A stretch of DNA of 64,000 nucleotides from Desulfurispora thermophila DSM 16022 (GTDB lineage: Bacteria > Bacillota > Desulfotomaculia > Desulfotomaculales > Desulfurisporaceae): the NCBI RefSeq assembly GCF_000376385.1, contig NZ_AQWN01000005.1:1-64000 (forward strand), written 5' to 3'. The notes beneath the pieces are model-generated. The model worked only from the letters and a program-made list of their open reading frames with translations, was not told where the DNA came from and did no database searches. Below, in pieces: positions 1-64,000 of the stretch (positions are counted from its first letter, which is position 1; every line of letters begins with the position of its first letter). A program made the position numbers and the translations under genes.

Positions 1-116
1 CCGCGCCAGCCCCAGTTGAGACAGGATGTCGAATCTGGGGCGGCCCGGCCCGCCCGCGACCGAGCCGTTGGTGCTGCCCGGTACGAAATTCGGGCGAGCG
101 AAGGATGCACATCCGC
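1..116 (+). repeat. Long intergenic repeat, copy A (cut by window start)
   Basis: This is the 3' half of the 211-bp repeat family described at 32471. It begins inside the first AGGA hairpin, continues through the second hairpin (stem CCCCAG/CTGGGG, loop AGGAT at about 25-29) and the GGTGCTGCC segment, and ends with the right terminus at 91-116 (CACATCCGC instead of CACACCCGC). It is in sense orientation upstream of the transketolase half-gene. The open frame that runs through it into that gene is a by-product of the GC-rich repeat. Confidence 0.85.
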
Positions 117-170
117 ATACACTGGAACACGCCTACATAACCAAACACCCTATTCCGGAGTTCGTACAAA

Positions 171-195
171 GGGCGAGCGAAGGATGCACACCCGC
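171..195 (+). repeat. Solo right end of the repeat family
   Basis: A stand-alone copy of the right terminus (GGGCGAGCGAAGGATG then CACACCCGC), about 55 bp after copy A and about 40 bp before the Shine-Dalgarno of the downstream gene. It is identical to the right ends at 9204 and 48584 apart from single bases. Confidence 0.85.
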
Positions 196-253
196 ACACG
201 CAGATAACGACACACCTTTTCCCGGAGTTTACCTGAAGGAGGTACATAAACCA

Positions 254-1195
254 TTGAGCCAGAAGATAGCTACCCGGGAGGCCTACGGCAAGGCGCTGGT
301 GGAACTGGGCGGCTTAAACCCCCAGGTGGTGGTGCTGGACGCCGACCTGTCCAAATCCACCAAAACCGCCGACTTTGCCAAACACTACCCGGAACGCTTT
401 TTCAATATGGGCATAGCCGAACAAAACATGATTGGGGTGGCCGCCGGGCTGGCGGCGGCCGGCAAGATCCCCTTTGCCAGCACCTTTGCCATGTTTGCCA
501 CCGGGCGGGCTTTTGAGCAAATCCGCAACTCGGTGGCCTATCCCCATCTTAACGTGAAAATTGCCGCCAGCCACGCCGGCATCACGGTGGGCGAGGACGG
601 CGGTTCCCACCAGACCGTGGAGGACATCGCCCTGATGCGCAGCCAGCCCGGCCTGACGGTTCTGGTGCCGGCCGACGGTCCCTCTACCCGGGCGGCGGTT
701 TTTGCCGCGGCCGAAATCAAGGGTCCGGTTTACTTACGCCTGGGCCGCTCGGGCGTGCCCATAATTTACGACGAACCCGTGCCCTTCACCGTGGGCCGGG
801 CCAACTGGCTGCGCCGGGGTGAGAAGGCGGCCATCATCGCCTGCGGGATTATGGTGAGCATGGCGCTGGAAGCGGCCGGGCAGCTGGCCGGGGAGGGCAT
901 TGAGGTGTCGGTGCTGGATATGCACACCATCAAGCCCCTGGATGAGGCGGCCGTGCTGGAGGCGGCCCGCAGCTGCGGCGCCCTGGTGGTGGCCGAGGAG
1001 CACAGCATCATCGGCGGGCTGGGCAGCGCGGTGTGCGAGGCCGTGGCCGGCGGCTGTCCCGTGCCGGTGCGCCGGGTGGGCCTGCCCGATGTGTTCGGTG
1101 AATCGGGCCAGCCGGCCGAACTGCTGGCCAAATACGGCCTGACCGTGGAAGGGCTGATTACGGCGGTAAAAGCGGTATTGGGTCGGGTTAAGTGA
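254..1195 (+). CDS. Transketolase, C-terminal subunit
   Basis: This is the C-terminal half of a split transketolase: the pyrimidine-binding domain (about residues 5-170) and the C-terminal domain (about 185-305) of the thiamine-diphosphate enzyme of the non-oxidative pentose phosphate pathway. The catalytic glutamate lies in NMGIAEQNMIG. At 313 residues it has the usual length of such half-subunits. The partner with the ThDP pyrophosphate-binding half should lie just left of the window, with repeat copy A between them. I chose TTG at 254 because AAGGAGG sits at 236-242 and homology begins at SQKIATREAYG; the frame upstream is only repeat DNA. Confidence 0.93.
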   Translation: MSQKIATREAYGKALVELGGLNPQVVVLDADLSKSTKTADFAKHYPERFFNMGIAEQNMIGVAAGLAAAGKIPFASTFAMFATGRAFEQIRNSVAYPHLNVKIAASHAGITVGEDGGSHQTVEDIALMRSQPGLTVLVPADGPSTRAAVFAAAEIKGPVYLRLGRSGVPIIYDEPVPFTVGRANWLRRGEKAAIIACGIMVSMALEAAGQLAGEGIEVSVLDMHTIKPLDEAAVLEAARSCGALVVAEEHSIIGGLGSAVCEAVAGGCPVPVRRVGLPDVFGESGQPAELLAKYGLTVEGLITAVKAVLGRVK

Positions 1196-1214
1196 GGTTA
1201 CCGTGAACGGGGGC

Positions 1215-1274
1215 GGGCGCAGCGCAGAGTGCGCCCATCCCCCGGGAGGTCCGTCCGGAGCCCGGACGATGGGC
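1215..1274. other. Two mutually exclusive hairpins in a convergent gap
   Basis: GGGCGCA (1215-1221) pairs with TGCGCCC (1230-1236). The overlapping GCCCATC (1233-1239) pairs with GATGGGC (1268-1274), enclosing a perfect 7-bp hairpin CGTCCGG-AGC-CCGGACG (1252-1268). The two outer stems share bases 1233-1236, so they cannot form together. No T-tract follows. Function unknown. Confidence 0.5.
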
Positions 1275-1319
1275 GGGCTTTGCAAATGCTGGCTATGACA
1301 GTTGTACAAGTTATGAAAA

Positions 1320-1354
1320 AATGAGCGCGGTGCAAACAAAACCGCGCTCATTTG
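1320..1354. terminator. Bidirectional terminator between convergent genes
   Basis: ATGAGCGCGGT (1321-1331) and ACCGCGCTCAT (1341-1351) form a perfect 11-bp stem with loop GCAAACAAA. An A-run lies on the left and TTGTTTT on the right, so it can work on both strands. It overlaps the stop codon of the minus-strand permease (1348-1350). Confidence 0.85.
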
Positions 1355-2547
1355 TTTTCCGCAGACAGCCGTCCGTACTGGCGGCGGAAAAGCAGGGCCG
1401 AAAGGGGCAGGAACACGGCCACCAGACCGGCCAGCACCAGCAGATCGTGCTGCATGGTGGAAAAGCTGATGTCCATCAGAGCGATATCGCGCAGGTTGCC
1501 GGCAAAATAGGTCAGGGGCAGCAGGGCGGAAATAACCTTGCATAAAGGCGGCATGGCCTGTACCGGCCAGGTGTAGCCCGAGAACAAAAACGAAGGCATG
1601 GCAATCATCATGGAGATCCGGGTGGCCTCCAGCTCATTGCGCGACACCAGCGAGAGAAAGGTGCCCAGGGCCAGAATGCCGCCCAGGAAGACCACTTCCA
1701 GCAACAATAGCTGCGGCAAATTGCCGTTGAAGGGGATTTTGAACCAGTACACACAGCTGGCCAGCAGCAGGTTCAGGGTGAAGAAATTGACCGTGAAATA
1801 CACCCCGTACTTGCCCAGCAGGACGGCCAGCGCGCTGTACCCCTGCTGGCGCAGGGCGGCCAGGGTGCCGGCCGCCTTTTCCCGCACCAGAGAGGTAGCC
1901 ATGTACAGCAGAGTCACCTGCTGGATGGTTGTGGCCAGCAGGCCCAGCACCAGAAAGTTGGCGTAGTTGAAGGTGGGGTTGTACCAGATGCGCAGGGCCA
2001 GCTCCACGGGCTGCACGGTTTTCAAGGCGCTGTCCGGCGGCAGGCCCATGCTTTCCAGTTTGACCATGCCGGAACCGGCCGAAATAGTGGAGACAATTTC
2101 CGTGGCCGAACTGAGCACGGCGTTGCTGAAAAGCATGTTGCTGCCGTTGACGATCACCAGCACCTTGCTGGACTGGCCGCGCTGCAGGTTGCGGGCAAAG
2201 TCGGCCGGGATGACCAGGGCCGCCTCCACCTGCCGGGTGTCCAGCAACCGGCGCACCTCCCGCTCACTATCAGCAGTGGCCACCAGGTCGAAACGGTCGG
2301 AGTCGGCAAAGGCTTCCACCACCTGGCGGCTTAAAGACGTCTGGCTGGCGTCCCAAACCGCCGTGCGGATGTGCAGGATAACATGCTGGCTGTAGAGCAG
2401 GTTGAACAGGGTGATGGTAAACACGGGAAAGGCGAACATGATCAGCAGCAGTTTGGGCTTCTTGAGCATGTGGGACATTTCCCGCCGGGCGATTTCCCGG
2501 GCCCCCCGCAGCAGGCCCCGGGGGGCGGCGATTTGTTGCTGGGACAT
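1348..2547 (-). CDS. ABC-2 type export permease
   Basis: A 399-residue membrane protein of the ABC2_membrane_3 type (YbhR/YhhJ-like): one N-terminal transmembrane helix (about residues 30-50), a large extracytoplasmic domain (about 55-175), then about five helices to residue 390. Such permeases export drugs or lipophilic compounds together with a membrane-fusion protein and an ATPase. The ATG at 2547 follows AGGAGGA. The fusion protein lies just upstream (2655-3671), so the two form a minus-strand operon. No ATPase gene is present in either flank, so the pump must borrow one encoded elsewhere. The exported substrate cannot be read from sequence. Confidence 0.87.
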   Translation of the reverse strand: MSQQQIAAPRGLLRGAREIARREMSHMLKKPKLLLIMFAFPVFTITLFNLLYSQHVILHIRTAVWDASQTSLSRQVVEAFADSDRFDLVATADSEREVRRLLDTRQVEAALVIPADFARNLQRGQSSKVLVIVNGSNMLFSNAVLSSATEIVSTISAGSGMVKLESMGLPPDSALKTVQPVELALRIWYNPTFNYANFLVLGLLATTIQQVTLLYMATSLVREKAAGTLAALRQQGYSALAVLLGKYGVYFTVNFFTLNLLLASCVYWFKIPFNGNLPQLLLLEVVFLGGILALGTFLSLVSRNELEATRISMMIAMPSFLFSGYTWPVQAMPPLCKVISALLPLTYFAGNLRDIALMDISFSTMQHDLLVLAGLVAVFLPLSALLFRRQYGRLSAENK

Positions 2548-2588
2548 TGTGCTTCCTCCTGAATCCTCTAGTATTACAGCTTGGACTG

Positions 2589-2615
2589 GCGGGCGAGCAA
2601 AGGATGCACGCCCGC
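2589..2615 (+). repeat. Solo right end of the repeat family, hairpin form
   Basis: GCGGGCG (2589-2595) and CGCCCGC (2609-2615) form a perfect 7-bp stem around AGCAAAGGATGCA. It lies between the two minus-strand exporter genes and is antisense to them, unlike most copies. The changes relative to other solo ends keep this stem paired. Confidence 0.78.
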
Positions 2616-2654
2616 TAAAACAAGCTGTTTTTTTGGGGCAGTCAACACAATCCC

Positions 2655-3671
2655 TTACTGAAAATGTACCGTCAGCTCCATGCCCGGCCGCAGGCGGGGG
2701 TCGTCAACCTGGATTTTGACATTGTATGTCACAATGTCTTTTTCGCCCCGGTCATTGGTGGCGCGGTGGGTGGCGAAATTGGGCTTGCGCGAAATGTCAA
2801 CAATTTGTCCTTGGTAAGTGGTATTACCCAGGGTCAGGCGGGCCCTTTGTCCGGTTTGCAGGCTTTGGACAATGTCCTGGGGCACTTTGACATTGACATG
2901 GTTGTGCTGAAAATCGCTGATCACCATGATGGGCAGGCCGGTGGAAACCAGCTCGCCCTTTTCCACATTGACCTCGGTCACTGTGCCGGCGGCCGGGGCT
3001 TTAATGGTGGTCTCGCTCAGGTTGGCCCGCACCTGCTCCAGAGCGGCCCGGGCCTGGGCCAGTTTGGCCTGCGCCGCAGCCACATTGTCCTGGCCCAACT
3101 GTACCTGCAGGCGGGCGGAGAGGGCCTGGTTCACCGCGGCCTGGGCCTGATCCACCGCAGCCCGGGCGGCCTGGGCGCGGGCCCTTACCTCATCCAGCTG
3201 CTGGGCGGAAATGGCCCCCTCGGCGTAAAGGGCCTCCATGCGCTGGCGGGTCTTTTCAGTCACATCCAGATCGGCGCGGGCGCGTTCCAGGGTGGCCCGG
3301 GCCTGCTCCAGAGCAGCCGCCGTGCTTTTGTCCTGCAGGGCTACCGATGTGCCGGCCTGGGCCAGCCCGGCCTGGGCGGCGCTGATCTGGGCCAGCAGTT
3401 CCTGCTCCTTGGCCTGTAGTTCCTTACTGTCCAGCACGGCCACCACCTGGCCGGCCTGTACTGTATCTCCCTCCCGAACTTTTACTTCCAGCAGCCGGCC
3501 GGGAATTTTGCTGCTCACATTGTACTCGGTGGCTTCCACCGTGCCGCTCAGTTCCCGGCCGGCCGAGGCCGCCCGGCTGCAACCGGTCAGAGAGATTGTG
3601 GCACTGAACAGCAGCAGGGCGCTGGTCAGAAAAGCTACACTGGAACGGTAAAATTTGGGGGACGTGCGCAT
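2655..3671 (-). CDS. HlyD-family membrane-fusion lipoprotein
   Basis: The periplasmic adaptor or extracytoplasmic subunit of an export pump, 338 residues. Its signal peptide ends at lipobox LTGC (about residues 28-31), so it should be lipid-anchored on the outer face of the membrane. The order is biotinyl-lipoyl half motif (about 50-85, VREGDTVQAGQVVAVLDS), a long Ala/Gln-rich coiled coil (about 90-215), second lipoyl half (TIKAPAAGTVTEVNVEKGE) and beta-barrel domain to the end. ATG at 3671 follows GGGAGG. It is first in an operon with the permease at 1348-2547. A perfect palindrome at 3786-3805 in its upstream region suggests TetR-type control. Confidence 0.92.
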   Translation of the reverse strand: MRTSPKFYRSSVAFLTSALLLFSATISLTGCSRAASAGRELSGTVEATEYNVSSKIPGRLLEVKVREGDTVQAGQVVAVLDSKELQAKEQELLAQISAAQAGLAQAGTSVALQDKSTAAALEQARATLERARADLDVTEKTRQRMEALYAEGAISAQQLDEVRARAQAARAAVDQAQAAVNQALSARLQVQLGQDNVAAAQAKLAQARAALEQVRANLSETTIKAPAAGTVTEVNVEKGELVSTGLPIMVISDFQHNHVNVKVPQDIVQSLQTGQRARLTLGNTTYQGQIVDISRKPNFATHRATNDRGEKDIVTYNVKIQVDDPRLRPGMELTVHFQ

Positions 3672-3785
3672 TGAAAAAACCTCCCAGCCTGTAGATTTTC
3701 GCTGTTCGCTGATTTTGTAAATCTTGATAGAAAGTACCAGCAGATTTTTACAGCAAAAAAGTGACCGGCCGTCTCACACTGACTG

Positions 3786-3805
3786 TATACTGACCGGTCA
3801 GTATA
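3786..3805. promoter_or_regulatory. Perfect 20-bp palindrome, probable TetR-family operator
   Basis: TATACTGACCGGTCAGTATA is a perfect inverted repeat about 115 bp upstream of the HlyD-like gene. Its size, symmetry and core are typical of TetR/AcrR operators controlling efflux genes. A possible minus-strand -35 (TTGATC, 3812-3817) lies next to it. No regulator gene is adjacent. The rest of 3672-4067 is AT-richer and shows no gene, only this site and the terminator at 3977-4006. Confidence 0.75.
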
Positions 3806-3976
3806 AAAATAGATCAACTTCTACCTGCTGGCAAGGTCAATTTTACCTTTTGTGCGCGGAATACCGGTTGTCTGGGCCAATAAACAACTGCTGACGAAAA
3901 TCACGCTAATAATTTAATGATTTTTACAGTTCAGGGCTTGATGTGAAAATTTTCTAAATATAGGTCCGGAATGTGG

Positions 3977-4006
3977 CAAAAAAATAACCGGCCTGCCGGC
4001 CGGTTG
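3977..4006 (-). terminator. Terminator of the SLH protein gene
   Basis: On the minus strand AACCGGCC and GGCCGGTT form an 8-bp stem around GGCA, followed by ATTTTTTT. It lies about 60 bp after the stop codon of the SLH protein at 4068. Confidence 0.85.
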
Positions 4007-4067
4007 GTTTTTGCTTCATGTGGGGCGAATTACAGCTGCCCGTGCTTGTCAGACAAGACAGGACGGT

Positions 4068-6116
4068 TTATAGCTTCCTGATTACGGTTACCTTACCGCC
4101 TTCCAGTGTCAGCCTGACCTCCCAGCCTACCTCCACCTCACTCAAATCGTCAGCCGTGGTGTTTTTGAAGGTGCAGCTGGAACTCACCGGCAGGGTGAAG
4201 GAAAGGCCGTTGGACTGCTCAATAGTGATTTTACTGGTACTGGTTTTGACATTTTGCACAGTGCCGGTGACATAAATGTCGGTATCATTGGTGATATCTA
4301 TGCGCGTGACTTTGTCACTGCTGTTCAGGTAGAGCTTTACTTCGGCACCCAGCATGATGTCCTCAATGTCCAGGCTGTCGCCGTCCTTGTATACCCTGAC
4401 ACTGCTGGCCAGGTAGTATTTTTCTTCGTTCCCGTCTTCATCTATAACAATATATGAGCTGGTTTTCAGATTGACCACTGTGCCCTGCTTGCGGGTGGTG
4501 GAACTGCTGGTACTGCCGCTCAGCAGGATCAGTTTGGTAATCTCGTCGTCGCTGTTTAAGTCAAAGGTTATTTCATCATCTACATCAATATCCGCCAGGT
4601 CAATATCATTGCCATCCTCATCTTCCAGAGTGGCGCTTTTGCGCACATAGTATGTCTCCGTGTCCCCGTCTTCCAGACGCACTTTAATCTCGCGGTTGTC
4701 CTCATCCACACTGCGCACAGTGCCGGTGTATTCCAGCTGGCTGCTGCTGCCTCCGGAAACCTGCAGCCAGATGATCTGGCCGTCCTCGTCCAGCTCAAAC
4801 TCCACCTCATCGCCCACATCCAGATCGTTCAGAGTGATCTCGTCGTCGTTTTCATCCAGCAGTTCGGCCCGTTTATACACATCGTAGGTCTTGTATGTGC
4901 CGTCCTCCAGCTTGATGTAGAGCTGCTCGTCGTCGGCGTAGATCTTCTTAATGGTGCCGCTCCATTTGCCCTCATTGACCAGGGTAATTTCCAGCGCTTC
5001 ATTGTTATAAGCCGTTACGCGCAGTTCCTGTCCTTTAGCTATTGTAAAGCGCTTCTGCCGGCCGTCCTGATCGTAGAAAACCGTGTTGCTGTCATAGGTA
5101 TAGGTGGCCGAGGTGCCGGTGGACTTTTTCAGTGTAAAGGAACTGGAACCGGTGCTGGTAACCGTGCCTTTCACCGATATGCCGGGTAGAATACTAACTT
5201 GATAAATATATCCATTTTTCACCTTGGCCGTGACGTAAGTGTTACTGGTCAGCGCGGCGATATCCCGGCTGCCGTAGCTGTCGGTAATGGTAGCATTGCT
5301 GGCCAGGCTGTAGGTGTAATAGCTGCCGTTCTGGCTGAGCTGCAACTGCCAGCCGCTGCCGGTGAGGGTTTTGCTCACCACCCGGCCGGTGATTTCCAGG
5401 TCGGGCTGGGTCGGGGTGGGCGTTGTGCCGCCACCCTGGGTCGGAGTTTGTCCAACTGCTTTGAGCCAGTTGTTTTCCGCCAGACGGGCCACCAGTACGG
5501 CCATCTGGGCCCGGTTGAGCGGGGCGGATGGAGCGAACTTCACCCGGCTGGAGCCGGCTTTTTCCGGCATGCCCGACATCAGTTTCTTTTCGGTAACAAT
5601 GGCCACATATGGCTTGTAGACATCCGCAATGGCGCCGGCATCCACATAGCTTTGCAGGGAAGCTGTGTTGCCCTGGCCCAGTTTGAGGGCGGCGGCCAGC
5701 AGGTAGGCCATCTCGGCCCGGGTGATGGCTCCGTTGTATTTTATATTGACCAGGGAGCTAGCGTCCAGTATTCCGTTTTGGGCGGCGTAGACCAGGTATT
5801 TCTGACCCCAGGTCATGCCGGCCGGCAGCTTGATGCCGCTTTTGGCCACATCCACCTTGCTCAGCGTTTCTTCGCCCACGGTGCCGCGCAGCACTATGGC
5901 GACGGCTTCCAGGCGGCTCAAGCTCTTGCCCGGCATGAATTTGCCGTCCGGGTAGCCCTGCATCAGTTTGATTTCACTGCTTTTCTGCACAGCGCTTTTA
6001 GCCCAGTCCCAGGACTTGTCCAGGTCGGTAAAGCCGGCGGCCGGGGTCGCGGCGGGCAATATCAGGGTGCACAGGACGAGCAGGCTCAGGAGTAAAAGGC
6101 TTTTTTTCTTGACCAA
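4068..6116 (-). CDS. SLH-domain surface protein with six tandem beta repeats
   Basis: A secreted, cell-wall-bound protein of 682 residues. A signal peptide (1-27, ending TPAAG) is followed by three S-layer homology domains (about 28-215) that bind secondary cell-wall polymer, then a Thr/Pro/Gly linker (about 218-238). Six consecutive repeats of about 65-75 residues follow to the end. Each starts with a TG(T/R)V-like strand, carries a YxY or YYV segment near the middle and ends in a hydrophobic strand; the third to fifth are very rich in Asp and Glu (for example LEDEDGNDIDLADIDVDDE). The start is TTG at 6116 behind GGGGGAG. The terminator at 3977-4006 closes the gene. The repeats may bind calcium, which is inference from their acidity; I do not recognise them as a named family. 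Confidence 0.9.
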   Translation of the reverse strand: MVKKKSLLLLSLLVLCTLILPAATPAAGFTDLDKSWDWAKSAVQKSSEIKLMQGYPDGKFMPGKSLSRLEAVAIVLRGTVGEETLSKVDVAKSGIKLPAGMTWGQKYLVYAAQNGILDASSLVNIKYNGAITRAEMAYLLAAALKLGQGNTASLQSYVDAGAIADVYKPYVAIVTEKKLMSGMPEKAGSSRVKFAPSAPLNRAQMAVLVARLAENNWLKAVGQTPTQGGGTTPTPTQPDLEITGRVVSKTLTGSGWQLQLSQNGSYYTYSLASNATITDSYGSRDIAALTSNTYVTAKVKNGYIYQVSILPGISVKGTVTSTGSSSFTLKKSTGTSATYTYDSNTVFYDQDGRQKRFTIAKGQELRVTAYNNEALEITLVNEGKWSGTIKKIYADDEQLYIKLEDGTYKTYDVYKRAELLDENDDEITLNDLDVGDEVEFELDEDGQIIWLQVSGGSSSQLEYTGTVRSVDEDNREIKVRLEDGDTETYYVRKSATLEDEDGNDIDLADIDVDDEITFDLNSDDEITKLILLSGSTSSSTTRKQGTVVNLKTSSYIVIDEDGNEEKYYLASSVRVYKDGDSLDIEDIMLGAEVKLYLNSSDKVTRIDITNDTDIYVTGTVQNVKTSTSKITIEQSNGLSFTLPVSSSCTFKNTTADDLSEVEVGWEVRLTLEGGKVTVIRKL

Positions 6117-6413
6117 AAGATCTCCCCCTTAACTTAATTTAAAAATTACTTGGCCATGGGTGAAATAACATTCAGTCAGCCAACCACTTAATTGACGTTC
6201 CAGCAGGCTATGCGGTTTGCTACTATATGGAAATATATTAGCACATTTTCCTTTAGCTGGCCAGTTTGCTGCAGCGGATTGTTCGCACCCTCTGGGTGTT
6301 TTGGTGCTGATGGGTGATTCCGCAACCTGATAACTAACAACTGTCATTTTTTCCAGCAGGACTTTGCCTGCCGCCGTCGAAAAAAATCTGAATGTAGGCA
6401 GGTGAAGGAGAAT

Positions 6414-7103
6414 ATGCTCAATCTTTACAATGTCACCAAAGTTTACCCCAACGAGATCAAGGCGCTGGATGATATCAGTCTGACCATAAAGAAAGGCGAG
6501 TTTGTCTTTCTGGTGGGACCCAGTGGCGCCGGCAAAACCACCCTGACCAAGATCATCTTCCGGGAGGAACTGCCCACCCGCGGCCAGGTGCTCTTCAACG
6601 GCAAGAATATTCTGCGCCTGCGGGGCAAAGAGGTGGCGCTGTACCGGCGCAAAATCGGCATGGTTTTTCAGGATTTTCGCCTCTTACCGCAAAAAACGGT
6701 TTTTGAAAATGTGGCCTTTGCCTTGCAGGTGAGCGGGGCGGGCAAGCAGGAGATCAGTCGCAAGGTGCCCGAGGCGCTGGCCCGGGTGGGCCTGCAGGGT
6801 AAGGAAAATGTATTGCCGGCCCAGCTATCGGGCGGGGAGCAGCAGCGGGTGAGCATCGCCCGGGCCATTGTGCGCGAACCGGTGCTGCTGATTGCCGACG
6901 AGCCCACGGGCAACCTGGATCCGGACACGGCCTGGGAACTGATGGAGTTGTTCCAGAAAATCAATGAACAGGGTACCACCATCATCATGTCCACCCACGC
7001 CCGGGAGATAGTGGACGCCATGCAAAAGCGCGTCATCGCCCTGTCCGGCGGACGGGTGGTGCGGGACCAGGAAAGCGGAGGCTACCGGCATGAGTCTTTT
7101 TAA
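6414..7103 (+). CDS. ftsE: Cell division ATP-binding protein FtsE
   Basis: The ATPase of the FtsEX complex, which uses ATP hydrolysis to control cell-wall hydrolases at the septum or side wall from the cytoplasmic face. It shows Walker A GPSGAGKTT (about residues 36-44), Q-loop VFQDFRLLP, signature LSGGEQQR and Walker B LLIADEPTGNLD. At 229 residues it has normal FtsE length. ATG at 6414 gives the family start MLNLYNVTKVYPN, but AAGGAG is only 3 nt away; an in-frame GTG at 6402 is the alternative. The frame overlaps ftsX by 14 bp, so the two are translationally coupled. The upstream gap (6117-6401) is AT-rich with a possible RNA fold at about 6270-6320. Confidence 0.95.
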   Translation: MLNLYNVTKVYPNEIKALDDISLTIKKGEFVFLVGPSGAGKTTLTKIIFREELPTRGQVLFNGKNILRLRGKEVALYRRKIGMVFQDFRLLPQKTVFENVAFALQVSGAGKQEISRKVPEALARVGLQGKENVLPAQLSGGEQQRVSIARAIVREPVLLIADEPTGNLDPDTAWELMELFQKINEQGTTIIMSTHAREIVDAMQKRVIALSGGRVVRDQESGGYRHESF

Positions 7104-7980
7104 CACCATTGTTTACTACTGGCGGGAAGCTTTTACTTCCATCGGCCGCAACAGCTGGCTTTCCCTGGCCTGTGTGGGTACGGTGGCCGTGTCGCTAATG
7201 GTGCTGGGTTGTTCCGTGCTGCTGGCCCTCAACGCGGCGGCACTGGCCGCCGACCTGGAAGCGGCGGTGGAGATCCGTGTCTTTTTAAAAGATGACCTGG
7301 CGCCCGATGAGTTGCGCCGCTGGCAAAAAGAAATAGAAAGCTGGCCCGAAGTCAGCCTGGTGGAGTATGTCTCCAAAAGCCAGGCGCTGGAGGAAATGAA
7401 GAAAAAGTTCGCCGACCGGCGGGAAATTCTGCAGGGGCTGGAGGAAAACAACCCGCTGCCGGCCATGCTGCGCGTCAAGACTCACCGCGCCGACCAGGTG
7501 GCCGGGGTGGCCGGCCGGCTGGCCTCTTTTTCCGGCGTGGAGGAGGTCAATTACGGGCGGGGTCTGGTGGAGAAGCTGGTACAGGTGGTGCGCTGGGTGC
7601 GCCTCTTCGGTCTGGGGCTGGTGGCGGCCCTGGCCGCGGCGGCGGTTTTCCTGGTTTCCACCAACATCCGCCTATCGGTTTTCGCCCGGCGGCGGGAAAT
7701 CGGCATCATGGTCTTTCTGGGGGCGACCAACTGGTTTGTGCGCATGCCCTTTTTGCTGGAGGGAATGCTGCTGGGACTGGCCGGGGCCGTTATAGCGGCG
7801 GGCGCGGTTTACTTTGGCTACCGGCAACTGCTGGCGGCGTTGCAGACCGCGTTGCCCTTTGTGCAACTGGTGGCCGATTGGCGGCTGATTTATCAGATCC
7901 TGGGCGGCATGGTGGTGGCGGGAGTGCTGCTGGGCAGCCTGGGCAGTGTTATTTCCATGCGCCGCTTTTTGAAAGTGTAG
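7090..7980 (+). CDS. ftsX: Cell division protein FtsX
   Basis: The membrane partner of FtsE, 296 residues. It has a first transmembrane helix (about 22-45), an extracytoplasmic domain (about 50-165, rich in charged residues) that in other bacteria contacts the hydrolase regulator, and three further helices (about 172-195, 220-245, 265-290) with the FtsX-type core around RREIGIMVFLGATNWFVR. ATG at 7090 is preceded by GGAGG at 7077-7081. The next gene encodes a coiled-coil LytM protein of the kind FtsX binds, supporting an FtsEX-EnvC-type module. Confidence 0.95.
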   Translation: MSLFNTIVYYWREAFTSIGRNSWLSLACVGTVAVSLMVLGCSVLLALNAAALAADLEAAVEIRVFLKDDLAPDELRRWQKEIESWPEVSLVEYVSKSQALEEMKKKFADRREILQGLEENNPLPAMLRVKTHRADQVAGVAGRLASFSGVEEVNYGRGLVEKLVQVVRWVRLFGLGLVAALAAAAVFLVSTNIRLSVFARRREIGIMVFLGATNWFVRMPFLLEGMLLGLAGAVIAAGAVYFGYRQLLAALQTALPFVQLVADWRLIYQILGGMVVAGVLLGSLGSVISMRRFLKV

Positions 7981-8001
7981 GAAGGGAGTAGTGGTGCGGC
8001 A

Positions 8002-9135
8002 GTGAACGGAAAAAAGCGCAGGCTGGCCTGCTTCCTGCTGGGTGTGCTGTCCGCTCTCTGGCTAATCTGCCTACCGGCGGAAGCAGTTTCCCTGGAGCAA
8101 CTTTTAAAAGAAACGCGGGCCAAGCTGACGCAAAAGAAACAACAGGTTAATGAAACTAAACGCGAAGTGCGCAACTTTTCCCAGCAGGTGGCCGCGCTGG
8201 ATCAGGACATTCAAGTGCGCCAGCAACAGATTAACAACCTGGAGGGCAGTATTCAGTTGACCAGAGAGCAACTGAGCCGCATCAATGCAGAGCTGGCCGA
8301 GGCCCGCCGTCAGCTGGCGGAAAAAAATGAACTGTTGCGCCAGCGGGTGCGGGGAGTATATCTGGCCGGTGAATGCAGCTACCTGGAGGTGTTGCTGGAC
8401 GCGCAGGATTTCAGCGACTTTATCTCCCGTTTGACCCTGTTGCGCCGCCTGGTGGAACAGGATCGACAAATCGTGCAGCAGGTGGAGGACTGGCAGCAGC
8501 AGGTGGCCGAGCGGAAGAAAAAGGTGGAGGACAAGCAGCAAACCCTGCTGGCCCTGCTGGGTGAGCAGGAGCGGGCCCGCCAGCAGCTGGCGGCCAGCAA
8601 ATCGGCCAAAGAGCAGCTGCTGGCCGATGCCCGGGAGGACCTGCGCAAGTTTGAGGCCGAGGCGGCCGCTCTGGAAGCCAAAGAACAAAAGATCATCGCC
8701 CAGATTATCGCCCAGCGGCAGAAAAAGAACGCGCCGCGCAAGGGCAGCGGGGTTTTCGCCTGGCCGGTGCCCGGGCATACCAGCATCTCCTCACCTTTCG
8801 GCGACCGCGTTCACCCCATTCTGGGCGTGGTGAGGCACCACAACGGCATCGACATCCCGGCTCCCACGGGCACACCGGTGGTGGCCGCTCAGGACGGTAC
8901 GGTGATTGATGTGGGCAGCATGAGCGGTTACGGCCTGATTGTCATGCTGGATCACGGCGGCGGGCTGACCACCCTTTACGCCCACCTTTCCTCCCAGGCC
9001 GTGCGGGTGGGGCAGGAAGTGAAAAAGGGTCAGGTAATTGGCGCCGTGGGCAGTACGGGTATGTCCACCGGTCCGCACCTGGATTTTTCCGTGCGGGTGA
9101 ACGGCTCGCCGGTCAATCCCATGGGTTATTTCTAG
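8002..9135 (+). CDS. EnvC-like coiled-coil LytM/M23 protein
   Basis: A secreted murein hydrolase or hydrolase activator of 377 residues: signal sequence (1-27), two long coiled coils (about 30-110 and 140-240, with hinge [16 protein letters not shown]), a basic linker and a C-terminal M23 domain (about 255-377). The M23 metal site has HNGID (first His and Asp) and YAHLS, but the usual H-x-H is GPHLDF, so the second His, normally a zinc ligand, is Asp. It may therefore act like EnvC as an activator, or bind metal through Asp. GTG at 8002 follows GAAGGGAG. It is third in ftsE-ftsX-envC. Confidence 0.92.
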
Positions 9136-9229
9136 CATTGCACATGCTCGCACTGCATTATCCCAGCCGCGACTGAGCCGCTGGTGCTGCCCGGTACGAA
9201 ATTCGGGCGAGCGAAGGATGCACACCCGC
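9136..9229 (+). repeat. Short-form repeat, copy G
   Basis: Starts directly after the stop codon of the LytM gene with GCATTGCACATGCTCGC, a variant of the hairpin seen complete at 38580, then joins the right half of the long repeat (CGACTGAGCCG, GGTGCTGCC) and ends with the standard right terminus at 9204-9229. The same fusion is found in reverse at 18800-18904, which defines a short subfamily of about 95-105 bp lacking the two AGGA hairpins. Confidence 0.8.
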
Positions 9230-9253
9230 GTTCAGGTATACCAAGAGAAACAC

Positions 9254-9298
9254 AGCCGGCGGGTGACTGCCCTGTGGGCGGTTACCCGCCCGGCTTTT
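9254..9298 (+). terminator. Terminator after the ftsEX-LytM operon
   Basis: AGCCGGCGGGT pairs with ACCCGCCCGGCT (one bulge) and is followed by TTTTTTA. It separates the operon from ctpA. Confidence 0.85.
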
Positions 9299-9311
9299 TT
9301 ACTGGATGGCA

Positions 9312-9343
9312 TTGTCATGCCCCGTGGCTTGTTGTAGTATAAT
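9312..9343 (+). promoter_or_regulatory. Probable promoter of ctpA
   Basis: A consensus -10 TATAAT at 9338-9343 with TTGTCA at 9312-9317. The spacer is long (20 bp), or 17 bp if TAGTAT at 9335-9340 is the -10. It lies between the terminator and the strong Shine-Dalgarno of ctpA. Confidence 0.6.
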
Positions 9344-9369
9344 AACGTATGCGAGGAAGGTGATGGGAC

Positions 9370-10548
9370 ATGGAATACACGCCGCGGGAATGGAGCGGTG
9401 GCGAACGCAGGCAAAGCCGTGGTTTTCGCTGGCTGGCTTTGCTGTTATTTTTGCTGTTTTTGCTGGTGGGTAGCTTGCTGGCGAAAAATTACCAGCACCT
9501 GGGCAACCTGCTGCGCGTGCTGGTGCTGGTCAAAACCCAGTACCTGCACCCGGTGAGCACGGGCGCGCTGGTGGACGGGGCCATGCAGGGTATAGTGGAT
9601 GCACTGGACGACCCGTACTCGGTCTATCTGGATGCCCGCACTTTCAAACAGCTGCAGGAGCAGATCCGCGGTTCCTTCGGCGGGCTGGGCATACTGGTGG
9701 GGCTGAAGAACAACCAGCTGACCGTGGTGCGTACATATGAAAATACACCGGCCTTTGAGAACGGTATTCAACCGGGTGATGTGATTGCTAAAATTGACCA
9801 GCATGATGCCCGGGGCATGGATCTGGAAACCGCGGTGCAGCTCATGCGCGGGCCGGTGGGCAGCAAGGTGCACCTTTCCATCATCCGGCCGGGCCGGGCA
9901 GAGCCCCTGGATCTGACCATTACCCGGCAGGAAATCAGTGTGCCCACCGTGCAGAGCAGGATACTGGATCAAGAGGCGGGCATCGGTTACCTGGCCATTG
10001 CCCAGTTTACCGAAAAAACCGCCGAGGAAGTGGAGCAGGCGCTGCAAAAACTGCAAAAAGAGGGCCTCAAGGCGCTGGTGCTGGATTTGCGCGACAACCC
10101 GGGCGGCGAGTTGCGTTCGGCGGTGCATGTGGCCGGTTATTTTGTCCCGCCCGGTCCGGTGGTGTACATCCAGTACCGGGGCGGTCAGGAGGATGAACTG
10201 AAGGCGGAAGGGCAGCCGCTGCGCCTGCCGCTGGTGGTGCTGGTGAACGGTAACAGCGCCAGCGCGGCCGAGATTCTGGCCGGGGCAATCAAGGACCGTG
10301 GCACAGGCCGGCTGGTGGGCGAAAAAACCTTTGGTAAAGGTGTGGTGCAGACAGTTTTCAATTTGAGTGACGGGGCGGGGCTCAAACTGACCACAGCCCG
10401 CTATTTGACGCCGGGGCGGCATGACATCAACAAGAAGGGTATCCAGCCCGATATTATCGTGGAGCAGGCGCCCGGTGCGGCGGTGGACCGGCAGCTGGAA
10501 AAGGCCCGCCAGCTCCTGCAGGAAAAGCTGGTCCGCCCGGCAGCGTAG
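9370..10548 (+). CDS. ctpA: C-terminal processing peptidase (S41)
   Basis: A membrane-anchored serine protease of 392 residues that cleaves proteins near their C-terminus outside the cytoplasmic membrane. It has an N-terminal helix (about 20-38), a PDZ domain (about 95-180, FGGLGILVGLKN to VGSKVHLSIIRPG) and an S41 catalytic core (about 195-370). The catalytic Ser is in NGNSASAAEI and the Lys in GEKTFGKG. ATG at 9370 follows GAGGAAGGTGAT. Position after ftsEX and the LytM protein is common in Firmicutes and suggests a role in turnover of cell-wall enzymes, which is inference. It has its own promoter. Confidence 0.94.
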   Translation: MEYTPREWSGGERRQSRGFRWLALLLFLLFLLVGSLLAKNYQHLGNLLRVLVLVKTQYLHPVSTGALVDGAMQGIVDALDDPYSVYLDARTFKQLQEQIRGSFGGLGILVGLKNNQLTVVRTYENTPAFENGIQPGDVIAKIDQHDARGMDLETAVQLMRGPVGSKVHLSIIRPGRAEPLDLTITRQEISVPTVQSRILDQEAGIGYLAIAQFTEKTAEEVEQALQKLQKEGLKALVLDLRDNPGGELRSAVHVAGYFVPPGPVVYIQYRGGQEDELKAEGQPLRLPLVVLVNGNSASAAEILAGAIKDRGTGRLVGEKTFGKGVVQTVFNLSDGAGLKLTTARYLTPGRHDINKKGIQPDIIVEQAPGAAVDRQLEKARQLLQEKLVRPAA

Positions 10549-10625
10549 CGGCGGGAGTAAAGGTTGACTGTCTTCGCTGTTTTGGTTGCTGGTAGCGCCC
10601 GGGCTGAACCGGGTATGGTAACTGG

Positions 10626-10655
10626 TTGACGGCGTGACCGGCCGGGGCATATAAT
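10626..10655 (+). promoter_or_regulatory. Promoter of the CooT-like gene
   Basis: TTGACG (10626-10631), 18-bp spacer, TATAAT (10650-10655). An ATG at 10662 is too close to the -10 to be translated from this promoter, which supports the start at 10716. Confidence 0.8.
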
Positions 10656-10715
10656 GAATATATGAAAATTGTTATGGCAGGCTCTTTAAGTTTGCCGGGG
10701 GAGGGTATAAGATTT

Positions 10716-10910
10716 ATGTGCGAAGCCAATGCTTACCTGCGCCAGGGCGGCAAGGAGGAGCTTTTTCTGGAAATGGTGGACAAGGTGCAGCCCCAGCCCG
10801 ACGGCAGCCTGATGCTGGAGGACATTTTCGGCCGGCGCAAAATGGTGAAGGCGCGCATTGCCGAACTGGAACTGGTCAATCACCGCATTATCCTGGAAAA
10901 GGCTGAATGA
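10716..10910 (+). CDS. cooT: CooT-family small nickel-binding protein
   Basis: A 64-residue cytoplasmic protein starting MCEANAYL, the conserved CooT N-terminus whose Cys at position 2 binds nickel in the characterised family member linked to CO dehydrogenase maturation. The rest (EELFLEMVDKV, DGSLMLEDIFGRRK, LVNHRIILE) matches the family pattern of a small beta barrel. ATG at 10716 has GGGGAGG 12 nt upstream and fits the promoter at 10626-10655. No CO dehydrogenase or other nickel gene lies nearby, so its client here is unknown. A terminator follows directly. Confidence 0.82.
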   Translation: MCEANAYLRQGGKEELFLEMVDKVQPQPDGSLMLEDIFGRRKMVKARIAELELVNHRIILEKAE

Positions 10911-10924
10911 AGCTTTGCGGCTGG

Positions 10925-10951
10925 AGCCGGGCGAAACGGCCCGGCTTTTTT
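10925..10951 (+). terminator. Terminator after cooT
   Basis: AGCCGGGC (10925-10932) and GCCCGGCT (10939-10946) form an 8-bp stem followed by TTTTTG. Confidence 0.87.
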
Positions 10952-10980
10952 GTATCCGCCGGCGAAGGATACACACCTGC
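10952..10980 (+). repeat. Solo right end of the repeat family, degenerate
   Basis: GGCGAAGGATACACACCTGC matches the last 20 nt of the right terminus with two changes. GTATCC and GGATAC around it form a 6-bp stem. The flank TTACGCTGTAGT at about 11001-11012 is the reverse complement of ACTACAGCGTAA at 25645-25656 beside another end, so the conserved flank may extend beyond the core. Confidence 0.65.
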
Positions 10981-11047
10981 AATGGTCAAATTAAAAAATT
11001 ACGCTGTAGTACCAATTGCCTGGGTGAAAGATAAAGAGGTGAAAGCA

Positions 11048-11686
11048 TTGCCGGGAGAGAGGAGTTTGTTCACAACAGGAGAGGAATGGGATCTGTCCGG
11101 TTGTGTCAATCTGGAGGATTTGGCCCGGCGGGTGCGCGGCTGCAGCCGCTGTCCGCTGCGCCAGGGGGCCAGCCAGGTGGTCTTCGGCGAGGGCAACCCG
11201 CAGGCCCGCCTGGTGCTGTGCGGCGAGGGGCCGGGTGCCGATGAAGACCGCCTGGGGCGGCCCTTTGTGGGCCGGGCGGGGCAGCTTTTGGACAAAATCC
11301 TGGCCGCCTGCGGCTTTGAGCGCTTTACCCACGTCTATATCCTGAACACGGTCAAATGCCGGCCGCCGGGCAACCGCATTCCCACTCCCCAGGAACGGCA
11401 GGCCTGCCGGCCCAACCTGGACGCCCAGCTGCGCATATTAAAACCGCAAATCATGGTTTTGCTGGGCGCCACCGCTTTGCAGGAAATCCTGGGGGCGGAC
11501 AGGCGCATTACCCGCGACCGGGGCAAGTGGGTGCAAATGGGCGGCGTGTGGATCATGCCCACCTACCACCCGGCCGCTCTGCTGCGCAACCCTGCTCTGA
11601 AACGAGACACCTGGGAGGACTTCAAACAGGTGGTCTATAAATATCGTGAACTGATTGACCCGCAACATTACTCGCCGCATTGTTAG
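11048..11686 (+). CDS. Uracil-DNA glycosylase, family 4
   Basis: A base-excision repair enzyme of 212 residues that removes uracil (deaminated cytosine) from DNA. It has the [4Fe-4S] cluster cysteines of family 4 (CSRCPL near residue 30, C in NTVKCRPPGN, C in ERQAC), motif GEGPGADEDRLGRPF and the C-terminal TYHPAALLR loop. TTG at 11048 is preceded at 5 nt by AAAGAGGTGA and gives normal family length; an ATG at 10981 would add 22 residues from repeat-flank DNA. A terminator follows. With uvrB, uvrA and uvrC downstream it adds to a repair-rich stretch. Confidence 0.93.
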   Translation: MPGERSLFTTGEEWDLSGCVNLEDLARRVRGCSRCPLRQGASQVVFGEGNPQARLVLCGEGPGADEDRLGRPFVGRAGQLLDKILAACGFERFTHVYILNTVKCRPPGNRIPTPQERQACRPNLDAQLRILKPQIMVLLGATALQEILGADRRITRDRGKWVQMGGVWIMPTYHPAALLRNPALKRDTWEDFKQVVYKYRELIDPQHYSPHC

Positions 11687-11699
11687 GTTCATCATTTTG

Positions 11700-11727
11700 C
11701 GCCCTGCTGTGAGAGCAGGGCGTTTTT
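11700..11727 (+). terminator. Terminator after the uracil-DNA glycosylase gene
   Basis: CGCCCTGCT (11700-11708) and AGCAGGGCG (11714-11722) form a perfect 9-bp stem with loop GTGAG, followed by TTTTTA. Confidence 0.9.
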
Positions 11728-11786
11728 ATATTCCCGTGCCGCCCGGGCCATACTAAACCTGAGAAATGCGGGGAGGGCGGTGCGCG

Positions 11787-13082
11787 ATGCCGGGAAGGCG
11801 ACCATGGCTGTATTGCTTGTTGCTGGTACTGTTGCTGACCATGTCTGCAGGTTTGCTCACCGGCTGTGGCAAGAAAAAACAGACGGCGAAGAAACCCAAT
11901 CCCACCAAAGTAAAAATTGCTATCTGCCTGGCCGACATGCAGCGGGATGGTAATAAAACCATTGCCCGGACCATCAAAAAGGAGGCCCAAACCGCCGGGG
12001 TGGATTTACTCTTGGCCGAGGCGGGCGGCGATGCCTTCAAGCAGGTGAGCCAGCTGCAGGAACTGGGGCAGAAAAAGGTGAAAGCCGTCATCTGGCAGCC
12101 GGTGAACGCCGCTTTGGGCCAGCAGGTGCTGCCGCAACTGGCCCGGGACAAAATCAAGGTGGTGGTTCTGGACAGTCTGCCCCGGGAGGCGGCCGTGGAT
12201 GGCTACGTGGCGGCCAATCACGCCCTCACCGGGCAGCTGCTGGCCCGCTACGCGCTGGAGCGGCAGGCGCGCCGGGTGGTGCTGCTGGGTGGCGACCCGC
12301 AGGACCGGGCGGTGGCGGCCATGGTAGAAAGCGTGCAGCGGGAACTGGCTGCCGCCGGTGTGCAGCCGCTGGCGGTACTGGAACATCCGGTGGAGAAAAC
12401 CCCGGCTGTATCCGGCGAACTGGCCCGCCTGGACGCGGGCGGCGGTTTTGATGCTGTACTGGCCACCGACAGCAAACTGGCGGTGGAAGCGGTCAAATAT
12501 CTGCAGGGCCAAAACCGCACCGCCCGGGTGACCACGGTGGGCGTGGGAGCGGACGAAGCGGCTAGCCAGGCCCTGGCCGCCGGCCTGCACGATGCCGAGA
12601 TCGATACCCGGCCGGATCTGCTGGCCCGCTACGCTCTGAATGCGGCCAGGGAGCTGGCCGAAAAAGGCCAGTGGTCTTACGAGGGCCAGCTCACCGAGGG
12701 CACCAGCGCGGTACCCTATCGCTACACTCCGGTGCGCCTCATCGACCAGCAAAACATTTACCTGCTGGCCGAGCGCTGGCAGTCGCTGACCAAGGGCGGA
12801 CAAAAAGGCGGCCAGGGGCAATCGGGCAGCGCGGGCCAGTCCGGCGGCGGCCAGGGTGGCGGGAGTAGCGGTAGCTCCGGCGGTCAGGGAAGTACCTCGC
12901 CGGGTGGCCAGGGCGGCGGTGAGCAAAAAAAGACCGTCTTACGCATTACCACCATGGAAGGCCAAACCATGGAAGTGGAAGTGCCGGGTGAGATTAAAAA
13001 GATCGAAACCCAGGGTGCCGGCGGCAGGCAGGGCGGGGGTCAGAAAAGCACCGGTCGTTCCGGCAGCGGTCAGGAGGAGTAG
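11787..13082 (+). CDS. Periplasmic-binding-type lipoprotein with Gly-rich tail
   Basis: A secreted lipoprotein of 431 residues: signal peptide with lipobox LLTGC (Cys at about 27), then a type-1 periplasmic-binding fold (about 40-330) resembling ribose/galactose binders (VKIAICLADMQRDGN, DGYVAANHALTGQLLARYAL, GVGADEAASQALAAGLHDAEID). The substrate is not evident. Residues about 337-385 are almost only Gly, Ser and Gln, followed by a short strand-rich segment (TVLRITTMEGQTMEVEVPG) and a second Gly-rich end. This tail is not part of normal binding proteins. ATG at 11787 has GGGAGGG 9 nt upstream. No transporter genes are adjacent, so it may be a sensor or wall-located binder rather than an ABC component. 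Confidence 0.8.
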   Translation: MPGRRPWLYCLLLVLLLTMSAGLLTGCGKKKQTAKKPNPTKVKIAICLADMQRDGNKTIARTIKKEAQTAGVDLLLAEAGGDAFKQVSQLQELGQKKVKAVIWQPVNAALGQQVLPQLARDKIKVVVLDSLPREAAVDGYVAANHALTGQLLARYALERQARRVVLLGGDPQDRAVAAMVESVQRELAAAGVQPLAVLEHPVEKTPAVSGELARLDAGGGFDAVLATDSKLAVEAVKYLQGQNRTARVTTVGVGADEAASQALAAGLHDAEIDTRPDLLARYALNAARELAEKGQWSYEGQLTEGTSAVPYRYTPVRLIDQQNIYLLAERWQSLTKGGQKGGQGQSGSAGQSGGGQGGGSSGSSGGQGSTSPGGQGGGEQKKTVLRITTMEGQTMEVEVPGEIKKIETQGAGGRQGGGQKSTGRSGSGQEE

Positions 13083-13165
13083 CAGGAAGGGCCGCAGCGG
13101 GAAGGAGAGCAGCAGCAGTAGTATGACGGAGGAAAAAAAGGTTGTGAGGGGTAAATGTCGTAGCA

Positions 13166-13194
13166 TTGGATTAGCAGGAATATTTTGTTATAAT
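13166..13194 (+). promoter_or_regulatory. Promoter of the large SLH gene
   Basis: TTGGAT (13166-13171), 17-bp spacer, TATAAT (13189-13194). It leaves a leader of about 115 nt before the ATG, in which CAGCCCGG near 13207 can pair with CCGGGCTG near 13274. No known riboswitch class is recognisable. Confidence 0.75.
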
Positions 13195-13318
13195 AAATCC
13201 AGGGCCAGCCCGGTGCAGAAATTGTTGCGGTAGTCGATACTTTTAATAAGGGTGATTGTACCGTTTCATTGGCCGGGCTGATCCGTAGTATTTTTACGTT
13301 TCGGAAAGGAGAGAAAAA

Positions 13319-16300
13319 ATGCGGCTATCTGGAGCATGGAAAAGGATTAACTATTTGGTTGTCTGGTTGCTTACTTTAAGTTTGCTTCTTACATCCACAC
13401 CGCATGCCGACGCGGCAGTGACGGTGATTACACCGGTGGCCATGCCGGGAGCCGGTACATATGACCGGACGCAGGAGGTAATATTGTACTCTTATGACAG
13501 CGCCAATCCATCGGCAAATGTAAAAATTTATTACAGTAAGTACGGGCGGGAAATGATTCCGCAAAGCGAATATACCAGCATGAATTCCTCAACAGATATA
13601 ACTTCACTGCCCAAGATTACCATTGACGAAGATAGCGTTTTGAATGTAAGCGCCTACAATGAAAGTGATTTGGCAAATAAAAAATATACTCAATTCCGTT
13701 ATGTAATCAACGCCAGCGTGCTGAGCGTTTACCCGGGCTATTATACCGACTCGGTCAGCGGGGCGGTTTATTCCCGGGTCTACATCAAGTTCAGCCGCAA
13801 GATGAACCTGGACAAGATGAGCCAGCTGAATTTCGAAGTCCGGCAGGGCAATGAAACAGCCCAGCTGGAAAAGAAAGACGTTCTGGGCAGGGATGCGACC
13901 AATAACCAGGTCTATATCGACCTGCTTAAAAGATTGGATGGCGATCAGGACTACAAACTGACCATTGTTCCCTCGGTGAAAGGTGCTTTGCCCGACGGCA
14001 GCAATGCCGAAGTAAGAGACAGTGACGGCAAGCTTTTTGCGGGTCAACTGCAGTATACCTTCCACACCCTGAAGGACGCTCCCTATACTTTCTATGGTTC
14101 GGTTTGGACCGAGCTGGAGCACTATGCCACCAGCAGTTCGGCTACCATCAAAGTGCGGGGTACCTATCTGGAAAAGGTTGGGGATGAATGGAAAGCGCAG
14201 CTCAGTGGCGGTAAAGATATTAAAATCCAGTTCTTTAAAGCAGAGAAAAACAATTCTTATGTATTCAAGGGAGAAGGGACGATCAATACTGTCGGCGTCG
14301 ACGGCTTCGAGGGTGAAATTACCGGTATTGATTTGAGTGCAGCGGGCGATTATGTAGTTAAGGCCTATGCAGGGAGTGGTACCGGTTATGAGCTGTTTGC
14401 GGAAAACACCTTCACAGTAGGTGCGTTAAACAGCCCCCAACTGAAGAATACGCCCGAGGTGTCTCCGGTGGGAGGTGTGTATAAATACTTTGAACCGGTC
14501 AAGGTGACTTTGAGCACATCGCAGTCCGGTGTGGATATTTACTATACTCTGGTGGATAAGTCCGATTATCCCAACGGCCTCAACCCGCAGGTAGGCAACA
14601 AGTATACCGGCCCTATATCCATTGATCCCAAAACGTTGGGTGGGGGAGATAATCCGACCTATGTTTTAAGGGCGATTGCCCGCAAGGGCAATGTCTTCAG
14701 TCCGGAAATCAAAGCCGAGTATGCTTTCAACACCACACTGGGGTATTTGCAGTACGGGCCTACCGGAAGCAATGTGGCCATTAATGAAAAGCCCTATATC
14801 AAATTTGGCCGGGCGGTCAAACCCGATGTCGCAAACAAGTTTTTCCTGAAAAAAATCCTGGACGGCAATAAATTTGAGTATGTCAGCGGCCGGGTGAGGT
14901 ATGATTCGCTGGAGCACAAGGCGGTCTTTTACCCCGATGCGCCTTTGCAGCCCGGCACCCGGTACCAGGGTTATGTATTGAAGACCGTGCAGGATCTGGA
15001 AGGAAATAACTTCAACCCCGGTAGTGACATGGATAGCGATTCTTCCGGCTTTTACTGGGAGTTTACCACCGGGGCCGGGCAGGGCATACTGGTGGACGGC
15101 AACGCCCTGGTGGGTAACAGCACATCGGTGAATAAAAACCCTGTACGCATAGATGTTACACTGGCCAATATTAATATGGTTACCATCAACAAAATTCCCG
15201 CCCTGCCGGCTGAGAGCAATAGCGATGATGAGACCCAGAAGCACTATTATGCGGAAGTGCCATTGAAGCCGGGCAGGAACAGTATAGAAGTGGTGACTAC
15301 CGCCACAGACGGCAGTACGGAAACATACAAATTTACCATTGTTTTTGCTGACGTGCTGGCGGACGGAGCGGAAAGACAGGTTGTTTTGGATGAAAAAGGA
15401 AAGATTGAACTGTTTGGTAAAAAATTGAACATGCAGTTTGCACCGGGCACACATTTGTATGATACCAACAACGAGCTGGGTGCTTCCGTAGATCAGACCA
15501 TCAAGGTAGAGGCCTATAAGCAACAAATGGTCAAAGGGTCGCCCGCCGTGGGTTATGTGTTTGACATTTATGCCAAGGCCGATGCCCAGAAGACCGGAAA
15601 TGTGGACTTGAATAACAAGGCGGAAGCTACAATCACTGTGCCGTATGATAAGCAAGTATCCCAGGTGTCGAAGAGTGCACTGTCGGTAGTTTTTCGCCCG
15701 GACAGTTACAGTGATTGGCAGGTACTGGGTGGTACGGTGGATACCGGCAAATCCAGTGTAAAAGTGCCGTTTAAGGGCTTTGGGGAGTATGTGGTAGTAA
15801 ACCGCATCCCGGCTTTCCCCGACTTCGAGCAGGTTGGATGGGCCAAAATGTATGTGGAGTACCTGTGGGCCAGGGGGATTATGAATGAAGATCCGGCCAA
15901 ACAGCCTTTCTTCGGTTTGTTGGAAACTGACGGCACGGAAACACCCATAACCCGAGGGGAATTTACCGTCATGTTGGCCAGGGCGCTGGGCTACAATCCC
16001 GAACAGGTTAGCAAGAGCGAATTGCGCACAGTAAGCCTGTTCAGTGATCTGCGTATTGAAAGTGGCGCCGCCCAGGCCAGGGATTTGCAGACCGGTCGCT
16101 GGTATGATATTCCGCTGGATGACTACAAGTACATCTACCTGGCTGCCCGTAATGGCGTGGCCACGGGTGTGCTCACCCCTACTTACGAACACGCTTTTGA
16201 TTATTACAACTATATTTCGCGTGAGCAAGTAGCCACCATGCTCTGCCGGGCTATGAACCTGAAGGTGGATGATGACGACACCAAGGTTTCCAGCACCATG

Positions 16301-16492
16301 CAGAAAATGTTTACCGACACTGACTCGGCCAATATGTCCCAGTGGGCCATGCCCTATATCCTGGCCACAGTGAAAGCCGGGTATCTGGCGGGCTTCCCGG
16401 ACAAGACCTTTGGTGCCAAACAGTACTTCACCCGCCCCCAGGCGGCCAAAACCATTTACATGATGATGAAAAAAGCCAAGCTAATCAAATAG
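13319..16492 (+). CDS. Large SLH-domain surface protein with Ig-like domains
   Basis: A secreted protein of 1057 residues: signal peptide (1-33, ending PHADA), several beta-sandwich modules (about 35-840) and three C-terminal SLH domains (about 845-910, 925-995 and 1000-1055; FPDFEQVGWAKMYVEYL, DYKYIYLAARNGVATG, WAMPYILATVKAGYLAGFPD) that attach it to the wall. Among the modules are Big_5-like segments (YINASVLSVYPGYY region, and PYIKFGRAVKP) and chitobiase-like segments (PVGGVYKYFEPVKVTLSTS). ATG at 13319 follows GGAAAGGAG. Base composition is clearly lower in GC than the flanking genes. It could be an S-layer protein or a large cell-surface adhesin; the strong promoter and long leader favour high expression. 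Confidence 0.9.
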   Translation: MRLSGAWKRINYLVVWLLTLSLLLTSTPHADAAVTVITPVAMPGAGTYDRTQEVILYSYDSANPSANVKIYYSKYGREMIPQSEYTSMNSSTDITSLPKITIDEDSVLNVSAYNESDLANKKYTQFRYVINASVLSVYPGYYTDSVSGAVYSRVYIKFSRKMNLDKMSQLNFEVRQGNETAQLEKKDVLGRDATNNQVYIDLLKRLDGDQDYKLTIVPSVKGALPDGSNAEVRDSDGKLFAGQLQYTFHTLKDAPYTFYGSVWTELEHYATSSSATIKVRGTYLEKVGDEWKAQLSGGKDIKIQFFKAEKNNSYVFKGEGTINTVGVDGFEGEITGIDLSAAGDYVVKAYAGSGTGYELFAENTFTVGALNSPQLKNTPEVSPVGGVYKYFEPVKVTLSTSQSGVDIYYTLVDKSDYPNGLNPQVGNKYTGPISIDPKTLGGGDNPTYVLRAIARKGNVFSPEIKAEYAFNTTLGYLQYGPTGSNVAINEKPYIKFGRAVKPDVANKFFLKKILDGNKFEYVSGRVRYDSLEHKAVFYPDAPLQPGTRYQGYVLKTVQDLEGNNFNPGSDMDSDSSGFYWEFTTGAGQGILVDGNALVGNSTSVNKNPVRIDVTLANINMVTINKIPALPAESNSDDETQKHYYAEVPLKPGRNSIEVVTTATDGSTETYKFTIVFADVLADGAERQVVLDEKGKIELFGKKLNMQFAPGTHLYDTNNELGASVDQTIKVEAYKQQMVKGSPAVGYVFDIYAKADAQKTGNVDLNNKAEATITVPYDKQVSQVSKSALSVVFRPDSYSDWQVLGGTVDTGKSSVKVPFKGFGEYVVVNRIPAFPDFEQVGWAKMYVEYLWARGIMNEDPAKQPFFGLLETDGTETPITRGEFTVMLARALGYNPEQVSKSELRTVSLFSDLRIESGAAQARDLQTGRWYDIPLDDYKYIYLAARNGVATGVLTPTYEHAFDYYNYISREQVATMLCRAMNLKVDDDDTKVSSTMQKMFTDTDSANMSQWAMPYILATVKAGYLAGFPDKTFGAKQYFTRPQAAKTIYMMMKKAKLIK

Positions 16493-16512
16493 TCTTCTTG
16501 TTAAATGATTTC

Positions 16513-16550
16513 GCCGGCAGGTGATATAATTTACCTGCCGGCTTTTGGTT
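16513..16550 (+). terminator. Terminator after the large SLH gene
   Basis: GCCGGCAGGT (16513-16522) and ACCTGCCGGC (16533-16542) form a perfect 10-bp stem, followed by TTTTGGTTTT. Confidence 0.88.
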
Positions 16551-16582
16551 TTAAAGCCTGAAAAATAAAAAATCACTTCCAG

Positions 16583-16615
16583 TTGTCCACAACCTGCCTG
16601 AACATGTGATATAAT
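16583..16615 (+). promoter_or_regulatory. Extended -10 promoter of uvrB
   Basis: TGATATAAT at 16607-16615 is a perfect extended -10. TTGTCC at 16583-16588 lies at a non-standard 21-bp distance, so the extended -10 probably carries the activity. Confidence 0.65.
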
Positions 16616-16674
16616 CCTGGTGATAATACTCATAGAACAAAAATTCGTTGCCGGTGGGCAAAGGAGGGGGCTTT

Positions 16675-18699
16675 GTGGCCGGTTTTGTTTTGAAATCCGA
16701 TTTCGTGCCCCGCGGCGACCAGCCGCAGGCCATCGCACAGCTGGTGGAGGGCCTGCAAAAGGGCTACAAACACCAGACTCTGCTGGGTGTGACCGGGTCG
16801 GGCAAGACCTACACCATGGCCCAGGTCATCCAGGCCGTGCAGCGGCCCACGCTGGTGCTGGCGCCCAACAAGACGCTGGCCGCCCAGCTGTGCAGCGAGT
16901 TCCGGGAGTTCTTCCCCGACAACGCGGTGGAATATTTCGTCAGCTACTACGACTACTATCAGCCCGAGGCCTACATTCCCCAGACCGACACCTATATCGA
17001 AAAAGATTCCTCCATAAATGATGAGATAGACAAGCTGCGGCACTCGGCCACCTGCGCCCTGTTCGAACGGCGCGATGTGATTGTGGTGGCCAGCGTGTCC
17101 TGCATCTATGGCCTGGGTGACCCCGGCGAATATCGCAACCTGGTCCTTTCCCTGCGCCGGGGCATGCGCATCGAGCGCGATGCCGTGCTGCGCCGTCTGG
17201 TGGACATCCAGTACGAGCGCAACGATGTCAACTTCACCCGGGGCAAGTTCCGGGTGCGGGGTGATGTACTGGAGGTTTTCCCGGTGGCCACCACCGAGCG
17301 GGCCATCCGCATTGAGTTTTTCGGCGATGAGATTGAGAAGATGCTGGAGTTCGATGCCCTGACCGGCGAGATCATTGGCCTGCGCCAGCATGTGTCCATT
17401 TTCCCGGCCAGCCACTACTCGGTGAGCAGCGACCGGTTGCAAAGGGCCATTGCCTCCATCCGGCAGGAACTGGAGGAACAGCTGGCTTACCTGCGCGAAA
17501 AAGGTAAGCTGCTGGAAGCCCAGCGCCTGGAAAGCCGCACAAACTACGACCTGGAAATGCTGCAGGAGGTGGGCTATTGCAACGGCATTGAAAACTACTC
17601 CCGCCACCTCACCGGGCGGGCGCCGGGCGAGGCCCCCTATACCCTGCTGGACTTTTTCCCGGACGACATGCTCATGTTCATCGACGAGTCCCACGTGGCC
17701 GTGCCCCAGGTGCGGGCCATGTACGAGGGCGACCGTTCGCGTAAAAGCGCCCTGATCGAGTATGGTTTCCGCCTGCCCTCGGCCCTGGACAACCGCCCCC
17801 TCAAGTTCGAGGAGTTTTTGCAGCGCATAAACCAGGTGATTTACGTATCGGCCACGCCGGCCACCTTCGAGCTGGAGCACAGCAGCCAGGTGGTGGAGCA
17901 GATCATCCGGCCCACCGGTCTGGTGGACCCCGAGATCCAGGTGCGGCCTACCGCCGGGCAGATTGACGACCTGCTGGGCGAGATCAATAAACGGGTGCTC
18001 AAGCAGCAGCGCGTGCTGGTAACCACTCTGACCAAAAAGATGGCCGAGGATCTGACCGACTACCTGCGCCAGGCCGGGGTGAAAGTGCGCTACATGCATT
18101 CGGATGTGAACACCATTGAGCGCATGGAGATCATCCGCGACCTGCGCCTGGGGGTTTTTGACGTGCTGGTGGGCATCAACCTGCTGCGCGAGGGGCTGGA
18201 TTTGCCCGAGGTCAGCCTGGTGGCCATTTTGGACGCCGACAAGGAGGGCTATCTGCGTTCGGAAACCTCGCTCATCCAGACCATTGGCCGGGCGGCCCGC
18301 AATGCCGAGGGCCGGGTGATCATGTATGCCGACCGGATTACCCGCTCCATGGCCCGGGCCATTGGTGAGACCAACCGGCGGCGGGAAAAACAGCTGGCTT
18401 TCAACCGGCAGCACGGCATTGTGCCCCGTACGGTGCAAAAGAGTGTGCGGGCGGTGATTGAGGCCACCAGTGTGGCCGAGGCGGCCGGTGTATACCGGGC
18501 GACAGCGGGCGACAAAAAGAAAAAATATAGCAAGAAAGAGTTAAAGCAGTTAATTTCTACCACAGAAAAGCAAATGCGGGAAGCCGCCCGCCGCCTGGAA
18601 TTTGAGGAGGCCGCCCGCCTGCGGGATATTTTGATTGAATTGCGCCTGCAGCTGCGGGGCCGGGACCCCCGCATCAAGGCGGTGGGCGAGGAAATGTGA
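16675..18699 (+). CDS. uvrB: Excinuclease ABC subunit B
   Basis: The damage-verifying helicase-like subunit of nucleotide excision repair, 674 residues. It shows Walker [11 protein letters not shown] (about 38-47), the beta-hairpin region [13 protein letters not shown], helicase motifs ([37 protein letters not shown]) and the C-terminal UVR domain (about 635-670) that contacts UvrC. GTG at 16675 has AAAGGAGGGGG at the right distance; the frame extends to a TTG at 16648 that would place the Shine-Dalgarno inside the gene. It is the first of three excinuclease genes in this stretch. Confidence 0.97.
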
Positions 18700-18799
18700 C
18701 AATCTATCCCCCTTGCTGCTTGTCCGGTGCCCCGTTATATTAGTACTACGGGCCGCTGGAAAGTCCGCTGGTACCACAGCATATTTATATTTGCCAGCA

Positions 18800-18904
18800 G
18801 CGGGTGTGCATCCTTCGCTCGCCCGAATTGCGTACCGGGCAGCACCAACGGCTCGGTGGCGGGCGGGCCGATGTTTTCAGATGCGAGCATGTGCAACGCT
18901 CGCC
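18800..18904 (-). repeat. Short-form repeat, copy F (reverse)
   Basis: Read on the minus strand it starts with GCGAGCGTTGCACATGCTCGC, continues through GCCCGCCCGCCACCGAGCCG and GGTGCTGCC, and ends with the right terminus. It shares its left part with copy G (9136) and the hairpin at 38580. It is the only sizeable copy opposite to the following gene. The rest of 18700-18982 shows no gene. Confidence 0.82.
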
Positions 18905-19305
18905 TTGCAGCAAAGCCACCGCCGCGCCGTAGAGAGTGTTAACCTGGGCAGCGAACCAGAGAGAAGGGGGATATACTTAGTCATGAAACATGTAAAGAGA
19001 GAAGCAAAGTGCAAGTATTATACCGTGATCAACAATCTGGGCCAGGTGGTGCTGCCCGCCGAAGTGCTGGCACTTTTGGGCATTGACCGGTTGAGCCGCC
19101 TGGTCATGTATATAGAGGACAATGCCATTGTTTTACGGCGCGTGGGCGCAAGTGCGTCCGGACGGGTGTCGCGCGGTTTTGAACCGGCAGCCGAACACAC
19201 CAACCATACCGTTGAGGGGACAGGGGCCGGAGGTTGCCCGGCATGGCAACCGAAAGCGGTTGTGGCTGTCCCCCGGCGAGAAAACACACAGGAGCGTTTG
19301 ACCCC

Positions 19306-22122
<2,817 letters not shown>

Positions 22123-22190
22123 GTTTTTTGCTATAATGAAGATAAGAGCGGGGATTGTTCGGGGATATTTTCGAGACAGGGGGGACGAAT

Positions 22191-22421
22191 ATGCTGACCA
22201 GTAGCGATTTGTCCAGGATCAGGAAAGATATTCTGGATAGCCTTATGCTTTTAACCGAGCCACAACAGGAGCAGGTGCTGCAATTTATCCGTGCTTTGCT
22301 GGTCCAGGCCGGGGGGAAGGCTTTACTGCCTCTGGCCGGTACTATTGCTCAGGATGATCTGGCGTTAATGGAAAAAGCTATTGCCGAAGGGTGCGCAAGA
22401 ATTGAACGGGGCAACTGGTAA
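22191..22421 (+). CDS. Probable antitoxin of a PIN-domain toxin pair
   Basis: A 76-residue protein beginning MLTSSDLSRIRKDILDS, with a central amphipathic helix (LTEPQQEQVLQFIRALL) like those of small antitoxins that wrap a PIN toxin. I do not recognise a specific VapB DNA-binding fold. It ends 20 bp inside the PIN gene, the usual arrangement of such pairs. ATG at 22191 follows GGGGGGACGA. A -10 TATAAT lies at 22132-22137. GC content is lower than in uvrA and uvrC on either side, as expected for an acquired module. Confidence 0.68.
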   Translation: MLTSSDLSRIRKDILDSLMLLTEPQQEQVLQFIRALLVQAGGKALLPLAGTIAQDDLALMEKAIAEGCARIERGNW

Positions 22422-22800
22422 TTGCTTGCTGGACACCAATATTGTGATTGCGTTATTTGCCGGGGATGAAAATGTTTTGCAGAACATTGTGGGTTGCCGG
22501 CAAATTTTTTTACCATCCATTGTCCTGGGCGAATTGTATTATGGAGCGCAAAAGTCGCAGCGGGTGGAAGCCAACAGCCGGCGCATTGATGAATTGGTTT
22601 TCCGGGTGAAAGTACTGTCAGTGGATACACAAACCGCCAGGTTATACGGGCAGATTAAATCTATTATGCAAAGAAAAGGGCAGCCCATTCCGGAAAATGA
22701 TCTCTGGATTGCTGCTCTGGCTCAACAACACGGTCTGGTTTTGGTCACCCGTGATCAGCATTTTAACTTTATCCCAAATGTGGTGGTAGTGAACTGGTAA
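22402..22800 (+). CDS. PIN-domain toxin (VapC/FitB type)
   Basis: A probable endoribonuclease toxin of 132 residues. All four acidic residues of an active PIN domain are visible: Asp in LLDTNIVIAL, Glu in VLGELYYG, Asp in ENDLWIAA and Asp in TRDQHF. Related VapC proteins cut tRNA or rRNA; the target here is unknown. TTG at 22402 preceded by GAAGGGTG gives the normal short N-terminus; TTG at 22381 is the alternative. Low GC and position between uvrA and uvrC suggest insertion into a repair operon. Confidence 0.85.
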   Translation: MNGATGNCLLDTNIVIALFAGDENVLQNIVGCRQIFLPSIVLGELYYGAQKSQRVEANSRRIDELVFRVKVLSVDTQTARLYGQIKSIMQRKGQPIPENDLWIAALAQQHGLVLVTRDQHFNFIPNVVVVNW

Positions 22801-22811
22801 AGGGTGACATT

Positions 22812-24773
22812 ATGAGTTTACAGGATAAACTGCCCTATTTGCCGGCAGCGCCCGGCGTGTACATTTTTCGCGACGGCAACGGCGGCGTGCTCTATGTGGG
22901 CAAAGCCGTCTCTTTGCGCCAGCGGGTGCGTTCCTACTTTCAGGATCCCGCCCGCCTGCCGCCCAAAACCCGGGTCATGCTGCAGCGGGCGGCCGACCTG
23001 GAATACATTGTCACCGACAACGAGGTGGAGGCCCTGATCCTGGAGGCCAACCTGATCAAGGAGCACCGGCCGCGCTACAATGTGCTGCTGCGCGATGACA
23101 AGAGCTATCCCTACCTCAAGGTGACCATAAACGAGGACTACCCGCGGGTTTTTGTTACCCGCACGGTGAGCCGGGACGGGGCGCGTTATTTCGGCCCCTA
23201 CACGGCCGTGCGCGACCTGCGGGAAACGCTGGAAGTGCTGCGCTCGCTGTTCCCTTTTCGCACCTGCAAGCACAAAGACCTGAGCAAGGTGGAGCGCCCC
23301 TGTCTCAATTACCACATCAAGCGCTGCCCGGCCCCCTGCGGCGGACGCATCGGCCGCGAGGAGTACCGGCGCAACATGGAACAGATCTGTCTGTTTCTGG
23401 AAGGCAGGCAGGAGGAAATCCTAAAGCAGCTGCGCGGGCAGATGCAGGCGGCGGCCGCGGCGCTGCAGTTTGAAAAGGCGGCCCTGCTGCGGGACCGGCT
23501 GCGGGCGCTGGAGAGCGTGCTGGAAAAACAAAAAGTGGCCGCCGCCGGACGGGGCGACCGCGATGTGCTGGCCCTGGCCAGAAGCGGTGACCTGAGCTGC
23601 GTGGCGCTCTTTTTTGTGCGCGGGGGCAAGCTGGTGGGGCGGGAGAATTTTTTTCTGGAGGGTACCGAGGGGCTGGAGCGGGCCGAGGTGCTCACCGCCT
23701 TCCTCAAACAGTATTACGGCCGGGCCGAGTTCATCCCGCCGCTGATTTTGCTTTCCGACGGGGATAAACGGGAACTGACCGCCGTGGCCGGCTGGCTGAC
23801 TTTATTACAGAAAAAAAGTGGGACGATGGACCGCGCTGGTGCTGCCGGGCAGCCGGACGGTAAACCGCCGGAGGGCCGGCCGGAGGAGCAGGGGGGCGGG
23901 AAAAAGCGGGCTCTTGTACAGATCAAAGTGCCCCAAAAAGGCGAGGATAAGCAACTGGTGGATATGGTGGCCCACAACGCCCTGCTGGCCCTGCGGGAGG
24001 AGGAACTGGCCCGCACCGGCCGAAAGCGGAAGGAGCAGGCCCTGGAACGCCTGGCCGCCGTGCTGGGGCTGCCCGGGCCACCGCATCGCCTGGAGTGCTA
24101 CGATATATCCCACACCGCCGGGCAGGAAACCGTGGCCTCCCTGGTGGTGATGCTGGACGGCCGCCCGGCGCCCCGGGAATACCGCAAATTCCATTTGCGC
24201 ACTTTAAGCGGGCCGGACGACTTTGCCGCCATGGCCGAGGTGCTGACGCGGCGCTTTGACCGGGCGCGGGAAGAGCGGCAGCTGATCAATACCGGCCAGC
24301 TGTCCACAAAAGAGGCCAAATTTCATCAGCTGCCGGATCTGGTGCTCATTGACGGTGGGGCCGGGCAGTTGGGCGCCGCCCGCCAGGTGCTGCAGCAGCA
24401 GGGTTTGGCGCACATCCCGGTATTTGCCCTGGCCAAAAAGGAAGAGCTGATTTACCGTCCTCAGGACGAACCGCTGCGCCTGCAGAGGGACGACCCGGCC
24501 CTGCAGCTGCTGCAGACACTGCGCGATGAGGCGCACCGCTTTGCCGTGAGCTATCACCGCCAGCGGCGCACCCGGCGCAGCCTGAAATCGGTGCTGGAGG
24601 AAATCCCGGGCATCGGCCCGGTGCGGCGGCGGGCTTTGCAAAAAGCCTTTCCCGGCCTGGAGGAACTGCAAAAGGCCTCCCTGGAGCAGCTGGCCGCCCT
24701 GCCGGGCATGAACCGCAGCGCCGCCGCGGCGGTGTACCGCTTTTTGCATGGTGAAGAAAAGGAAGGGGTTTGA
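22812..24773 (+). CDS. uvrC: Excinuclease ABC subunit C
   Basis: The dual nuclease of nucleotide excision repair, 653 residues. Domain order: GIY-YIG (about 10-95, APGVYIFRDGNGGVLYVGKA), Cys-rich linker (CKHKD, CLNYHIKRCPAPC), UVR motif (about 205-240), RNase H-like C-terminal nuclease (about 400-560, ECYDISHTAG and LVLIDGGAGQ) and helix-hairpin-helix pair (about 595-650). A Gly/Pro-rich, charged insertion of about 35 residues (about 340-375) precedes the second nuclease domain. ATG at 22812 lies 11 bp after the PIN toxin stop. Confidence 0.96.
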   Translation: MSLQDKLPYLPAAPGVYIFRDGNGGVLYVGKAVSLRQRVRSYFQDPARLPPKTRVMLQRAADLEYIVTDNEVEALILEANLIKEHRPRYNVLLRDDKSYPYLKVTINEDYPRVFVTRTVSRDGARYFGPYTAVRDLRETLEVLRSLFPFRTCKHKDLSKVERPCLNYHIKRCPAPCGGRIGREEYRRNMEQICLFLEGRQEEILKQLRGQMQAAAAALQFEKAALLRDRLRALESVLEKQKVAAAGRGDRDVLALARSGDLSCVALFFVRGGKLVGRENFFLEGTEGLERAEVLTAFLKQYYGRAEFIPPLILLSDGDKRELTAVAGWLTLLQKKSGTMDRAGAAGQPDGKPPEGRPEEQGGGKKRALVQIKVPQKGEDKQLVDMVAHNALLALREEELARTGRKRKEQALERLAAVLGLPGPPHRLECYDISHTAGQETVASLVVMLDGRPAPREYRKFHLRTLSGPDDFAAMAEVLTRRFDRAREERQLINTGQLSTKEAKFHQLPDLVLIDGGAGQLGAARQVLQQQGLAHIPVFALAKKEELIYRPQDEPLRLQRDDPALQLLQTLRDEAHRFAVSYHRQRRTRRSLKSVLEEIPGIGPVRRRALQKAFPGLEELQKASLEQLAALPGMNRSAAAAVYRFLHGEEKEGV

Positions 24774-24802
24774 AAACAGGGGCTGACGAAAGGAGTATAA
24801 TA

Positions 24803-25636
24803 ATGACAGAGTACAAGCTGCTGGCCATGGATGTGGATGATACGCTATTGGATAAAGAACTGCGCCTGCACCCGGCCGACCAGGCAGCCATCGCCCGGGC
24901 CCGGGCGGCCGGCGTGCAGGTGGTGCTGGCCACGGGCCGCATGTACCGGGCCACCCTGCCCCTGGCCCGCCGCCTGGGCATTACCGCGCCGCTGATCACC
25001 TACCAGGGCGCCTATATCCGCCACCCGCTCACAGATGAGGAAATCTGGCATTGCCCGGTGCCCTTGAATCTGGCGCTGGAAGTGCTGGAACTGAACCGGC
25101 AGTGGGGCTTTCATGTCAATGCTTATTTTGACGACAACATCTATGTGGCCGAGCAGACCGAGCACAGTTTGCGTTACCAGGCTATTTCGGGTGTGGCCGC
25201 CATTCCGGTGGGCGATCTGAGCGCCTTCCTGCGCCGGGCCGGGCGCGATTTGACCAAGGTGTTGCTCATCGCGCCGGAAAAAGAGCTGGATGCTGTGCTT
25301 CCCCTCTGTCGCCGCCATTTTGGTGACCGGTTGCATATTACCAAATCCAAGCCGTTTTTTCTGGAGTTTTCCCACCCGCAGGCCAACAAAGGGGAAGCTC
25401 TGGCCCGCCTGTGCGACCGCCTGGGTTTGTCCCTGGCCCAGGCCATTGCCGTGGGCGACAGCTACAACGACCTGGAGATGCTGGAGATGGCCGGTCTGGG
25501 CGTGGCGGTGGGTAATGCCCGGGAGGAAGTGAAAGCGCGGGCCGATTATGTAACCGCCCCGGTGGAGGAGGGCGGCGTGGCCCGGGTGATAGAAAAGTTT
25601 ATTTTCGCTGAAAGCAAGGATAATTTTAGCGGGTAA
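24803..25636 (+). CDS. Cof-type HAD-family phosphatase
   Basis: A cytoplasmic haloacid-dehalogenase-type hydrolase of 277 residues. Motif I is DVDDTLLDKE, motif II lies in LATGRM, motif III includes the conserved Lys near NKGEAL and motif IV is AVGDSYNDLEML. The C2B-type cap (about 85-195) is that of the Cof/YbiV group, which dephosphorylates sugar phosphates and flavin or pyridoxal phosphates; the substrate is not predictable. ATG at 24803 follows AAGGAG. Confidence 0.9.
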   Translation: MTEYKLLAMDVDDTLLDKELRLHPADQAAIARARAAGVQVVLATGRMYRATLPLARRLGITAPLITYQGAYIRHPLTDEEIWHCPVPLNLALEVLELNRQWGFHVNAYFDDNIYVAEQTEHSLRYQAISGVAAIPVGDLSAFLRRAGRDLTKVLLIAPEKELDAVLPLCRRHFGDRLHITKSKPFFLEFSHPQANKGEALARLCDRLGLSLAQAIAVGDSYNDLEMLEMAGLGVAVGNAREEVKARADYVTAPVEEGGVARVIEKFIFAESKDNFSG

Positions 25637-25648
25637 TACTAACACTAC

Positions 25649-25686
25649 AGCGTAAAACTTGCGGGTGTGCCTTTCCTGAGCGAGCG
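25649..25686 (+). repeat. Solo left end of the repeat family
   Basis: AGCGTAAAACTT then GCGGGTGTG (25661-25669) and CCTGAGCGAGC match the left terminus and its outer flank seen at 32460 and 53280. The remainder of the element is absent. It lies upstream of the debranching-enzyme gene in sense orientation. Confidence 0.75.
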
Positions 25687-25754
25687 CGGACACTGCCGCG
25701 CGAGATCTATTCCGGATTGACAAGTACAACAGGCACAGAGAAGGGGGGGGCAAG

Positions 25755-27725
25755 ATGCAGCCCATCACTCTGGGCAAGGCGGCCTGGGCCGATCACCAGG
25801 CCGGGGCCGGCCGGGAATGGCTGGTGACCAACGGTGCGGGTAGCTACGCCATGAGCACCATCATCAACCTGAACACGCGCAAGTACCACGGCTTGCTGGT
25901 CGCTTCGCTCAGTCCGCCGGTGCGCCGTACCCTGCTTTTGGCCAAACTGGACGAGAGTGTGACCATTGGCTCCACTACCTACAACCTGGCCACCAATCGT
26001 ACGGTGCACGGCTTGAGCGAGGGAGGGTACATCCACCAGCAGCGCTTTGTGCTGAACTACTTCCCCACCTTTGTCTATGCCTTCGACCAGGTGTTTCTGG
26101 AAAAAACCATCTTTATGCTGCACGGTGAAAGCAGTACAGTTGTCCTTTATCGCTTCAGCAATGGCCCGCAGCCGGCCCGTCTGTACCTGCGCCCCATGGT
26201 CAATTGCCGCGACCACCACTGGACGCTGCGCCAGGGGCAGATTTCCCTGCACAGCCGGCCTCTGCCGCACGGTGTGAGCATTCAGGTGACGCCGGCCGTA
26301 CCACCCCTGTTTCTCTGCTGTGCGCAGGCATCTTTTCATCCCACTGACGACTGGTACCGGGAACTTTATTATCCGGAAGAAGCGGCGCGGGGCGAACCGG
26401 CACTGGAGGACCACTACCTGCCGGGTTATTTCGAGGTGGAAATTGCTCCCCACGAGGACAAGTGGATCACTTTTCTGGCCACCACCACCAGTTGTACAGC
26501 CGTGGATGGTCCGGCCGCCCTGGAGAAGGAGAAAAAGCGTTATCGGGTTTTGTTGGAGCAGGCCGGGTACAGCGACCCCCTGGCGCGCCGCCTGGTCTGG
26601 GCGGCCGACGCTTTCATCGTTCGCCGCCAGTCCACCGGGGGCAAAAGTGTGATAGCCGGCTACCCCTGGTTTAACGACTGGGGGCGGGACGCCATGATCG
26701 CCCTGCCCGGCCTGACCCTGGTGACAAAACGCTTTGCCGCCGCCCGGTCCATTTTGCTCACCTACGCCGCGCACTGCAAAGAGGGCCTTTTGCCCAACAT
26801 GTTCCCCGACGGCCGGGGACAGGAGCCGCTCTACAACACGGTGGACGCCGCCCTGTGGTACTTCCACGCCGTCTATAAATATTACCAGTACACCGGCGAC
26901 CTGGACCTGATCCGCCAGCGCCTGCTGGATGTGCTGCAGGAGATAGTGGAGTGGTATATTAAGGGTACCCATTTCCATATCCAGATGCAGGAAGACGGCC
27001 TGCTGTCCGCCGGCACGCCGCAGCACCAGCTCACCTGGATGGACGCCAAGGTGGATCAGTGGGTGGTGACACCCCGGCACGGCAAGGCGGTGGAAATCTG
27101 CGCCCTGTGGTACAATGCCCTGTGCGTGCTGGAATACTTCTGCCGTTTGAGCGGCCGCACTTTTTCCTGGCCCGACCTGCCGCGGCGGGTCAAAGAGAGT
27201 TTTGGGCGCATCTTCTGGTACGAGGCGGGCGGCTACCTGTACGATGTGGTCAATGAGCAGGGAGCCGACACGGCTATCAGGCCCAACCAGGTGATTGCCT
27301 GCGCATTGCCTTACACGCCGTTGCGGGAAGAGCAAATGCGTCGCCTGCTGGGCGTGGTCTGGCGCGAGCTATATGCCACTTACGGTCTGCGCAGCCTGGC
27401 TCCCGGTCACCCCGCCTACCGGGGGGTGTATCAGGGCGACCGCTGGCAGCGGGACGGCGCCTACCACCAGGGCACGGCCTGGAGCTGGCTGATTGGCCCC
27501 TTTGTGACGGCCCTGCGGCGGGCGCACAATTACGACGCGGCCAGTCGCCAGCTGGCCGGGCGTATGATTCGGCCCTTTGCCGACCATCTGGCCGAGCACG
27601 GTGTGGGTTACATCGCCGAGATTTTTGACGGCAACGAACCGGTGATAGCGCGGGGCTGTCCGGCGCAGGCCTGGGGTGTGGCCGAGGTGCTGCGCGCCTA
27701 TGTGGAGGACGTGCTGGAACGCTAA
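25755..27725 (+). CDS. Amylo-alpha-1,6-glucosidase (glycogen debranching)
   Basis: A debranching enzyme of 656 residues, with an N-terminal GDE_N domain (about 15-235) and a C-terminal (alpha/alpha)6-barrel of the GH133 type (about 275-645). The barrel carries the family signature WFNDWGRDAMIALPG, with candidate acid residues there and in NMFPDGRGQEPLYNTVDA. It hydrolyses alpha-1,6 branches of glycogen or starch. ATG at 25755 follows GAGAAGGGGGGG. Together with the alpha-glucan phosphorylase at 50694 it would mobilise stored glycogen. The next gene, a sugar-phosphate isomerase, starts 17 bp downstream. Confidence 0.93.
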   Translation: MQPITLGKAAWADHQAGAGREWLVTNGAGSYAMSTIINLNTRKYHGLLVASLSPPVRRTLLLAKLDESVTIGSTTYNLATNRTVHGLSEGGYIHQQRFVLNYFPTFVYAFDQVFLEKTIFMLHGESSTVVLYRFSNGPQPARLYLRPMVNCRDHHWTLRQGQISLHSRPLPHGVSIQVTPAVPPLFLCCAQASFHPTDDWYRELYYPEEAARGEPALEDHYLPGYFEVEIAPHEDKWITFLATTTSCTAVDGPAALEKEKKRYRVLLEQAGYSDPLARRLVWAADAFIVRRQSTGGKSVIAGYPWFNDWGRDAMIALPGLTLVTKRFAAARSILLTYAAHCKEGLLPNMFPDGRGQEPLYNTVDAALWYFHAVYKYYQYTGDLDLIRQRLLDVLQEIVEWYIKGTHFHIQMQEDGLLSAGTPQHQLTWMDAKVDQWVVTPRHGKAVEICALWYNALCVLEYFCRLSGRTFSWPDLPRRVKESFGRIFWYEAGGYLYDVVNEQGADTAIRPNQVIACALPYTPLREEQMRRLLGVVWRELYATYGLRSLAPGHPAYRGVYQGDRWQRDGAYHQGTAWSWLIGPFVTALRRAHNYDAASRQLAGRMIRPFADHLAEHGVGYIAEIFDGNEPVIARGCPAQAWGVAEVLRAYVEDVLER

Positions 27726-27742
27726 AAAAACACGAAAGGCAG

Positions 27743-28855
27743 GTGAGCGGGCCGGCGAAAAAACGGCCCGGAGGCATGGATGCAAAACTGCTGGACAATG
27801 TAAAATTACTGTATGAAAAGGACAGCAAGGGCATGCTTAAAGCGCTGGCCGAATTGCCCCACCAGTGCTACCTGGCTTGCTGGGAACTGCCCGGCCAGCT
27901 CCAGCTGGAAGATAGCGTACCTATCAGCAACATTGTGGTCACCGGCCTGGGCGGCTCGGCCATCGGCGGCGACCTGCTGCGCGTGTACTGTCTGGACCGC
28001 TGCAGCGTGCCCGTACTGGTCAACCGCGACTACAATTTACCCGCCTTCGTGGGGCCGGACACGCTTCTCTTTGCCGTCAGCTATTCGGGCAACACGGAAG
28101 AAACGCTGAGTGCCTACCAGCAGGCCCGGCAAAAAGGGGCGCGCATCGTGGCCCTGACCACGGGGGGCCAGCTGGCCGAACTTGCTCAACAGGACGGCGT
28201 ACCCTGGATTAGAATCCCCGCCGGGTTACAGCCCCGGGCGGCTACCGGGTTTTTGTTCATTCCCACCCTGGTGGTGCTGGAAAAACTGGGTTTTTTGTCC
28301 GGCGTGGAAAAAGAAGTGGCCGAACTGGTGGAGCACCTGAAAACACTGCAAAAAAACCTGGCTCCCGAAGTGCCGCTGGAGAGCAACAGCGCCAAACAAC
28401 TGGCTCTGAAACTGCACGGCCGGATTCCCGTCATCTGGGGGGCCAGCGGCACCAGCGAAGTGGTGGCCCAGCGCTGGAAAGGGCAGATCAATGAAAATGC
28501 CAAGGCGCCGGCTTACTGGAACGTCCTGCCCGAGCTCAACCACAACGAGCTGGTGGGATTTAAAGTGCCGTCCGAACTCTTGAGCCAGCTGCACATTGTC
28601 ATATTGCGCGATCCGGACGACCATCCCCGGGTGCAAAAGCGCATGGCCATCACCAAAGAGGTAATCGCTCAATCTGTGGCCGGTATCACCGAAGTGTCGG
28701 CCAGCGGGGGCAACCGCCTGGCGCGCGCTTATTCGCTGATTTACAGCGGTGATTACACCAGCGTTTACCTGGCCTTCTTGTACGGCATCGATCCCGGTCC
28801 GGTGGAGGTAATTGACTACCTGAAACAGGCCCTGGCCAGTAACGGTGGTCGGTAG
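27743..28855 (+). CDS. Bifunctional phosphoglucose/phosphomannose isomerase
   Basis: A cytoplasmic isomerase interconverting fructose-6-phosphate with glucose-6-phosphate and mannose-6-phosphate, 370 residues. It has two SIS domains (about 45-165, GLGGSAIGGDLLR and VSYSGNTEETLS; and about 205-340, PVIWGASGTSEVVAQRW). The C-terminal catalytic pattern includes ENAKAPAYWNVLPELNHNE. GTG at 27743 follows GAAAGG; ATG at 27776 fits homologue starts, but its GGAGG is only 1 nt away. Cotranscribed with the debranching enzyme, it links glycogen breakdown to glycolysis. Confidence 0.93.
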   Translation: MSGPAKKRPGGMDAKLLDNVKLLYEKDSKGMLKALAELPHQCYLACWELPGQLQLEDSVPISNIVVTGLGGSAIGGDLLRVYCLDRCSVPVLVNRDYNLPAFVGPDTLLFAVSYSGNTEETLSAYQQARQKGARIVALTTGGQLAELAQQDGVPWIRIPAGLQPRAATGFLFIPTLVVLEKLGFLSGVEKEVAELVEHLKTLQKNLAPEVPLESNSAKQLALKLHGRIPVIWGASGTSEVVAQRWKGQINENAKAPAYWNVLPELNHNELVGFKVPSELLSQLHIVILRDPDDHPRVQKRMAITKEVIAQSVAGITEVSASGGNRLARAYSLIYSGDYTSVYLAFLYGIDPGPVEVIDYLKQALASNGGR

Positions 28856-28896
28856 TCGGTCGTCAGTCGTCAGAACAGAAGAAAGGGGTGGTGTGC

Positions 28897-29787
28897 ATGG
28901 CGCTGCGCATGGTTATTGTCACCGGCCTTTCCGGAGCCGGGAAAACCCAGGCGGTACGTGCTCTGGAGGATCTGGGTTTTTTCTGTGTGGACAACTTGCC
29001 ACCCCGCTTGATGGGCAAATTTGTGGAACTGTGTCTGGCCTCCCGGCGGGAAATTAAAAATGTGGCCCTGGTGGTGGACATCCGGGGAGGAGAGTTTTTC
29101 GACGACCTGAGCGACGCTCTGACCGGCCTGCAGCAGGGGGGGATTAAGTATGAAATCCTCTTTCTGGAAGCATCGGACGATGTGTTGCTGCGCCGTTATA
29201 AAGAGGCGCGGCGAGTTCACCCTTTAAGCCAGGGAGGGGATGTGCTGGCCGGCATCCGGCAGGAGCGGGAAAAACTGCGCGAGTTGCGCGGCCGGGCCGA
29301 TGTGAAAGTGGATACCTCCCGCCTTTCTCCCGCGCAACTGAAAGAAATTATCCGCAGTCATTTCGCTGTCGATGAAAGCGGTGGCCGGCTGCGCGTCACC
29401 ATTACCTCTTTTGGGTATAAATACGGCATTCCTTCCGACTGTGACCTGCTTTTTGATGTCCGCTTCCTGCCCAACCCGCACTATCAGCCCGATTTGCGCC
29501 CCCTGACGGGCAATGATCGGACGGTGGCCGATTATGTACTGGCTCCGGCCGTTACCGGGCAGTTTTTGCATAAATTGCAGGACTTGTTGCAGTTCTTGCT
29601 GCCTTACTATCAGGCCGAGGGCAAATCGGGGCTGCAAATCGCTGTGGGATGCACCGGCGGGAGACACCGTTCGGTAACCATCGTCAATGAACTGGCTCGC
29701 TTCCTTCGCCAGCAGGGGTACCCGGTGCAGGTACAGCACAGAGACATCGGACAGCCGGCGGAGGGAGATGTATGCGGCAGCTCGTGA
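28897..29787 (+). CDS. rapZ: RNase adapter RapZ / YvcJ-type nucleotide-binding protein
   Basis: A 296-residue P-loop protein with GLSGAGKTQA (about 8-17) and a C-terminal domain with the conserved GCTGGRHRSV. In Enterobacteria RapZ controls glucosamine-6-phosphate synthase mRNA decay; in B. subtilis YvcJ is a GTP/ATP-binding protein of less clear role. ATG at 28897 has GAAAGGGGTGG at good distance. It overlaps yvcK by 16 bp, as in the conserved rapZ-yvcK-whiA group. The short gap before it (28856-28896) contains small GTCGTCAG-type direct repeats. Confidence 0.95.
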   Translation: MALRMVIVTGLSGAGKTQAVRALEDLGFFCVDNLPPRLMGKFVELCLASRREIKNVALVVDIRGGEFFDDLSDALTGLQQGGIKYEILFLEASDDVLLRRYKEARRVHPLSQGGDVLAGIRQEREKLRELRGRADVKVDTSRLSPAQLKEIIRSHFAVDESGGRLRVTITSFGYKYGIPSDCDLLFDVRFLPNPHYQPDLRPLTGNDRTVADYVLAPAVTGQFLHKLQDLLQFLLPYYQAEGKSGLQIAVGCTGGRHRSVTIVNELARFLRQQGYPVQVQHRDIGQPAEGDVCGSS

Positions 29788-31052
29788 AATGGCTATATCC
29801 GGGCCTGCAGGTGAAACGCTGGCTACTGCTGGCGGCCGGGGGTTTTTTGCTGACGCTGGCGGCCAGTGCGCTGCTGGCGGCGCGTTTCTGGCCCTTCCCC
29901 CGTCAGCTGGTGCTGGAATGGGGGCGCGCCCATCTGGGACTGGCGGCGGACTGGCCCTGGCTGGTGCTGGTGGGGCTAACCGGGCTGGCCGCCAACATTT
30001 ATGGCCTGTACCGGGCGGTCAAATCGCTGCTGGTTGTGCTGCAGCCCGACGGCACCCGCCTGGTGGATTTACTCTACGCCCGGCATTATTTACGGCGTGG
30101 TCCGCGTATTGTGGTCGTCGGCGGTGGCACGGGCCTTTCCACCCTGCTGCGCGGCTTGAAAAAATACACCAGCAATATCACGGCCATTGTTTCGGTGGCC
30201 GACGACGGTGGCAGTTCGGGGCGGTTGCGCCAGGATATGGGTATCCTGCCGCCCGGTGATATCCGCAACTGCCTGGTGGCGCTGGCCGACCGGGAGAGTC
30301 TGATGGAGCAATTGTTTCGCTACCGTTTTCCCAGCGGTGAGCTGGCCGGGCATAGCCTGGGCAACTTGCTGCTGGCCGGTATGGCCGACCTTACGGGCAG
30401 CTTCCAGCAGGCGGTGCACGACATCAGCCGTGTGCTGGCCGTGCGGGGGAGGGTGCTGCCCGTAACCCTGCAGAAATGCACCCTGGGCGCCCGCTATGCC
30501 GATGGTGGTGTGGTCTGGGGAGAGTCGAGCATCCCGCAGCCGGGGCGGCAAATTGCTGAGGTGTTCCTGTCGCCCGCCGACTGCCGGCCTCTGCCCGAAG
30601 CGCTGGCCGCTATCGAGCAGGCCGATTTAATTGTGATTGGCCCGGGCAGCCTTTACACCAGCATTCTGCCCAACTTACTGGTACCCGGTGTTAGCCAGGC
30701 CCTGCAGCAAGCCGCGGGGCGCAAGGTGTATGTGTGTAACGTTATGACCCAGCCGGGGGAAACCGAGGGCTACACGGCCTCTCGCCATTTGCAGGTGTTG
30801 CAGCAGTATGCCGGCCGGACGGTTGACTGGATAGTTGTCAACCGGGCAGAAGTGCCGGTGGCTGTGCGGGAGCGCTATGCGGCCCAGCAGGCCGGACCGG
30901 TGGTGGTGGATGAGACGGAATGCGCCCGCTTGGGAGTGACCGTGCTGGCGGAGGATCTGTTGCAAATAGAAGGCCAGGTGGTGCGCCACCACCCGGAGAA
31001 ACTGGCCGGCCTGTTGATGGGCCTGTTGCTGGCCGACCGGCCGATGCGTTAG
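29772..31052 (+). CDS. yvcK: YvcK/GlmR-type factor with N-terminal membrane segment
   Basis: A 426-residue member of the YvcK/CofD-like family, which in B. subtilis binds UDP-sugars and tunes amino-sugar flow into the cell wall. The family core starts near residue 108 (RIVVVGGGTGLSTLLRGLKKY) and includes VADDGGSSGRLR, PPGDIRNCLVALA and IGPGSLYTSILPNLL. Before it are about 105 residues with two hydrophobic helices (about 18-38 and 58-80), so this version should be membrane-anchored, unlike the soluble B. subtilis protein. ATG at 29772 follows GGAGGGAG and overlaps rapZ. The usual next gene, whiA, is displaced by 1.7 kb. Confidence 0.93.
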   Translation: MRQLVKWLYPGLQVKRWLLLAAGGFLLTLAASALLAARFWPFPRQLVLEWGRAHLGLAADWPWLVLVGLTGLAANIYGLYRAVKSLLVVLQPDGTRLVDLLYARHYLRRGPRIVVVGGGTGLSTLLRGLKKYTSNITAIVSVADDGGSSGRLRQDMGILPPGDIRNCLVALADRESLMEQLFRYRFPSGELAGHSLGNLLLAGMADLTGSFQQAVHDISRVLAVRGRVLPVTLQKCTLGARYADGGVVWGESSIPQPGRQIAEVFLSPADCRPLPEALAAIEQADLIVIGPGSLYTSILPNLLVPGVSQALQQAAGRKVYVCNVMTQPGETEGYTASRHLQVLQQYAGRTVDWIVVNRAEVPVAVRERYAAQQAGPVVVDETECARLGVTVLAEDLLQIEGQVVRHHPEKLAGLLMGLLLADRPMR

Positions 31053-31172
31053 CGCAGGGAAACAATACTGGCCTGATCGCTTCGTTTGGGATGATATGCG
31101 CTTGCGTGTTGCTTGTACATGGAACTGTGGGGTTCTCACCGGGGTGTTTTTCAATGTGCAATTCCCGGGGTG

Positions 31173-31384
31173 GCGGGTGTGCCAATCCCGCACGAGCCCG
31201 TCCGGAGCGCCGGTTGCAGCACCCGGCGAGGCCACGGCAGCGGGCCGGGAGGCGCGGACAGGACGTCCGCGCCAGCTCCAGTTGAGACAGGAGGTCGAAT
31301 CTGGGGCGGCCCGGCCTGCCCGCGTGGCCGAGCCGCTGGTGCTGCCCGGTGCGGAGTTCGGGCGAGCGCGGGATGCACACCCGC
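31173..31384 (+). repeat. Long intergenic repeat, copy B
   Basis: A full 212-bp copy from GCGGGTGTG to CACACCCGC. It keeps both AGGA hairpins (loops AGGAC and AGGAG), the CCCGGC/GCCGGG stem and the long-range GCAGCACC/GGTGCTGC pairing. The left end GGGTGTGCCAATCCCGC recurs as an exact inverted copy at about 31415-31431, just past the right end. The gap 31053-31594 between yvcK and the deacetylase holds this copy, a damaged partial copy and no gene. Confidence 0.9.
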
Positions 31385-31406
31385 CGAGAAACAAGCAACG
31401 AGGGCT

Positions 31407-31532
31407 TGCGCGGGATTGGCACACCCACTGCAAGCCTAAGCCCATCTGTGACAGGCGAGTGTTGTCCATGTTCGCCGGGCAAGCCAGTGCGCCCGGTTTT
31501 CCGGACGGGCGAGCACGGGATGCACACCCGCC
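31407..31532 (+). repeat. Damaged repeat copy following copy B
   Basis: Begins with a hairpin GGCTTGC/GCAAGCC that encloses GCGGGATTGGCACACCC, an inverted copy of the left end of copy B. It ends with a clear right terminus (CGGGCGAGCACGGGATG then CACACCCGC, about 31506-31531). The central AGGA hairpins are missing. Confidence 0.65.
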
Positions 31533-31594
31533 ACAACGCAATATGCAAACCGCCATATACCAGTGCCCGGCCCAAATAAAGGTGGTGAAAATCG

Positions 31595-32452
31595 ATTACA
31601 GTCAAAAGAGTGCTGCTGGCCCTGGTCAGTCTGGTTTTCATGGCGGCCGCCGTGGCCCATGTGGTCTACCACGACGCCCGTTACAAACTGACCCTGGCCC
31701 TGTTTGAAGCGTACCCGCCCGCTGCAGCCGAGGGCAAAAGCGGGCCCCGGCCCGTGCCCGTGCTGATGTACCACAAGGTCAACCCGGACCCGCGCACCGG
31801 CGGTCTGGGCCTGCGCGTGCCGCCGGACAAATTTGCCTGGCAGATGGACTTTCTGGCCAGCCACGGCTATCACACCGTCAGCCTGCTGGACGTGCTGGCC
31901 GCCTGGCAGGGGCAGAAAAAGCTGCCCTCCCGGCCCGTGGTGATCACCTTTGATGACGGCTACCTGGACAACTACACTTATGCCCTGCCTATCCTGCGCC
32001 AGCACGGCTTCACTGCCACCGTGTTCGTGGTGGCCGGCACAGTGGGGGGGATAAATTCCTTCGACTATCCGGTACGCCAGCCGCGCAATGTCATGATGGG
32101 CTGGGATGAGATTAAAAAGATGCAGCAGGCCGGCATCACCATCGGCTCGCACACGCTTAACCACCCCCATCTGGCCGACCTGACGGCAGATCAGCAGGCC
32201 TACCAGTTGCGCCGCAGCAAGGAGATCCTGGAAGAACACCTGGGCCGGCCGGTGGATGTGCTCTGTTACCCCTATGGCAGCTATAATGAGGAAACACTGC
32301 GCCAGGCCGCTGCAGCCGGTTATTGGGTAGCCGTAACCACAGTGCAGGGCCTGGCTGTACCTGCCGATGCACCGTACCGGCTGAAGCGCATCCGTATCCG
32401 GGGGGATTACTCCCGGGATAAGTTTGTGCATGAGTTGCTGCGGTATTATTAA
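31595..32452 (+). CDS. Polysaccharide deacetylase (CE4), apparent ATT start
   Basis: A membrane-anchored or secreted deacetylase of 285 residues acting on cell-wall or capsule N-acetyl sugars. One N-terminal hydrophobic helix (about 6-25) is followed by a NodB domain (about 55-280). The metal and catalytic residues are visible: TFDDGYLDNY (Asp-Asp) and SHTLNHPHL (His-x3-His), plus a late CYPYGSYNEE motif. AAAGGTGGTGA (31578-31588) sits 6 nt before ATT at 31595, which yields a basic N-terminus (ITVKRVLLALVSL). The frame is closed by TGA at 31586, and the only conventional start is GTG at 31610, 21 nt from the Shine-Dalgarno. The gene lies between two direct repeat copies inside the normally compact yvcK-whiA interval. 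Confidence 0.9.
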   Translation: MTVKRVLLALVSLVFMAAAVAHVVYHDARYKLTLALFEAYPPAAAEGKSGPRPVPVLMYHKVNPDPRTGGLGLRVPPDKFAWQMDFLASHGYHTVSLLDVLAAWQGQKKLPSRPVVITFDDGYLDNYTYALPILRQHGFTATVFVVAGTVGGINSFDYPVRQPRNVMMGWDEIKKMQQAGITIGSHTLNHPHLADLTADQQAYQLRRSKEILEEHLGRPVDVLCYPYGSYNEETLRQAAAAGYWVAVTTVQGLAVPADAPYRLKRIRIRGDYSRDKFVHELLRYY

Positions 32453-32459
32453 GATTTAG

Positions 32460-32681
32460 AGCGTAAACATGCGGGTGTGTTATTCCTGAGCGAGCCAGTC
32501 TGGAGTATCGGCTGCAGCACCCGGCGAGGGCGCGGTAGCGGGCCGGGAGGCGCGGACAGGACGTCCGCGCCAGCCCCAGCTTTCGACAGGATGTCGAATC
32601 TGGGGCGGCCCGGTCCGCCCGCGACCGAGCCGCCGGTGCTGCCCGGGACGGAATTCGGGCAAGCGAAGGATACACACCCGC
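32460..32681 (+). repeat. Long intergenic repeat, copy C (reference copy)
   Basis: The core runs from GCGGGTGTG (32471) to CACACCCGC (end 32681), 211 bp, with outer flank AGCGTAAACAT. Predicted pairing: 9-bp terminal stem; GCAGCACC with GGTGCTGC; hairpin CCCGGC/GCCGGG; hairpin GGCGCGGAC (32549-32557) loop AGGAC with GTCCGCGCC (32563-32571); hairpin CCCCAG-CT-TTCGAC (32574-32587) loop AGGAT with GTCGAA-T-CTGGGG (32593-32605); and CGGC/GCCG further on. GGA is exposed in both adjacent loops. It is in sense orientation upstream of whiA. The gap 32453-32795 holds this copy, a terminator and the whiA promoter. Confidence 0.92.
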
Positions 32682-32702
32682 AAATGACAGCCTTAATACA
32701 AT

Positions 32703-32758
32703 ACACAGCCTTTTCAGTAAACTTTATGAAGATACTGAAAAGGCTGTGTTTATTTTTT
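32703..32758 (+). terminator. Strong terminator before whiA
   Basis: ACACAGCCTTTTCAGTA (32703-32719) and its exact complement at 32733-32749 form a perfect 17-bp stem, followed by TTATTTTTTG. It should stop transcription from the deacetylase and isolate whiA from its usual operon partners. Confidence 0.88.
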
Positions 32759-32764
32759 GTTTTG

Positions 32765-32773
32765 TGGTATAAT
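32765..32773 (+). promoter_or_regulatory. Extended -10 promoter of whiA
   Basis: TGGTATAAT is a perfect extended -10 directly after the terminator, 23 bp before the ATG at 32796. No good -35 is visible, and the leader would be short. Confidence 0.6.
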
Positions 32774-32795
32774 ATTTGCGAGTGGTGAGGCCAAA

Positions 32796-33737
32796 ATGTC
32801 CTTCTCGCATTTGACCAAAAACGAGCTGGCCCGCATTCCGGCCGGTTCGCCCTGTTGCCAGCGAGCCGAACTGGCCGCCCTGGCCAGGTTGGACGGCACA
32901 CTGAAAATAGCCCGCCAACAGGTCACGTTGCAACTGGTCAACCAAAATGCGGCCGTGGCCAGACGCATTTTCGCGTTGCTCAAGGAGCTTTTTGATGTTC
33001 AGCCGCGAGTGCTGGTGCAGCGCAAGACCAGATTGCGCAAAAACAACATCTATCTGGTGGTCGTGTCGCCCGGGCAGGCCGGCCCGGTGTTGGAAGCACT
33101 GGGGCTGCTCACACCGGACGGGATGCTGCAGCAAAAAGTACCCCCGTCCATTCTGCGCCGCGACTGCTGCCGGCGGGCCTACCTGCGTGGTGCCTTTATG
33201 GGCGGCGGGTCGGTGAACAACCCCGGCGGTACCTACCACCTGGAGATCATTAGCAATAACGAACAGCACGCCAAAACCCTGGCTGCTTTGATGAAACGTT
33301 GCGGGCTGGATGCCAAAGTCAGTACGCGCAAAAGCTGGTTTGTGGTTTACTTGAAGGAAAGCGAGCAGATTGCCGCCTGCCTCAGTATTATGGGTGCGCA
33401 CGCCGCTCTGCTGGAGTTTGAAAACAAGCGGGTCATGAAGGACATGCGCAACCATGTCAACCGCCTGGTGAACTGCGAAACGGCCAACCTGAACAAAACT
33501 GTCCAGGCGGCCGTCAAGCAGGTTGAGGATATTAAACTTATCGAAAGCACCATCGGTCTGAATGAACTACCAGAGCCTTTACGGCAAACGGCCCGGCTCA
33601 GACTCAACCATCCCGACGCCAGCCTGCGGGAACTGGCCGAGATGAGCCAGCCGCGTTTGGGACGTTCCGGCATCAACCACCGCCTGCGCAAAATTGAGCA
33701 AATAGCCCGGCAACTGCGGCAGGATACCTCCGGGTAA
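32796..33737 (+). CDS. whiA: DNA-binding protein WhiA
   Basis: A 313-residue regulator. The N-terminal part resembles LAGLIDADG homing nucleases without the catalytic residues (about 80-200, [24 protein letters not shown]). The C-terminal helix-turn-helix is at about 250-310 ([32 protein letters not shown]). In Streptomyces it controls sporulation, and in B. subtilis it affects division and chromosome segregation. ATG at 32796 has a modest GTGAGG upstream. It is normally cotranscribed with rapZ-yvcK; here it has its own promoter after a strong terminator. Confidence 0.96.
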
Positions 33738-33776
33738 AATACCGGTCTTTGCCGGCCGCCAGTAAGGAGTGATAGG

Positions 33777-35207
33777 ATGCGGATTGGATTTGGTCTTAAT
33801 GTGGAGCAGACACAAAAATTAATCATGACGCCGGAATTGCGCCAGGCCATTGCCATCCTGCAGCTTTCCTCCCTGGAACTGGAGACGTACATCCAACAGC
33901 AGTTGCAGGAAAACCCTTTGCTGGAAATTAGCGAGGTGGAGGAAAAGGACGAGTTCGTAATGGGACGGGAGGAACTGGCGGTGACCCGGGAACAGGATGC
34001 CGCCGGAGACAAAACAGGTGATTTGGACTGGCAAGAGTATTTCCAAGATAGTAGCGATCTTGGAATTGTGAAAATTGAGAAAAATCACAATGAAGAGGAA
34101 TATTCTTACGAGAACTTTGTCAGCCGGGAGCCCACCATGCAGGAGCACCTGCACTGGCAGCTGAATATGACCCCCTGCGACGGACAGTTGCGCTGCATTA
34201 TCAGTTTTCTGATCGGCAACCTGGACGGGCGGGGCTACCTGCGCATATCTACGTCGGAGGCGGCGGCTTATCTGGGGGTGGAACCGGGCCGGGTGGAAGA
34301 AGCGCTGGCTGTGTTGCAGACTTTCGACCCTCCCGGCATCGGGGCGCGCAACCTGGTGGAGTGTTTGCTGATTCAGCTGCGCCAGCGGGGGCAGGAACAG
34401 GGTCTGGCCGGGCAAATTGTACGCCATTATCTGGATGACCTGGCCCGGGGCAAACTGATGCGCATAGCCGGTCAGCTGGACGTGCCGGTGCAGGAAGTGC
34501 AGCGGGCGGTGGATTTAATCCGCAGCCTGGAACCCAAGCCGGGGCGCAACTTTCCTTCCAACGGAGATGTACGCTATGTGGTGCCCGATGTGGTGCTGGA
34601 AAAGGTGGGGGGCGACTATATCATTTTGATCAATGATACCGCCCTGCCACGGTTGACCATCAACCAGACTTACCGGTCGGTCTTAAATTCCGGGCGAGAT
34701 TATGACGAAAAGACCCGGCGCTATGTGGAGAGCAAATTGAACGCTGCGGCCTGGCTGTTGCGCAGCATTGAACAGCGCCGCATGACACTTTATAAAGTAG
34801 CCAGTTGTCTGGTTGAATTGCAGCGCGATTTTCTGGATTACGGGGTAAAGTACCTCAAACCGCTCAATTTGAAAAAAGTGGCCGAGATTGTGGGACTGCA
34901 TGAGTCCACCGTCAGCCGGGCCACTTCCAATAAATACATTCAGACGCCCCGGGGCGTCTTCGAAATGAAGTATTTTTTCAGCACCGGTCTGGGTAATACC
35001 ACGGGGACGGGGGTGTCCACTTCAGCGGAGAGTATCAAGAAGATGCTCAAAGAGCTGGTGGCTGCCGAGGATCCGCGCCGTCCCTACAACGATCAGGCTA
35101 TTGCCGAAATCTTTCAAAGCCGCGGCATCAAGATTTCCCGCCGCACAGTGGCCAAATACCGCGACGAACTGGGCATCCCGCCCATCCGGATGCGCCGCCG
35201 CTACTAG
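33777..35207 (+). CDS. rpoN: RNA polymerase sigma-54 factor
   Basis: The alternative sigma factor that needs AAA+ activators, 476 residues. Region I is Gln/Leu-rich (about 10-50, QTQKLIMTPELRQAIAILQ), then an acidic stretch, the core-binding domain (about 120-300), a helix-turn-helix (about 365-385, HESTVSRATSNKYI) and the RpoN box SRRTVAKYRDELGI near the C-terminus. ATG at 33777 follows AAGGAG. It sits directly before gap, where many Firmicutes carry cggR; no CggR-type repressor is present here. Confidence 0.97.
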   Translation: MRIGFGLNVEQTQKLIMTPELRQAIAILQLSSLELETYIQQQLQENPLLEISEVEEKDEFVMGREELAVTREQDAAGDKTGDLDWQEYFQDSSDLGIVKIEKNHNEEEYSYENFVSREPTMQEHLHWQLNMTPCDGQLRCIISFLIGNLDGRGYLRISTSEAAAYLGVEPGRVEEALAVLQTFDPPGIGARNLVECLLIQLRQRGQEQGLAGQIVRHYLDDLARGKLMRIAGQLDVPVQEVQRAVDLIRSLEPKPGRNFPSNGDVRYVVPDVVLEKVGGDYIILINDTALPRLTINQTYRSVLNSGRDYDEKTRRYVESKLNAAAWLLRSIEQRRMTLYKVASCLVELQRDFLDYGVKYLKPLNLKKVAEIVGLHESTVSRATSNKYIQTPRGVFEMKYFFSTGLGNTTGTGVSTSAESIKKMLKELVAAEDPRRPYNDQAIAEIFQSRGIKISRRTVAKYRDELGIPPIRMRRRY

Positions 35208-35224
35208 CAGGCGGCGGTTTTTTT
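35195..35224 (+). terminator. Terminator overlapping the rpoN stop
   Basis: CCGCCG (35195-35200) pairs with CGGCGG (35212-35217), followed by TTTTTTTATA. The loop contains the rpoN stop codon. Confidence 0.8.
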
Positions 35225-35326
35225 ATATGTACTGGATTGGAAAAATAATCTGCAAGGAGAGCAGGAATATGCCCAGCAATGTGGAATATGCATAATAAAT
35301 AGAGTAACACAATTAACTGATTAGTG

Positions 35327-35332
35327 TATAAT
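35327..35332 (+). promoter_or_regulatory. Candidate -10 of the glycolytic operon
   Basis: TATAAT at 35327-35332, preceded directly by TG, about 35 bp before the gap start codon and after the rpoN terminator. The matching -35 is weak (GTAACA). Confidence 0.5.
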
Positions 35333-35367
35333 AATTACTGTAAAACCCGAAAGGAGCGCGATCCATT

Positions 35368-36399
35368 ATGGCTGTAAACATCGGCATCAATGGTTTTGGA
35401 CGTATCGGACGCTGCGTACTGCGGGCGGCACTGAAGCGCGATGACATAAATGTGGTGGCCATCAACCACAAATCCCGCCGCCTGCCGGCCGGCGAAGATT
35501 ACGCCGCCCGGCTGGCCCATACGCTCAAATACGATTCGATACACGGCAAATTGGATCTGGATGTTTATGGCGAAAATGATATAATATGCATTGGTGGAAA
35601 GAAGATTAAGGTCCTGGCGGAAGCCGACCCGGCCAATTTGCCCTGGCGGGAACTGGGTGTGGACATTGCTGTGGAGTCCACGGGCAAATTCAACAACCCG
35701 GAAGCGGCGGCCGCCCACCTGACGGCGGGGGCTAAAAAGGTGGTGCTGTCGGCCCCGGCCAAAGGCGAGGCGCTGACCGTGGTCATGGGGGTAAACGAGC
35801 ACATGTATGATCCGGCCGTGCATCATGTGGTCTCCAACGCCTCCTGTACCACCAACTGTTTGGCGCCTCTGGCCAAAGTGCTGCACGAGAATTTCGGCAT
35901 AGTGGCCGGGTTTATGACCACTGTGCACGCGGTGACCAATGACCAGCAGATTCTGGATATGCCGCACCGCGACATGCGCCGGGGCCGCTCGGGCATGATG
36001 AGCATCATTCCCACCACCACCGGGGCGGCCAAAGCAGTAGCCCTGGTGTTGCCCGAACTGAAAGGGCGTTTAAACGGCTTTGCCATGCGCGTGCCCACGC
36101 CCGATGTGAGCGTGGTGGATCTGACTGTCAGTTTGGCCCGGCCGGTCAGCCGGGAGGAAGTGAACGGCGCCTTGAAAGAAGCTGCCGCCACCAGCCTGCG
36201 CGGCATTATGGCCTACAGCGAACTGCCGCTGGTTTCCACCGACTACATTGGTGACAGTCACAGCTGTATTGTGGATGCTCCCCTGACTATGGTGACCGAG
36301 GAGGGACTGGTAAAAGTTGTGGCCTGGTACGACAACGAATGGGGTTATGCCAACCGGGTGCTGGATCTGGTGGCATACATGGCCCGGCGTGGTTTGTAG
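35368..36399 (+). CDS. gap: Glyceraldehyde-3-phosphate dehydrogenase
   Basis: Interconverts glyceraldehyde-3-phosphate and 1,3-bisphosphoglycerate; 343 residues. The Rossmann start is NIGINGFGRIGR and the catalytic Cys is in SNASCTTNCLAPL. After VVAIN the usual Asp that selects NAD+ is missing; the segment reads HKSRRLPAGEDYAAR, with extra basic residues and about nine additional residues before the LKYDSIHGKL segment. This suggests NADP+ use or dual cofactor use (inference from known GAPDH specificity rules). ATG at 35368 follows AAAGGAG. It is first of the gap-pgk-tpiA-gpmI-eno series. Confidence 0.96.
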   Translation: MAVNIGINGFGRIGRCVLRAALKRDDINVVAINHKSRRLPAGEDYAARLAHTLKYDSIHGKLDLDVYGENDIICIGGKKIKVLAEADPANLPWRELGVDIAVESTGKFNNPEAAAAHLTAGAKKVVLSAPAKGEALTVVMGVNEHMYDPAVHHVVSNASCTTNCLAPLAKVLHENFGIVAGFMTTVHAVTNDQQILDMPHRDMRRGRSGMMSIIPTTTGAAKAVALVLPELKGRLNGFAMRVPTPDVSVVDLTVSLARPVSREEVNGALKEAAATSLRGIMAYSELPLVSTDYIGDSHSCIVDAPLTMVTEEGLVKVVAWYDNEWGYANRVLDLVAYMARRGL

Positions 36400-36432
36400 C
36401 AAAATAATACTGGTTCCTGTTCCGGAAACAAG

Positions 36433-36463
36433 AAAACCGGCCGCGACAGGCCGGTTTTGCTGC
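36433..36463 (+). terminator. Hairpin between gap and pgk
   Basis: AAAACCGGCC (36433-36442) and GGCCGGTTTT (36449-36458) form a perfect 10-bp stem. The T-tract is part of the stem, so it may act as a partial terminator or an RNA-stabilising hairpin within the operon. Confidence 0.65.
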
Positions 36464-36497
36464 TATTATTTTAGAAAATTATGAAGGGTGAGGTAAT

Positions 36498-37682
36498 ATG
36501 GCCAAGAAGACGCTGCACGATGTGGACTTTTCCGGCAAGCGGGTACTGGTACGGGTGGACTTCAACGTACCCCGCGATCCCGAGGGCAGGATCACCGACG
36601 ACACCCGTATCCGGGCTGCCCTGCCCACCATTGAGTACCTGGTGAACCAGCAGGCCAAAGTGATCCTGGCTTCCCACCTGGGACGGCCCAAGGGCAAGGT
36701 GGACGAGCGTTACCGCCTGGATGCCGTGGCCCGGAGGCTGGAGGAACTTCTGAGGTGCAAAGTTTATAAAGTGGACGATTGTGTGGGTCCTGAACCCCAG
36801 GCCGCCATTGAAAAAATGCAACCGGGAGAAGTGCTGCTGCTGGAAAATGTCCGCTTCTATCCGGAAGAGGAGAAAAATGACGAGGTTTTCGCCCGCCGCC
36901 TGGCTTCCCTGGCCGATGTGTTTGTCAATGACGCCTTCGGGGCGGCGCACCGGGCCCACGCTTCCACCGTGGGCGTGACCCGCTATCTGCCGGCGGTGGC
37001 CGGCTTCCTGCTGGCCAGGGAGCTGGAAATGCTGGGCCGCGTGCTGGAAAACCCCGGCCGCCCCCTGGTGGCCATCCTGGGTGGGGCCAAGGTCAGTGAC
37101 AAGATCGGTGTGATTAACAACCTGCTGGGCAAAGTGGACACCCTGATTATCGGCGGAGGGATGGCCAACACCTTCCTGGCCGCCCGGGGCTACAATATGG
37201 GCAAATCGCTGCTGGAAGCCGACAAGGTGGAACTGGCCCGCCAGCAGTTGCAGCGGGCGACAGAGCAAGGGGTACGGGTGCTTTTGCCGGTGGATCTGGT
37301 GGTGGCCGAAACGGCGCAACCGGATGTGACCACCCGCGTGGTGCCGGTGGAGAACGTGCCGGCCGAGTATATGGCCCTGGACATCGGCCCGCGCAGTGCG
37401 GAAATTTTCCGCCAGGCCGTGCTGGAAGCCCGCACGGTGGTCTGGAACGGCCCCATGGGCGTCTTTGAAATGAAGCCCTTTGCCGCCGGTACCTTTGCCG
37501 TGGCCCGCGCTCTGGCCGACAGCGCCGCCCTGACCGTGGTGGGCGGCGGTGATTCGGTGGCCGCGGTGGAAAAAGCGGGTGTGGCGGATAAGATCAGCCA
37601 CATCTCCACCGGCGGCGGGGCTTCGCTGGAGTTCCTGGAAGGCAAAGAACTGCCCGGTGTGGCCGCGCTGCAGGATAAGTGA
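36498..37682 (+). CDS. pgk: Phosphoglycerate kinase
   Basis: Transfers phosphate from 1,3-bisphosphoglycerate to ADP; 394 residues, normal bacterial length. Substrate-binding motifs are VRVDFNVP (about 19-26), ASHLGRPKG and [13 protein letters not shown]. The nucleotide site includes [17 protein letters not shown] and [11 protein letters not shown] at 36498 follows a GAAGGGTGAGG-type Shine-Dalgarno. It sits 12 bp before tpiA and is clearly cotranscribed with it. Confidence 0.98.
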
Positions 37683-37694
37683 GGAGGATTGTCA

Positions 37695-38453
37695 ATGCGC
37701 ATACCACTTATTGCCGGCAACTGGAAAATGCACAATACCGCGGCCCGCACCCGGGAACTGCTGGGAGCGCTGCTCCATGAGCTGGGCGACTACAGCGGAC
37801 CGGCCGAGGTGGCCGTCTGCCCGCCCTTTACCAGCCTGGCCGCGGCGGCGGAATGTCTGCAGAACACCTCCCTGGTGCTGGGAGCGCAAAATATGCACTA
37901 TGAGGAAAAAGGGGCCTACACGGGGGAAATATCCCCGCTTATGTTGGCCGAGCTGGGCTGCCGCTACGTCATCCTGGGCCATTCCGAGCGGCGGCAATAC
38001 TTTGGCGAGGACGATGCCCTGGTAAGCCGCAAGGTGCAGGCTGCTCTGCGTTACGGTTTGGTGCCCATTCTTTGCGTGGGCGAGCTCTTAGAGCAGCGCC
38101 AGGCCCGGGTCACCGAGGCGGTGATCCGCATCCAGCTGGCCGGCGGCCTGGCCGGACTGACGCCGCAGCAGGTGGCCGGCCTGGTGATCGCCTACGAGCC
38201 GGTCTGGGCCATCGGTACGGGGCGCACGGCTTCGCCGGCCGACGCCCAGCAGGTGAATGCCTATATCCGGCAGGTGGTGGCCGAGTTCTTTGGTGACGCG
38301 GCGGCGCAGGCGGTGCGCATCCTGTACGGGGGCAGTGTGAATGCGGGCAATGCGGCCGAACTGCTGGGGCAGGCCGATGTGGACGGCGCCCTGGTGGGCG
38401 GGGCCAGCCTGGACGCGGCCGGCTTCGCGGCCATTGTCCGGGCGGCGCGTTAA
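37695..38453 (+). CDS. tpiA: Triosephosphate isomerase
   Basis: Interconverts dihydroxyacetone phosphate and glyceraldehyde-3-phosphate; 252 residues. Catalytic residues are Lys in GNWKMH, His in LGHSERR and Glu in AYEPVWAIGTG. The phosphate loop is LYGGSVN near the C-terminus. ATG at 37695 has GAGGAGG 7 nt upstream; a TTG two codons earlier is less likely. A 234-bp gap with repeat ends follows before gpmI. Confidence 0.98.
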   Translation: MRIPLIAGNWKMHNTAARTRELLGALLHELGDYSGPAEVAVCPPFTSLAAAAECLQNTSLVLGAQNMHYEEKGAYTGEISPLMLAELGCRYVILGHSERRQYFGEDDALVSRKVQAALRYGLVPILCVGELLEQRQARVTEAVIRIQLAGGLAGLTPQQVAGLVIAYEPVWAIGTGRTASPADAQQVNAYIRQVVAEFFGDAAAQAVRILYGGSVNAGNAAELLGQADVDGALVGGASLDAAGFAAIVRAAR

Positions 38454-38484
38454 AAGTATTTTGTTGCATCGGGTCAGGCATATA

Positions 38485-38522
38485 GGGTGCGCAGTTCGGG
38501 CGAGCGAGGGATGCGCACCCGC
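38485..38522 (+). repeat. Solo right end, perfect hairpin form
   Basis: GGGTGCGCA (38485-38493) and TGCGCACCC (38512-38520) form a perfect 9-bp stem around the conserved GTTCGGGCGAGCGAGGGA. Here CACACCC has become GCGCACCC with a matching change on the left, so pairing is kept. Lies between tpiA and gpmI in sense orientation. Confidence 0.8.
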
Positions 38523-38579
38523 AAAAAAGCCAAGCTAAAAGCCACTGCCAGCAGTTGTGCCATTCGGTGGGCAGCTGAG

Positions 38580-38602
38580 GGCGAGCGTTGCACATGCTCG
38601 CC
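38580..38602 (+). repeat. Second repeat unit, GCTCGCC hairpin
   Basis: GGCGAGC (38580-38586) and GCTCGCC (38596-38602) form a perfect 7-bp stem around GTTGCACAT. The same unit forms the left part of the short repeats at 9136 (degenerate) and 18904 (reverse). Here it stands alone 60 bp after a solo right end. Confidence 0.75.
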
Positions 38603-38687
38603 AATATTCGAAAAAAACCGGTGCGTGATGCGCACTAGCCACTGAGCGCGAGAGAAGCAATTGCCATAGAGAAAGGAGACAAAAACC

Positions 38688-40232
38688 TTGCCAGCAAAAC
38701 AAGGCCCCCTGGTCCTGGTCATCCTGGACGGCTGGGGGCTCCGCAACGACACCCACGGCAACGCCATCAAACTGGCCCGCACCCCCCACATGGACAGCTA
38801 TTACCAGCAGTACCCCTGGACCAGCCTGGTCTGCAGCGGCGAAGACGTGGGCCTGCCGGCCGGCCAGATGGGCAACTCGGAAGTGGGCCACCTGAACATT
38901 GGGGCCGGGCGCATCGTCTACCAGGAACTCACCCGCATCAGCCGGGAAATCCGCCAGGGCGGCTTCTTCCGCAATGATGTGCTGCTGGGCGCCGTGAATC
39001 ACGCCCGCTTATTCGGAGGTGCCCTGCACCTGATGGGCCTTTTGTCGGACGGCGGTGTGCACAGCCACATCGAGCATTTGCTGGCCCTGATCGACCTGGC
39101 CAAACAGCAGGGCTTGAGCAAGGTCTATGTGCACTGTTTCCTGGACGGGCGCGACGTACCGCCCAGCAGTGCCCTGGAATATATGAACACTCTGACGGCC
39201 CACCTGCAAAAAACCGGCACCGGCCGGGTGGCCACCGTCATGGGCCGCTACTACGCCATGGATCGCGACAAGCGCTGGGAGCGCACGGAAAGGGCCTACC
39301 GGGCCATGGTGCTGGGCGAGGGGCGCAAGGCGCTCTCCGGACAGGCGGCCATCAGTGAGGCCTACAAACGGGGCGAAACCGACGAGTTTGTCCAGCCCAC
39401 CGTGATTGAGCAGCCGGACGGCAGTTTGGCCACGGTGCGCGAAGGAGATGCGGTGATCTTTTTCAACTTCCGCCCCGACCGGGCCAGGCAGATCACCCGT
39501 GCCTTTGTGGACGGCGACTTCACCGGCTTTGGGCGGCCACAGCACCCCAAAGTGCACTTTGTTTGCATGACCCAGTACGACAAGACCATTGATGCGCCCA
39601 TAGCCTTTAAACCGCAGCAGATAGTCAACACGCTGGGCGAGGTGCTGGCCCGGCACGGTCTGTGGCAACTGCGCCTGGCCGAGACCGAAAAATACGCCCA
39701 TGTGACCTTTTTCTTCAACGGTGGCGTGGAAGCCCCCAACCCGAAGGAGGAGCGGGTGCTCATTCCTTCCCCCAAAGTGGCTACATATGATTTGAAGCCC
39801 GAGATGAGCGCCTACGAGGTGACCGATGAGTTTTTGCGCCGCCTGGCCGAGGACAAGTACAGCGTGATCATTATGAACTACGCCAACGCCGATATGGTGG
39901 GGCATACCGGTGTCCTGCCGGCGGCCATCCAGGCCATTGAAGCGGTGGACCGGTGTTTGGGCCGGGTGGTGCCGGCGGTGCTGGAAAAACAGGGCACCGT
40001 GATCATCACCGCCGACCACGGCAATGCCGACCAGATGCTGGACGAGCAGGATCATCCCCAGACGGCGCACACCACCAACCAGGTGCCATTTATCCTGATA
40101 GGTGAGCGCTACCGGGGGCGGCGCCTGCGCCCGGGCGGGCGGCTGGAGGATATTGCCCCTACCATGCTGGAAATACTGGGGTTGGAGCAGCCGGCCGAGA
40201 TGACGGGGGAGAGCTTGCTATTGGAAGAGTAA
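38688..40232 (+). CDS. gpmI: Phosphoglycerate mutase, cofactor-independent
   Basis: Interconverts 3- and 2-phosphoglycerate using two manganese ions; 514 residues, normal for the iPGM family. Metal and catalytic motifs are VILDGWGLR, MGNSEVGHLNIGAGR (phospho-Ser), FLDGRDVPP, NFRPDRARQ and TADHGNADQM. The start is TTG at 38688 behind AAAGGAG, the only good ribosome-binding site in the frame. It ends 27 bp before eno. Confidence 0.97.
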   Translation: MPAKQGPLVLVILDGWGLRNDTHGNAIKLARTPHMDSYYQQYPWTSLVCSGEDVGLPAGQMGNSEVGHLNIGAGRIVYQELTRISREIRQGGFFRNDVLLGAVNHARLFGGALHLMGLLSDGGVHSHIEHLLALIDLAKQQGLSKVYVHCFLDGRDVPPSSALEYMNTLTAHLQKTGTGRVATVMGRYYAMDRDKRWERTERAYRAMVLGEGRKALSGQAAISEAYKRGETDEFVQPTVIEQPDGSLATVREGDAVIFFNFRPDRARQITRAFVDGDFTGFGRPQHPKVHFVCMTQYDKTIDAPIAFKPQQIVNTLGEVLARHGLWQLRLAETEKYAHVTFFFNGGVEAPNPKEERVLIPSPKVATYDLKPEMSAYEVTDEFLRRLAEDKYSVIIMNYANADMVGHTGVLPAAIQAIEAVDRCLGRVVPAVLEKQGTVIITADHGNADQMLDEQDHPQTAHTTNQVPFILIGERYRGRRLRPGGRLEDIAPTMLEILGLEQPAEMTGESLLLEE

Positions 40233-41540
<1,308 letters not shown>

Positions 41541-41558
41541 ACCGTGCCACCACACTCT

Positions 41559-41640
41559 CCCCCGGCTGGCGGGCACTTTGCAAAGGCGAGCCTTTTGCGG
41601 AGCACCGGCCAACGGCCCAGTGCCCGCCAGCAGCCGGGGG
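41559..41640. other. Long structured element after eno
   Basis: CCCCCGGCT-GGCGGGCACT (41559-41577) pairs with AGTGCCCGCC-AGC-AGCCGGGGG (41619-41640), giving 19 bp with one 3-nt bulge. Inside are the hairpins GCAAAGGC/GCCTTTTGC (41580-41598) and GGCC-AAC-GGCC. No T-run follows, so it is not a standard terminator. It may stabilise the 3' end of the glycolytic mRNA or be a separate structured RNA or degenerate inverted-repeat element. No second copy was seen in this window. Confidence 0.6.
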
Positions 41641-41717
41641 ATGTCACGCTGAAGGCTTATCTGCCGAATGACCGGTCAAGAGGCAAATTTGACTTTTCAC
41701 CTTCTTCTCTCGACCGA

Positions 41718-41746
41718 TTGTCATTTTTTTCTCCCCGTGTTATAAT
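41718..41746 (+). promoter_or_regulatory. Promoter of secG-hppA
   Basis: TTGTCA (41718-41723), 17-bp spacer, TATAAT (41741-41746): a near-consensus vegetative promoter about 88 bp upstream of secG. Confidence 0.85.
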
Positions 41747-41833
41747 TACTGCTATACAAAATGCCCCGTATAAATATGGCAAAAAATTTTGGCAAAATGG
41801 CGCCAGCCGGTGCCGGGTAAAGGAGGTGAAGGA

Positions 41834-42058
41834 GTGCTAAAGGGTGTGATCACAGCCCTGCATGTGCTGATCGCCATGGGCCTGATTGCCGTGGTGCTGC
41901 TGCAGTCCGGGCGCAGCGCCGGCTTAGGGGCCATTGCCGGCGGTGCGGAAGCCATTTTTGGCAAGAAAAAGGGGCTGGACGAGCTTTTGGCCAAACTGAC
42001 GGTGCTCACCGGGGTGTTGTTTGCCGTCACATCACTGCTGCTTGGTTTGTGGCACTGA
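41834..42058 (+). CDS. secG: Preprotein translocase subunit SecG
   Basis: A small membrane subunit of the SecYEG channel, 74 residues. It has two hydrophobic helices (about 3-23 and 52-72) joined by a loop with the SecG pattern LLQSGRSAGLGAIAGGAE and GKKKGLDELLAKLT. GTG at 41834 has AAGGAGGTGA 5 nt upstream; an upstream ATG would place that Shine-Dalgarno inside the gene. It lies 32 bp before hppA. Confidence 0.92.
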   Translation: MLKGVITALHVLIAMGLIAVVLLQSGRSAGLGAIAGGAEAIFGKKKGLDELLAKLTVLTGVLFAVTSLLLGLWH

Positions 42059-42090
42059 AAACTTGATGAGGGAAGAGGAGGGTTTAACTA

Positions 42091-44187
42091 GTGGAGTACA
42101 CCAATATGACGCTGGCCTATTATGCGGCCGCGGCCGGTGCCTTCGCCCTGCTGTTCGCCTTGTTCACCCTTTCCCAGGTGCTCAAGGAAAGCATGGGTAC
42201 GGAAAAAATGAAGCAAATTTCCGAGGCTGTACAGGAAGGCGCCATGGCCTACATGAACCGCCAGTACAAGACACTGATTCCCTTTGCACTGATCATTTTC
42301 GTCTTGCTCTGGGCGGCCAAGTATTTTGTAGTTCAGCAGCCCGGTTCTCACCTGCCGGTGGGTGGTGCATCGGCTATTTCCTTCCTGGTGGGTGCTGTTT
42401 GCTCCGCCATCGCCGGTTACCTGGGCATGAACAGTACCACCAAGTCCAACGCCCGCACGGCGGAAGCGGCACGTAGCCACGGCCTGGGCAAGGCGCTGCA
42501 GGTTTCCTTCCGCGCCGGTGCCGTGATGGGCCTGTCCGTGGCCGGTCTGGGTCTGCTGGGTGTTTCGGTGCTGTTCATCATCTTCAAGACCCCGCTGATC
42601 ATCAACAGCTTTGCCTTCGGTGCGTCGGCCATTGCCTTCTTCGCCCGGGTCGGCGGCGGTATCTACACCAAGGCTGCCGACGTGGGTGCCGACCTGGTGG
42701 GTAAAGTGGAAGCCGGTATTCCCGAGGACGACCCGCGCAACCCGGCCACCATCGCCGACAACGTGGGCGACAACGTGGGCGACACCGCCGGGATGGGCGC
42801 CGACCTGTTCGAGTCCTATGCCGCTACCACTATTGCGGCCATGCTGATTGGTAACACCCTCTTTGGTTTTGAGGGCGTGATCTTCCCGCTGCTGGTGGGT
42901 GCTATCGGCATTATCGCCGCTATTATCGGTACCTTCACCGTGCGGACCAGTGAGGACGGCAACCCGCAGGCCGCTCTGAACGTGGGCCTGTGGACCACCA
43001 ACATTTTGACTGCTATTGGTACTTATTTCCTGGCCAGCAACATTTTCGCCGACACCAGCAAGTTCGGTGGTGTGGGCTTCGGTGTGTTCCTGGCTGTGGT
43101 TTCCGGTCTGATTGTTAACGTGGCGGTTGGTTATCTTACTGAATATTACACCTCCAACAACAAGCCCCCGGCTATCAAGATTGCCGAGGCTTCCAAGTCC
43201 GGTCCGGCTACCAACGTGATTCACGGTCTGGCTGTGGGTATGGAGTCTGTCTTCATTCCCATGCTGGTGTTTGCCGGCGCCATTTACTTCGCCTTCTGGG
43301 CTGTATCTTCCTATGCCCCGGCGGATAAGGGTGTGCTCTGGGCCATTTACGGTATTGCCATGGCGGCCATGGGTATGCTCTCCACGGCCGGTATGGTGGT
43401 GGCCATGGACTCCTTCGGTCCGGTGGCCGACAACGCCGGCGGTATCGCCGAAATGGCCGAACTGCCCAAGGAAGTGCGGGAAAAAACCGACAAACTGGAC
43501 GCTGTGGGCAACACCACCGCGGCCATTGCCAAAGGCTTTGCCATTGGTTCCGCCGCGCTGACCGCTCTGGCCCTGTTCAGCGCTTATGTGGATGGGGTAA
43601 AGCACAAGTTTGGTCTGGAAGAGTTTGTGGTTAACCTGACCGAACCTATGGTGCTGGTGGGCGTGTTCATTGGTGGCGCCGTGCCCTTCCTGGTGGGTGC
43701 TCGCACCATGCGCGCCGTGGGTGAAGCCGCCTTTGACATGGTGGCCGAGGTGCGCCGCCAGTTCCGGGAAATCCCCGGTATTATGGAAGGTACCGGCAAA
43801 CCCGACTACGCCCGTTGCGTGGACATTGCCACCCGCGCCGCTATCGGCAAGATGATCTTCCCCGGTATCGTAGCTGTTGTAGTGCCCATTTTGGTGGGCT
43901 TCGGCCTGGGTGCCAAGGCGCTGGCCGGCTTCCTGGGCGGTTTGACCACCGTGGGTGTGTTGCTGGCCCTCTTCCTGGCCAACGCCGGTGGGGCCTGGGA
44001 CAACGCCAAGAAATACATCGAGGCCGGTAACCTGGGCGGCAAGAAGAGCGATCCGCACAAAGCGGCCGTTATTGGCGACACGGTGGGTGACCCCTGCAAG
44101 GATACCTCCGGTCCGGCCATGAACCCGCTGATCAAAGTGGCCGGTACCATCTCCCTGATCCTTGGTCCACTGCTCACCAGACTATAA
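42091..44187 (+). CDS. hppA: K+-stimulated membrane-bound pyrophosphatase
   Basis: An ion-pumping pyrophosphatase of 698 residues with about 16 transmembrane helices, coupling PPi hydrolysis to H+ or Na+ export. The catalytic motif DVGADLVGKVE (about 190-200) and downstream DDPRNPATIADNVGDN bind Mg-PPi. The stretch GNTTAAIAKG has Ala at both positions that are Lys and Thr in K+-independent enzymes, so a K+-dependent type is expected. Whether it pumps H+ or Na+ is not decided here. GTG at 42091 follows GAGGAGG. Codons such as GGT and GCT are noticeably commoner than in neighbouring genes, as in highly expressed genes. A strong terminator follows. Confidence 0.95.
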   Translation: MEYTNMTLAYYAAAAGAFALLFALFTLSQVLKESMGTEKMKQISEAVQEGAMAYMNRQYKTLIPFALIIFVLLWAAKYFVVQQPGSHLPVGGASAISFLVGAVCSAIAGYLGMNSTTKSNARTAEAARSHGLGKALQVSFRAGAVMGLSVAGLGLLGVSVLFIIFKTPLIINSFAFGASAIAFFARVGGGIYTKAADVGADLVGKVEAGIPEDDPRNPATIADNVGDNVGDTAGMGADLFESYAATTIAAMLIGNTLFGFEGVIFPLLVGAIGIIAAIIGTFTVRTSEDGNPQAALNVGLWTTNILTAIGTYFLASNIFADTSKFGGVGFGVFLAVVSGLIVNVAVGYLTEYYTSNNKPPAIKIAEASKSGPATNVIHGLAVGMESVFIPMLVFAGAIYFAFWAVSSYAPADKGVLWAIYGIAMAAMGMLSTAGMVVAMDSFGPVADNAGGIAEMAELPKEVREKTDKLDAVGNTTAAIAKGFAIGSAALTALALFSAYVDGVKHKFGLEEFVVNLTEPMVLVGVFIGGAVPFLVGARTMRAVGEAAFDMVAEVRRQFREIPGIMEGTGKPDYARCVDIATRAAIGKMIFPGIVAVVVPILVGFGLGAKALAGFLGGLTTVGVLLALFLANAGGAWDNAKKYIEAGNLGGKKSDPHKAAVIGDTVGDPCKDTSGPAMNPLIKVAGTISLILGPLLTRL

Positions 44188-44257
44188 TTGACCAGGCAGG
44201 CTTTAAGCTTTTTAGACCAGACATAGAGTGAGAAAACAGGCAAACAACACCCTTGTA

Positions 44258-44302
44258 AAACCGGGCTGTTGCCGTATGTGGCAACAGCCCGGTTTTTTTG
44301 GC
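44258..44302 (+). terminator. Strong terminator after hppA
   Basis: AAACCGGGCTGTTGCC (44258-44273) and GGCAACAGCCCGGTTT (44280-44295) form a perfect 16-bp stem with loop GTATGT, followed by TTTT. Confidence 0.93.
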
Positions 44303-44386
44303 ACTGCCTGCTTCGCGGGCGAATCACAGTAAAGTGGCTGACAGAGAGCTCTTGAAAAGAGTAAGCCCCTGCGGTAAAGGCAGGGG

Positions 44387-44599
44387 TCATGCGCGGTGGG
44401 AGCCATTTTTGATCAGTTGCAGGCAGCCTCTGGCTATAGCCAGCTGGTTATGCATAAACTGTTGCACTTTTTCTCGTGTGGCGGCATCCATGTGCTGGAA
44501 ATTGGCCGTTAAAAGATTCTTTCTATTGTCGAATTTTCCTGCTTTCGTTAAAGAAATTTTGCCGCGGCAGAAAATAAAACTTATTCCATCTTCCTGGTT
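44387..44599 (-). pseudogene. Open minus-strand frame without start, possible gene remnant
   Basis: A stretch of about 70 sense codons ends in TGA (44387-44389). It reads as plausible protein (KFDNRKNLL, then ANFQHMDAATREKVQQF, then LQLIKNGSHRA), but the only ATG is at 44491, which would give 34 residues. A stem CCCCTGC/GCAGGGG just after the stop (44365-44386) could be its terminator. GC content is lower than nearby. It may be the end of a decayed gene or a small gene with an unusual start. I see nothing else in 44303-44642. Confidence 0.35.
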
Positions 44600-44642
44600 T
44601 TATCTGAAAAAGCATATTTTGCTGTGACAACATGAGGTGTTG

Positions 44643-45734
44643 CTAACCGTGCAAAGTTACCAGTCCCAGGATCAGTTCCAGTAAAATCAAAAAAACAATG
44701 GTCAGTTCCAGCAGGGTGGAATGCCAGGTGGTGATCTCGTCGCTGAGCATGGTGTAGCTTTGCTGGATCAGGGAGATTTTGCGGTCAATGCTGGCCGCCC
44801 AGCTGTGGGTGCGGAAAATGCTTAAAGCGGCGCTGTAGACCCGGGCGTAAAAAATGTCTTCGGTCACTTTGAGTGAGTTGTGTATTTTTTCATGGATATC
44901 ACTGATGTCCACCAGCAGTTCCATCAAACGGTTCATGATTTTGCGGTAGTGGCGGCGCCGTCCGAAGCCGGAAAATCTTTCAGCATCCTCAATCTCCTGG
45001 TACATGCGGTCCATTTCCTGGCTGAGCAGGTTGTCGTAATAGCGCAGTTCCAGCAGTTGCATATTGGCAAACTCCAGCAGGTCGGGAATGTCGTAACTGC
45101 CGCTGTCATCCACCACCAGGGCGCTGTCCCAGGTGATAATGGCCAGATCGTTGGGGCCATAGGAAAAGGAGTTGGCCAGAACCTGCTGGCGGGTTTGCTG
45201 GCTGATGGGTTCGCGTTCCGCCAGCAGCAGCGGTACGGCGTCCCACTCCTCCGGCCAGCGGGGGAAGCAGAACACCGTGTAGTCTTCCACAAATTCGTGC
45301 CGGCCGGGTCTCTGCATGGCCGGACCCAGCAGGCGGCGCAATTCGGTCAGGCGGTGGGCCAGCAGTTCGCCGGTCAGGTCGCTTTCCTGCAGCATAGCGG
45401 CCAGATCCAGCAGCTGAGTGTATGTGGGCGGCCTTTCCGGATACAGGCGCAGGGCCAGGCTGATCACGCCCAGGTCAAAAATTTTTGCTTTATAGATGGC
45501 CCGGCAGGCCAATCCGGCCACCTCGAGATGATCTTCTCCCACGCTGATGAGCAGCGGCGGATTTTTTATTTGCATGGACTTGGGCCGCACCCGGCCCAGC
45601 TGCATCCGGCCCACCTGACTGTCCGAGAGCAACTGGCGGGCGGTGGCCAGGTTGATTTCTTCCGCCACATCATAAATGCGGTAGATAATTATTTGGGCGG
45701 GCATTTTGACGCCTTCGCCCGGGGCGTCGGACAT
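44643..45734 (-). CDS. RMD1/DUF155-like membrane-anchored protein
   Basis: A 363-residue protein of unknown molecular function resembling the RMD1/DUF155 family: a soluble N-terminal domain with the typical FSYGPNDLAIITWDSALVVDD-like core split over about residues 185-210, helical segments (about 215-320), and one C-terminal transmembrane helix (about 337-358, LTIVFLILLELILGL). Yeast relatives are mitochondrial membrane proteins. ATG at 45734 has GGGAAG upstream; GTG at 45743 and ATG at 45704 are alternatives. It has its own promoter and is divergent from the HD-domain gene. Confidence 0.72.
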   Translation of the reverse strand: MSDAPGEGVKMPAQIIIYRIYDVAEEINLATARQLLSDSQVGRMQLGRVRPKSMQIKNPPLLISVGEDHLEVAGLACRAIYKAKIFDLGVISLALRLYPERPPTYTQLLDLAAMLQESDLTGELLAHRLTELRRLLGPAMQRPGRHEFVEDYTVFCFPRWPEEWDAVPLLLAEREPISQQTRQQVLANSFSYGPNDLAIITWDSALVVDDSGSYDIPDLLEFANMQLLELRYYDNLLSQEMDRMYQEIEDAERFSGFGRRRHYRKIMNRLMELLVDISDIHEKIHNSLKVTEDIFYARVYSAALSIFRTHSWAASIDRKISLIQQSYTMLSDEITTWHSTLLELTIVFLILLELILGLVTLHG

Positions 45735-45770
45735 AAGCAACACTTCCCATATTATGGAGTTCAGGATTTA

Positions 45771-45800
45771 ATTATAGCACAAATAAAACACGCTTTTCAA
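45771..45800 (-). promoter_or_regulatory. Promoter of the DUF155-like gene
   Basis: On the minus strand TTGAAA (45795-45800), 18-bp spacer, TATAAT (45771-45776), about 37 bp upstream of the chosen start. Confidence 0.8.
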
Positions 45801-45868
45801 AACGGGACGCTCCGGGGCAGGCAGGATTTGGTGCCCTGTATGGCGAAAGAAGCAGCGGGTGATCACAA

Positions 45869-47104
45869 ATGCTTACAGTGGATTTGAACCAGCTGCTTTT
45901 TTCCCTTTCCCTGGCCATGGACTTCCACAGCCATGGCCTGCTGCGCCATCACCAGCGGGTGGCTCTGCTGGCGCTGCGCCTGGCCGAGGAAATGGGCTTG
46001 AATGATGCCGAACGCCAGTTGCTGTACCAGGCGGCCATTGTACACGATGCCGGGGTCAGTACCTGGCGGGAGAAAACCAGCCTGGGCCAGTTTGAGCTGG
46101 AGCAGGCCGCCCGGCACTCTGAGCGCGGCGCGGTGCTTTTGCAATTGCTGGACCGGGCTACGGGTACTGCGCTGGCACCCGTGCTGCTTTCCCACCACGA
46201 CCGCTGGGACGGGCGGAACAATCCTTCCGGCCTGGCCGGAGAGGACATTCCCCTGGCCGCCCGGATCATTCATCTGGCCGACCGGGTGGATGTGTTGTTG
46301 CAGAACGGCTATGTGCTGCATTACCAGCAGCAAATTGTGGACAAAGTTAACCAGCAGGCCGGCAGCGTTTTCGACCCGCATCTGGTGCGCCTTTTTAACC
46401 ACCTGGCCCGCCGGGAGAGCCTCTGGCTGGATATGACCGGTTATTTCATGAGTGAACTGTTGCAACAGGAGATCAAACGCTGGCCGCTGCAGGTGAGCAT
46501 CCAGGGGCTGTTGGCCCTGGGCGAGATTTTCAGCGCGGTGGTGGACGCCAAAAGCCCCTTTACCCACCGCCACTCCCGCCTGGTGGCGGCAGTGGCGTCC
46601 CGGTTGGCCGGCCTGTTGGGCTTTGCGGAGTATGAAGTGCAGCAAATCCGCCTGGCCGGCCTGCTGCACGATCTGGGCAAGCTGAGCGTGCCCGAGTCCA
46701 TTCTGGAAAAGCCGGACAAGCTGACCGAAGCCGAGTTTGCCGTGATTAAGCAGCACACCTATTATACCTACCACATTTTGAATCAGATTCCCCAGCTGGA
46801 GCGCATCCGGGATTGGGCCGCTTTTCACCACGAAAAACTGGACGGCAACGGTTATCCCTTCAAGGTGGACGCCGGGCGGTTGGATATTGGATGCCGCCTG
46901 ATGGCTGTGGCCGATGTCTTTGCCGCTCTGGTGGAAGACCGTCCCTACCGGCCAGGGATGCCGGTGGAAAAAGCGCTGGATATTCTACACCTCAATGCCC
47001 GGGCCGGGCAACTGGATCGCCATGTGGTGGCTGTGGCCGGGCACCATGCGGATGAACTGGCGCGGCTCGCCGGGCAGATCGGGTTTTTGCCAACGGAAAA
47101 TTAA
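45869..47104 (+). CDS. Double HD-domain protein, HD-GYP type
   Basis: A 411-residue cytoplasmic protein with two HD domains. The first (about 20-190) has HHQR, VHDAG and LLSHHDRWDG; the second (about 225-405) has HSRLV, LLHDLGKLSVPE, KQHTYYTYHIL and the HD-GYP signature HHEKLDGNGYP. HD-GYP enzymes degrade cyclic di-GMP to pGpG or GMP. No input domain or helix-turn-helix is attached. ATG at 45869 follows GCGGGTGATC. It is divergent from the DUF155-like gene. With the GGDEF/HD-GYP hybrid at 53335 it points to active cyclic di-GMP signalling. Confidence 0.88.
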   Translation: MLTVDLNQLLFSLSLAMDFHSHGLLRHHQRVALLALRLAEEMGLNDAERQLLYQAAIVHDAGVSTWREKTSLGQFELEQAARHSERGAVLLQLLDRATGTALAPVLLSHHDRWDGRNNPSGLAGEDIPLAARIIHLADRVDVLLQNGYVLHYQQQIVDKVNQQAGSVFDPHLVRLFNHLARRESLWLDMTGYFMSELLQQEIKRWPLQVSIQGLLALGEIFSAVVDAKSPFTHRHSRLVAAVASRLAGLLGFAEYEVQQIRLAGLLHDLGKLSVPESILEKPDKLTEAEFAVIKQHTYYTYHILNQIPQLERIRDWAAFHHEKLDGNGYPFKVDAGRLDIGCRLMAVADVFAALVEDRPYRPGMPVEKALDILHLNARAGQLDRHVVAVAGHHADELARLAGQIGFLPTEN

Positions 47105-47212
47105 GTTTGTGAGAGAACATCGTTGATGTATGAGAGGGCCTTTGGGTGGGAAGGATAAAGGCGCGGCCCGGAACGCGCCCGTAAAATATCTGTCATCCGA
47201 AGGAGGCCTTTC

Positions 47213-47347
47213 ATGAGCAGGGAAGAGCGTTATCTGTACGACCTGGACTTCTGGGACGACGATTATCCACCGCCCGAGACGCCCGGGGAGGAACCGGTGG
47301 AAGAGATGGATCTGGATGCATACTACCATTCCTTTTACGGCTATTAA
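47213..47347 (+). CDS. Small acidic protein, 44 residues
   Basis: ATG at 47213 has a perfect AAGGAGG 7 nt upstream and the frame runs 44 codons to TAA. The product is very acidic and aromatic (starts MSREERYLYDLDFWDDDY, ends DAYYHSFYGY), with no transmembrane segment and no recognised family. A GGCGCG/CGCGCC hairpin (about 47159-47178) lies upstream. It follows the HD-GYP gene by about 110 bp and could be cotranscribed. Codon use and the Shine-Dalgarno support a real gene; function unknown. Confidence 0.7.
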   Translation: MSREERYLYDLDFWDDDYPPPETPGEEPVEEMDLDAYYHSFYGY

Positions 47348-47364
47348 ACTGTAGCGTTTAAACC

Positions 47365-47393
47365 AAAAAGCAGCCGCGAGTAATACCGGCTGC
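47365..47393 (-). terminator. Terminator of the degV gene
   Basis: On the minus strand GCAGCCG and CGGCTGC pair (47370-47376 with 47387-47393), followed by TTTTTGG. Confidence 0.75.
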
Positions 47394-47406
47394 TCTGCTG
47401 GCGACC

Positions 47407-48246
47407 TTAAAAAGAGATGACAATACAACCCTTGCCCCCGTATGTGCCGATGGTGGTGCCCACCGGCGCCACCAGCACTTCCCGCGGGGCAAATTTATTT
47501 TGAATGCTCTCTTTAAGCTGCATTGCTTCCTCCAGGCAGTCCAGATGGGTGATGCCCACAATTTTTTCCGGCAGATTTTTGCCCAGTTCTTCCACCAGTT
47601 GCAGGAGGCGCAGCAGCGATTTCTTGCGGCCGCGGATTTTTTCCAGCACTTTGATCTGACCTTCCAGGGTGGCCATGCCAATAGGCTTGATGTCCAGCAA
47701 ATTACCGATGAACCCCGGCAATTTGTTGACCCGGCCGCCCTTGATCAGGTTTTCCAGCGAATCCATGGTAAATATCAAATTCATTTCCTGGCGGTATTGT
47801 TGCAGTTTTTCCAGGACACTGGCGGCACTCAAGCCCTGCCGGGCCAGTTCGGCCGCTTTCATGGCCAGGATGCCGATGCCCAGCGAACCCATGCGGGAAT
47901 CCCATACATGCACCCGCTCGGTAAACTGGCGGGCGGCCAGTTGAGCGCTCTCCACCGTGCCGCTGATTTTAGAGGATATGCCGACATAGATTATGTCCCG
48001 GTAATGGTTTAAGGCGCGCTGGAAACACCGGGCAAAGGTTTCCGGATTGGGACGGGAGGTTTTGGGCAGCTCCCGGCTGGCCAGCAGCTTTTGCGAAAAT
48101 TGCTGCGGGGTGATATCCACGCCGTCCAGATAGGTCTGGCCGTCCTCAAAAGTAACGTACAGCGGCACCACTTCCACATCATATTGCTGTTGCAGTTCGG
48201 GCGGCAAATCCGCGGCACTATCCGTAATTATTTTTACATTGCTCAT
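47407..48246 (-). CDS. DegV family fatty-acid-binding protein
   Basis: A 279-residue DegV/FakB-type protein, which in characterised Firmicutes binds a fatty acid and presents it to the kinase FakA. It starts with the family motif KIITDSAADLPPEL, followed by VVPLYVTFEDG, KTSRPNP and, in the second domain, GGRVNKLPGF. ATG at 48246 has GAGAGGTTG at a rather long distance. It is a single gene with its own terminator; no fakA is adjacent. Confidence 0.92.
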   Translation of the reverse strand: MSNVKIITDSAADLPPELQQQYDVEVVPLYVTFEDGQTYLDGVDITPQQFSQKLLASRELPKTSRPNPETFARCFQRALNHYRDIIYVGISSKISGTVESAQLAARQFTERVHVWDSRMGSLGIGILAMKAAELARQGLSAASVLEKLQQYRQEMNLIFTMDSLENLIKGGRVNKLPGFIGNLLDIKPIGMATLEGQIKVLEKIRGRKKSLLRLLQLVEELGKNLPEKIVGITHLDCLEEAMQLKESIQNKFAPREVLVAPVGTTIGTYGGKGCIVISF

Positions 48247-48397
48247 GGTGGGGCGCTCAACCTCTCTCTGGCTTGGTAAAACTTTTGGCCAACATTTTAT
48301 CAGTTAATCAATGAAAAGTCCAACAAAAGTTTGCCGTCTTGCGCGGCCGGCCCATCCGGGGCATAATGGTATTATTGCAGCATCTGTGTGTATCCCG

Positions 48398-48645
48398 GCG
48401 GGTGTGCCTTGCCTTAAGCGAGCCCGTCTGGAGTACCGGCTGCAGCACCCGGCGAGGGCGCGGCTGCGGGCCGGGAGGCGCGGACAGGACGTCCGCGCCA
48501 GCCTTGGCTTTCGACAGGAAGTCGAATCAGGGGCGACCCGGCCCGCCCGCGACCGAGCTGCTGGTGCTGCCCGGTACGAAATTCGGGCGAGCGAAGGATA
48601 CACACCCGCCGTGTTCAGGAAAACACACTCGCAAGTTTACGTTAC
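48398..48645 (+). repeat. Long intergenic repeat, copy D, with an extra end
   Basis: A full core copy (48398-48609, 212 bp) with loops AGGAC and AGGAA in the two adjacent hairpins. The second hairpin's outer stem is CCTTGG with CAGGGG, kept mostly by G-T pairs. An additional inverted end follows at 48624-48645 (CACACTCGCAAG then TTTACGTTAC), complementary to the AGCGTAAA-CTTGCGGGTGTG flank at 25649. It is in sense orientation 20 bp before the thrC ATG. The gap 48247-48667 contains only this. Confidence 0.9.
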
Positions 48646-48667
48646 ATGATGAGGAAGGTGGGGAACC

Positions 48668-50164
48668 ATGCAATATGCCAGTACGCGCGGTGGCTATGGC
48701 CCGGTGAGCGCGGCGCAGGCCATTGAGGCCGGCATTGCGCCGGACGGCGGGCTCTTTGTGCCGCTACAGGAAGTAAAGCTGGACGATTTTCTGGCCTGGC
48801 GGGAGCTGGACTACGCCGGGCGGGCCCGCCAGGTGCTGCGGGCCTATCTGACCGATTTTACTGAAGAGGAACTGGCCCATTGTGCCAGCAATGCTTACAG
48901 CGACCGCAATTTCGACCACCCGCAGGTGGCTCCCGTGGTGGAGTTGGCGGAAGATCTGTTTGTGCTGGAGCTGTGGCACGGCCCCACCAGCGCCTTCAAA
49001 GATATGGCCCTGCAAATCCTGCCCTATTTTCTGCCCCTGGCCCGGCGCAAAAACGGCGGGGATCAGGAAATTGTCATCCTGGTGGCCACCTCGGGCGACA
49101 CGGGCAAGGCGGCGCTGGAGGGCTTCAAAGACGTACCCGGCACCAGAATTCTGGTGTTTTTCCCGAACCAGGGCGTCAGTGAAGTACAAAGGCTGCAGAT
49201 GGTCACCCAGGCAGGCGGCAATGTGGGCGTGGTGGCCGTGCAGGGCAATTTCGACGATGCCCAGGGCGGGGTGAAGGCCATCTTCACCGACCCGCAGCTG
49301 CGGGCTGAACTGGCCCGGGCCGGCTTTGTCTTTTCTTCGGCCAACTCCATCAACTGGGGCCGTCTGGTGCCGCAGATTGTTTACTATTTCAGCGCTTATC
49401 TGGATCTGGTGCAAAAAGGTCGCCTGGTGGCCGGCGCGCCGGTGAACTTTGTCGTGCCCACGGGCAATTTCGGCAATATCCTGGCCGGCTACTATGCCCG
49501 GGCGGCTGGCCTGCCCGTGCACAAATTGATCTGCGCCGCCAACAGCAACAATGTGCTGACCGACTTCGTGCGCAGTGGTACCTACGACCGGCGGCGGCCC
49601 TTTTACAAAACGCTTTCTCCCTCCATGGACATCCTGGTCTCCAGCAACCTGGAGCGCCTGCTGTACCACTTAAGCGATGGCGACAGTGCCGCCGTGGCGA
49701 CCTGGATGGGCTCGCTGCAGCGGGAGGGGCTGTACAGCGTTTCGGCCGGTGTGCAGGAAAAGGTGTGCCGGCTCTTCTGGTCGGACTACGCCGATGATCA
49801 GCGTACGCTGGACACCATCGCCCGGGCTTACCGGCAGTACGGCTATGTGCTGGATACCCACACCGCGGTGGGTCTGGCCGTGTATGAAAACTACCGGCGG
49901 GAAACCGGCGACCCCACTCCCACCGTGTTGCTCTCCACGGCCAGCCCCTTTAAATTCAACGCCAGTGTGGCCCGCGCCCTGCTGGGCGAGGTGGCGGTGC
50001 AGGGCCGGAGCGAGTTTGCCCTGCTGGAGCTGCTTTCCCGCCATACCGGCCTGGCCGTGCCCGCGGGGTTGCGCGATCTGGACAAAAAGCCGGTCCGCCA
50101 CAAGCGGGTGGTGGAGAAAAGCCAGATGGTCCTGGCGGTGCGGGAGTTTTTGGGTCTGGCCTGA
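48668..50164 (+). CDS. thrC: Threonine synthase
   Basis: A PLP enzyme converting O-phosphohomoserine to threonine, 498 residues, of the longer thrC type. It starts QYASTRGGYGPVSAAQAI; the PLP-binding Lys is in GPTSAFKDMALQ and the phosphate loop in VATSGDTGKAAL and PTGNFGNILAGYYA. ATG at 48668 follows GAGGAAGGTGGGG. No threonine or homoserine genes are adjacent and no T-box leader is visible; the upstream leader is the repeat copy D. Its stop codon directly abuts the stop of the convergent gene. Confidence 0.97.
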   Translation: MQYASTRGGYGPVSAAQAIEAGIAPDGGLFVPLQEVKLDDFLAWRELDYAGRARQVLRAYLTDFTEEELAHCASNAYSDRNFDHPQVAPVVELAEDLFVLELWHGPTSAFKDMALQILPYFLPLARRKNGGDQEIVILVATSGDTGKAALEGFKDVPGTRILVFFPNQGVSEVQRLQMVTQAGGNVGVVAVQGNFDDAQGGVKAIFTDPQLRAELARAGFVFSSANSINWGRLVPQIVYYFSAYLDLVQKGRLVAGAPVNFVVPTGNFGNILAGYYARAAGLPVHKLICAANSNNVLTDFVRSGTYDRRRPFYKTLSPSMDILVSSNLERLLYHLSDGDSAAVATWMGSLQREGLYSVSAGVQEKVCRLFWSDYADDQRTLDTIARAYRQYGYVLDTHTAVGLAVYENYRRETGDPTPTVLLSTASPFKFNASVARALLGEVAVQGRSEFALLELLSRHTGLAVPAGLRDLDKKPVRHKRVVEKSQMVLAVREFLGLA

Positions 50165-50386
50165 TTATTCTACCCGGCCCTGCAGCACCTGCTGCAGGGC
50201 TTTGATATGCCGGCAGGCGAAGTCCTTTTGCCGGTAGCGGCCAAAGCGGAAGGTACAGCAGGTGCAACTGTCCGGCGTGGTGATCAGTTCCCAGCGGCAG
50301 TCGGTATCAATCACCCGGGCCTGTTGCGGGCCTTCCAGATAAACAACCAGTTCATCGACCAGATAAGGTGTTTTCAGTTCGGGCAT
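50165..50386 (-). CDS. Small SWIM-type zinc finger protein
   Basis: A 73-residue protein with the pattern C-x-C-x(n)-C-x-H (SCTCCTF, then FACRHI near residues 40-62), which fits a SWIM zinc finger, a nucleic acid- or protein-binding module. ATG at 50386 has GGAGGAG at good distance; an upstream in-frame ATG at 50422 lacks one. Its stop abuts the thrC stop with no base between. Function unknown. Confidence 0.75.
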   Translation of the reverse strand: MPELKTPYLVDELVVYLEGPQQARVIDTDCRWELITTPDSCTCCTFRFGRYRQKDFACRHIKALQQVLQGRVE

Positions 50387-50473
50387 GATATACTCCTCCG
50401 GCAGAGAATTAGATTGCCACAATTATTTTACCGGGAGACAACCGGTATGACCAGTTTTTCTTTTTCCAAACCA

Positions 50474-50502
50474 GAAACCCCCTGTTTTAGGGGGTTTCTT
50501 TA
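50474..50502. terminator. Hairpin terminator upstream of glgP
   Basis: GAAACCCCC (50474-50482) and GGGGGTTTC (50490-50498) form a 9-bp stem with loop TGTTTTA, followed by TTTA. The rest of 50387-50693 shows no gene and no clear promoter. Confidence 0.75.
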
Positions 50503-50693
50503 ACACGGGCCCACACCCTGGCAGCTGCCGGCTATGTCCCGGTAGGCATATTATGCACCGGGATTTTTTTTTCATACACCGCGGGCTGATTAGCGCACAG
50601 GTTTGTCCGCCCGGAACTGCCGCGAGATGTGCATGAGCGGCCGGCTTTCGGGGCAAATTGAAGAAGAAAACACTAAACCGGGCAGGTGAGGAG

Positions 50694-53252
50694 ATGTATT
50701 CATATTATATGCTCACGGCCATGCCCCGTTTGCCGGCGGAAATAAGCGGCCTATCCACCCTGGCCTACAATTTCTGGTTCAGCTGGCAGGACAGGGCCCG
50801 CCATTTGTTTATGAACATTGATCCCGAGCTGTGGTCGCGGGTGCACCACAATCCGGTGCTCTTTTTGCAAACCGTGGCGGAAGAAAAGATCCACCGGGCG
50901 GCGGCCAGTCCGGAATACCTGCGCCAGTACCACCGGGTCTGGGAAGAGTTCCAGCGGTACATGGAAAAGAAAGATACCTGGTACAGCCGTCATTATCCGG
51001 ACCTGGCCGGTCTGCCGGTGGCTTATTTTTCCGCCGAATTCGGTCTGCACGAATCATATCCCATTTATTCGGGCGGTCTGGGTCTTTTGGCCGGAGATCA
51101 CCTCAAGGCGGCCAGTGACCTGGGCCTGCCCTTTGCGGGTGTGGGGCTTTTGTACAAGCACGGCTACTTCACCCAGCGCATTAACCGGGAAAACCGCCAG
51201 GAGGCCACCTACCCGGAGAATAATTTCTGTCAATTGCCCATGCGTCCGGCCGTGCGCCCCGACGGGTCGGAGGTGTTTGTGCAGGTGCAAGTGGCCGAGC
51301 GGACTGTATTTGCCCGCGTCTGGGAGGTACAGGTGGGCCGGGTGAAAATTTATCTGCTGGACAGCGATGTGCCGCGGAACCGGACCGAAGACCGGCTGAT
51401 CACCGGACAGCTCTACGGAGGCAACCGCGATACCCGCATCATGCAGGAAATCCTGCTGGGCATAGGCGGTGTGCGCGCGCTGCGCGAACTGGGGGTTCAG
51501 CCGGCCGTTTACCACATCAACGAGGGACACTCGGCTTTTCTCACATTGGAGCTTTTGCGGGAAAAAGTGGCGCGGGGGCTTGAAGCGCCGGTGGCCATCC
51601 AGGCCGTGCGGGCCGGCACGGTTTTTACCACGCACACCCCGGTACCGGCCGGGCATGATTATTTCAGCGCCGAAATGATGGACTATTATCTGGGTTACCT
51701 GCCGCCCGAACTGAAAATGAGCCGGGATGAGCTGTTAATGCTGGGCTGGGACAACGAAGCCGGAGCCTTCAATATGACCCTGCTGGCCCTGCGCATGTCG
51801 GATTACTGCAACGGGGTGAGCCGGTTGCACGGTGCCGTATCCCGGGCCATGTTCCGGCGCTTTTTCGGCCATGTGCCGGCCGAGGAAGTACCGGTGGATC
51901 ATATTACCAACGGTGTCCATCTGACCACCTGGATGGCCCCCGAAATGCAGGAACTTCTGGGGCGTTATCTGGGGCCGGGCTGGCAGGAGCGGATCGACGA
52001 TCCGGCGCTGTGGGAAAAAGTGCAGGAAATCCCCGATGAGCAGCTGTGGCAGGTGCACTGCCACCTGAAAGAGCGCTTTATCGCTTATGTGCGGCGCAAA
52101 GTGAAACAAAACCGCGTGCGCAATCTGGCTCCGGCCGCCGCCCTGCGGGAGGCGGAAGAGGTTTTGAGTCCATCGGCTTTGACCATTGGTTTTGCCCGCC
52201 GCTTTGCCACATACAAGCGGGCCGGGCTCATTTTCCGGGACAAAGAGCGCCTGGCCCGCCTGTTGAACAACCCGGAGCGGCCGGTGCAGATTGTTTTTGC
52301 CGGCAAGGCTCATCCGGCCGACTACCCCGGCCAGGAACTGATCAAAATGGTCTGCGACATTGCCGGTGAGGAGCCCTTCCGGGGGAAAATCGTCTTTCTG
52401 GAAAACTATGATATTGATGTGGCCCGGCAGATGCTGCGGGGAGTGGATGTATGGCTGAACAACCCGCGCCGGCCCCAGGAAGCCAGCGGCACCAGTGGGA
52501 TGAAAGCCGCCTTGAACGGTTTGCTCAACTGCAGCATACTGGACGGCTGGTGGCCGGAAGCCTACAACGGGCAGAACGGCTTTGCCATTGGCAGTGAGGA
52601 GGAATTTTCATCGGAAGAGGCGCAGGACCTGCAGGACGCTCTGTCTCTGTACAGTGTGCTGGAAAACCAGATCATTCCGCTTTATTTCAATCGCGAGCAA
52701 CAGATCCCCCGCGGCTGGATCCAGTATATGAAAAACAGCCTGCGCAGCATTGCCCCTTATTTTAATACGCTGCGCATGGTCAAGGAATATACCACCCGCT
52801 ATTACGTGCCGGCCATCAACCGTAGCGAGAAACTGGCCCGGGATCAGTACCGCCTGGCCGGGCAACTGGTCTCTTTTCAGGAATATATGCGCTCCCACTG
52901 GTACCAGGTGGAGGTGCGGGCCGTGGAAGTGGGGGCGGAAAAGGGCCGCCAGCTGGCCGCCGGGGATACGCTGCCGGTGTCGGCATTGATCAAACTGGGC
53001 GAGATCAAGCCCGATGACGTGCAGGTGGAACTGGTCTGGGGCCGGCTGAAGGATAACTGCCTGGTTCCGGGCAGCACGCAACCCATGCAGCAACAGGCGG
53101 CGCTGGGGGAGGGGGTCTATCGCTACACCGGCATCCTGGAGGTGCCACCCGGCGTCATCGGCTTTACCGTGCGGGTGCGGCCGCGCCATCCCGAGTTCGT
53201 CCATAAATTTCAACTGCCCCTGGTGACCTGGCTGCAAAAACCGTTGTCCTAG
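50694..53252 (+). CDS. glgP: Alpha-glucan phosphorylase (GT35)
   Basis: Releases glucose-1-phosphate from glycogen or maltodextrin with a PLP cofactor; 852 residues. It belongs to the shorter bacterial group with an N-terminal DUF3417-like region (about 10-110, LPAEISGLSTLAYNFWFSWQ). Core motifs are VAYFSAEFGLHES, YSGGLGLLAGDHLK, HINEGHSAFL, TTHTPVPAGHD, FARRFATYKRA and the PLP-site region ASGTSGMKAALNG. ATG at 50694 matches family length, though the adjacent GGTGAGGAG is very close; TTG at 50658 is an alternative. It pairs functionally with the debranching enzyme at 25755. Confidence 0.95.
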   Translation: MYSYYMLTAMPRLPAEISGLSTLAYNFWFSWQDRARHLFMNIDPELWSRVHHNPVLFLQTVAEEKIHRAAASPEYLRQYHRVWEEFQRYMEKKDTWYSRHYPDLAGLPVAYFSAEFGLHESYPIYSGGLGLLAGDHLKAASDLGLPFAGVGLLYKHGYFTQRINRENRQEATYPENNFCQLPMRPAVRPDGSEVFVQVQVAERTVFARVWEVQVGRVKIYLLDSDVPRNRTEDRLITGQLYGGNRDTRIMQEILLGIGGVRALRELGVQPAVYHINEGHSAFLTLELLREKVARGLEAPVAIQAVRAGTVFTTHTPVPAGHDYFSAEMMDYYLGYLPPELKMSRDELLMLGWDNEAGAFNMTLLALRMSDYCNGVSRLHGAVSRAMFRRFFGHVPAEEVPVDHITNGVHLTTWMAPEMQELLGRYLGPGWQERIDDPALWEKVQEIPDEQLWQVHCHLKERFIAYVRRKVKQNRVRNLAPAAALREAEEVLSPSALTIGFARRFATYKRAGLIFRDKERLARLLNNPERPVQIVFAGKAHPADYPGQELIKMVCDIAGEEPFRGKIVFLENYDIDVARQMLRGVDVWLNNPRRPQEASGTSGMKAALNGLLNCSILDGWWPEAYNGQNGFAIGSEEEFSSEEAQDLQDALSLYSVLENQIIPLYFNREQQIPRGWIQYMKNSLRSIAPYFNTLRMVKEYTTRYYVPAINRSEKLARDQYRLAGQLVSFQEYMRSHWYQVEVRAVEVGAEKGRQLAAGDTLPVSALIKLGEIKPDDVQVELVWGRLKDNCLVPGSTQPMQQQAALGEGVYRYTGILEVPPGVIGFTVRVRPRHPEFVHKFQLPLVTWLQKPLS

Positions 53253-53279
53253 AGTTAACGGGCGTTTTTTGAATTAAAC

Positions 53280-53317
53280 AGCGTAACATTTGCGGGTGTG
53301 TGCAGGAAGCACACCTT
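53280..53317 (+). repeat. Solo left end with an AGGAA hairpin
   Basis: AGCGTAACATT then GCGGGTGTG, as at 25649 and 32460. GTGTGC (53298-53303) and GCACAC (53309-53314) form a perfect 6-bp stem with loop AGGAA, giving CAGGAAG in a loop as in the central hairpins of the long copies. It lies between convergent genes, after glgP. Confidence 0.75.
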
Positions 53318-53334
53318 TACTGACAGGCCTGGTG

Positions 53335-55479
53335 TCAAACGACATGGTGGCTGTACAGGGCTTCATAACCCTGCTCCATGTTGTTCAGGACCTGGATCAG
53401 CACCTGTACGGCCTGCGGGTCAAATTGACTGCCGCTGCCGGCCTGTAGCTCGGCGATGGCGTCCCGGGGGCTCAGTGCTTTTTTATAGGGACGCTGGGTG
53501 GTCATGGCGTCGTAGCTGTCGGCCACGGCAATAATGCGGGCGCCCAGGGGAATCTGCTCGCCGCGCAGTCCGTGCGGGTAACCGCTGCCGTCAAAACGTT
53601 CATGGTGGTGCAGGATCAAGGGCTTCAAATGGCGGATTTGAGGAAAGTCGCTGATCATATCGGCACCCCGCGCCGGGTGCTGTTTGATCAGCTCCCATTC
53701 CTCGGCTGTCAGCGGGCCGGCTTTGTTCAGAATGTCGCCCGGCACATCCAGTTTGCCCAGGTCGTGTAAAAAGGCGGCCAGGCGGATGTCTTGCTGTTGC
53801 TGCACGGGTAGATCCATAGCGGCTGCCATCATGGCGCTCAGCCGGGCGACCTGTTCGCTGTGGGCGTAAGTGTAGCGGTCTTTGGCATTGATCAGGGAAA
53901 GCAAAGTGCGGGTCGTGTTGATAAATTGCGGGTCGGTGCCTGTCAGCTCCTTTTGAAATTCCCGCAGGGCGGAAAAATATATCTCCACCCGGTTTTTGCT
54001 GCTGCGTTTGGCCGAATACATGGCCTCGTCGGCCAGGTGGATTAATTCGCCGGCTTCTGTGGTATCGTCCGGATAGATGGCAATGCCCACCGAGATACTT
54101 AAAAGTTGCTCGGGTAACTCATTGTGGTGCGGGAAAGGATATGTGGCCACCAGACTGCGCAACCTTTCGGCCACCTCGAAGGCGGTTTTTAAATCACTGT
54201 CCGGCAAAATAACCGCAAACTCGTCCCCGCCGTAGCGGGCCAGCACATCGCTCTGGCGCAGGTTGCTGCTGAGCAGGCGGGCAAAGCTGATCAGCAAAGC
54301 ATCGCCGGCCGGGTGGCCGAAACGGTCGTTGTAGTATTTGAAGTTATCTATGTCCATAAGCAAAAAGGCTAACTTTTTCCGCAACTGGCGGGCCCGCGCC
54401 AGTTCCTGCTGCAGGCGGCGGTGCAGGTAACGGTGGTTGTAGAGCATGGTCAGGCTGTCGCGTATGGCCAGCCCCTGCAGTTTTTCTTCCACAATTTTTT
54501 GCTCGGTGACATCGCGCATGATCAGCACGGCACCCATGGTGCGGCCCCGGTATTTGTCCAGGGGCAGGCAGTCAATGCGCAGGGTGTAGGGCCAGCCATC
54601 GGCCGCATTGTAGGGACGTTCATCATTGCAGCGGCCCAGGCCGCTGCGCATCACTTCGGACAGGGGGTAGGTGAAAGCGATCTCACCGGGTGCCTGCCGG
54701 CCGGTAAAGACCTGCTGGAATCTGCGGCCCAGGACCCGGGTGGCGGGCAATTGGAATATCTCCTCCGCAATGCGGTTAAAGCCGGTGATCACCTGGCGGT
54801 CGTTGACCGTAATCACCACATTGCGGGTGGTTTTTAAAATCTGTTTGAAGCGATTGTTGTCGGCCACCAGCTGGCGGTGGAAAAAATAGGCCAGCAGCAG
54901 AGCGAGCAGGATGGTGCAGACAATTAAGGCCGCGGAACGGTGTAAAATGTTCTGGTTGAAAGCAACCAGATCCAGAGAAAGTGTGCGCGTATCCTGCCAG
55001 CGCAAATCCTTCAAAAGGGCACCTTTTTTTAGCAGGGCTTCTTCCCGGGCCTGGAAGGTGCTACTACGCAAGATTTGCCGGGCTGCAGCCGGATCATTTG
55101 CGGCCAGGCGGCTGGCGATGAGGGCGGCCTGCTGGTTGTACTTTTGCAAATCTGACGCCAGTTCGGCCAGCAGAGGGGCGCGGGCCGGGCGCACAATTTG
55201 TTGCAACTCTCTGGCCATTTGGTAATTTTTTTGTTGCAGTGCCTGTAACTGGCGGTAATGTGCCAAATCGCCCGTGGAGATGTAGCGGTGCAGGGCCAGC
55301 ACCTGTTCATTAATAGCTTCTTCCAGTTGCCAGGCAGCGGCGATTTTGTCCAGCTGCCGGGTGAAAAGCTGGCCGTATTGCTGCTGTTGCCAGTTGAGCC
55401 AGAGCAAAAGACTGCTGAGCAGAAACAGGGGCAGGATAAATATGGCCATCCGCACGGCCAGTTTATAGCGGTAACGCAT
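53335..55479 (-). CDS. Sensor GGDEF/HD-GYP hybrid protein
   Basis: A 714-residue membrane protein that could both make and degrade cyclic di-GMP. Order: transmembrane helix (about 11-29), extracytoplasmic helical sensor (about 30-178), second helix (about 183-203), PAS domain (about 212-325), GGDEF domain (about 335-500) with intact RYGGDEF preceded by the RQSD inhibitory-site motif at the right distance, and HD-GYP domain (about 525-700) with HDLGKLDVPGD and HHERFDGSGYPHG. Both active sites look complete. ATG at 55479 follows AGGAGGTG. It is divergent from mraZ across an AT-rich gap. Confidence 0.94.
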   Translation of the reverse strand: MRYRYKLAVRMAIFILPLFLLSSLLLWLNWQQQQYGQLFTRQLDKIAAAWQLEEAINEQVLALHRYISTGDLAHYRQLQALQQKNYQMARELQQIVRPARAPLLAELASDLQKYNQQAALIASRLAANDPAAARQILRSSTFQAREEALLKKGALLKDLRWQDTRTLSLDLVAFNQNILHRSAALIVCTILLALLLAYFFHRQLVADNNRFKQILKTTRNVVITVNDRQVITGFNRIAEEIFQLPATRVLGRRFQQVFTGRQAPGEIAFTYPLSEVMRSGLGRCNDERPYNAADGWPYTLRIDCLPLDKYRGRTMGAVLIMRDVTEQKIVEEKLQGLAIRDSLTMLYNHRYLHRRLQQELARARQLRKKLAFLLMDIDNFKYYNDRFGHPAGDALLISFARLLSSNLRQSDVLARYGGDEFAVILPDSDLKTAFEVAERLRSLVATYPFPHHNELPEQLLSISVGIAIYPDDTTEAGELIHLADEAMYSAKRSSKNRVEIYFSALREFQKELTGTDPQFINTTRTLLSLINAKDRYTYAHSEQVARLSAMMAAAMDLPVQQQQDIRLAAFLHDLGKLDVPGDILNKAGPLTAEEWELIKQHPARGADMISDFPQIRHLKPLILHHHERFDGSGYPHGLRGEQIPLGARIIAVADSYDAMTTQRPYKKALSPRDAIAELQAGSGSQFDPQAVQVLIQVLNNMEQGYEALYSHHVV

Positions 55480-55547
55480 TTAATACACCTCCTGAGGGAG
55501 ACGGGGCAGGTGGCTAAGTAGATAATATTGAAAAAATTCTTACATTA

Positions 55548-55577
55548 ATTATAAAGTGAAAGTTAAACTATTCACAA
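55548..55577 (-). promoter_or_regulatory. Promoter of the GGDEF/HD-GYP gene
   Basis: On the minus strand TTGTGA (55572-55577), 18-bp spacer, TATAAT (55548-55553). The gap 55480-55813 is AT-rich and also holds the MraZ-box-like repeats at 55769-55796; no gene is seen in it. Confidence 0.7.
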
Positions 55578-55768
55578 TATGTTTTTACAAATTGATTTGG
55601 ATTTTTATTAATCTTATCAAAATCATGAAAATACCACTTACTTCTTCACCAGGACTATGGTCCTGGATGAGACAGCGCATTTTGGTACCATTTTCCTACG
55701 GCAAAAAATTCTATTTTTGACGCGGGCAGGAAGGATTTTACGCCGGGCCGGCGAATACAAGGTGGTGG

Positions 55769-55796
55769 AAAGTGGTTTAAAGTGGTGGCAAAGTGG
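55769..55796 (+). promoter_or_regulatory. Three AAAGTGG repeats, probable MraZ boxes
   Basis: AAAGTGG occurs at 55769-55775, 55779-55785 and 55790-55796, spaced 10 and 11 bp, so all face one side of the helix. AGGTGG follows at about 55801-55806. MraZ proteins bind short direct repeats at this spacing before their own genes, and AAAGTG is the box reported for a mollicute MraZ. They lie 17-45 bp before the mraZ start, so they may overlap the promoter or the transcript leader. Confidence 0.75.
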
Positions 55797-55813
55797 CAGC
55801 AGGTGGTGGGAAA

Positions 55814-56245
55814 TTGTTCTATGGTGAATACCGTCATGCCATTGATGCCAAGTCCAGACTTTTTATCCCTGCCCGTCTCCGCCAGGGCCTGGGCGACAGA
55901 TTTGTCATGACCAAGGGGTTGGACGGCTGCCTGGCTCTCTACCCGCCGGCCGAGTGGCAGGCGCTGGAGGAGAAGCTGCGCCACCTGCCATACTCCCGCA
56001 AGGATGCCCGGGCCTTTGTGCGTTTTTTATTTGCCGGGGCTGCCGAGTGCGAACCGGACAAACAGGGGCGCATCCTGATTCCGCCACCGCTGAAAGAATA
56101 TGCCGCTCTGGAGAAGGAAACCATAATCATTGGCGCGGCCAGCCGGGTGGAGATCTGGGCCGCCGAACGCTGGGAGGCGTACTTGCAGGCCACCCAGGCC
56201 AGTGTGGAAAGCATTGCCGAGAGTATCGTGGATCTGGATTTGTAA
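55814..56245 (+). CDS. mraZ: Transcriptional regulator MraZ
   Basis: The first gene of the division and cell wall cluster, 143 residues with two AbrB-like DNA-binding motifs (FYGEYRHAIDAKSRLFIPARLR at about 2-23, split by family spacing, and ECEPDKQGRILIPPPLKEYA at about 75-95). MraZ oligomers bind direct repeats upstream of their own operon. TTG at 55814 gives the family start LFYGEY and has AGGTGGTGGG just upstream; the longer frame would translate the binding boxes. rsmH follows after a 112-bp gap. Confidence 0.95.
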   Translation: MFYGEYRHAIDAKSRLFIPARLRQGLGDRFVMTKGLDGCLALYPPAEWQALEEKLRHLPYSRKDARAFVRFLFAGAAECEPDKQGRILIPPPLKEYAALEKETIIIGAASRVEIWAAERWEAYLQATQASVESIAESIVDLDL

Positions 56246-56357
56246 CTGTGGTGCTCGGCTGTACAGTCTCAAAGTCAATGATGGACCTATTTTTTTCTGC
56301 TGCAGATTTGGAGCAAATTTGGCCGAAGCAATAAGCTAATAGGCGGTAAGAAAGCAT

Positions 56358-57317
56358 ATGGAGGATACAGTTGCTTTTTCCCATCAGCCGGTGCTGCTGG
56401 CGGAGGTTATTGAACAACTCCGCCCGCGGCCCGGTGGCGTTTATGTGGACTGCACGCTGGGCGGCGGGGGACACAGCGCCGCCATATTGCAGGCCAGTGC
56501 GCCGGACGGCTTGCTGGTGGGGCTGGACCGGGATGAAGATGCCCTGGCCGCTGCCGCGCGACGGCTGGCCGTTTGGGGAGAGCGGGTCAAGCTGCGCAAG
56601 GCCAACTTTGTGCGGCTGGATCAGGTGTTATCAACCCTGGGCATTGAAAAGGTGGACGGAGTGCTCTTTGACCTGGGGGTGAGTTCCTACCAGCTGGATA
56701 CTCCCGGTCGCGGCTTCAGCTACTGGCACGACGCGCCGCTGGACATGCGCATGGACCGCAGCGCGCCGTTCACGGCCGCCGAGATTGTCAACACCTGGCC
56801 GGTGGAAGAACTGGCCGCCATCATCTCCCGCTACGGTGAAGAGCGTTTTGCCCGCCGGATTGCCGCGGCCATTGAAAGAGAGCGTCGCCGGGAAGCCATC
56901 ACTACCACCGGCCGGCTGGCGAGCATAGTCAAAGAAGCCATTCCCGCCAGCCAGCGCCGGCAGGGCGGACACCCGGCCCGCCGTACCTTTCAGGCGCTGC
57001 GCATAGCTGTAAATAAAGAACTGGACGTTATTGCCCCCGCGCTGGAACAGGCCGTACAGCGTCTGGCGCCCGGTGGGCGGCTTTTGGTAATCACTTTCCA
57101 TTCCCTGGAGGACCGGATAGTCAAAAACGCTCTGCGCCGGCTGGCCGATCCCTGCCGCTGCCCGCCTGACTTTCCAGAGTGCGTGTGCGGCCAAAAAGCG
57201 CAGGTGAAACTGCCCGTGCCCGGAGGGATAGCTCCCACGGCACAGGAAATGGAACAAAACCCCCGTTCCCGCAGTGCCCGGCTGCGGGTGGCCGAGAAAC
57301 TGGCGGACAGGTTCTAA
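56358..57317 (+). CDS. rsmH: 16S rRNA m4C1402 methyltransferase RsmH
   Basis: Methylates N4 of C1402 in 16S rRNA using S-adenosylmethionine; 319 residues. SAM-binding motif is [12 protein letters not shown] (about 32-43) and other family motifs are [30 protein letters not shown] and [18 protein letters not shown] Cys-rich stretch ([13 protein letters not shown]) near residue 275 is typical. ATG at 56358 has only a modest purine-rich site upstream. It is the second gene of the cluster. Confidence 0.97.
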
Positions 57318-57340
57318 ATGCCAGGAGGAGTGAATAAGCT

Positions 57341-57820
57341 GTGATAGTAGCGCAGGAGCGATACCAGCAATACAACCTGCCTGTTGAGGAACAAAAACGC
57401 CGTCCCGTCCGCCGTCCCGTCCGGCAAAAACACCCCGAGCGGGCGGTGTTGCTCTGCCTGATGGTGGCCCTGCTGGGGACGGGGATGGGGATAGTCTATT
57501 ATTATGCCCAGCTGGTGAGCACAGCTTACCAGATATACTGCCTGAAGCAGGAACTGCAGGCGCTGCAACAGGAGACCGAAAGTCTGGCCGCAGGCATTGC
57601 CGACCTGTCCTCCCTGCGCCGGGTGGAGCAGGTGGCCGTGCACAAGCTGGGTATGGTCAGGCCGGACGGTCAAACCCTGGTTTTACACCAGAGTGTGAGC
57701 AACCAGCCGTCTGAGCCGCCCGCCCGGCCGCCCGCCGGCCAGCGGGCGCAGGCGGCACTGGCGCCGGGCCAGCCGGTCTGGCTGCAGGTCTTTGCCCGGC
57801 TCATGGGTCAGGGCGGATAA
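57341..57820 (+). CDS. ftsL: Cell division protein FtsL
   Basis: A small bitopic division protein of 159 residues: basic cytoplasmic N-terminus (about 1-33), one transmembrane helix (about 34-56), a short leucine-zipper-like coiled coil (about 62-95, LKQELQALQQETESLAAGIADLSS) and a Pro/Gln-rich tail. The position between rsmH and the penicillin-binding protein gene is that of ftsL, whose product recruits FtsI/PBP2B with DivIC. GTG at 57341 follows AGGAGGAGTG. Confidence 0.85.
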   Translation: MIVAQERYQQYNLPVEEQKRRPVRRPVRQKHPERAVLLCLMVALLGTGMGIVYYYAQLVSTAYQIYCLKQELQALQQETESLAAGIADLSSLRRVEQVAVHKLGMVRPDGQTLVLHQSVSNQPSEPPARPPAGQRAQAALAPGQPVWLQVFARLMGQGG

Positions 57821-57866
57821 CTTAAGCGGCTTTCCCGACAGGTGGGCTGAAACGGAGGTGATGGTC

Positions 57867-60044
57867 ATGCGCTCCAGTGCCATTATCCGCAAAAGGCTCA
57901 CCTGGCTTTTTTTCATTATGGCCGGGCTGATGGGGGTGCTGCTGCTCCGCCTGGTTTGGATCACGGGCGTGCAGAGCGATGAACTGCGCCGGCGGGCCGA
58001 GGAAGTGCGCATGAAGGATATTCCGGTGGAGGCCAGGCGGGGCAACATTTACGACCGCAACGGGCGGGAACTGGTGACCAGCATCAGTGCGGATTCGGTC
58101 TACGCCGTACCCTACCGGGTGAAAGATCCCGCGGCCACGGCCAGGGCCCTGGCCGGTGTGCTGGACATGGATGCGGGTAAGCTGGAGAGGATCTTGTCCC
58201 GCCGTTCCGGATACGAATGGATTAAGCGCAAGATTACCCCCGAGCAGAGTTACCGGGTGCGGCAGCTGGCCCTGCCGGGCATTTATCTGGTGGAGGAAAG
58301 CGTCCGCCTGTACCCGCACGCCACTTTAGCCGCCCACCTGCTGGGATACAGCGGGGTGGACAACCAGGGGCTGGCCGGGCTGGAAAAAACCTTCGACCAG
58401 TACCTCAAAGGCACGGACGGCCGCATTCTGGTGGAACACGACGCCGCCGGGCGGGAACTGCCCGATCCCCAGGAGCGTTTCATCGCCCCCCGGCAGGGCC
58501 ACAGCCTGGTGCTGGCGCTGGACGAAAACATCCAGTATTTTGTGGAGCGCGAACTGGACAGAGTGGTGGCCCGCTACCAGCCCCGCCTGGCGGTAATTGC
58601 CGTCATGGACCCGGCCAGCGGCGAAGTGCTGGCCATGGGTAGCCGTCCCACCTATGATGCCAACCAGTGGAAAACCGCGCCGCCCGAGGTGCGGGACCGC
58701 AATCCGGCGGTGTGGTACAATTACGAGCCGGGTTCCACCTTTAAAATCATTACCGCGGCGGCCGCCCTGAATGAAAAGGTGGTGCAGGAAAACGACCGTT
58801 TTTACGACCCCGGCTACGCCAGTGTGGCCGACCGGCGCATCCGCTGCTGGAAACCGGGCGGGCACGGCAGCCAGAGCTTTACCGAAGTGGTGATGAACTC
58901 CTGCAACCCGGGCTTCATCGAAGTGGGCCTGCGCCTGGGTAAAGAGCGGTTTTACAATTACTTGCAAGCATTCGGTTTTGGCCACAAGACCGGACTGGGA
59001 CTGCCCGGCGAGGCCCGGGGCATAGTCATACCCGAGCAGCAGGCCACCAATTTGAACCTGGCCACCATGTCCATCGGTCAGTCAATTGCCGTCACCCCCA
59101 TTCAGCTTTTGACGGCGGTCTGTGCCGTGGCCAACGGTGGTACCCTGTACGAGCCCCATCTGGTAAAGCAAGTGCGGGATGCTAAGGGGCAGGTAGTCAA
59201 GACCTTCGCCCCCCGCCCACTGGGCCGGGTGATCCAGCCCGCTACGTCCACGCGCCTGGCCGCGCTGCTGGAAAAGGTGGTGGCTCTGGGCACCGGGCGC
59301 AATGCCTTTGTGGAAGGATACCGGGTGGCCGGCAAAACCGGGACAGCCCAGGTGGTGGGCGAACAGGGCGGTTATGTCAGTGGTCGCTATGTAGCCTCTT
59401 TTGTGGGATTCGCTCCCGTGGAAAAACCCCGCTTTGCCATGCTGGTGATGATTGCCGAGCCGCAGGGCGGTATTTATTACGGCGGCCAGGTGGCGGCACC
59501 GGTTTTTCAGAGCGTGGCCCGGGACATTCTGCACTACCTCAATGTGCCGGCCGACCCGGCCCTCACCAAGCCCCGCCTGCCCCACGAGTGGCAGGAAAAG
59601 CCGGCGCCCAGAGTGACGGTGCCCGATGTGGTGAACCGGCCGCTGGGTGAGGCGGACCGTTTGCTGCGCGAGGCCGGTTTGCGCTGCCGCGTCAGTGGCA
59701 GCGGGCCGGTGGTGCTGCGGCAGGTGCCGCGCGCCGGTGTGGAGATGCTGGCCGGCCAGTCGGTGCTGCTGGAGATGGAGCCGCTGCCGCAAAAAAGCGA
59801 CGTACAGGTTACGGTGCCCAATTTGAGCAACCTGACGCGCCAGGAGGCCGGGCAGCTTTTGCAGCAGCTGGGCCTGGTGCTGGTGGCCGAGGGCAGCGGC
59901 CTGGTGGTGGAGCAGCAGCCGGCGCCCGGCCGGCGGGTGGCGCGGGGCAGCCAGGTGCGCGTGCAGTGTGCGCCGCCGGGGCGCCCGCTGCAGCCTGTGG
60001 TGCAGATCCGGCCGGTGCTGGGCGAGGAGTGGATCGCGGATTAG
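57867..60044 (+). CDS. Class B penicillin-binding protein with PASTA domains
   Basis: A division or sporulation peptidoglycan transpeptidase of the FtsI/PBP2B/SpoVD group, 725 residues. One N-terminal transmembrane helix (about 12-32), dimerisation domain (about 50-230) and transpeptidase domain (about 250-580) with active-site PGSTFK, SCN in VMNSCNPGF and KTGTAQ. Two PASTA domains (about 590-650 and 660-715) follow. ATG at 57867 has GGAGGTGA 8 nt upstream; ATG at 57861 is too close to it. I cannot decide between PBP2B and SpoVD from the sequence. Confidence 0.94.
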   Translation: MRSSAIIRKRLTWLFFIMAGLMGVLLLRLVWITGVQSDELRRRAEEVRMKDIPVEARRGNIYDRNGRELVTSISADSVYAVPYRVKDPAATARALAGVLDMDAGKLERILSRRSGYEWIKRKITPEQSYRVRQLALPGIYLVEESVRLYPHATLAAHLLGYSGVDNQGLAGLEKTFDQYLKGTDGRILVEHDAAGRELPDPQERFIAPRQGHSLVLALDENIQYFVERELDRVVARYQPRLAVIAVMDPASGEVLAMGSRPTYDANQWKTAPPEVRDRNPAVWYNYEPGSTFKIITAAAALNEKVVQENDRFYDPGYASVADRRIRCWKPGGHGSQSFTEVVMNSCNPGFIEVGLRLGKERFYNYLQAFGFGHKTGLGLPGEARGIVIPEQQATNLNLATMSIGQSIAVTPIQLLTAVCAVANGGTLYEPHLVKQVRDAKGQVVKTFAPRPLGRVIQPATSTRLAALLEKVVALGTGRNAFVEGYRVAGKTGTAQVVGEQGGYVSGRYVASFVGFAPVEKPRFAMLVMIAEPQGGIYYGGQVAAPVFQSVARDILHYLNVPADPALTKPRLPHEWQEKPAPRVTVPDVVNRPLGEADRLLREAGLRCRVSGSGPVVLRQVPRAGVEMLAGQSVLLEMEPLPQKSDVQVTVPNLSNLTRQEAGQLLQQLGLVLVAEGSGLVVEQQPAPGRRVARGSQVRVQCAPPGRPLQPVVQIRPVLGEEWIAD

Positions 60045-60128
60045 TGGTAGCCTCATGAGTTGTCAGCGGTTGGACAGCAAGTTGGTTCGGAGTCAATTCC
60101 GCTTCTCACGGGTACGCATCCAGCGCTC

Positions 60129-60335
60129 GGGCGCGCCAATCCCGAGCGAGCCCGTCCGGAGCGCCGGTTACAGCACCCGGCGAGGCTGCGGTAGCGGGCC
60201 GGGAGGCGCGGACAGGATGTCCGCGCCAGCCCCTGTTGAGACAGGAGGTCGAATCAGGGGCGGCCCGGCCCGCCCGCAGCCGAGCCGACGGTGCTGCCCG
60301 GTGCGTAGTTCGGGCGAGTCAGGGATGCGCGCCCG
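60129..60335 (+). repeat. Long intergenic repeat, copy E
   Basis: About 207 bp, diverged at both ends (left GGGCGCGCCAATCCCG, right GCGCGCCCG). Both central hairpins are kept with loops AGGAT and AGGAG. The second hairpin's outer stem is CCCCTG with CAGGGG, a compensated change compared with CCCCAG/CTGGGG in copies A and C. It lies between the PBP gene and murE, in sense. The gap 60045-60544 holds this copy, a probable promoter (60424-60452) and a GC-rich foldable leader at about 60466-60520. Confidence 0.88.
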
Positions 60336-60423
60336 ACTGCCGGCGACTGACTTTAATCAAGGGCAAGCGCATCCGAGCAAGGAATGCGTACCTGAAAGAA
60401 GTCGAGCTAGCAGTAAACCGCGA

Positions 60424-60452
60424 TTGTCAAATGCTTGCAGTGGCTATACTAT
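60424..60452 (+). promoter_or_regulatory. Probable promoter of murE
   Basis: TTGTCA (60424-60429), 17-bp spacer, TACTAT (60447-60452), followed by AT-rich TATAAATG. It lies after repeat copy E and about 93 bp before the murE start, so murE-murF-mraY can be transcribed apart from the upstream dcw genes. Confidence 0.6.
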
Positions 60453-60544
60453 ATAAATGACCGTTTTAGCGCCGCGGGAGACGGCCGGGCGGCCCGCCGC
60501 CGCGTACCGCGGCTCTCCAAAATACCCGAAGGAGTCCTTTAGCC

Positions 60545-62044
60545 ATGCAACTGAGAGAAATACTGCGCGACATAGAACCAGTATCCTGCACCGGCTCCCT
60601 GGATGTGGAGGTCAGCGGCATCTACTATGATTCCCGCCGCGTGGAGCCGGGCGGACTGTTCGTGGCCATTCCCGGCCTCAAGCAGGACGGGCACGACTTT
60701 GTCCCCGCCGCGGTGCAGCGCGGGGCGGTGGCCGTGCTGGGGCAGCGGACGCTGCCGCTGCCGCCCGGCGTAACGCAGGTGGTGGTGGCCGACAGCCGCC
60801 GGGCGCAGGCGCTGGCGGCGGCCAATTTTTACGGCCGGCCGGCCCGGCAGCTGAAAATGGTGGGCGTCACCGGTACCAACGGCAAAACCACCACCACCAA
60901 CCTGGTGTACCAGATCATGCGCCGGGCCGGCTGGAAGGCCGGGTTGATTGGCACCATTCACAATCTGATTGACCAGCAGGTATTGCCTGGCCAGCACACC
61001 ACGCCCGAGGCGACCGATTTGCAATCCCTGCTGGCCCGCATGGTGGGTGCCGGGGTGCGCGGCGTGGCCATGGAAGTGAGCTCCCACGCCCTGGCCCTGG
61101 AGCGGGTGGCCGGCTGCGCTTACGACGTGGCGGTTTTCACCAACCTCACCCGTGACCACCTGGACTTTCACCGCGATATGGAGGACTACCTGGCGGCCAA
61201 ACTGCGCCTGTTTGCCGGACTGGCTCAAAACAGCGGTAAGGGAGCCGGCCGGGCCGTGGTTAATTTGGACGATTCGTATGCCCAGCGGGTAATTGCCGCG
61301 GCCGGTCCGGTGCCGGTGATTACTTACGCTCTGCATGGTTCGGCCGATGTGCAGGCGCGGGATATTGAAGTGACGCCGCGGGGTGTGTCCTTTGCCATTA
61401 CCGGCCGGTGGCCGGTGGGCAGGGTGAGGCTTGCCCTCACCGGTTTGTTCAATGTTTACAACGCCCTGGCCGCTTTTGCGGCCGGTGTGGCATTGGGCAT
61501 AGACCCGCAGACCTGCGTGCAGGGCCTGGAGAGCGTGGCCGGAGTGCCCGGACGCTTCGAGCTGGTGGACAGGGGGCAGGATTTCGCTGTGGTGGTGGAC
61601 TACGCCCACACGCCGGACGGGCTGGAAAATGTGTTGCGCACTGCCCGCCAGATCACAGCGGGACGCCTGATCACGGTTTTTGGCTGCGGCGGTGACCGGG
61701 ACAAGAGCAAACGCCCCATCATGGGCCGGGTGGCGGCTAAGCTCAGCGACCTGCCCGTGATTACCTCGGACAACCCGCGTACCGAAGATCCGCTGGCCAT
61801 CATCAAACAGGTGGAAGAGGGAGTGCGCCAGTTGCTACCGCCGGAAAAATACCTGGTCATCCCCGACCGCCGGCAGGCCATCCGGCAGGCCATCGCCCTG
61901 GCCCGCAGCGGCGATACCGTACTGATTGCCGGCAAAGGGCATGAGGACTACCAGATCATCGGCACTACGAAACACCACTTTGACGACCGGGAAGAAGCCG
62001 CCGCCGCGCTGCAGGACAGAATGGCCGGGCGGAGCGGGAAATGA
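60545..62044 (+). CDS. murE: UDP-MurNAc-tripeptide ligase MurE (meso-DAP type)
   Basis: Adds the third residue to the peptidoglycan stem peptide with ATP; 499 residues. It has the N-terminal UDP-sugar domain (DSRRVEPGGLFVAIPG), P-loop GVTGTNGKTTTT (about 108-119), the carbamylated-Lys region and the substrate motif TSDNPRTEDP near residue 405, whose DNPR is diagnostic for meso-diaminopimelate. ATG at 60545 follows AAGGAG. The preceding leader is long and structured. murF follows after a 79-bp gap containing a repeat end. Confidence 0.97.
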   Translation: MQLREILRDIEPVSCTGSLDVEVSGIYYDSRRVEPGGLFVAIPGLKQDGHDFVPAAVQRGAVAVLGQRTLPLPPGVTQVVVADSRRAQALAAANFYGRPARQLKMVGVTGTNGKTTTTNLVYQIMRRAGWKAGLIGTIHNLIDQQVLPGQHTTPEATDLQSLLARMVGAGVRGVAMEVSSHALALERVAGCAYDVAVFTNLTRDHLDFHRDMEDYLAAKLRLFAGLAQNSGKGAGRAVVNLDDSYAQRVIAAAGPVPVITYALHGSADVQARDIEVTPRGVSFAITGRWPVGRVRLALTGLFNVYNALAAFAAGVALGIDPQTCVQGLESVAGVPGRFELVDRGQDFAVVVDYAHTPDGLENVLRTARQITAGRLITVFGCGGDRDKSKRPIMGRVAAKLSDLPVITSDNPRTEDPLAIIKQVEEGVRQLLPPEKYLVIPDRRQAIRQAIALARSGDTVLIAGKGHEDYQIIGTTKHHFDDREEAAAALQDRMAGRSGK

Positions 62045-62055
62045 TGAATAATTTG

Positions 62056-62086
62056 GAATTCGGGCGAGCGAAGGACGCACACCTGC
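62056..62086 (+). repeat. Solo right end of the repeat family
   Basis: GAATTCGGGCGAGCGAAGG, ACGCACACCTGC: the right terminus with two changes. It lies 12 bp after the murE stop and 38 bp before murF, in sense. AACGTAAAGCTGTAA at about 62097-62111 resembles the outer flank seen near other ends. Confidence 0.75.
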
Positions 62087-62123
62087 AAATTACTCAACGT
62101 AAAGCTGTAATGGGGGAAATCAT

Positions 62124-63602
62124 GTGCTACAGTCAACCATAGCCCGGGTAATCCTGGATATCTGGCACAATTTGCCGCAGGTGGGTGCTGCGCCCGCCGC
62201 ACTGCGCCTGCTCCTGCCCGGGGGCGGGCAGATCCCCCTGCCGGCGCCAGCCGGGCAGGCGCAGGAGGAAATGCAGCAGCTCAGCCGGCATCCCGCCCTG
62301 CAGGGCTTGTGCACGGGGGTGAGCACCGACTCACGCCAAACTGCCCCCGGGCAGGCCTTCTTTGCGCTGGCCGGGCAGAATTTTGACGGCCACCAGTTTG
62401 CGGGGCAGGCCTGGGAGAAGGGAGCCGCCCTGCTGGTGCTCTCCCGCGCCACCCCCGCTTTGCCGGAAAGGGCTGTGGCCCTGCTGGTGCCCGATGTGCT
62501 GACCGCCCTGCAGGCGCTGGCACGGGCCTGCCGGGAGCGCTGGAACCGGCCGGTGATAGCGATTACCGGGAGCACGGGCAAAACCTCCACCAAAGACCTG
62601 CTGGCCGCCGCCCTGGCCGGACGCTACAATGTGCTGAAAACCGCCGGCAACTACAACAATGAACTGGGCGTACCGCTGACCCTGCTGGAACTGGCGCCCC
62701 AGCACGACCTGGCGGTGCTGGAAATGGCCATGCGTGGCAGGGGAGAGATTGCCGCCCTTTGCCGGATTGCCCGGCCGAACGCCGGCATCATTACCAATGC
62801 CGGCCAGGCTCATATCGAAAGACTGGGATCGCAACAGGCCGTGGCCCGGGCCAAGGCCGAGTTGCTGGAATACATTCCGGAGGATGGCTTCGCCCTGGTG
62901 CACGGCGATAGCCCCTATCTGCCCGATTTGACCGGACAATGTCCGGGACGCGTTTATTTTTTTGGCCAGAGCGAGCGCTGCCATTACCGGTTGCTGACCT
63001 GGCAGGTCGGGGAGGAGGGAAGCCGTTTTGCCCTGACTACACCGCAGGGAGAGCAGGAATACTTTGTTCCCCTGCCCGGGTTGCACCAGGTGATCAACTG
63101 CCTGGCCGCCGTAGCGGTGGCCGGTCAGCTGGGACTTTCCCCGGCGGAGATCCAGGCCGGGCTTTTGCGGGCCAACCTGTCCGCCATGCGGCAGGAGATT
63201 GTGGAAAAGGCCGGCATCAAGTTTATCAATGACGCCTACAATGCCAACCCCGCCTCCATGCGTGCCGCTCTGGAAGCGTTGCCTCTTTACGGGCAGGGAC
63301 GGCGCAGGGTGGCCGTATTGGGCGATATGCTGGAGCTGGGCGAGTACTCCGTTCCGGCCCACCGGGAGATGGGCCGCCTGGCCGCGGGCTGTGGCCTGGA
63401 CCTGCTGGTGGCCGTGGGCGAAGCAGCGGCTGATCTGGCCCGGGCGGCTGTGCAGGCCGGTATGCCGGCCACCCGGGTGGTGCATTTTACTTCTTTTGAT
63501 ACGGCTGCGCCCCAACTACCCGTTCTGCTGCGGCCCGGTGACTGTGTGCTGCTCAAGGGTTCGCGGGGCATGCGCCTGGAGCGCGTACTGGAACTATTTT
63601 AA
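62124..63602 (+). CDS. murF: UDP-MurNAc-tripeptide:D-Ala-D-Ala ligase MurF
   Basis: Adds D-Ala-D-Ala to the stem peptide; 492 residues, somewhat longer than usual. The P-loop is ITGSTGKTSTKD (about 150-161), followed by NYNNELGVPLTLLE and the C-terminal INDAYNANPASMRAALE. About 40 extra residues, Pro/Gly/Gln-rich (about 22-62), separate the start from the normal GVSTDSR motif. GTG at 62124 has GGGGGA 8 nt upstream. The next gene is mraY. Confidence 0.96.
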   Translation: MLQSTIARVILDIWHNLPQVGAAPAALRLLLPGGGQIPLPAPAGQAQEEMQQLSRHPALQGLCTGVSTDSRQTAPGQAFFALAGQNFDGHQFAGQAWEKGAALLVLSRATPALPERAVALLVPDVLTALQALARACRERWNRPVIAITGSTGKTSTKDLLAAALAGRYNVLKTAGNYNNELGVPLTLLELAPQHDLAVLEMAMRGRGEIAALCRIARPNAGIITNAGQAHIERLGSQQAVARAKAELLEYIPEDGFALVHGDSPYLPDLTGQCPGRVYFFGQSERCHYRLLTWQVGEEGSRFALTTPQGEQEYFVPLPGLHQVINCLAAVAVAGQLGLSPAEIQAGLLRANLSAMRQEIVEKAGIKFINDAYNANPASMRAALEALPLYGQGRRRVAVLGDMLELGEYSVPAHREMGRLAAGCGLDLLVAVGEAAADLARAAVQAGMPATRVVHFTSFDTAAPQLPVLLRPGDCVLLKGSRGMRLERVLELF

Positions 63603-63647
63603 TTGGCAGCCCGCTGCGATGCAAAAACCGACACAAGGAGAACTACC

Positions 63648-64000
63648 ATGTGGCAGGACTACCTCATATTGCTTAAACCGGCAGTGCTTTCCTTTTTCAT
63701 CACGGCTTTGTCCGGAATATTCCTCATTCCCTGGTTGCGCCGGCTCAAATTCGGCCAGCAAATTCGCCACGACGGTCCCGAACGGCACCTGGGCAAGGCC
63801 GGCACGCCCACCATGGGCGGGATCATGTTTGTGCTGGGCGGTGCGGCCGGTACCCTGGCCTTTGCCTGGCGTGAACCGGCGGCCTGGCTGGTGCTGATCA
63901 CCATGCTGGGTTTTGCCCTGGTGGGCTTTGCCGACGATTTCATCAAAGTAGTGCGCCGCCGCTCCCTGGGGCTGCGGGCGCGGGAAAAACTGTTGGGGCA
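63648..64000 (+). CDS. mraY: Phospho-MurNAc-pentapeptide transferase MraY (5' part)
   Basis: The first 117 residues of the membrane enzyme that makes lipid I from UDP-MurNAc-pentapeptide and undecaprenyl phosphate. Visible are the first transmembrane helix (about 8-28), the family motif RHDGPERHLGKAGTPTMGG (about 43-61) and the aspartate pair in VGFADDFIKV (about 97-106). ATG at 63648 has AAGGAG 7 nt upstream. The gene continues beyond the window end. Confidence 0.96.
   Translation, partial: MWQDYLILLKPAVLSFFITALSGIFLIPWLRRLKFGQQIRHDGPERHLGKAGTPTMGGIMFVLGGAAGTLAFAWREPAAWLVLITMLGFALVGFADDFIKVVRRRSLGLRAREKLLG

Follow-up and report, generated by a model that had tools for sequence, protein, structure and literature searches.

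Regulatory RNAs of the CsrB, CsrC and RsmX/Y/Z type are free small RNAs bearing many sites each, and CsrA of Gram-positive bacteria is thought to be mainly under FliW control. REP elements, for their part, exemplify structures that adjust the expression of operons or keep exonucleases away from upstream mRNA. The TwoAYGGAY RNA family has been listed since 2010, its function being unproven. It was proposed in 2014 by Gardner and Eldai as a CsrA-binding RNA of Clostridia, as was the reverse complement of the Bacillaceae-1 RNA (PMC4333381). The consensus for CsrA/RsmE is CANGGANG (PMC6692469). CsrA is unmentioned in a 2024 review of prokaryotic miniature inverted-repeat mobile elements (MITEs; PMC10969869).

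The window analysed here, a 64,000-nt stretch of the Desulfurispora thermophila genome, contains copies A to E of a repeated element along with several of its fragments (Table 1). Similar sequence was found at 42 places of the whole genome (G000, 2.82 Mb, 19 contigs), of which 27 are full or nearly full copies bearing both hairpins; homologues of copy C elsewhere in the genome are 84-93% identical to it. An inverted left-end fragment (GGGCTTGCGCGGGATTGGCACACCC) lies at 31402-31426, 18 nt downstream of copy B.

Table 1. Element copies, fragments and neighbouring features in the window.
Feature	Position	Strand	Details
Copy A	1..117	+	truncated by the start of the contig; retains right end and hairpin 2 (loop CAGGATG at 22)
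Right-end fragment of element	9162..9230	+	
Element fragment	10962..11010	+	terminates in terminal repeat TTACGCTGTAGT
Right-end fragment of element	18800..18870	-	
Left end of element	25644..25686	+	ACTACAGCGTAA...GCGGGTGTGCC, then truncated
Copy B	31173..31384	+	between cofD-family gene (29772-31052 +) and deacetylase gene
Polysaccharide deacetylase gene	31610..32452	+	PF01522, E 2.7e-34; copy C in its 3' UTR
Copy C, full element	32471..32682	+	single RNA, end-to-end fold; ends GCGGGTGTG/CACACCCGC
Copy C, hairpin 1	32549..32571	+	GGCGCGGAC-[AGGAC]-GTCCGCGCC; CsrA-type loop CAGGACG
Copy C, hairpin 2	32573..32606	+	outer GCCCCAG/CTGGGGC, inner TTCGAC-[AGGAT]-GTCGAA
Intrinsic terminator after copy C	32703..32758	+	17 bp stem and 13 nt loop, followed by TTATTTTTT
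whiA, next gene past terminator	32811..33737	+	PF02650, PF14527, PF10298
Copy D	48398..48609	+	divergent junction: degV-family gene (-) / threonine synthase gene (48668 +)
Copy E	60128..60337	+	between penicillin-binding protein gene (57792-60044 +) and Mur ligase gene (60545 +)

These repeats are copies of TwoAYGGAY (RF01731, clan CL00106). Taking a score above the gathering threshold of the Rfam covariance model (43 bits) as the sign of membership, copies B, C and E belong to the family (45.3, 48.0 and 48.7 bits), as do 23 of 28 matches in the genome; no match of copy D over the gathering score is among the matches listed. The two GGA-loop hairpins, the tandem G-A and the outer helix of the family are all present. 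In contrast to the described family, the window copies have 5-nt AGGAN loops with no N ahead of GGA, cover only model positions 46-112, and form the high-copy body of mobile inverted-repeat elements. ACGGAU, AUGGAY and AAGGAU loops are found in the relatives and in a type-2 subfamily of the same genome, so that the general rule is A(N)GGA. This subfamily (C2:261351, C8:74902, C5:203477) gives the best matches to the full RF01731 model. One of its elements, with first loop ACGGAU, is nested within a type-1 element at G000:C8:74772-75173 (L344, L052), the two subfamilies, with different ends, thus occurring side by side. Bacillaceae-1 (RF01690, reverse complement), which shares with these repeats the CsrA-binding proposal and, in Siminovitchia, repeated twin CAGGANG hairpins, is a separate family whose units are short (~57-67 nt) and sometimes form tandem arrays. 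Head-to-tail arrays of ~57-nt units with such twin hairpins were seen in Siminovitchia and Bacillus (L123, L125, L124).

The initial annotation knew of no CsrB-type RNA in Firmicutes, but CsrA-binding RNAs had already been proposed there for both families, and the central idea of CsrA-binding repeats is already published as a hypothesis. What is new here is the lineage-wide conservation of the loops, the strand-specific RNA covariation, the co-occurrence with csrA and the spread by terminator splitting in relatives.

The pairs of neighbouring hairpins described by the initial annotation, each with a C-[AGGAN]-G loop, are present in copies B-E and partly in A. The first loop reads CAGGACG in B (31259), C (32557) and D (48485) and CAGGATG in E (60213); the second reads CAGGAGG in B (31288) and E (60242), CAGGATG in C (32587) and CAGGAAG in D (48515). 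The coordinates given for the pair in copy C were correct for the hairpins but covered only two hairpins of a folded element of ~212 nt with inverted-repeat ends. In most copies other than C, the inner part of hairpin 2 contains a tandem G-A instead. By itself the CAGGANG 7-mer is frequent, with 73 occurrences in the window against 34 expected. The pattern GACAGGANGTC-N4-30-GACAGGANGTC occurs 19 times in the genome, a control pattern not once, and copy C (32471-32682) folds at -144.8 kcal/mol against -99.5 +/- 4.8 for its shuffles (z -9.4; none of 200 as low). On account of these values and of the RF01731 scores above gathering, the tandem hairpin structure is not due to chance.

Compensatory changes extend this end-to-end fold to other copies and together bear out the claim of a structured RNA. 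Across the 27 copies of the genome, standard pairs occupy 97.2% of pair cells and both sides have changed in 29 of 77 pairs (shuffled 9.6 +/- 1.8; slid controls 4-9), while a cross-lineage set of 26 representatives from ~21 genomes of the order plus one Lachnospiraceae shows double changes in 33 of 38 pairs and 185 double-change cells against 49 +/- 6; in both sets related copies are non-independent and the structures were predicted from the same alignments that were tested. G-U exceeds A-C on the GGA strand in the own copies (53:25, p 0.002) and in the cross-lineage set (37:20, p 0.03), and this excess points to selection acting on the RNA of that strand. We considered whether repair of palindromes at the DNA level could by itself account for the covariation and rejected this, since repair would give one strand no preference for G-U over A-C, although the cells counted are non-independent.

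Covariation also bears on whether these repeats include a classical CsrB-like RNA, in which one or a few copies with their own promoter would yield a free RNA sequestering CsrA, the rest being decayed duplicates. Such an RNA was put forward by Gardner and Eldai (PMC4333381), each RNA would offer two strong predicted sites, and the type-2 subfamily fits the full model best. Against this, compensatory pairing is kept in many near-equal copies, so that no single master copy is evident, and a weak test revealed no sigma-70-type promoter-like site in sense orientation close to B or C. Like CsrB/CsrC/RsmX/Y/Z, the repeats carry CANGGANG hairpin loops and have CsrA as a likely partner, but each element has just two sites, not the many GGA motifs in one RNA of the CsrB/RsmZ type, and copies are many and dispersed. 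We thus regard a classical CsrB-like RNA as unlikely.

Conservation of the loops is best judged across lineages. In the first loop the columns are conserved at C 100, A 96, G 96, G 100, A 100, N 73 and G 100%, and in the second at C 100, A 96, G 96, G 100, A 96, N 46 and G 100%, whereas stem columns other than the closing pair range from 50 to 88%; for hairpin 1, this is 96-100% for A, G, G, A and the closing pair versus 58-88% for the remaining stem. Stems are rewritten from genome to genome (GGCGCGGAC, GGCGCCCAC, GCCGGATGC, TCTGCGGCC, TGCCGGCA and others), yet both loops stay C-A-(N)-G-G-A-N-G in the 26 representatives, with an optional base between A and GGA and a free base after GGA; these representatives were gathered with RF01731, itself GGA-preferring, while for the own copies plain similarity at the DNA level was used. 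The conserved loop columns equal the CANGGANG consensus. It had been expected that the loop GGA would be better conserved than the stems. This is clearly so across lineages but not inside the genome, where both are near-invariant, and GGA conservation within one genome was therefore discarded as an uninformative test. Likewise, GGA never changes in the window, as had been stated, but the second loop is ACGAT in 2 of the 27 genomic copies. As counter-evidence, the second loop of the subfamily in relative G052 is ACGAU.

Similar motifs were also encountered elsewhere. REP-like palindromes GGACAGGATGTCC (L109, L111, L142, L156, L175, L180) are repeated in genomes in which no csrA was found, and consequently such a palindrome alone is no CsrA signature; none of those scanned from csrA-less genomes matched RF01731. 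The generic pattern GGACAGGANGTCC was rejected for naming CsrA RNAs in other phyla, for it also matches coding sequence and these palindromes. A twin-CAGGA-hairpin element of similar architecture is scattered in dozens of near-identical copies through Thalassocella blandensis, a marine gammaproteobacterial MAG with two csrA genes (L081, L084, L087 and many more loci).

As a CsrA-binding role presupposes, the D. thermophila genome encodes one csrA, adjoining fliW. The protein (116 aa) retains L2, L4, R6 and R44; it has a C-terminal extension of ~50 residues past the usual core (L001, 1303-1653). With kinship ignored, csrA is present in 22 of 27 genomes of the order with RF01731 versus 40 of 86 without (p 0.0017), and in 49 of 51 versus 236 of 347 genomes of an overlapping phylum sample (p 4e-6). 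The association is confounded with flagellation, since csrA marks flagellated genomes and, in the order, occurs in exactly the same set as fliW. Each of the six named genomes with loci matching RF01731 or Bacillaceae-1 has csrA; no csrA was detected in three copy-carrying genomes of the order (G014, G079, G088; completeness 91-97%). In two genomes with csrA, fliW appears split or stop-interrupted (G052:C45:55874-56226, G039:C38:2990-3351); G052 holds at least 22 element copies. Binding of CsrA by the element is likely.

All 27 copies in the genome are intergenic, often starting soon after a stop codon. Copy C, starting 19 nt past that of the deacetylase gene, forms part of a sense 3' UTR, as it lies between this codon and the intrinsic terminator ahead of whiA. 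Relative to the GGA strand, 15 copies are tandem sense, 7 tandem antisense, 3 convergent and 2 divergent, gene calls for these counts coming from a simple codon model. When pooled with four relatives, sense and antisense copies in tandem-gene contexts number 36:16 (p 0.008), but the sense bias is not general, since the tandem copies of G026 and G027 are antisense (12:0). Copies of these two genomes (e.g., L278, L285) are longer, ~370-450 nt, with AGCGACC-rich ends. The suggestion that the repeats are modules of mRNA leaders is thus mostly wrong: 15 of 27 copies are tandem sense, copy C sits in a 3' UTR and the relatives' copies lie inside terminators. Copy D, which lies 59 nt upstream of the threonine synthase gene, is the only one resembling a leader.

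Such positions would also suit a cis-acting mRNA element independent of CsrA, that is, a hyperstable 3'-UTR or intercistronic structure shielding upstream mRNA from exonucleases or tuning operon expression. The stability of the fold, the exclusively intergenic location and the 3'-UTR placement in copy C and in relatives agree with it; invariant ANGGA loops and an invariant C-G closing pair, on the other hand, are unneeded for stability alone. We find this explanation improbable.

The elements have terminal inverted repeats, are non-coding and are multicopy, as are MITEs. That TwoAYGGAY RNA makes up the body of miniature inverted-repeat mobile elements is a finding new here. In D. thermophila the ends ACTACAGCGTAA...TTACGCTGTAGT are clear in part of the copies, some of which are bounded by TA at both ends, and short elements with identical ends lack the hairpins. 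The copies within each relative examined make up a subfamily of close similarity specific to that genome; inverted repeats resembling CAGACTGTNGACAAA form the ends in G054, G094, G095 and G052, differ from those of D. thermophila and occur at 117 places in G054 (4 for the control). No insertion-sequence-like spacing of ends, as expected of an autonomous transposase with the same ends, was found among the places listed, and one G027 and one G026 copy for which ORFs were listed have only ordinary genes alongside and no transposase.

In the relatives, flanking direct repeats score at least 20 in 23 of 32 copies with both ends recognised, compared with 2.3% of mismatched flank pairs. The 22 copies scoring at least 30 have direct repeats of 17-31 bp (median 23.5), nearly all of them hairpins of the intrinsic-terminator type. 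A T-run is found only outside the right repeat copy (4.0 vs 1.9 T in 8, p 3e-4) and an A-run only outside the left one (4.5 vs 2.3, p 1.7e-4). At the gene junctions that hold two of the G054 insertions, G055 lacks the element and has a single terminator hairpin. Loci of G054 and G094 (e.g., L256, L232) exemplify a mobile element targeting and duplicating whole intrinsic-terminator hairpins of 17-31 bp. Since the hairpin is duplicated and the U- and A-tracts remain only outside, insertion splits a bidirectional terminator and, with the U-tracts left outside, places the RNA inside 3' UTRs. Transcripts from either side would pass the first hairpin, its U-tract lost, cross the element and stop at the far hairpin. 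No terminator duplication was seen in D. thermophila, where a terminator lies downstream of only copy C and one other of the 27 copies. Prokaryotic MITEs such as BOX, RUP and SPRITE share with these elements their short length, non-coding nature, inverted ends, target duplication, intergenic location and structured transcripts; in contrast, the elements described here include a conserved, probably protein-binding RNA module and, in relatives, target and duplicate an intrinsic terminator.

Inverted-repeat ends, duplicated terminator hairpins, empty sites, near-identical genome-specific subfamilies and truncated or short hairpin-less copies would all be expected of a purely selfish element, with hairpins serving transposase recognition or harmless read-through folding and GGA loops unrelated to CsrA. 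Nonetheless, the short copies retain their ends, which shows that the hairpins are dispensable in that role, and the core is kept with at least two different sets of inverted repeats. Moreover, the loops fit the CsrA consensus base for base, optional N included, amid complete stem change, the G-U excess indicates selection on one RNA strand, and the family is associated with csrA. Pure selfishness therefore seems doubtful to us.

Rather, we favour as the probable explanation that the repeats are RF01731 members forming the bodies of non-autonomous, transposon-like elements that present predicted CsrA sites, with a possible role as a sponge, in mRNA stability, or both. Transcription of neighbouring genes would read through the element, whose RNA would present two CsrA sites near enough for bridging by one CsrA dimer. 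Many transcribed copies may then jointly titrate CsrA, forming a sponge distributed among mRNAs in place of a single CsrB gene; alternatively or additionally, CsrA may act on the stability of the mRNA carrying the element. Each insertion probably adds a CsrA-binding site to a neighbouring mRNA. More tentatively, the mobile family could spread CsrA-binding modules into 3' UTRs via terminator splitting, the sum of its transcribed copies possibly constituting a distributed CsrA antagonist in FliW-CsrA bacteria. If true, this would be a transposon-borne alternative to CsrB-type small RNAs. Mobility also supplies a mechanism for the spread of the TwoAYGGAY family. An RNA that is widespread, mobile and multicopy and carries two conserved CsrA sites would bring regulation by RNA into the FliW-centred control of CsrA, and would show a transposon distributing the binding sites of a global regulator.
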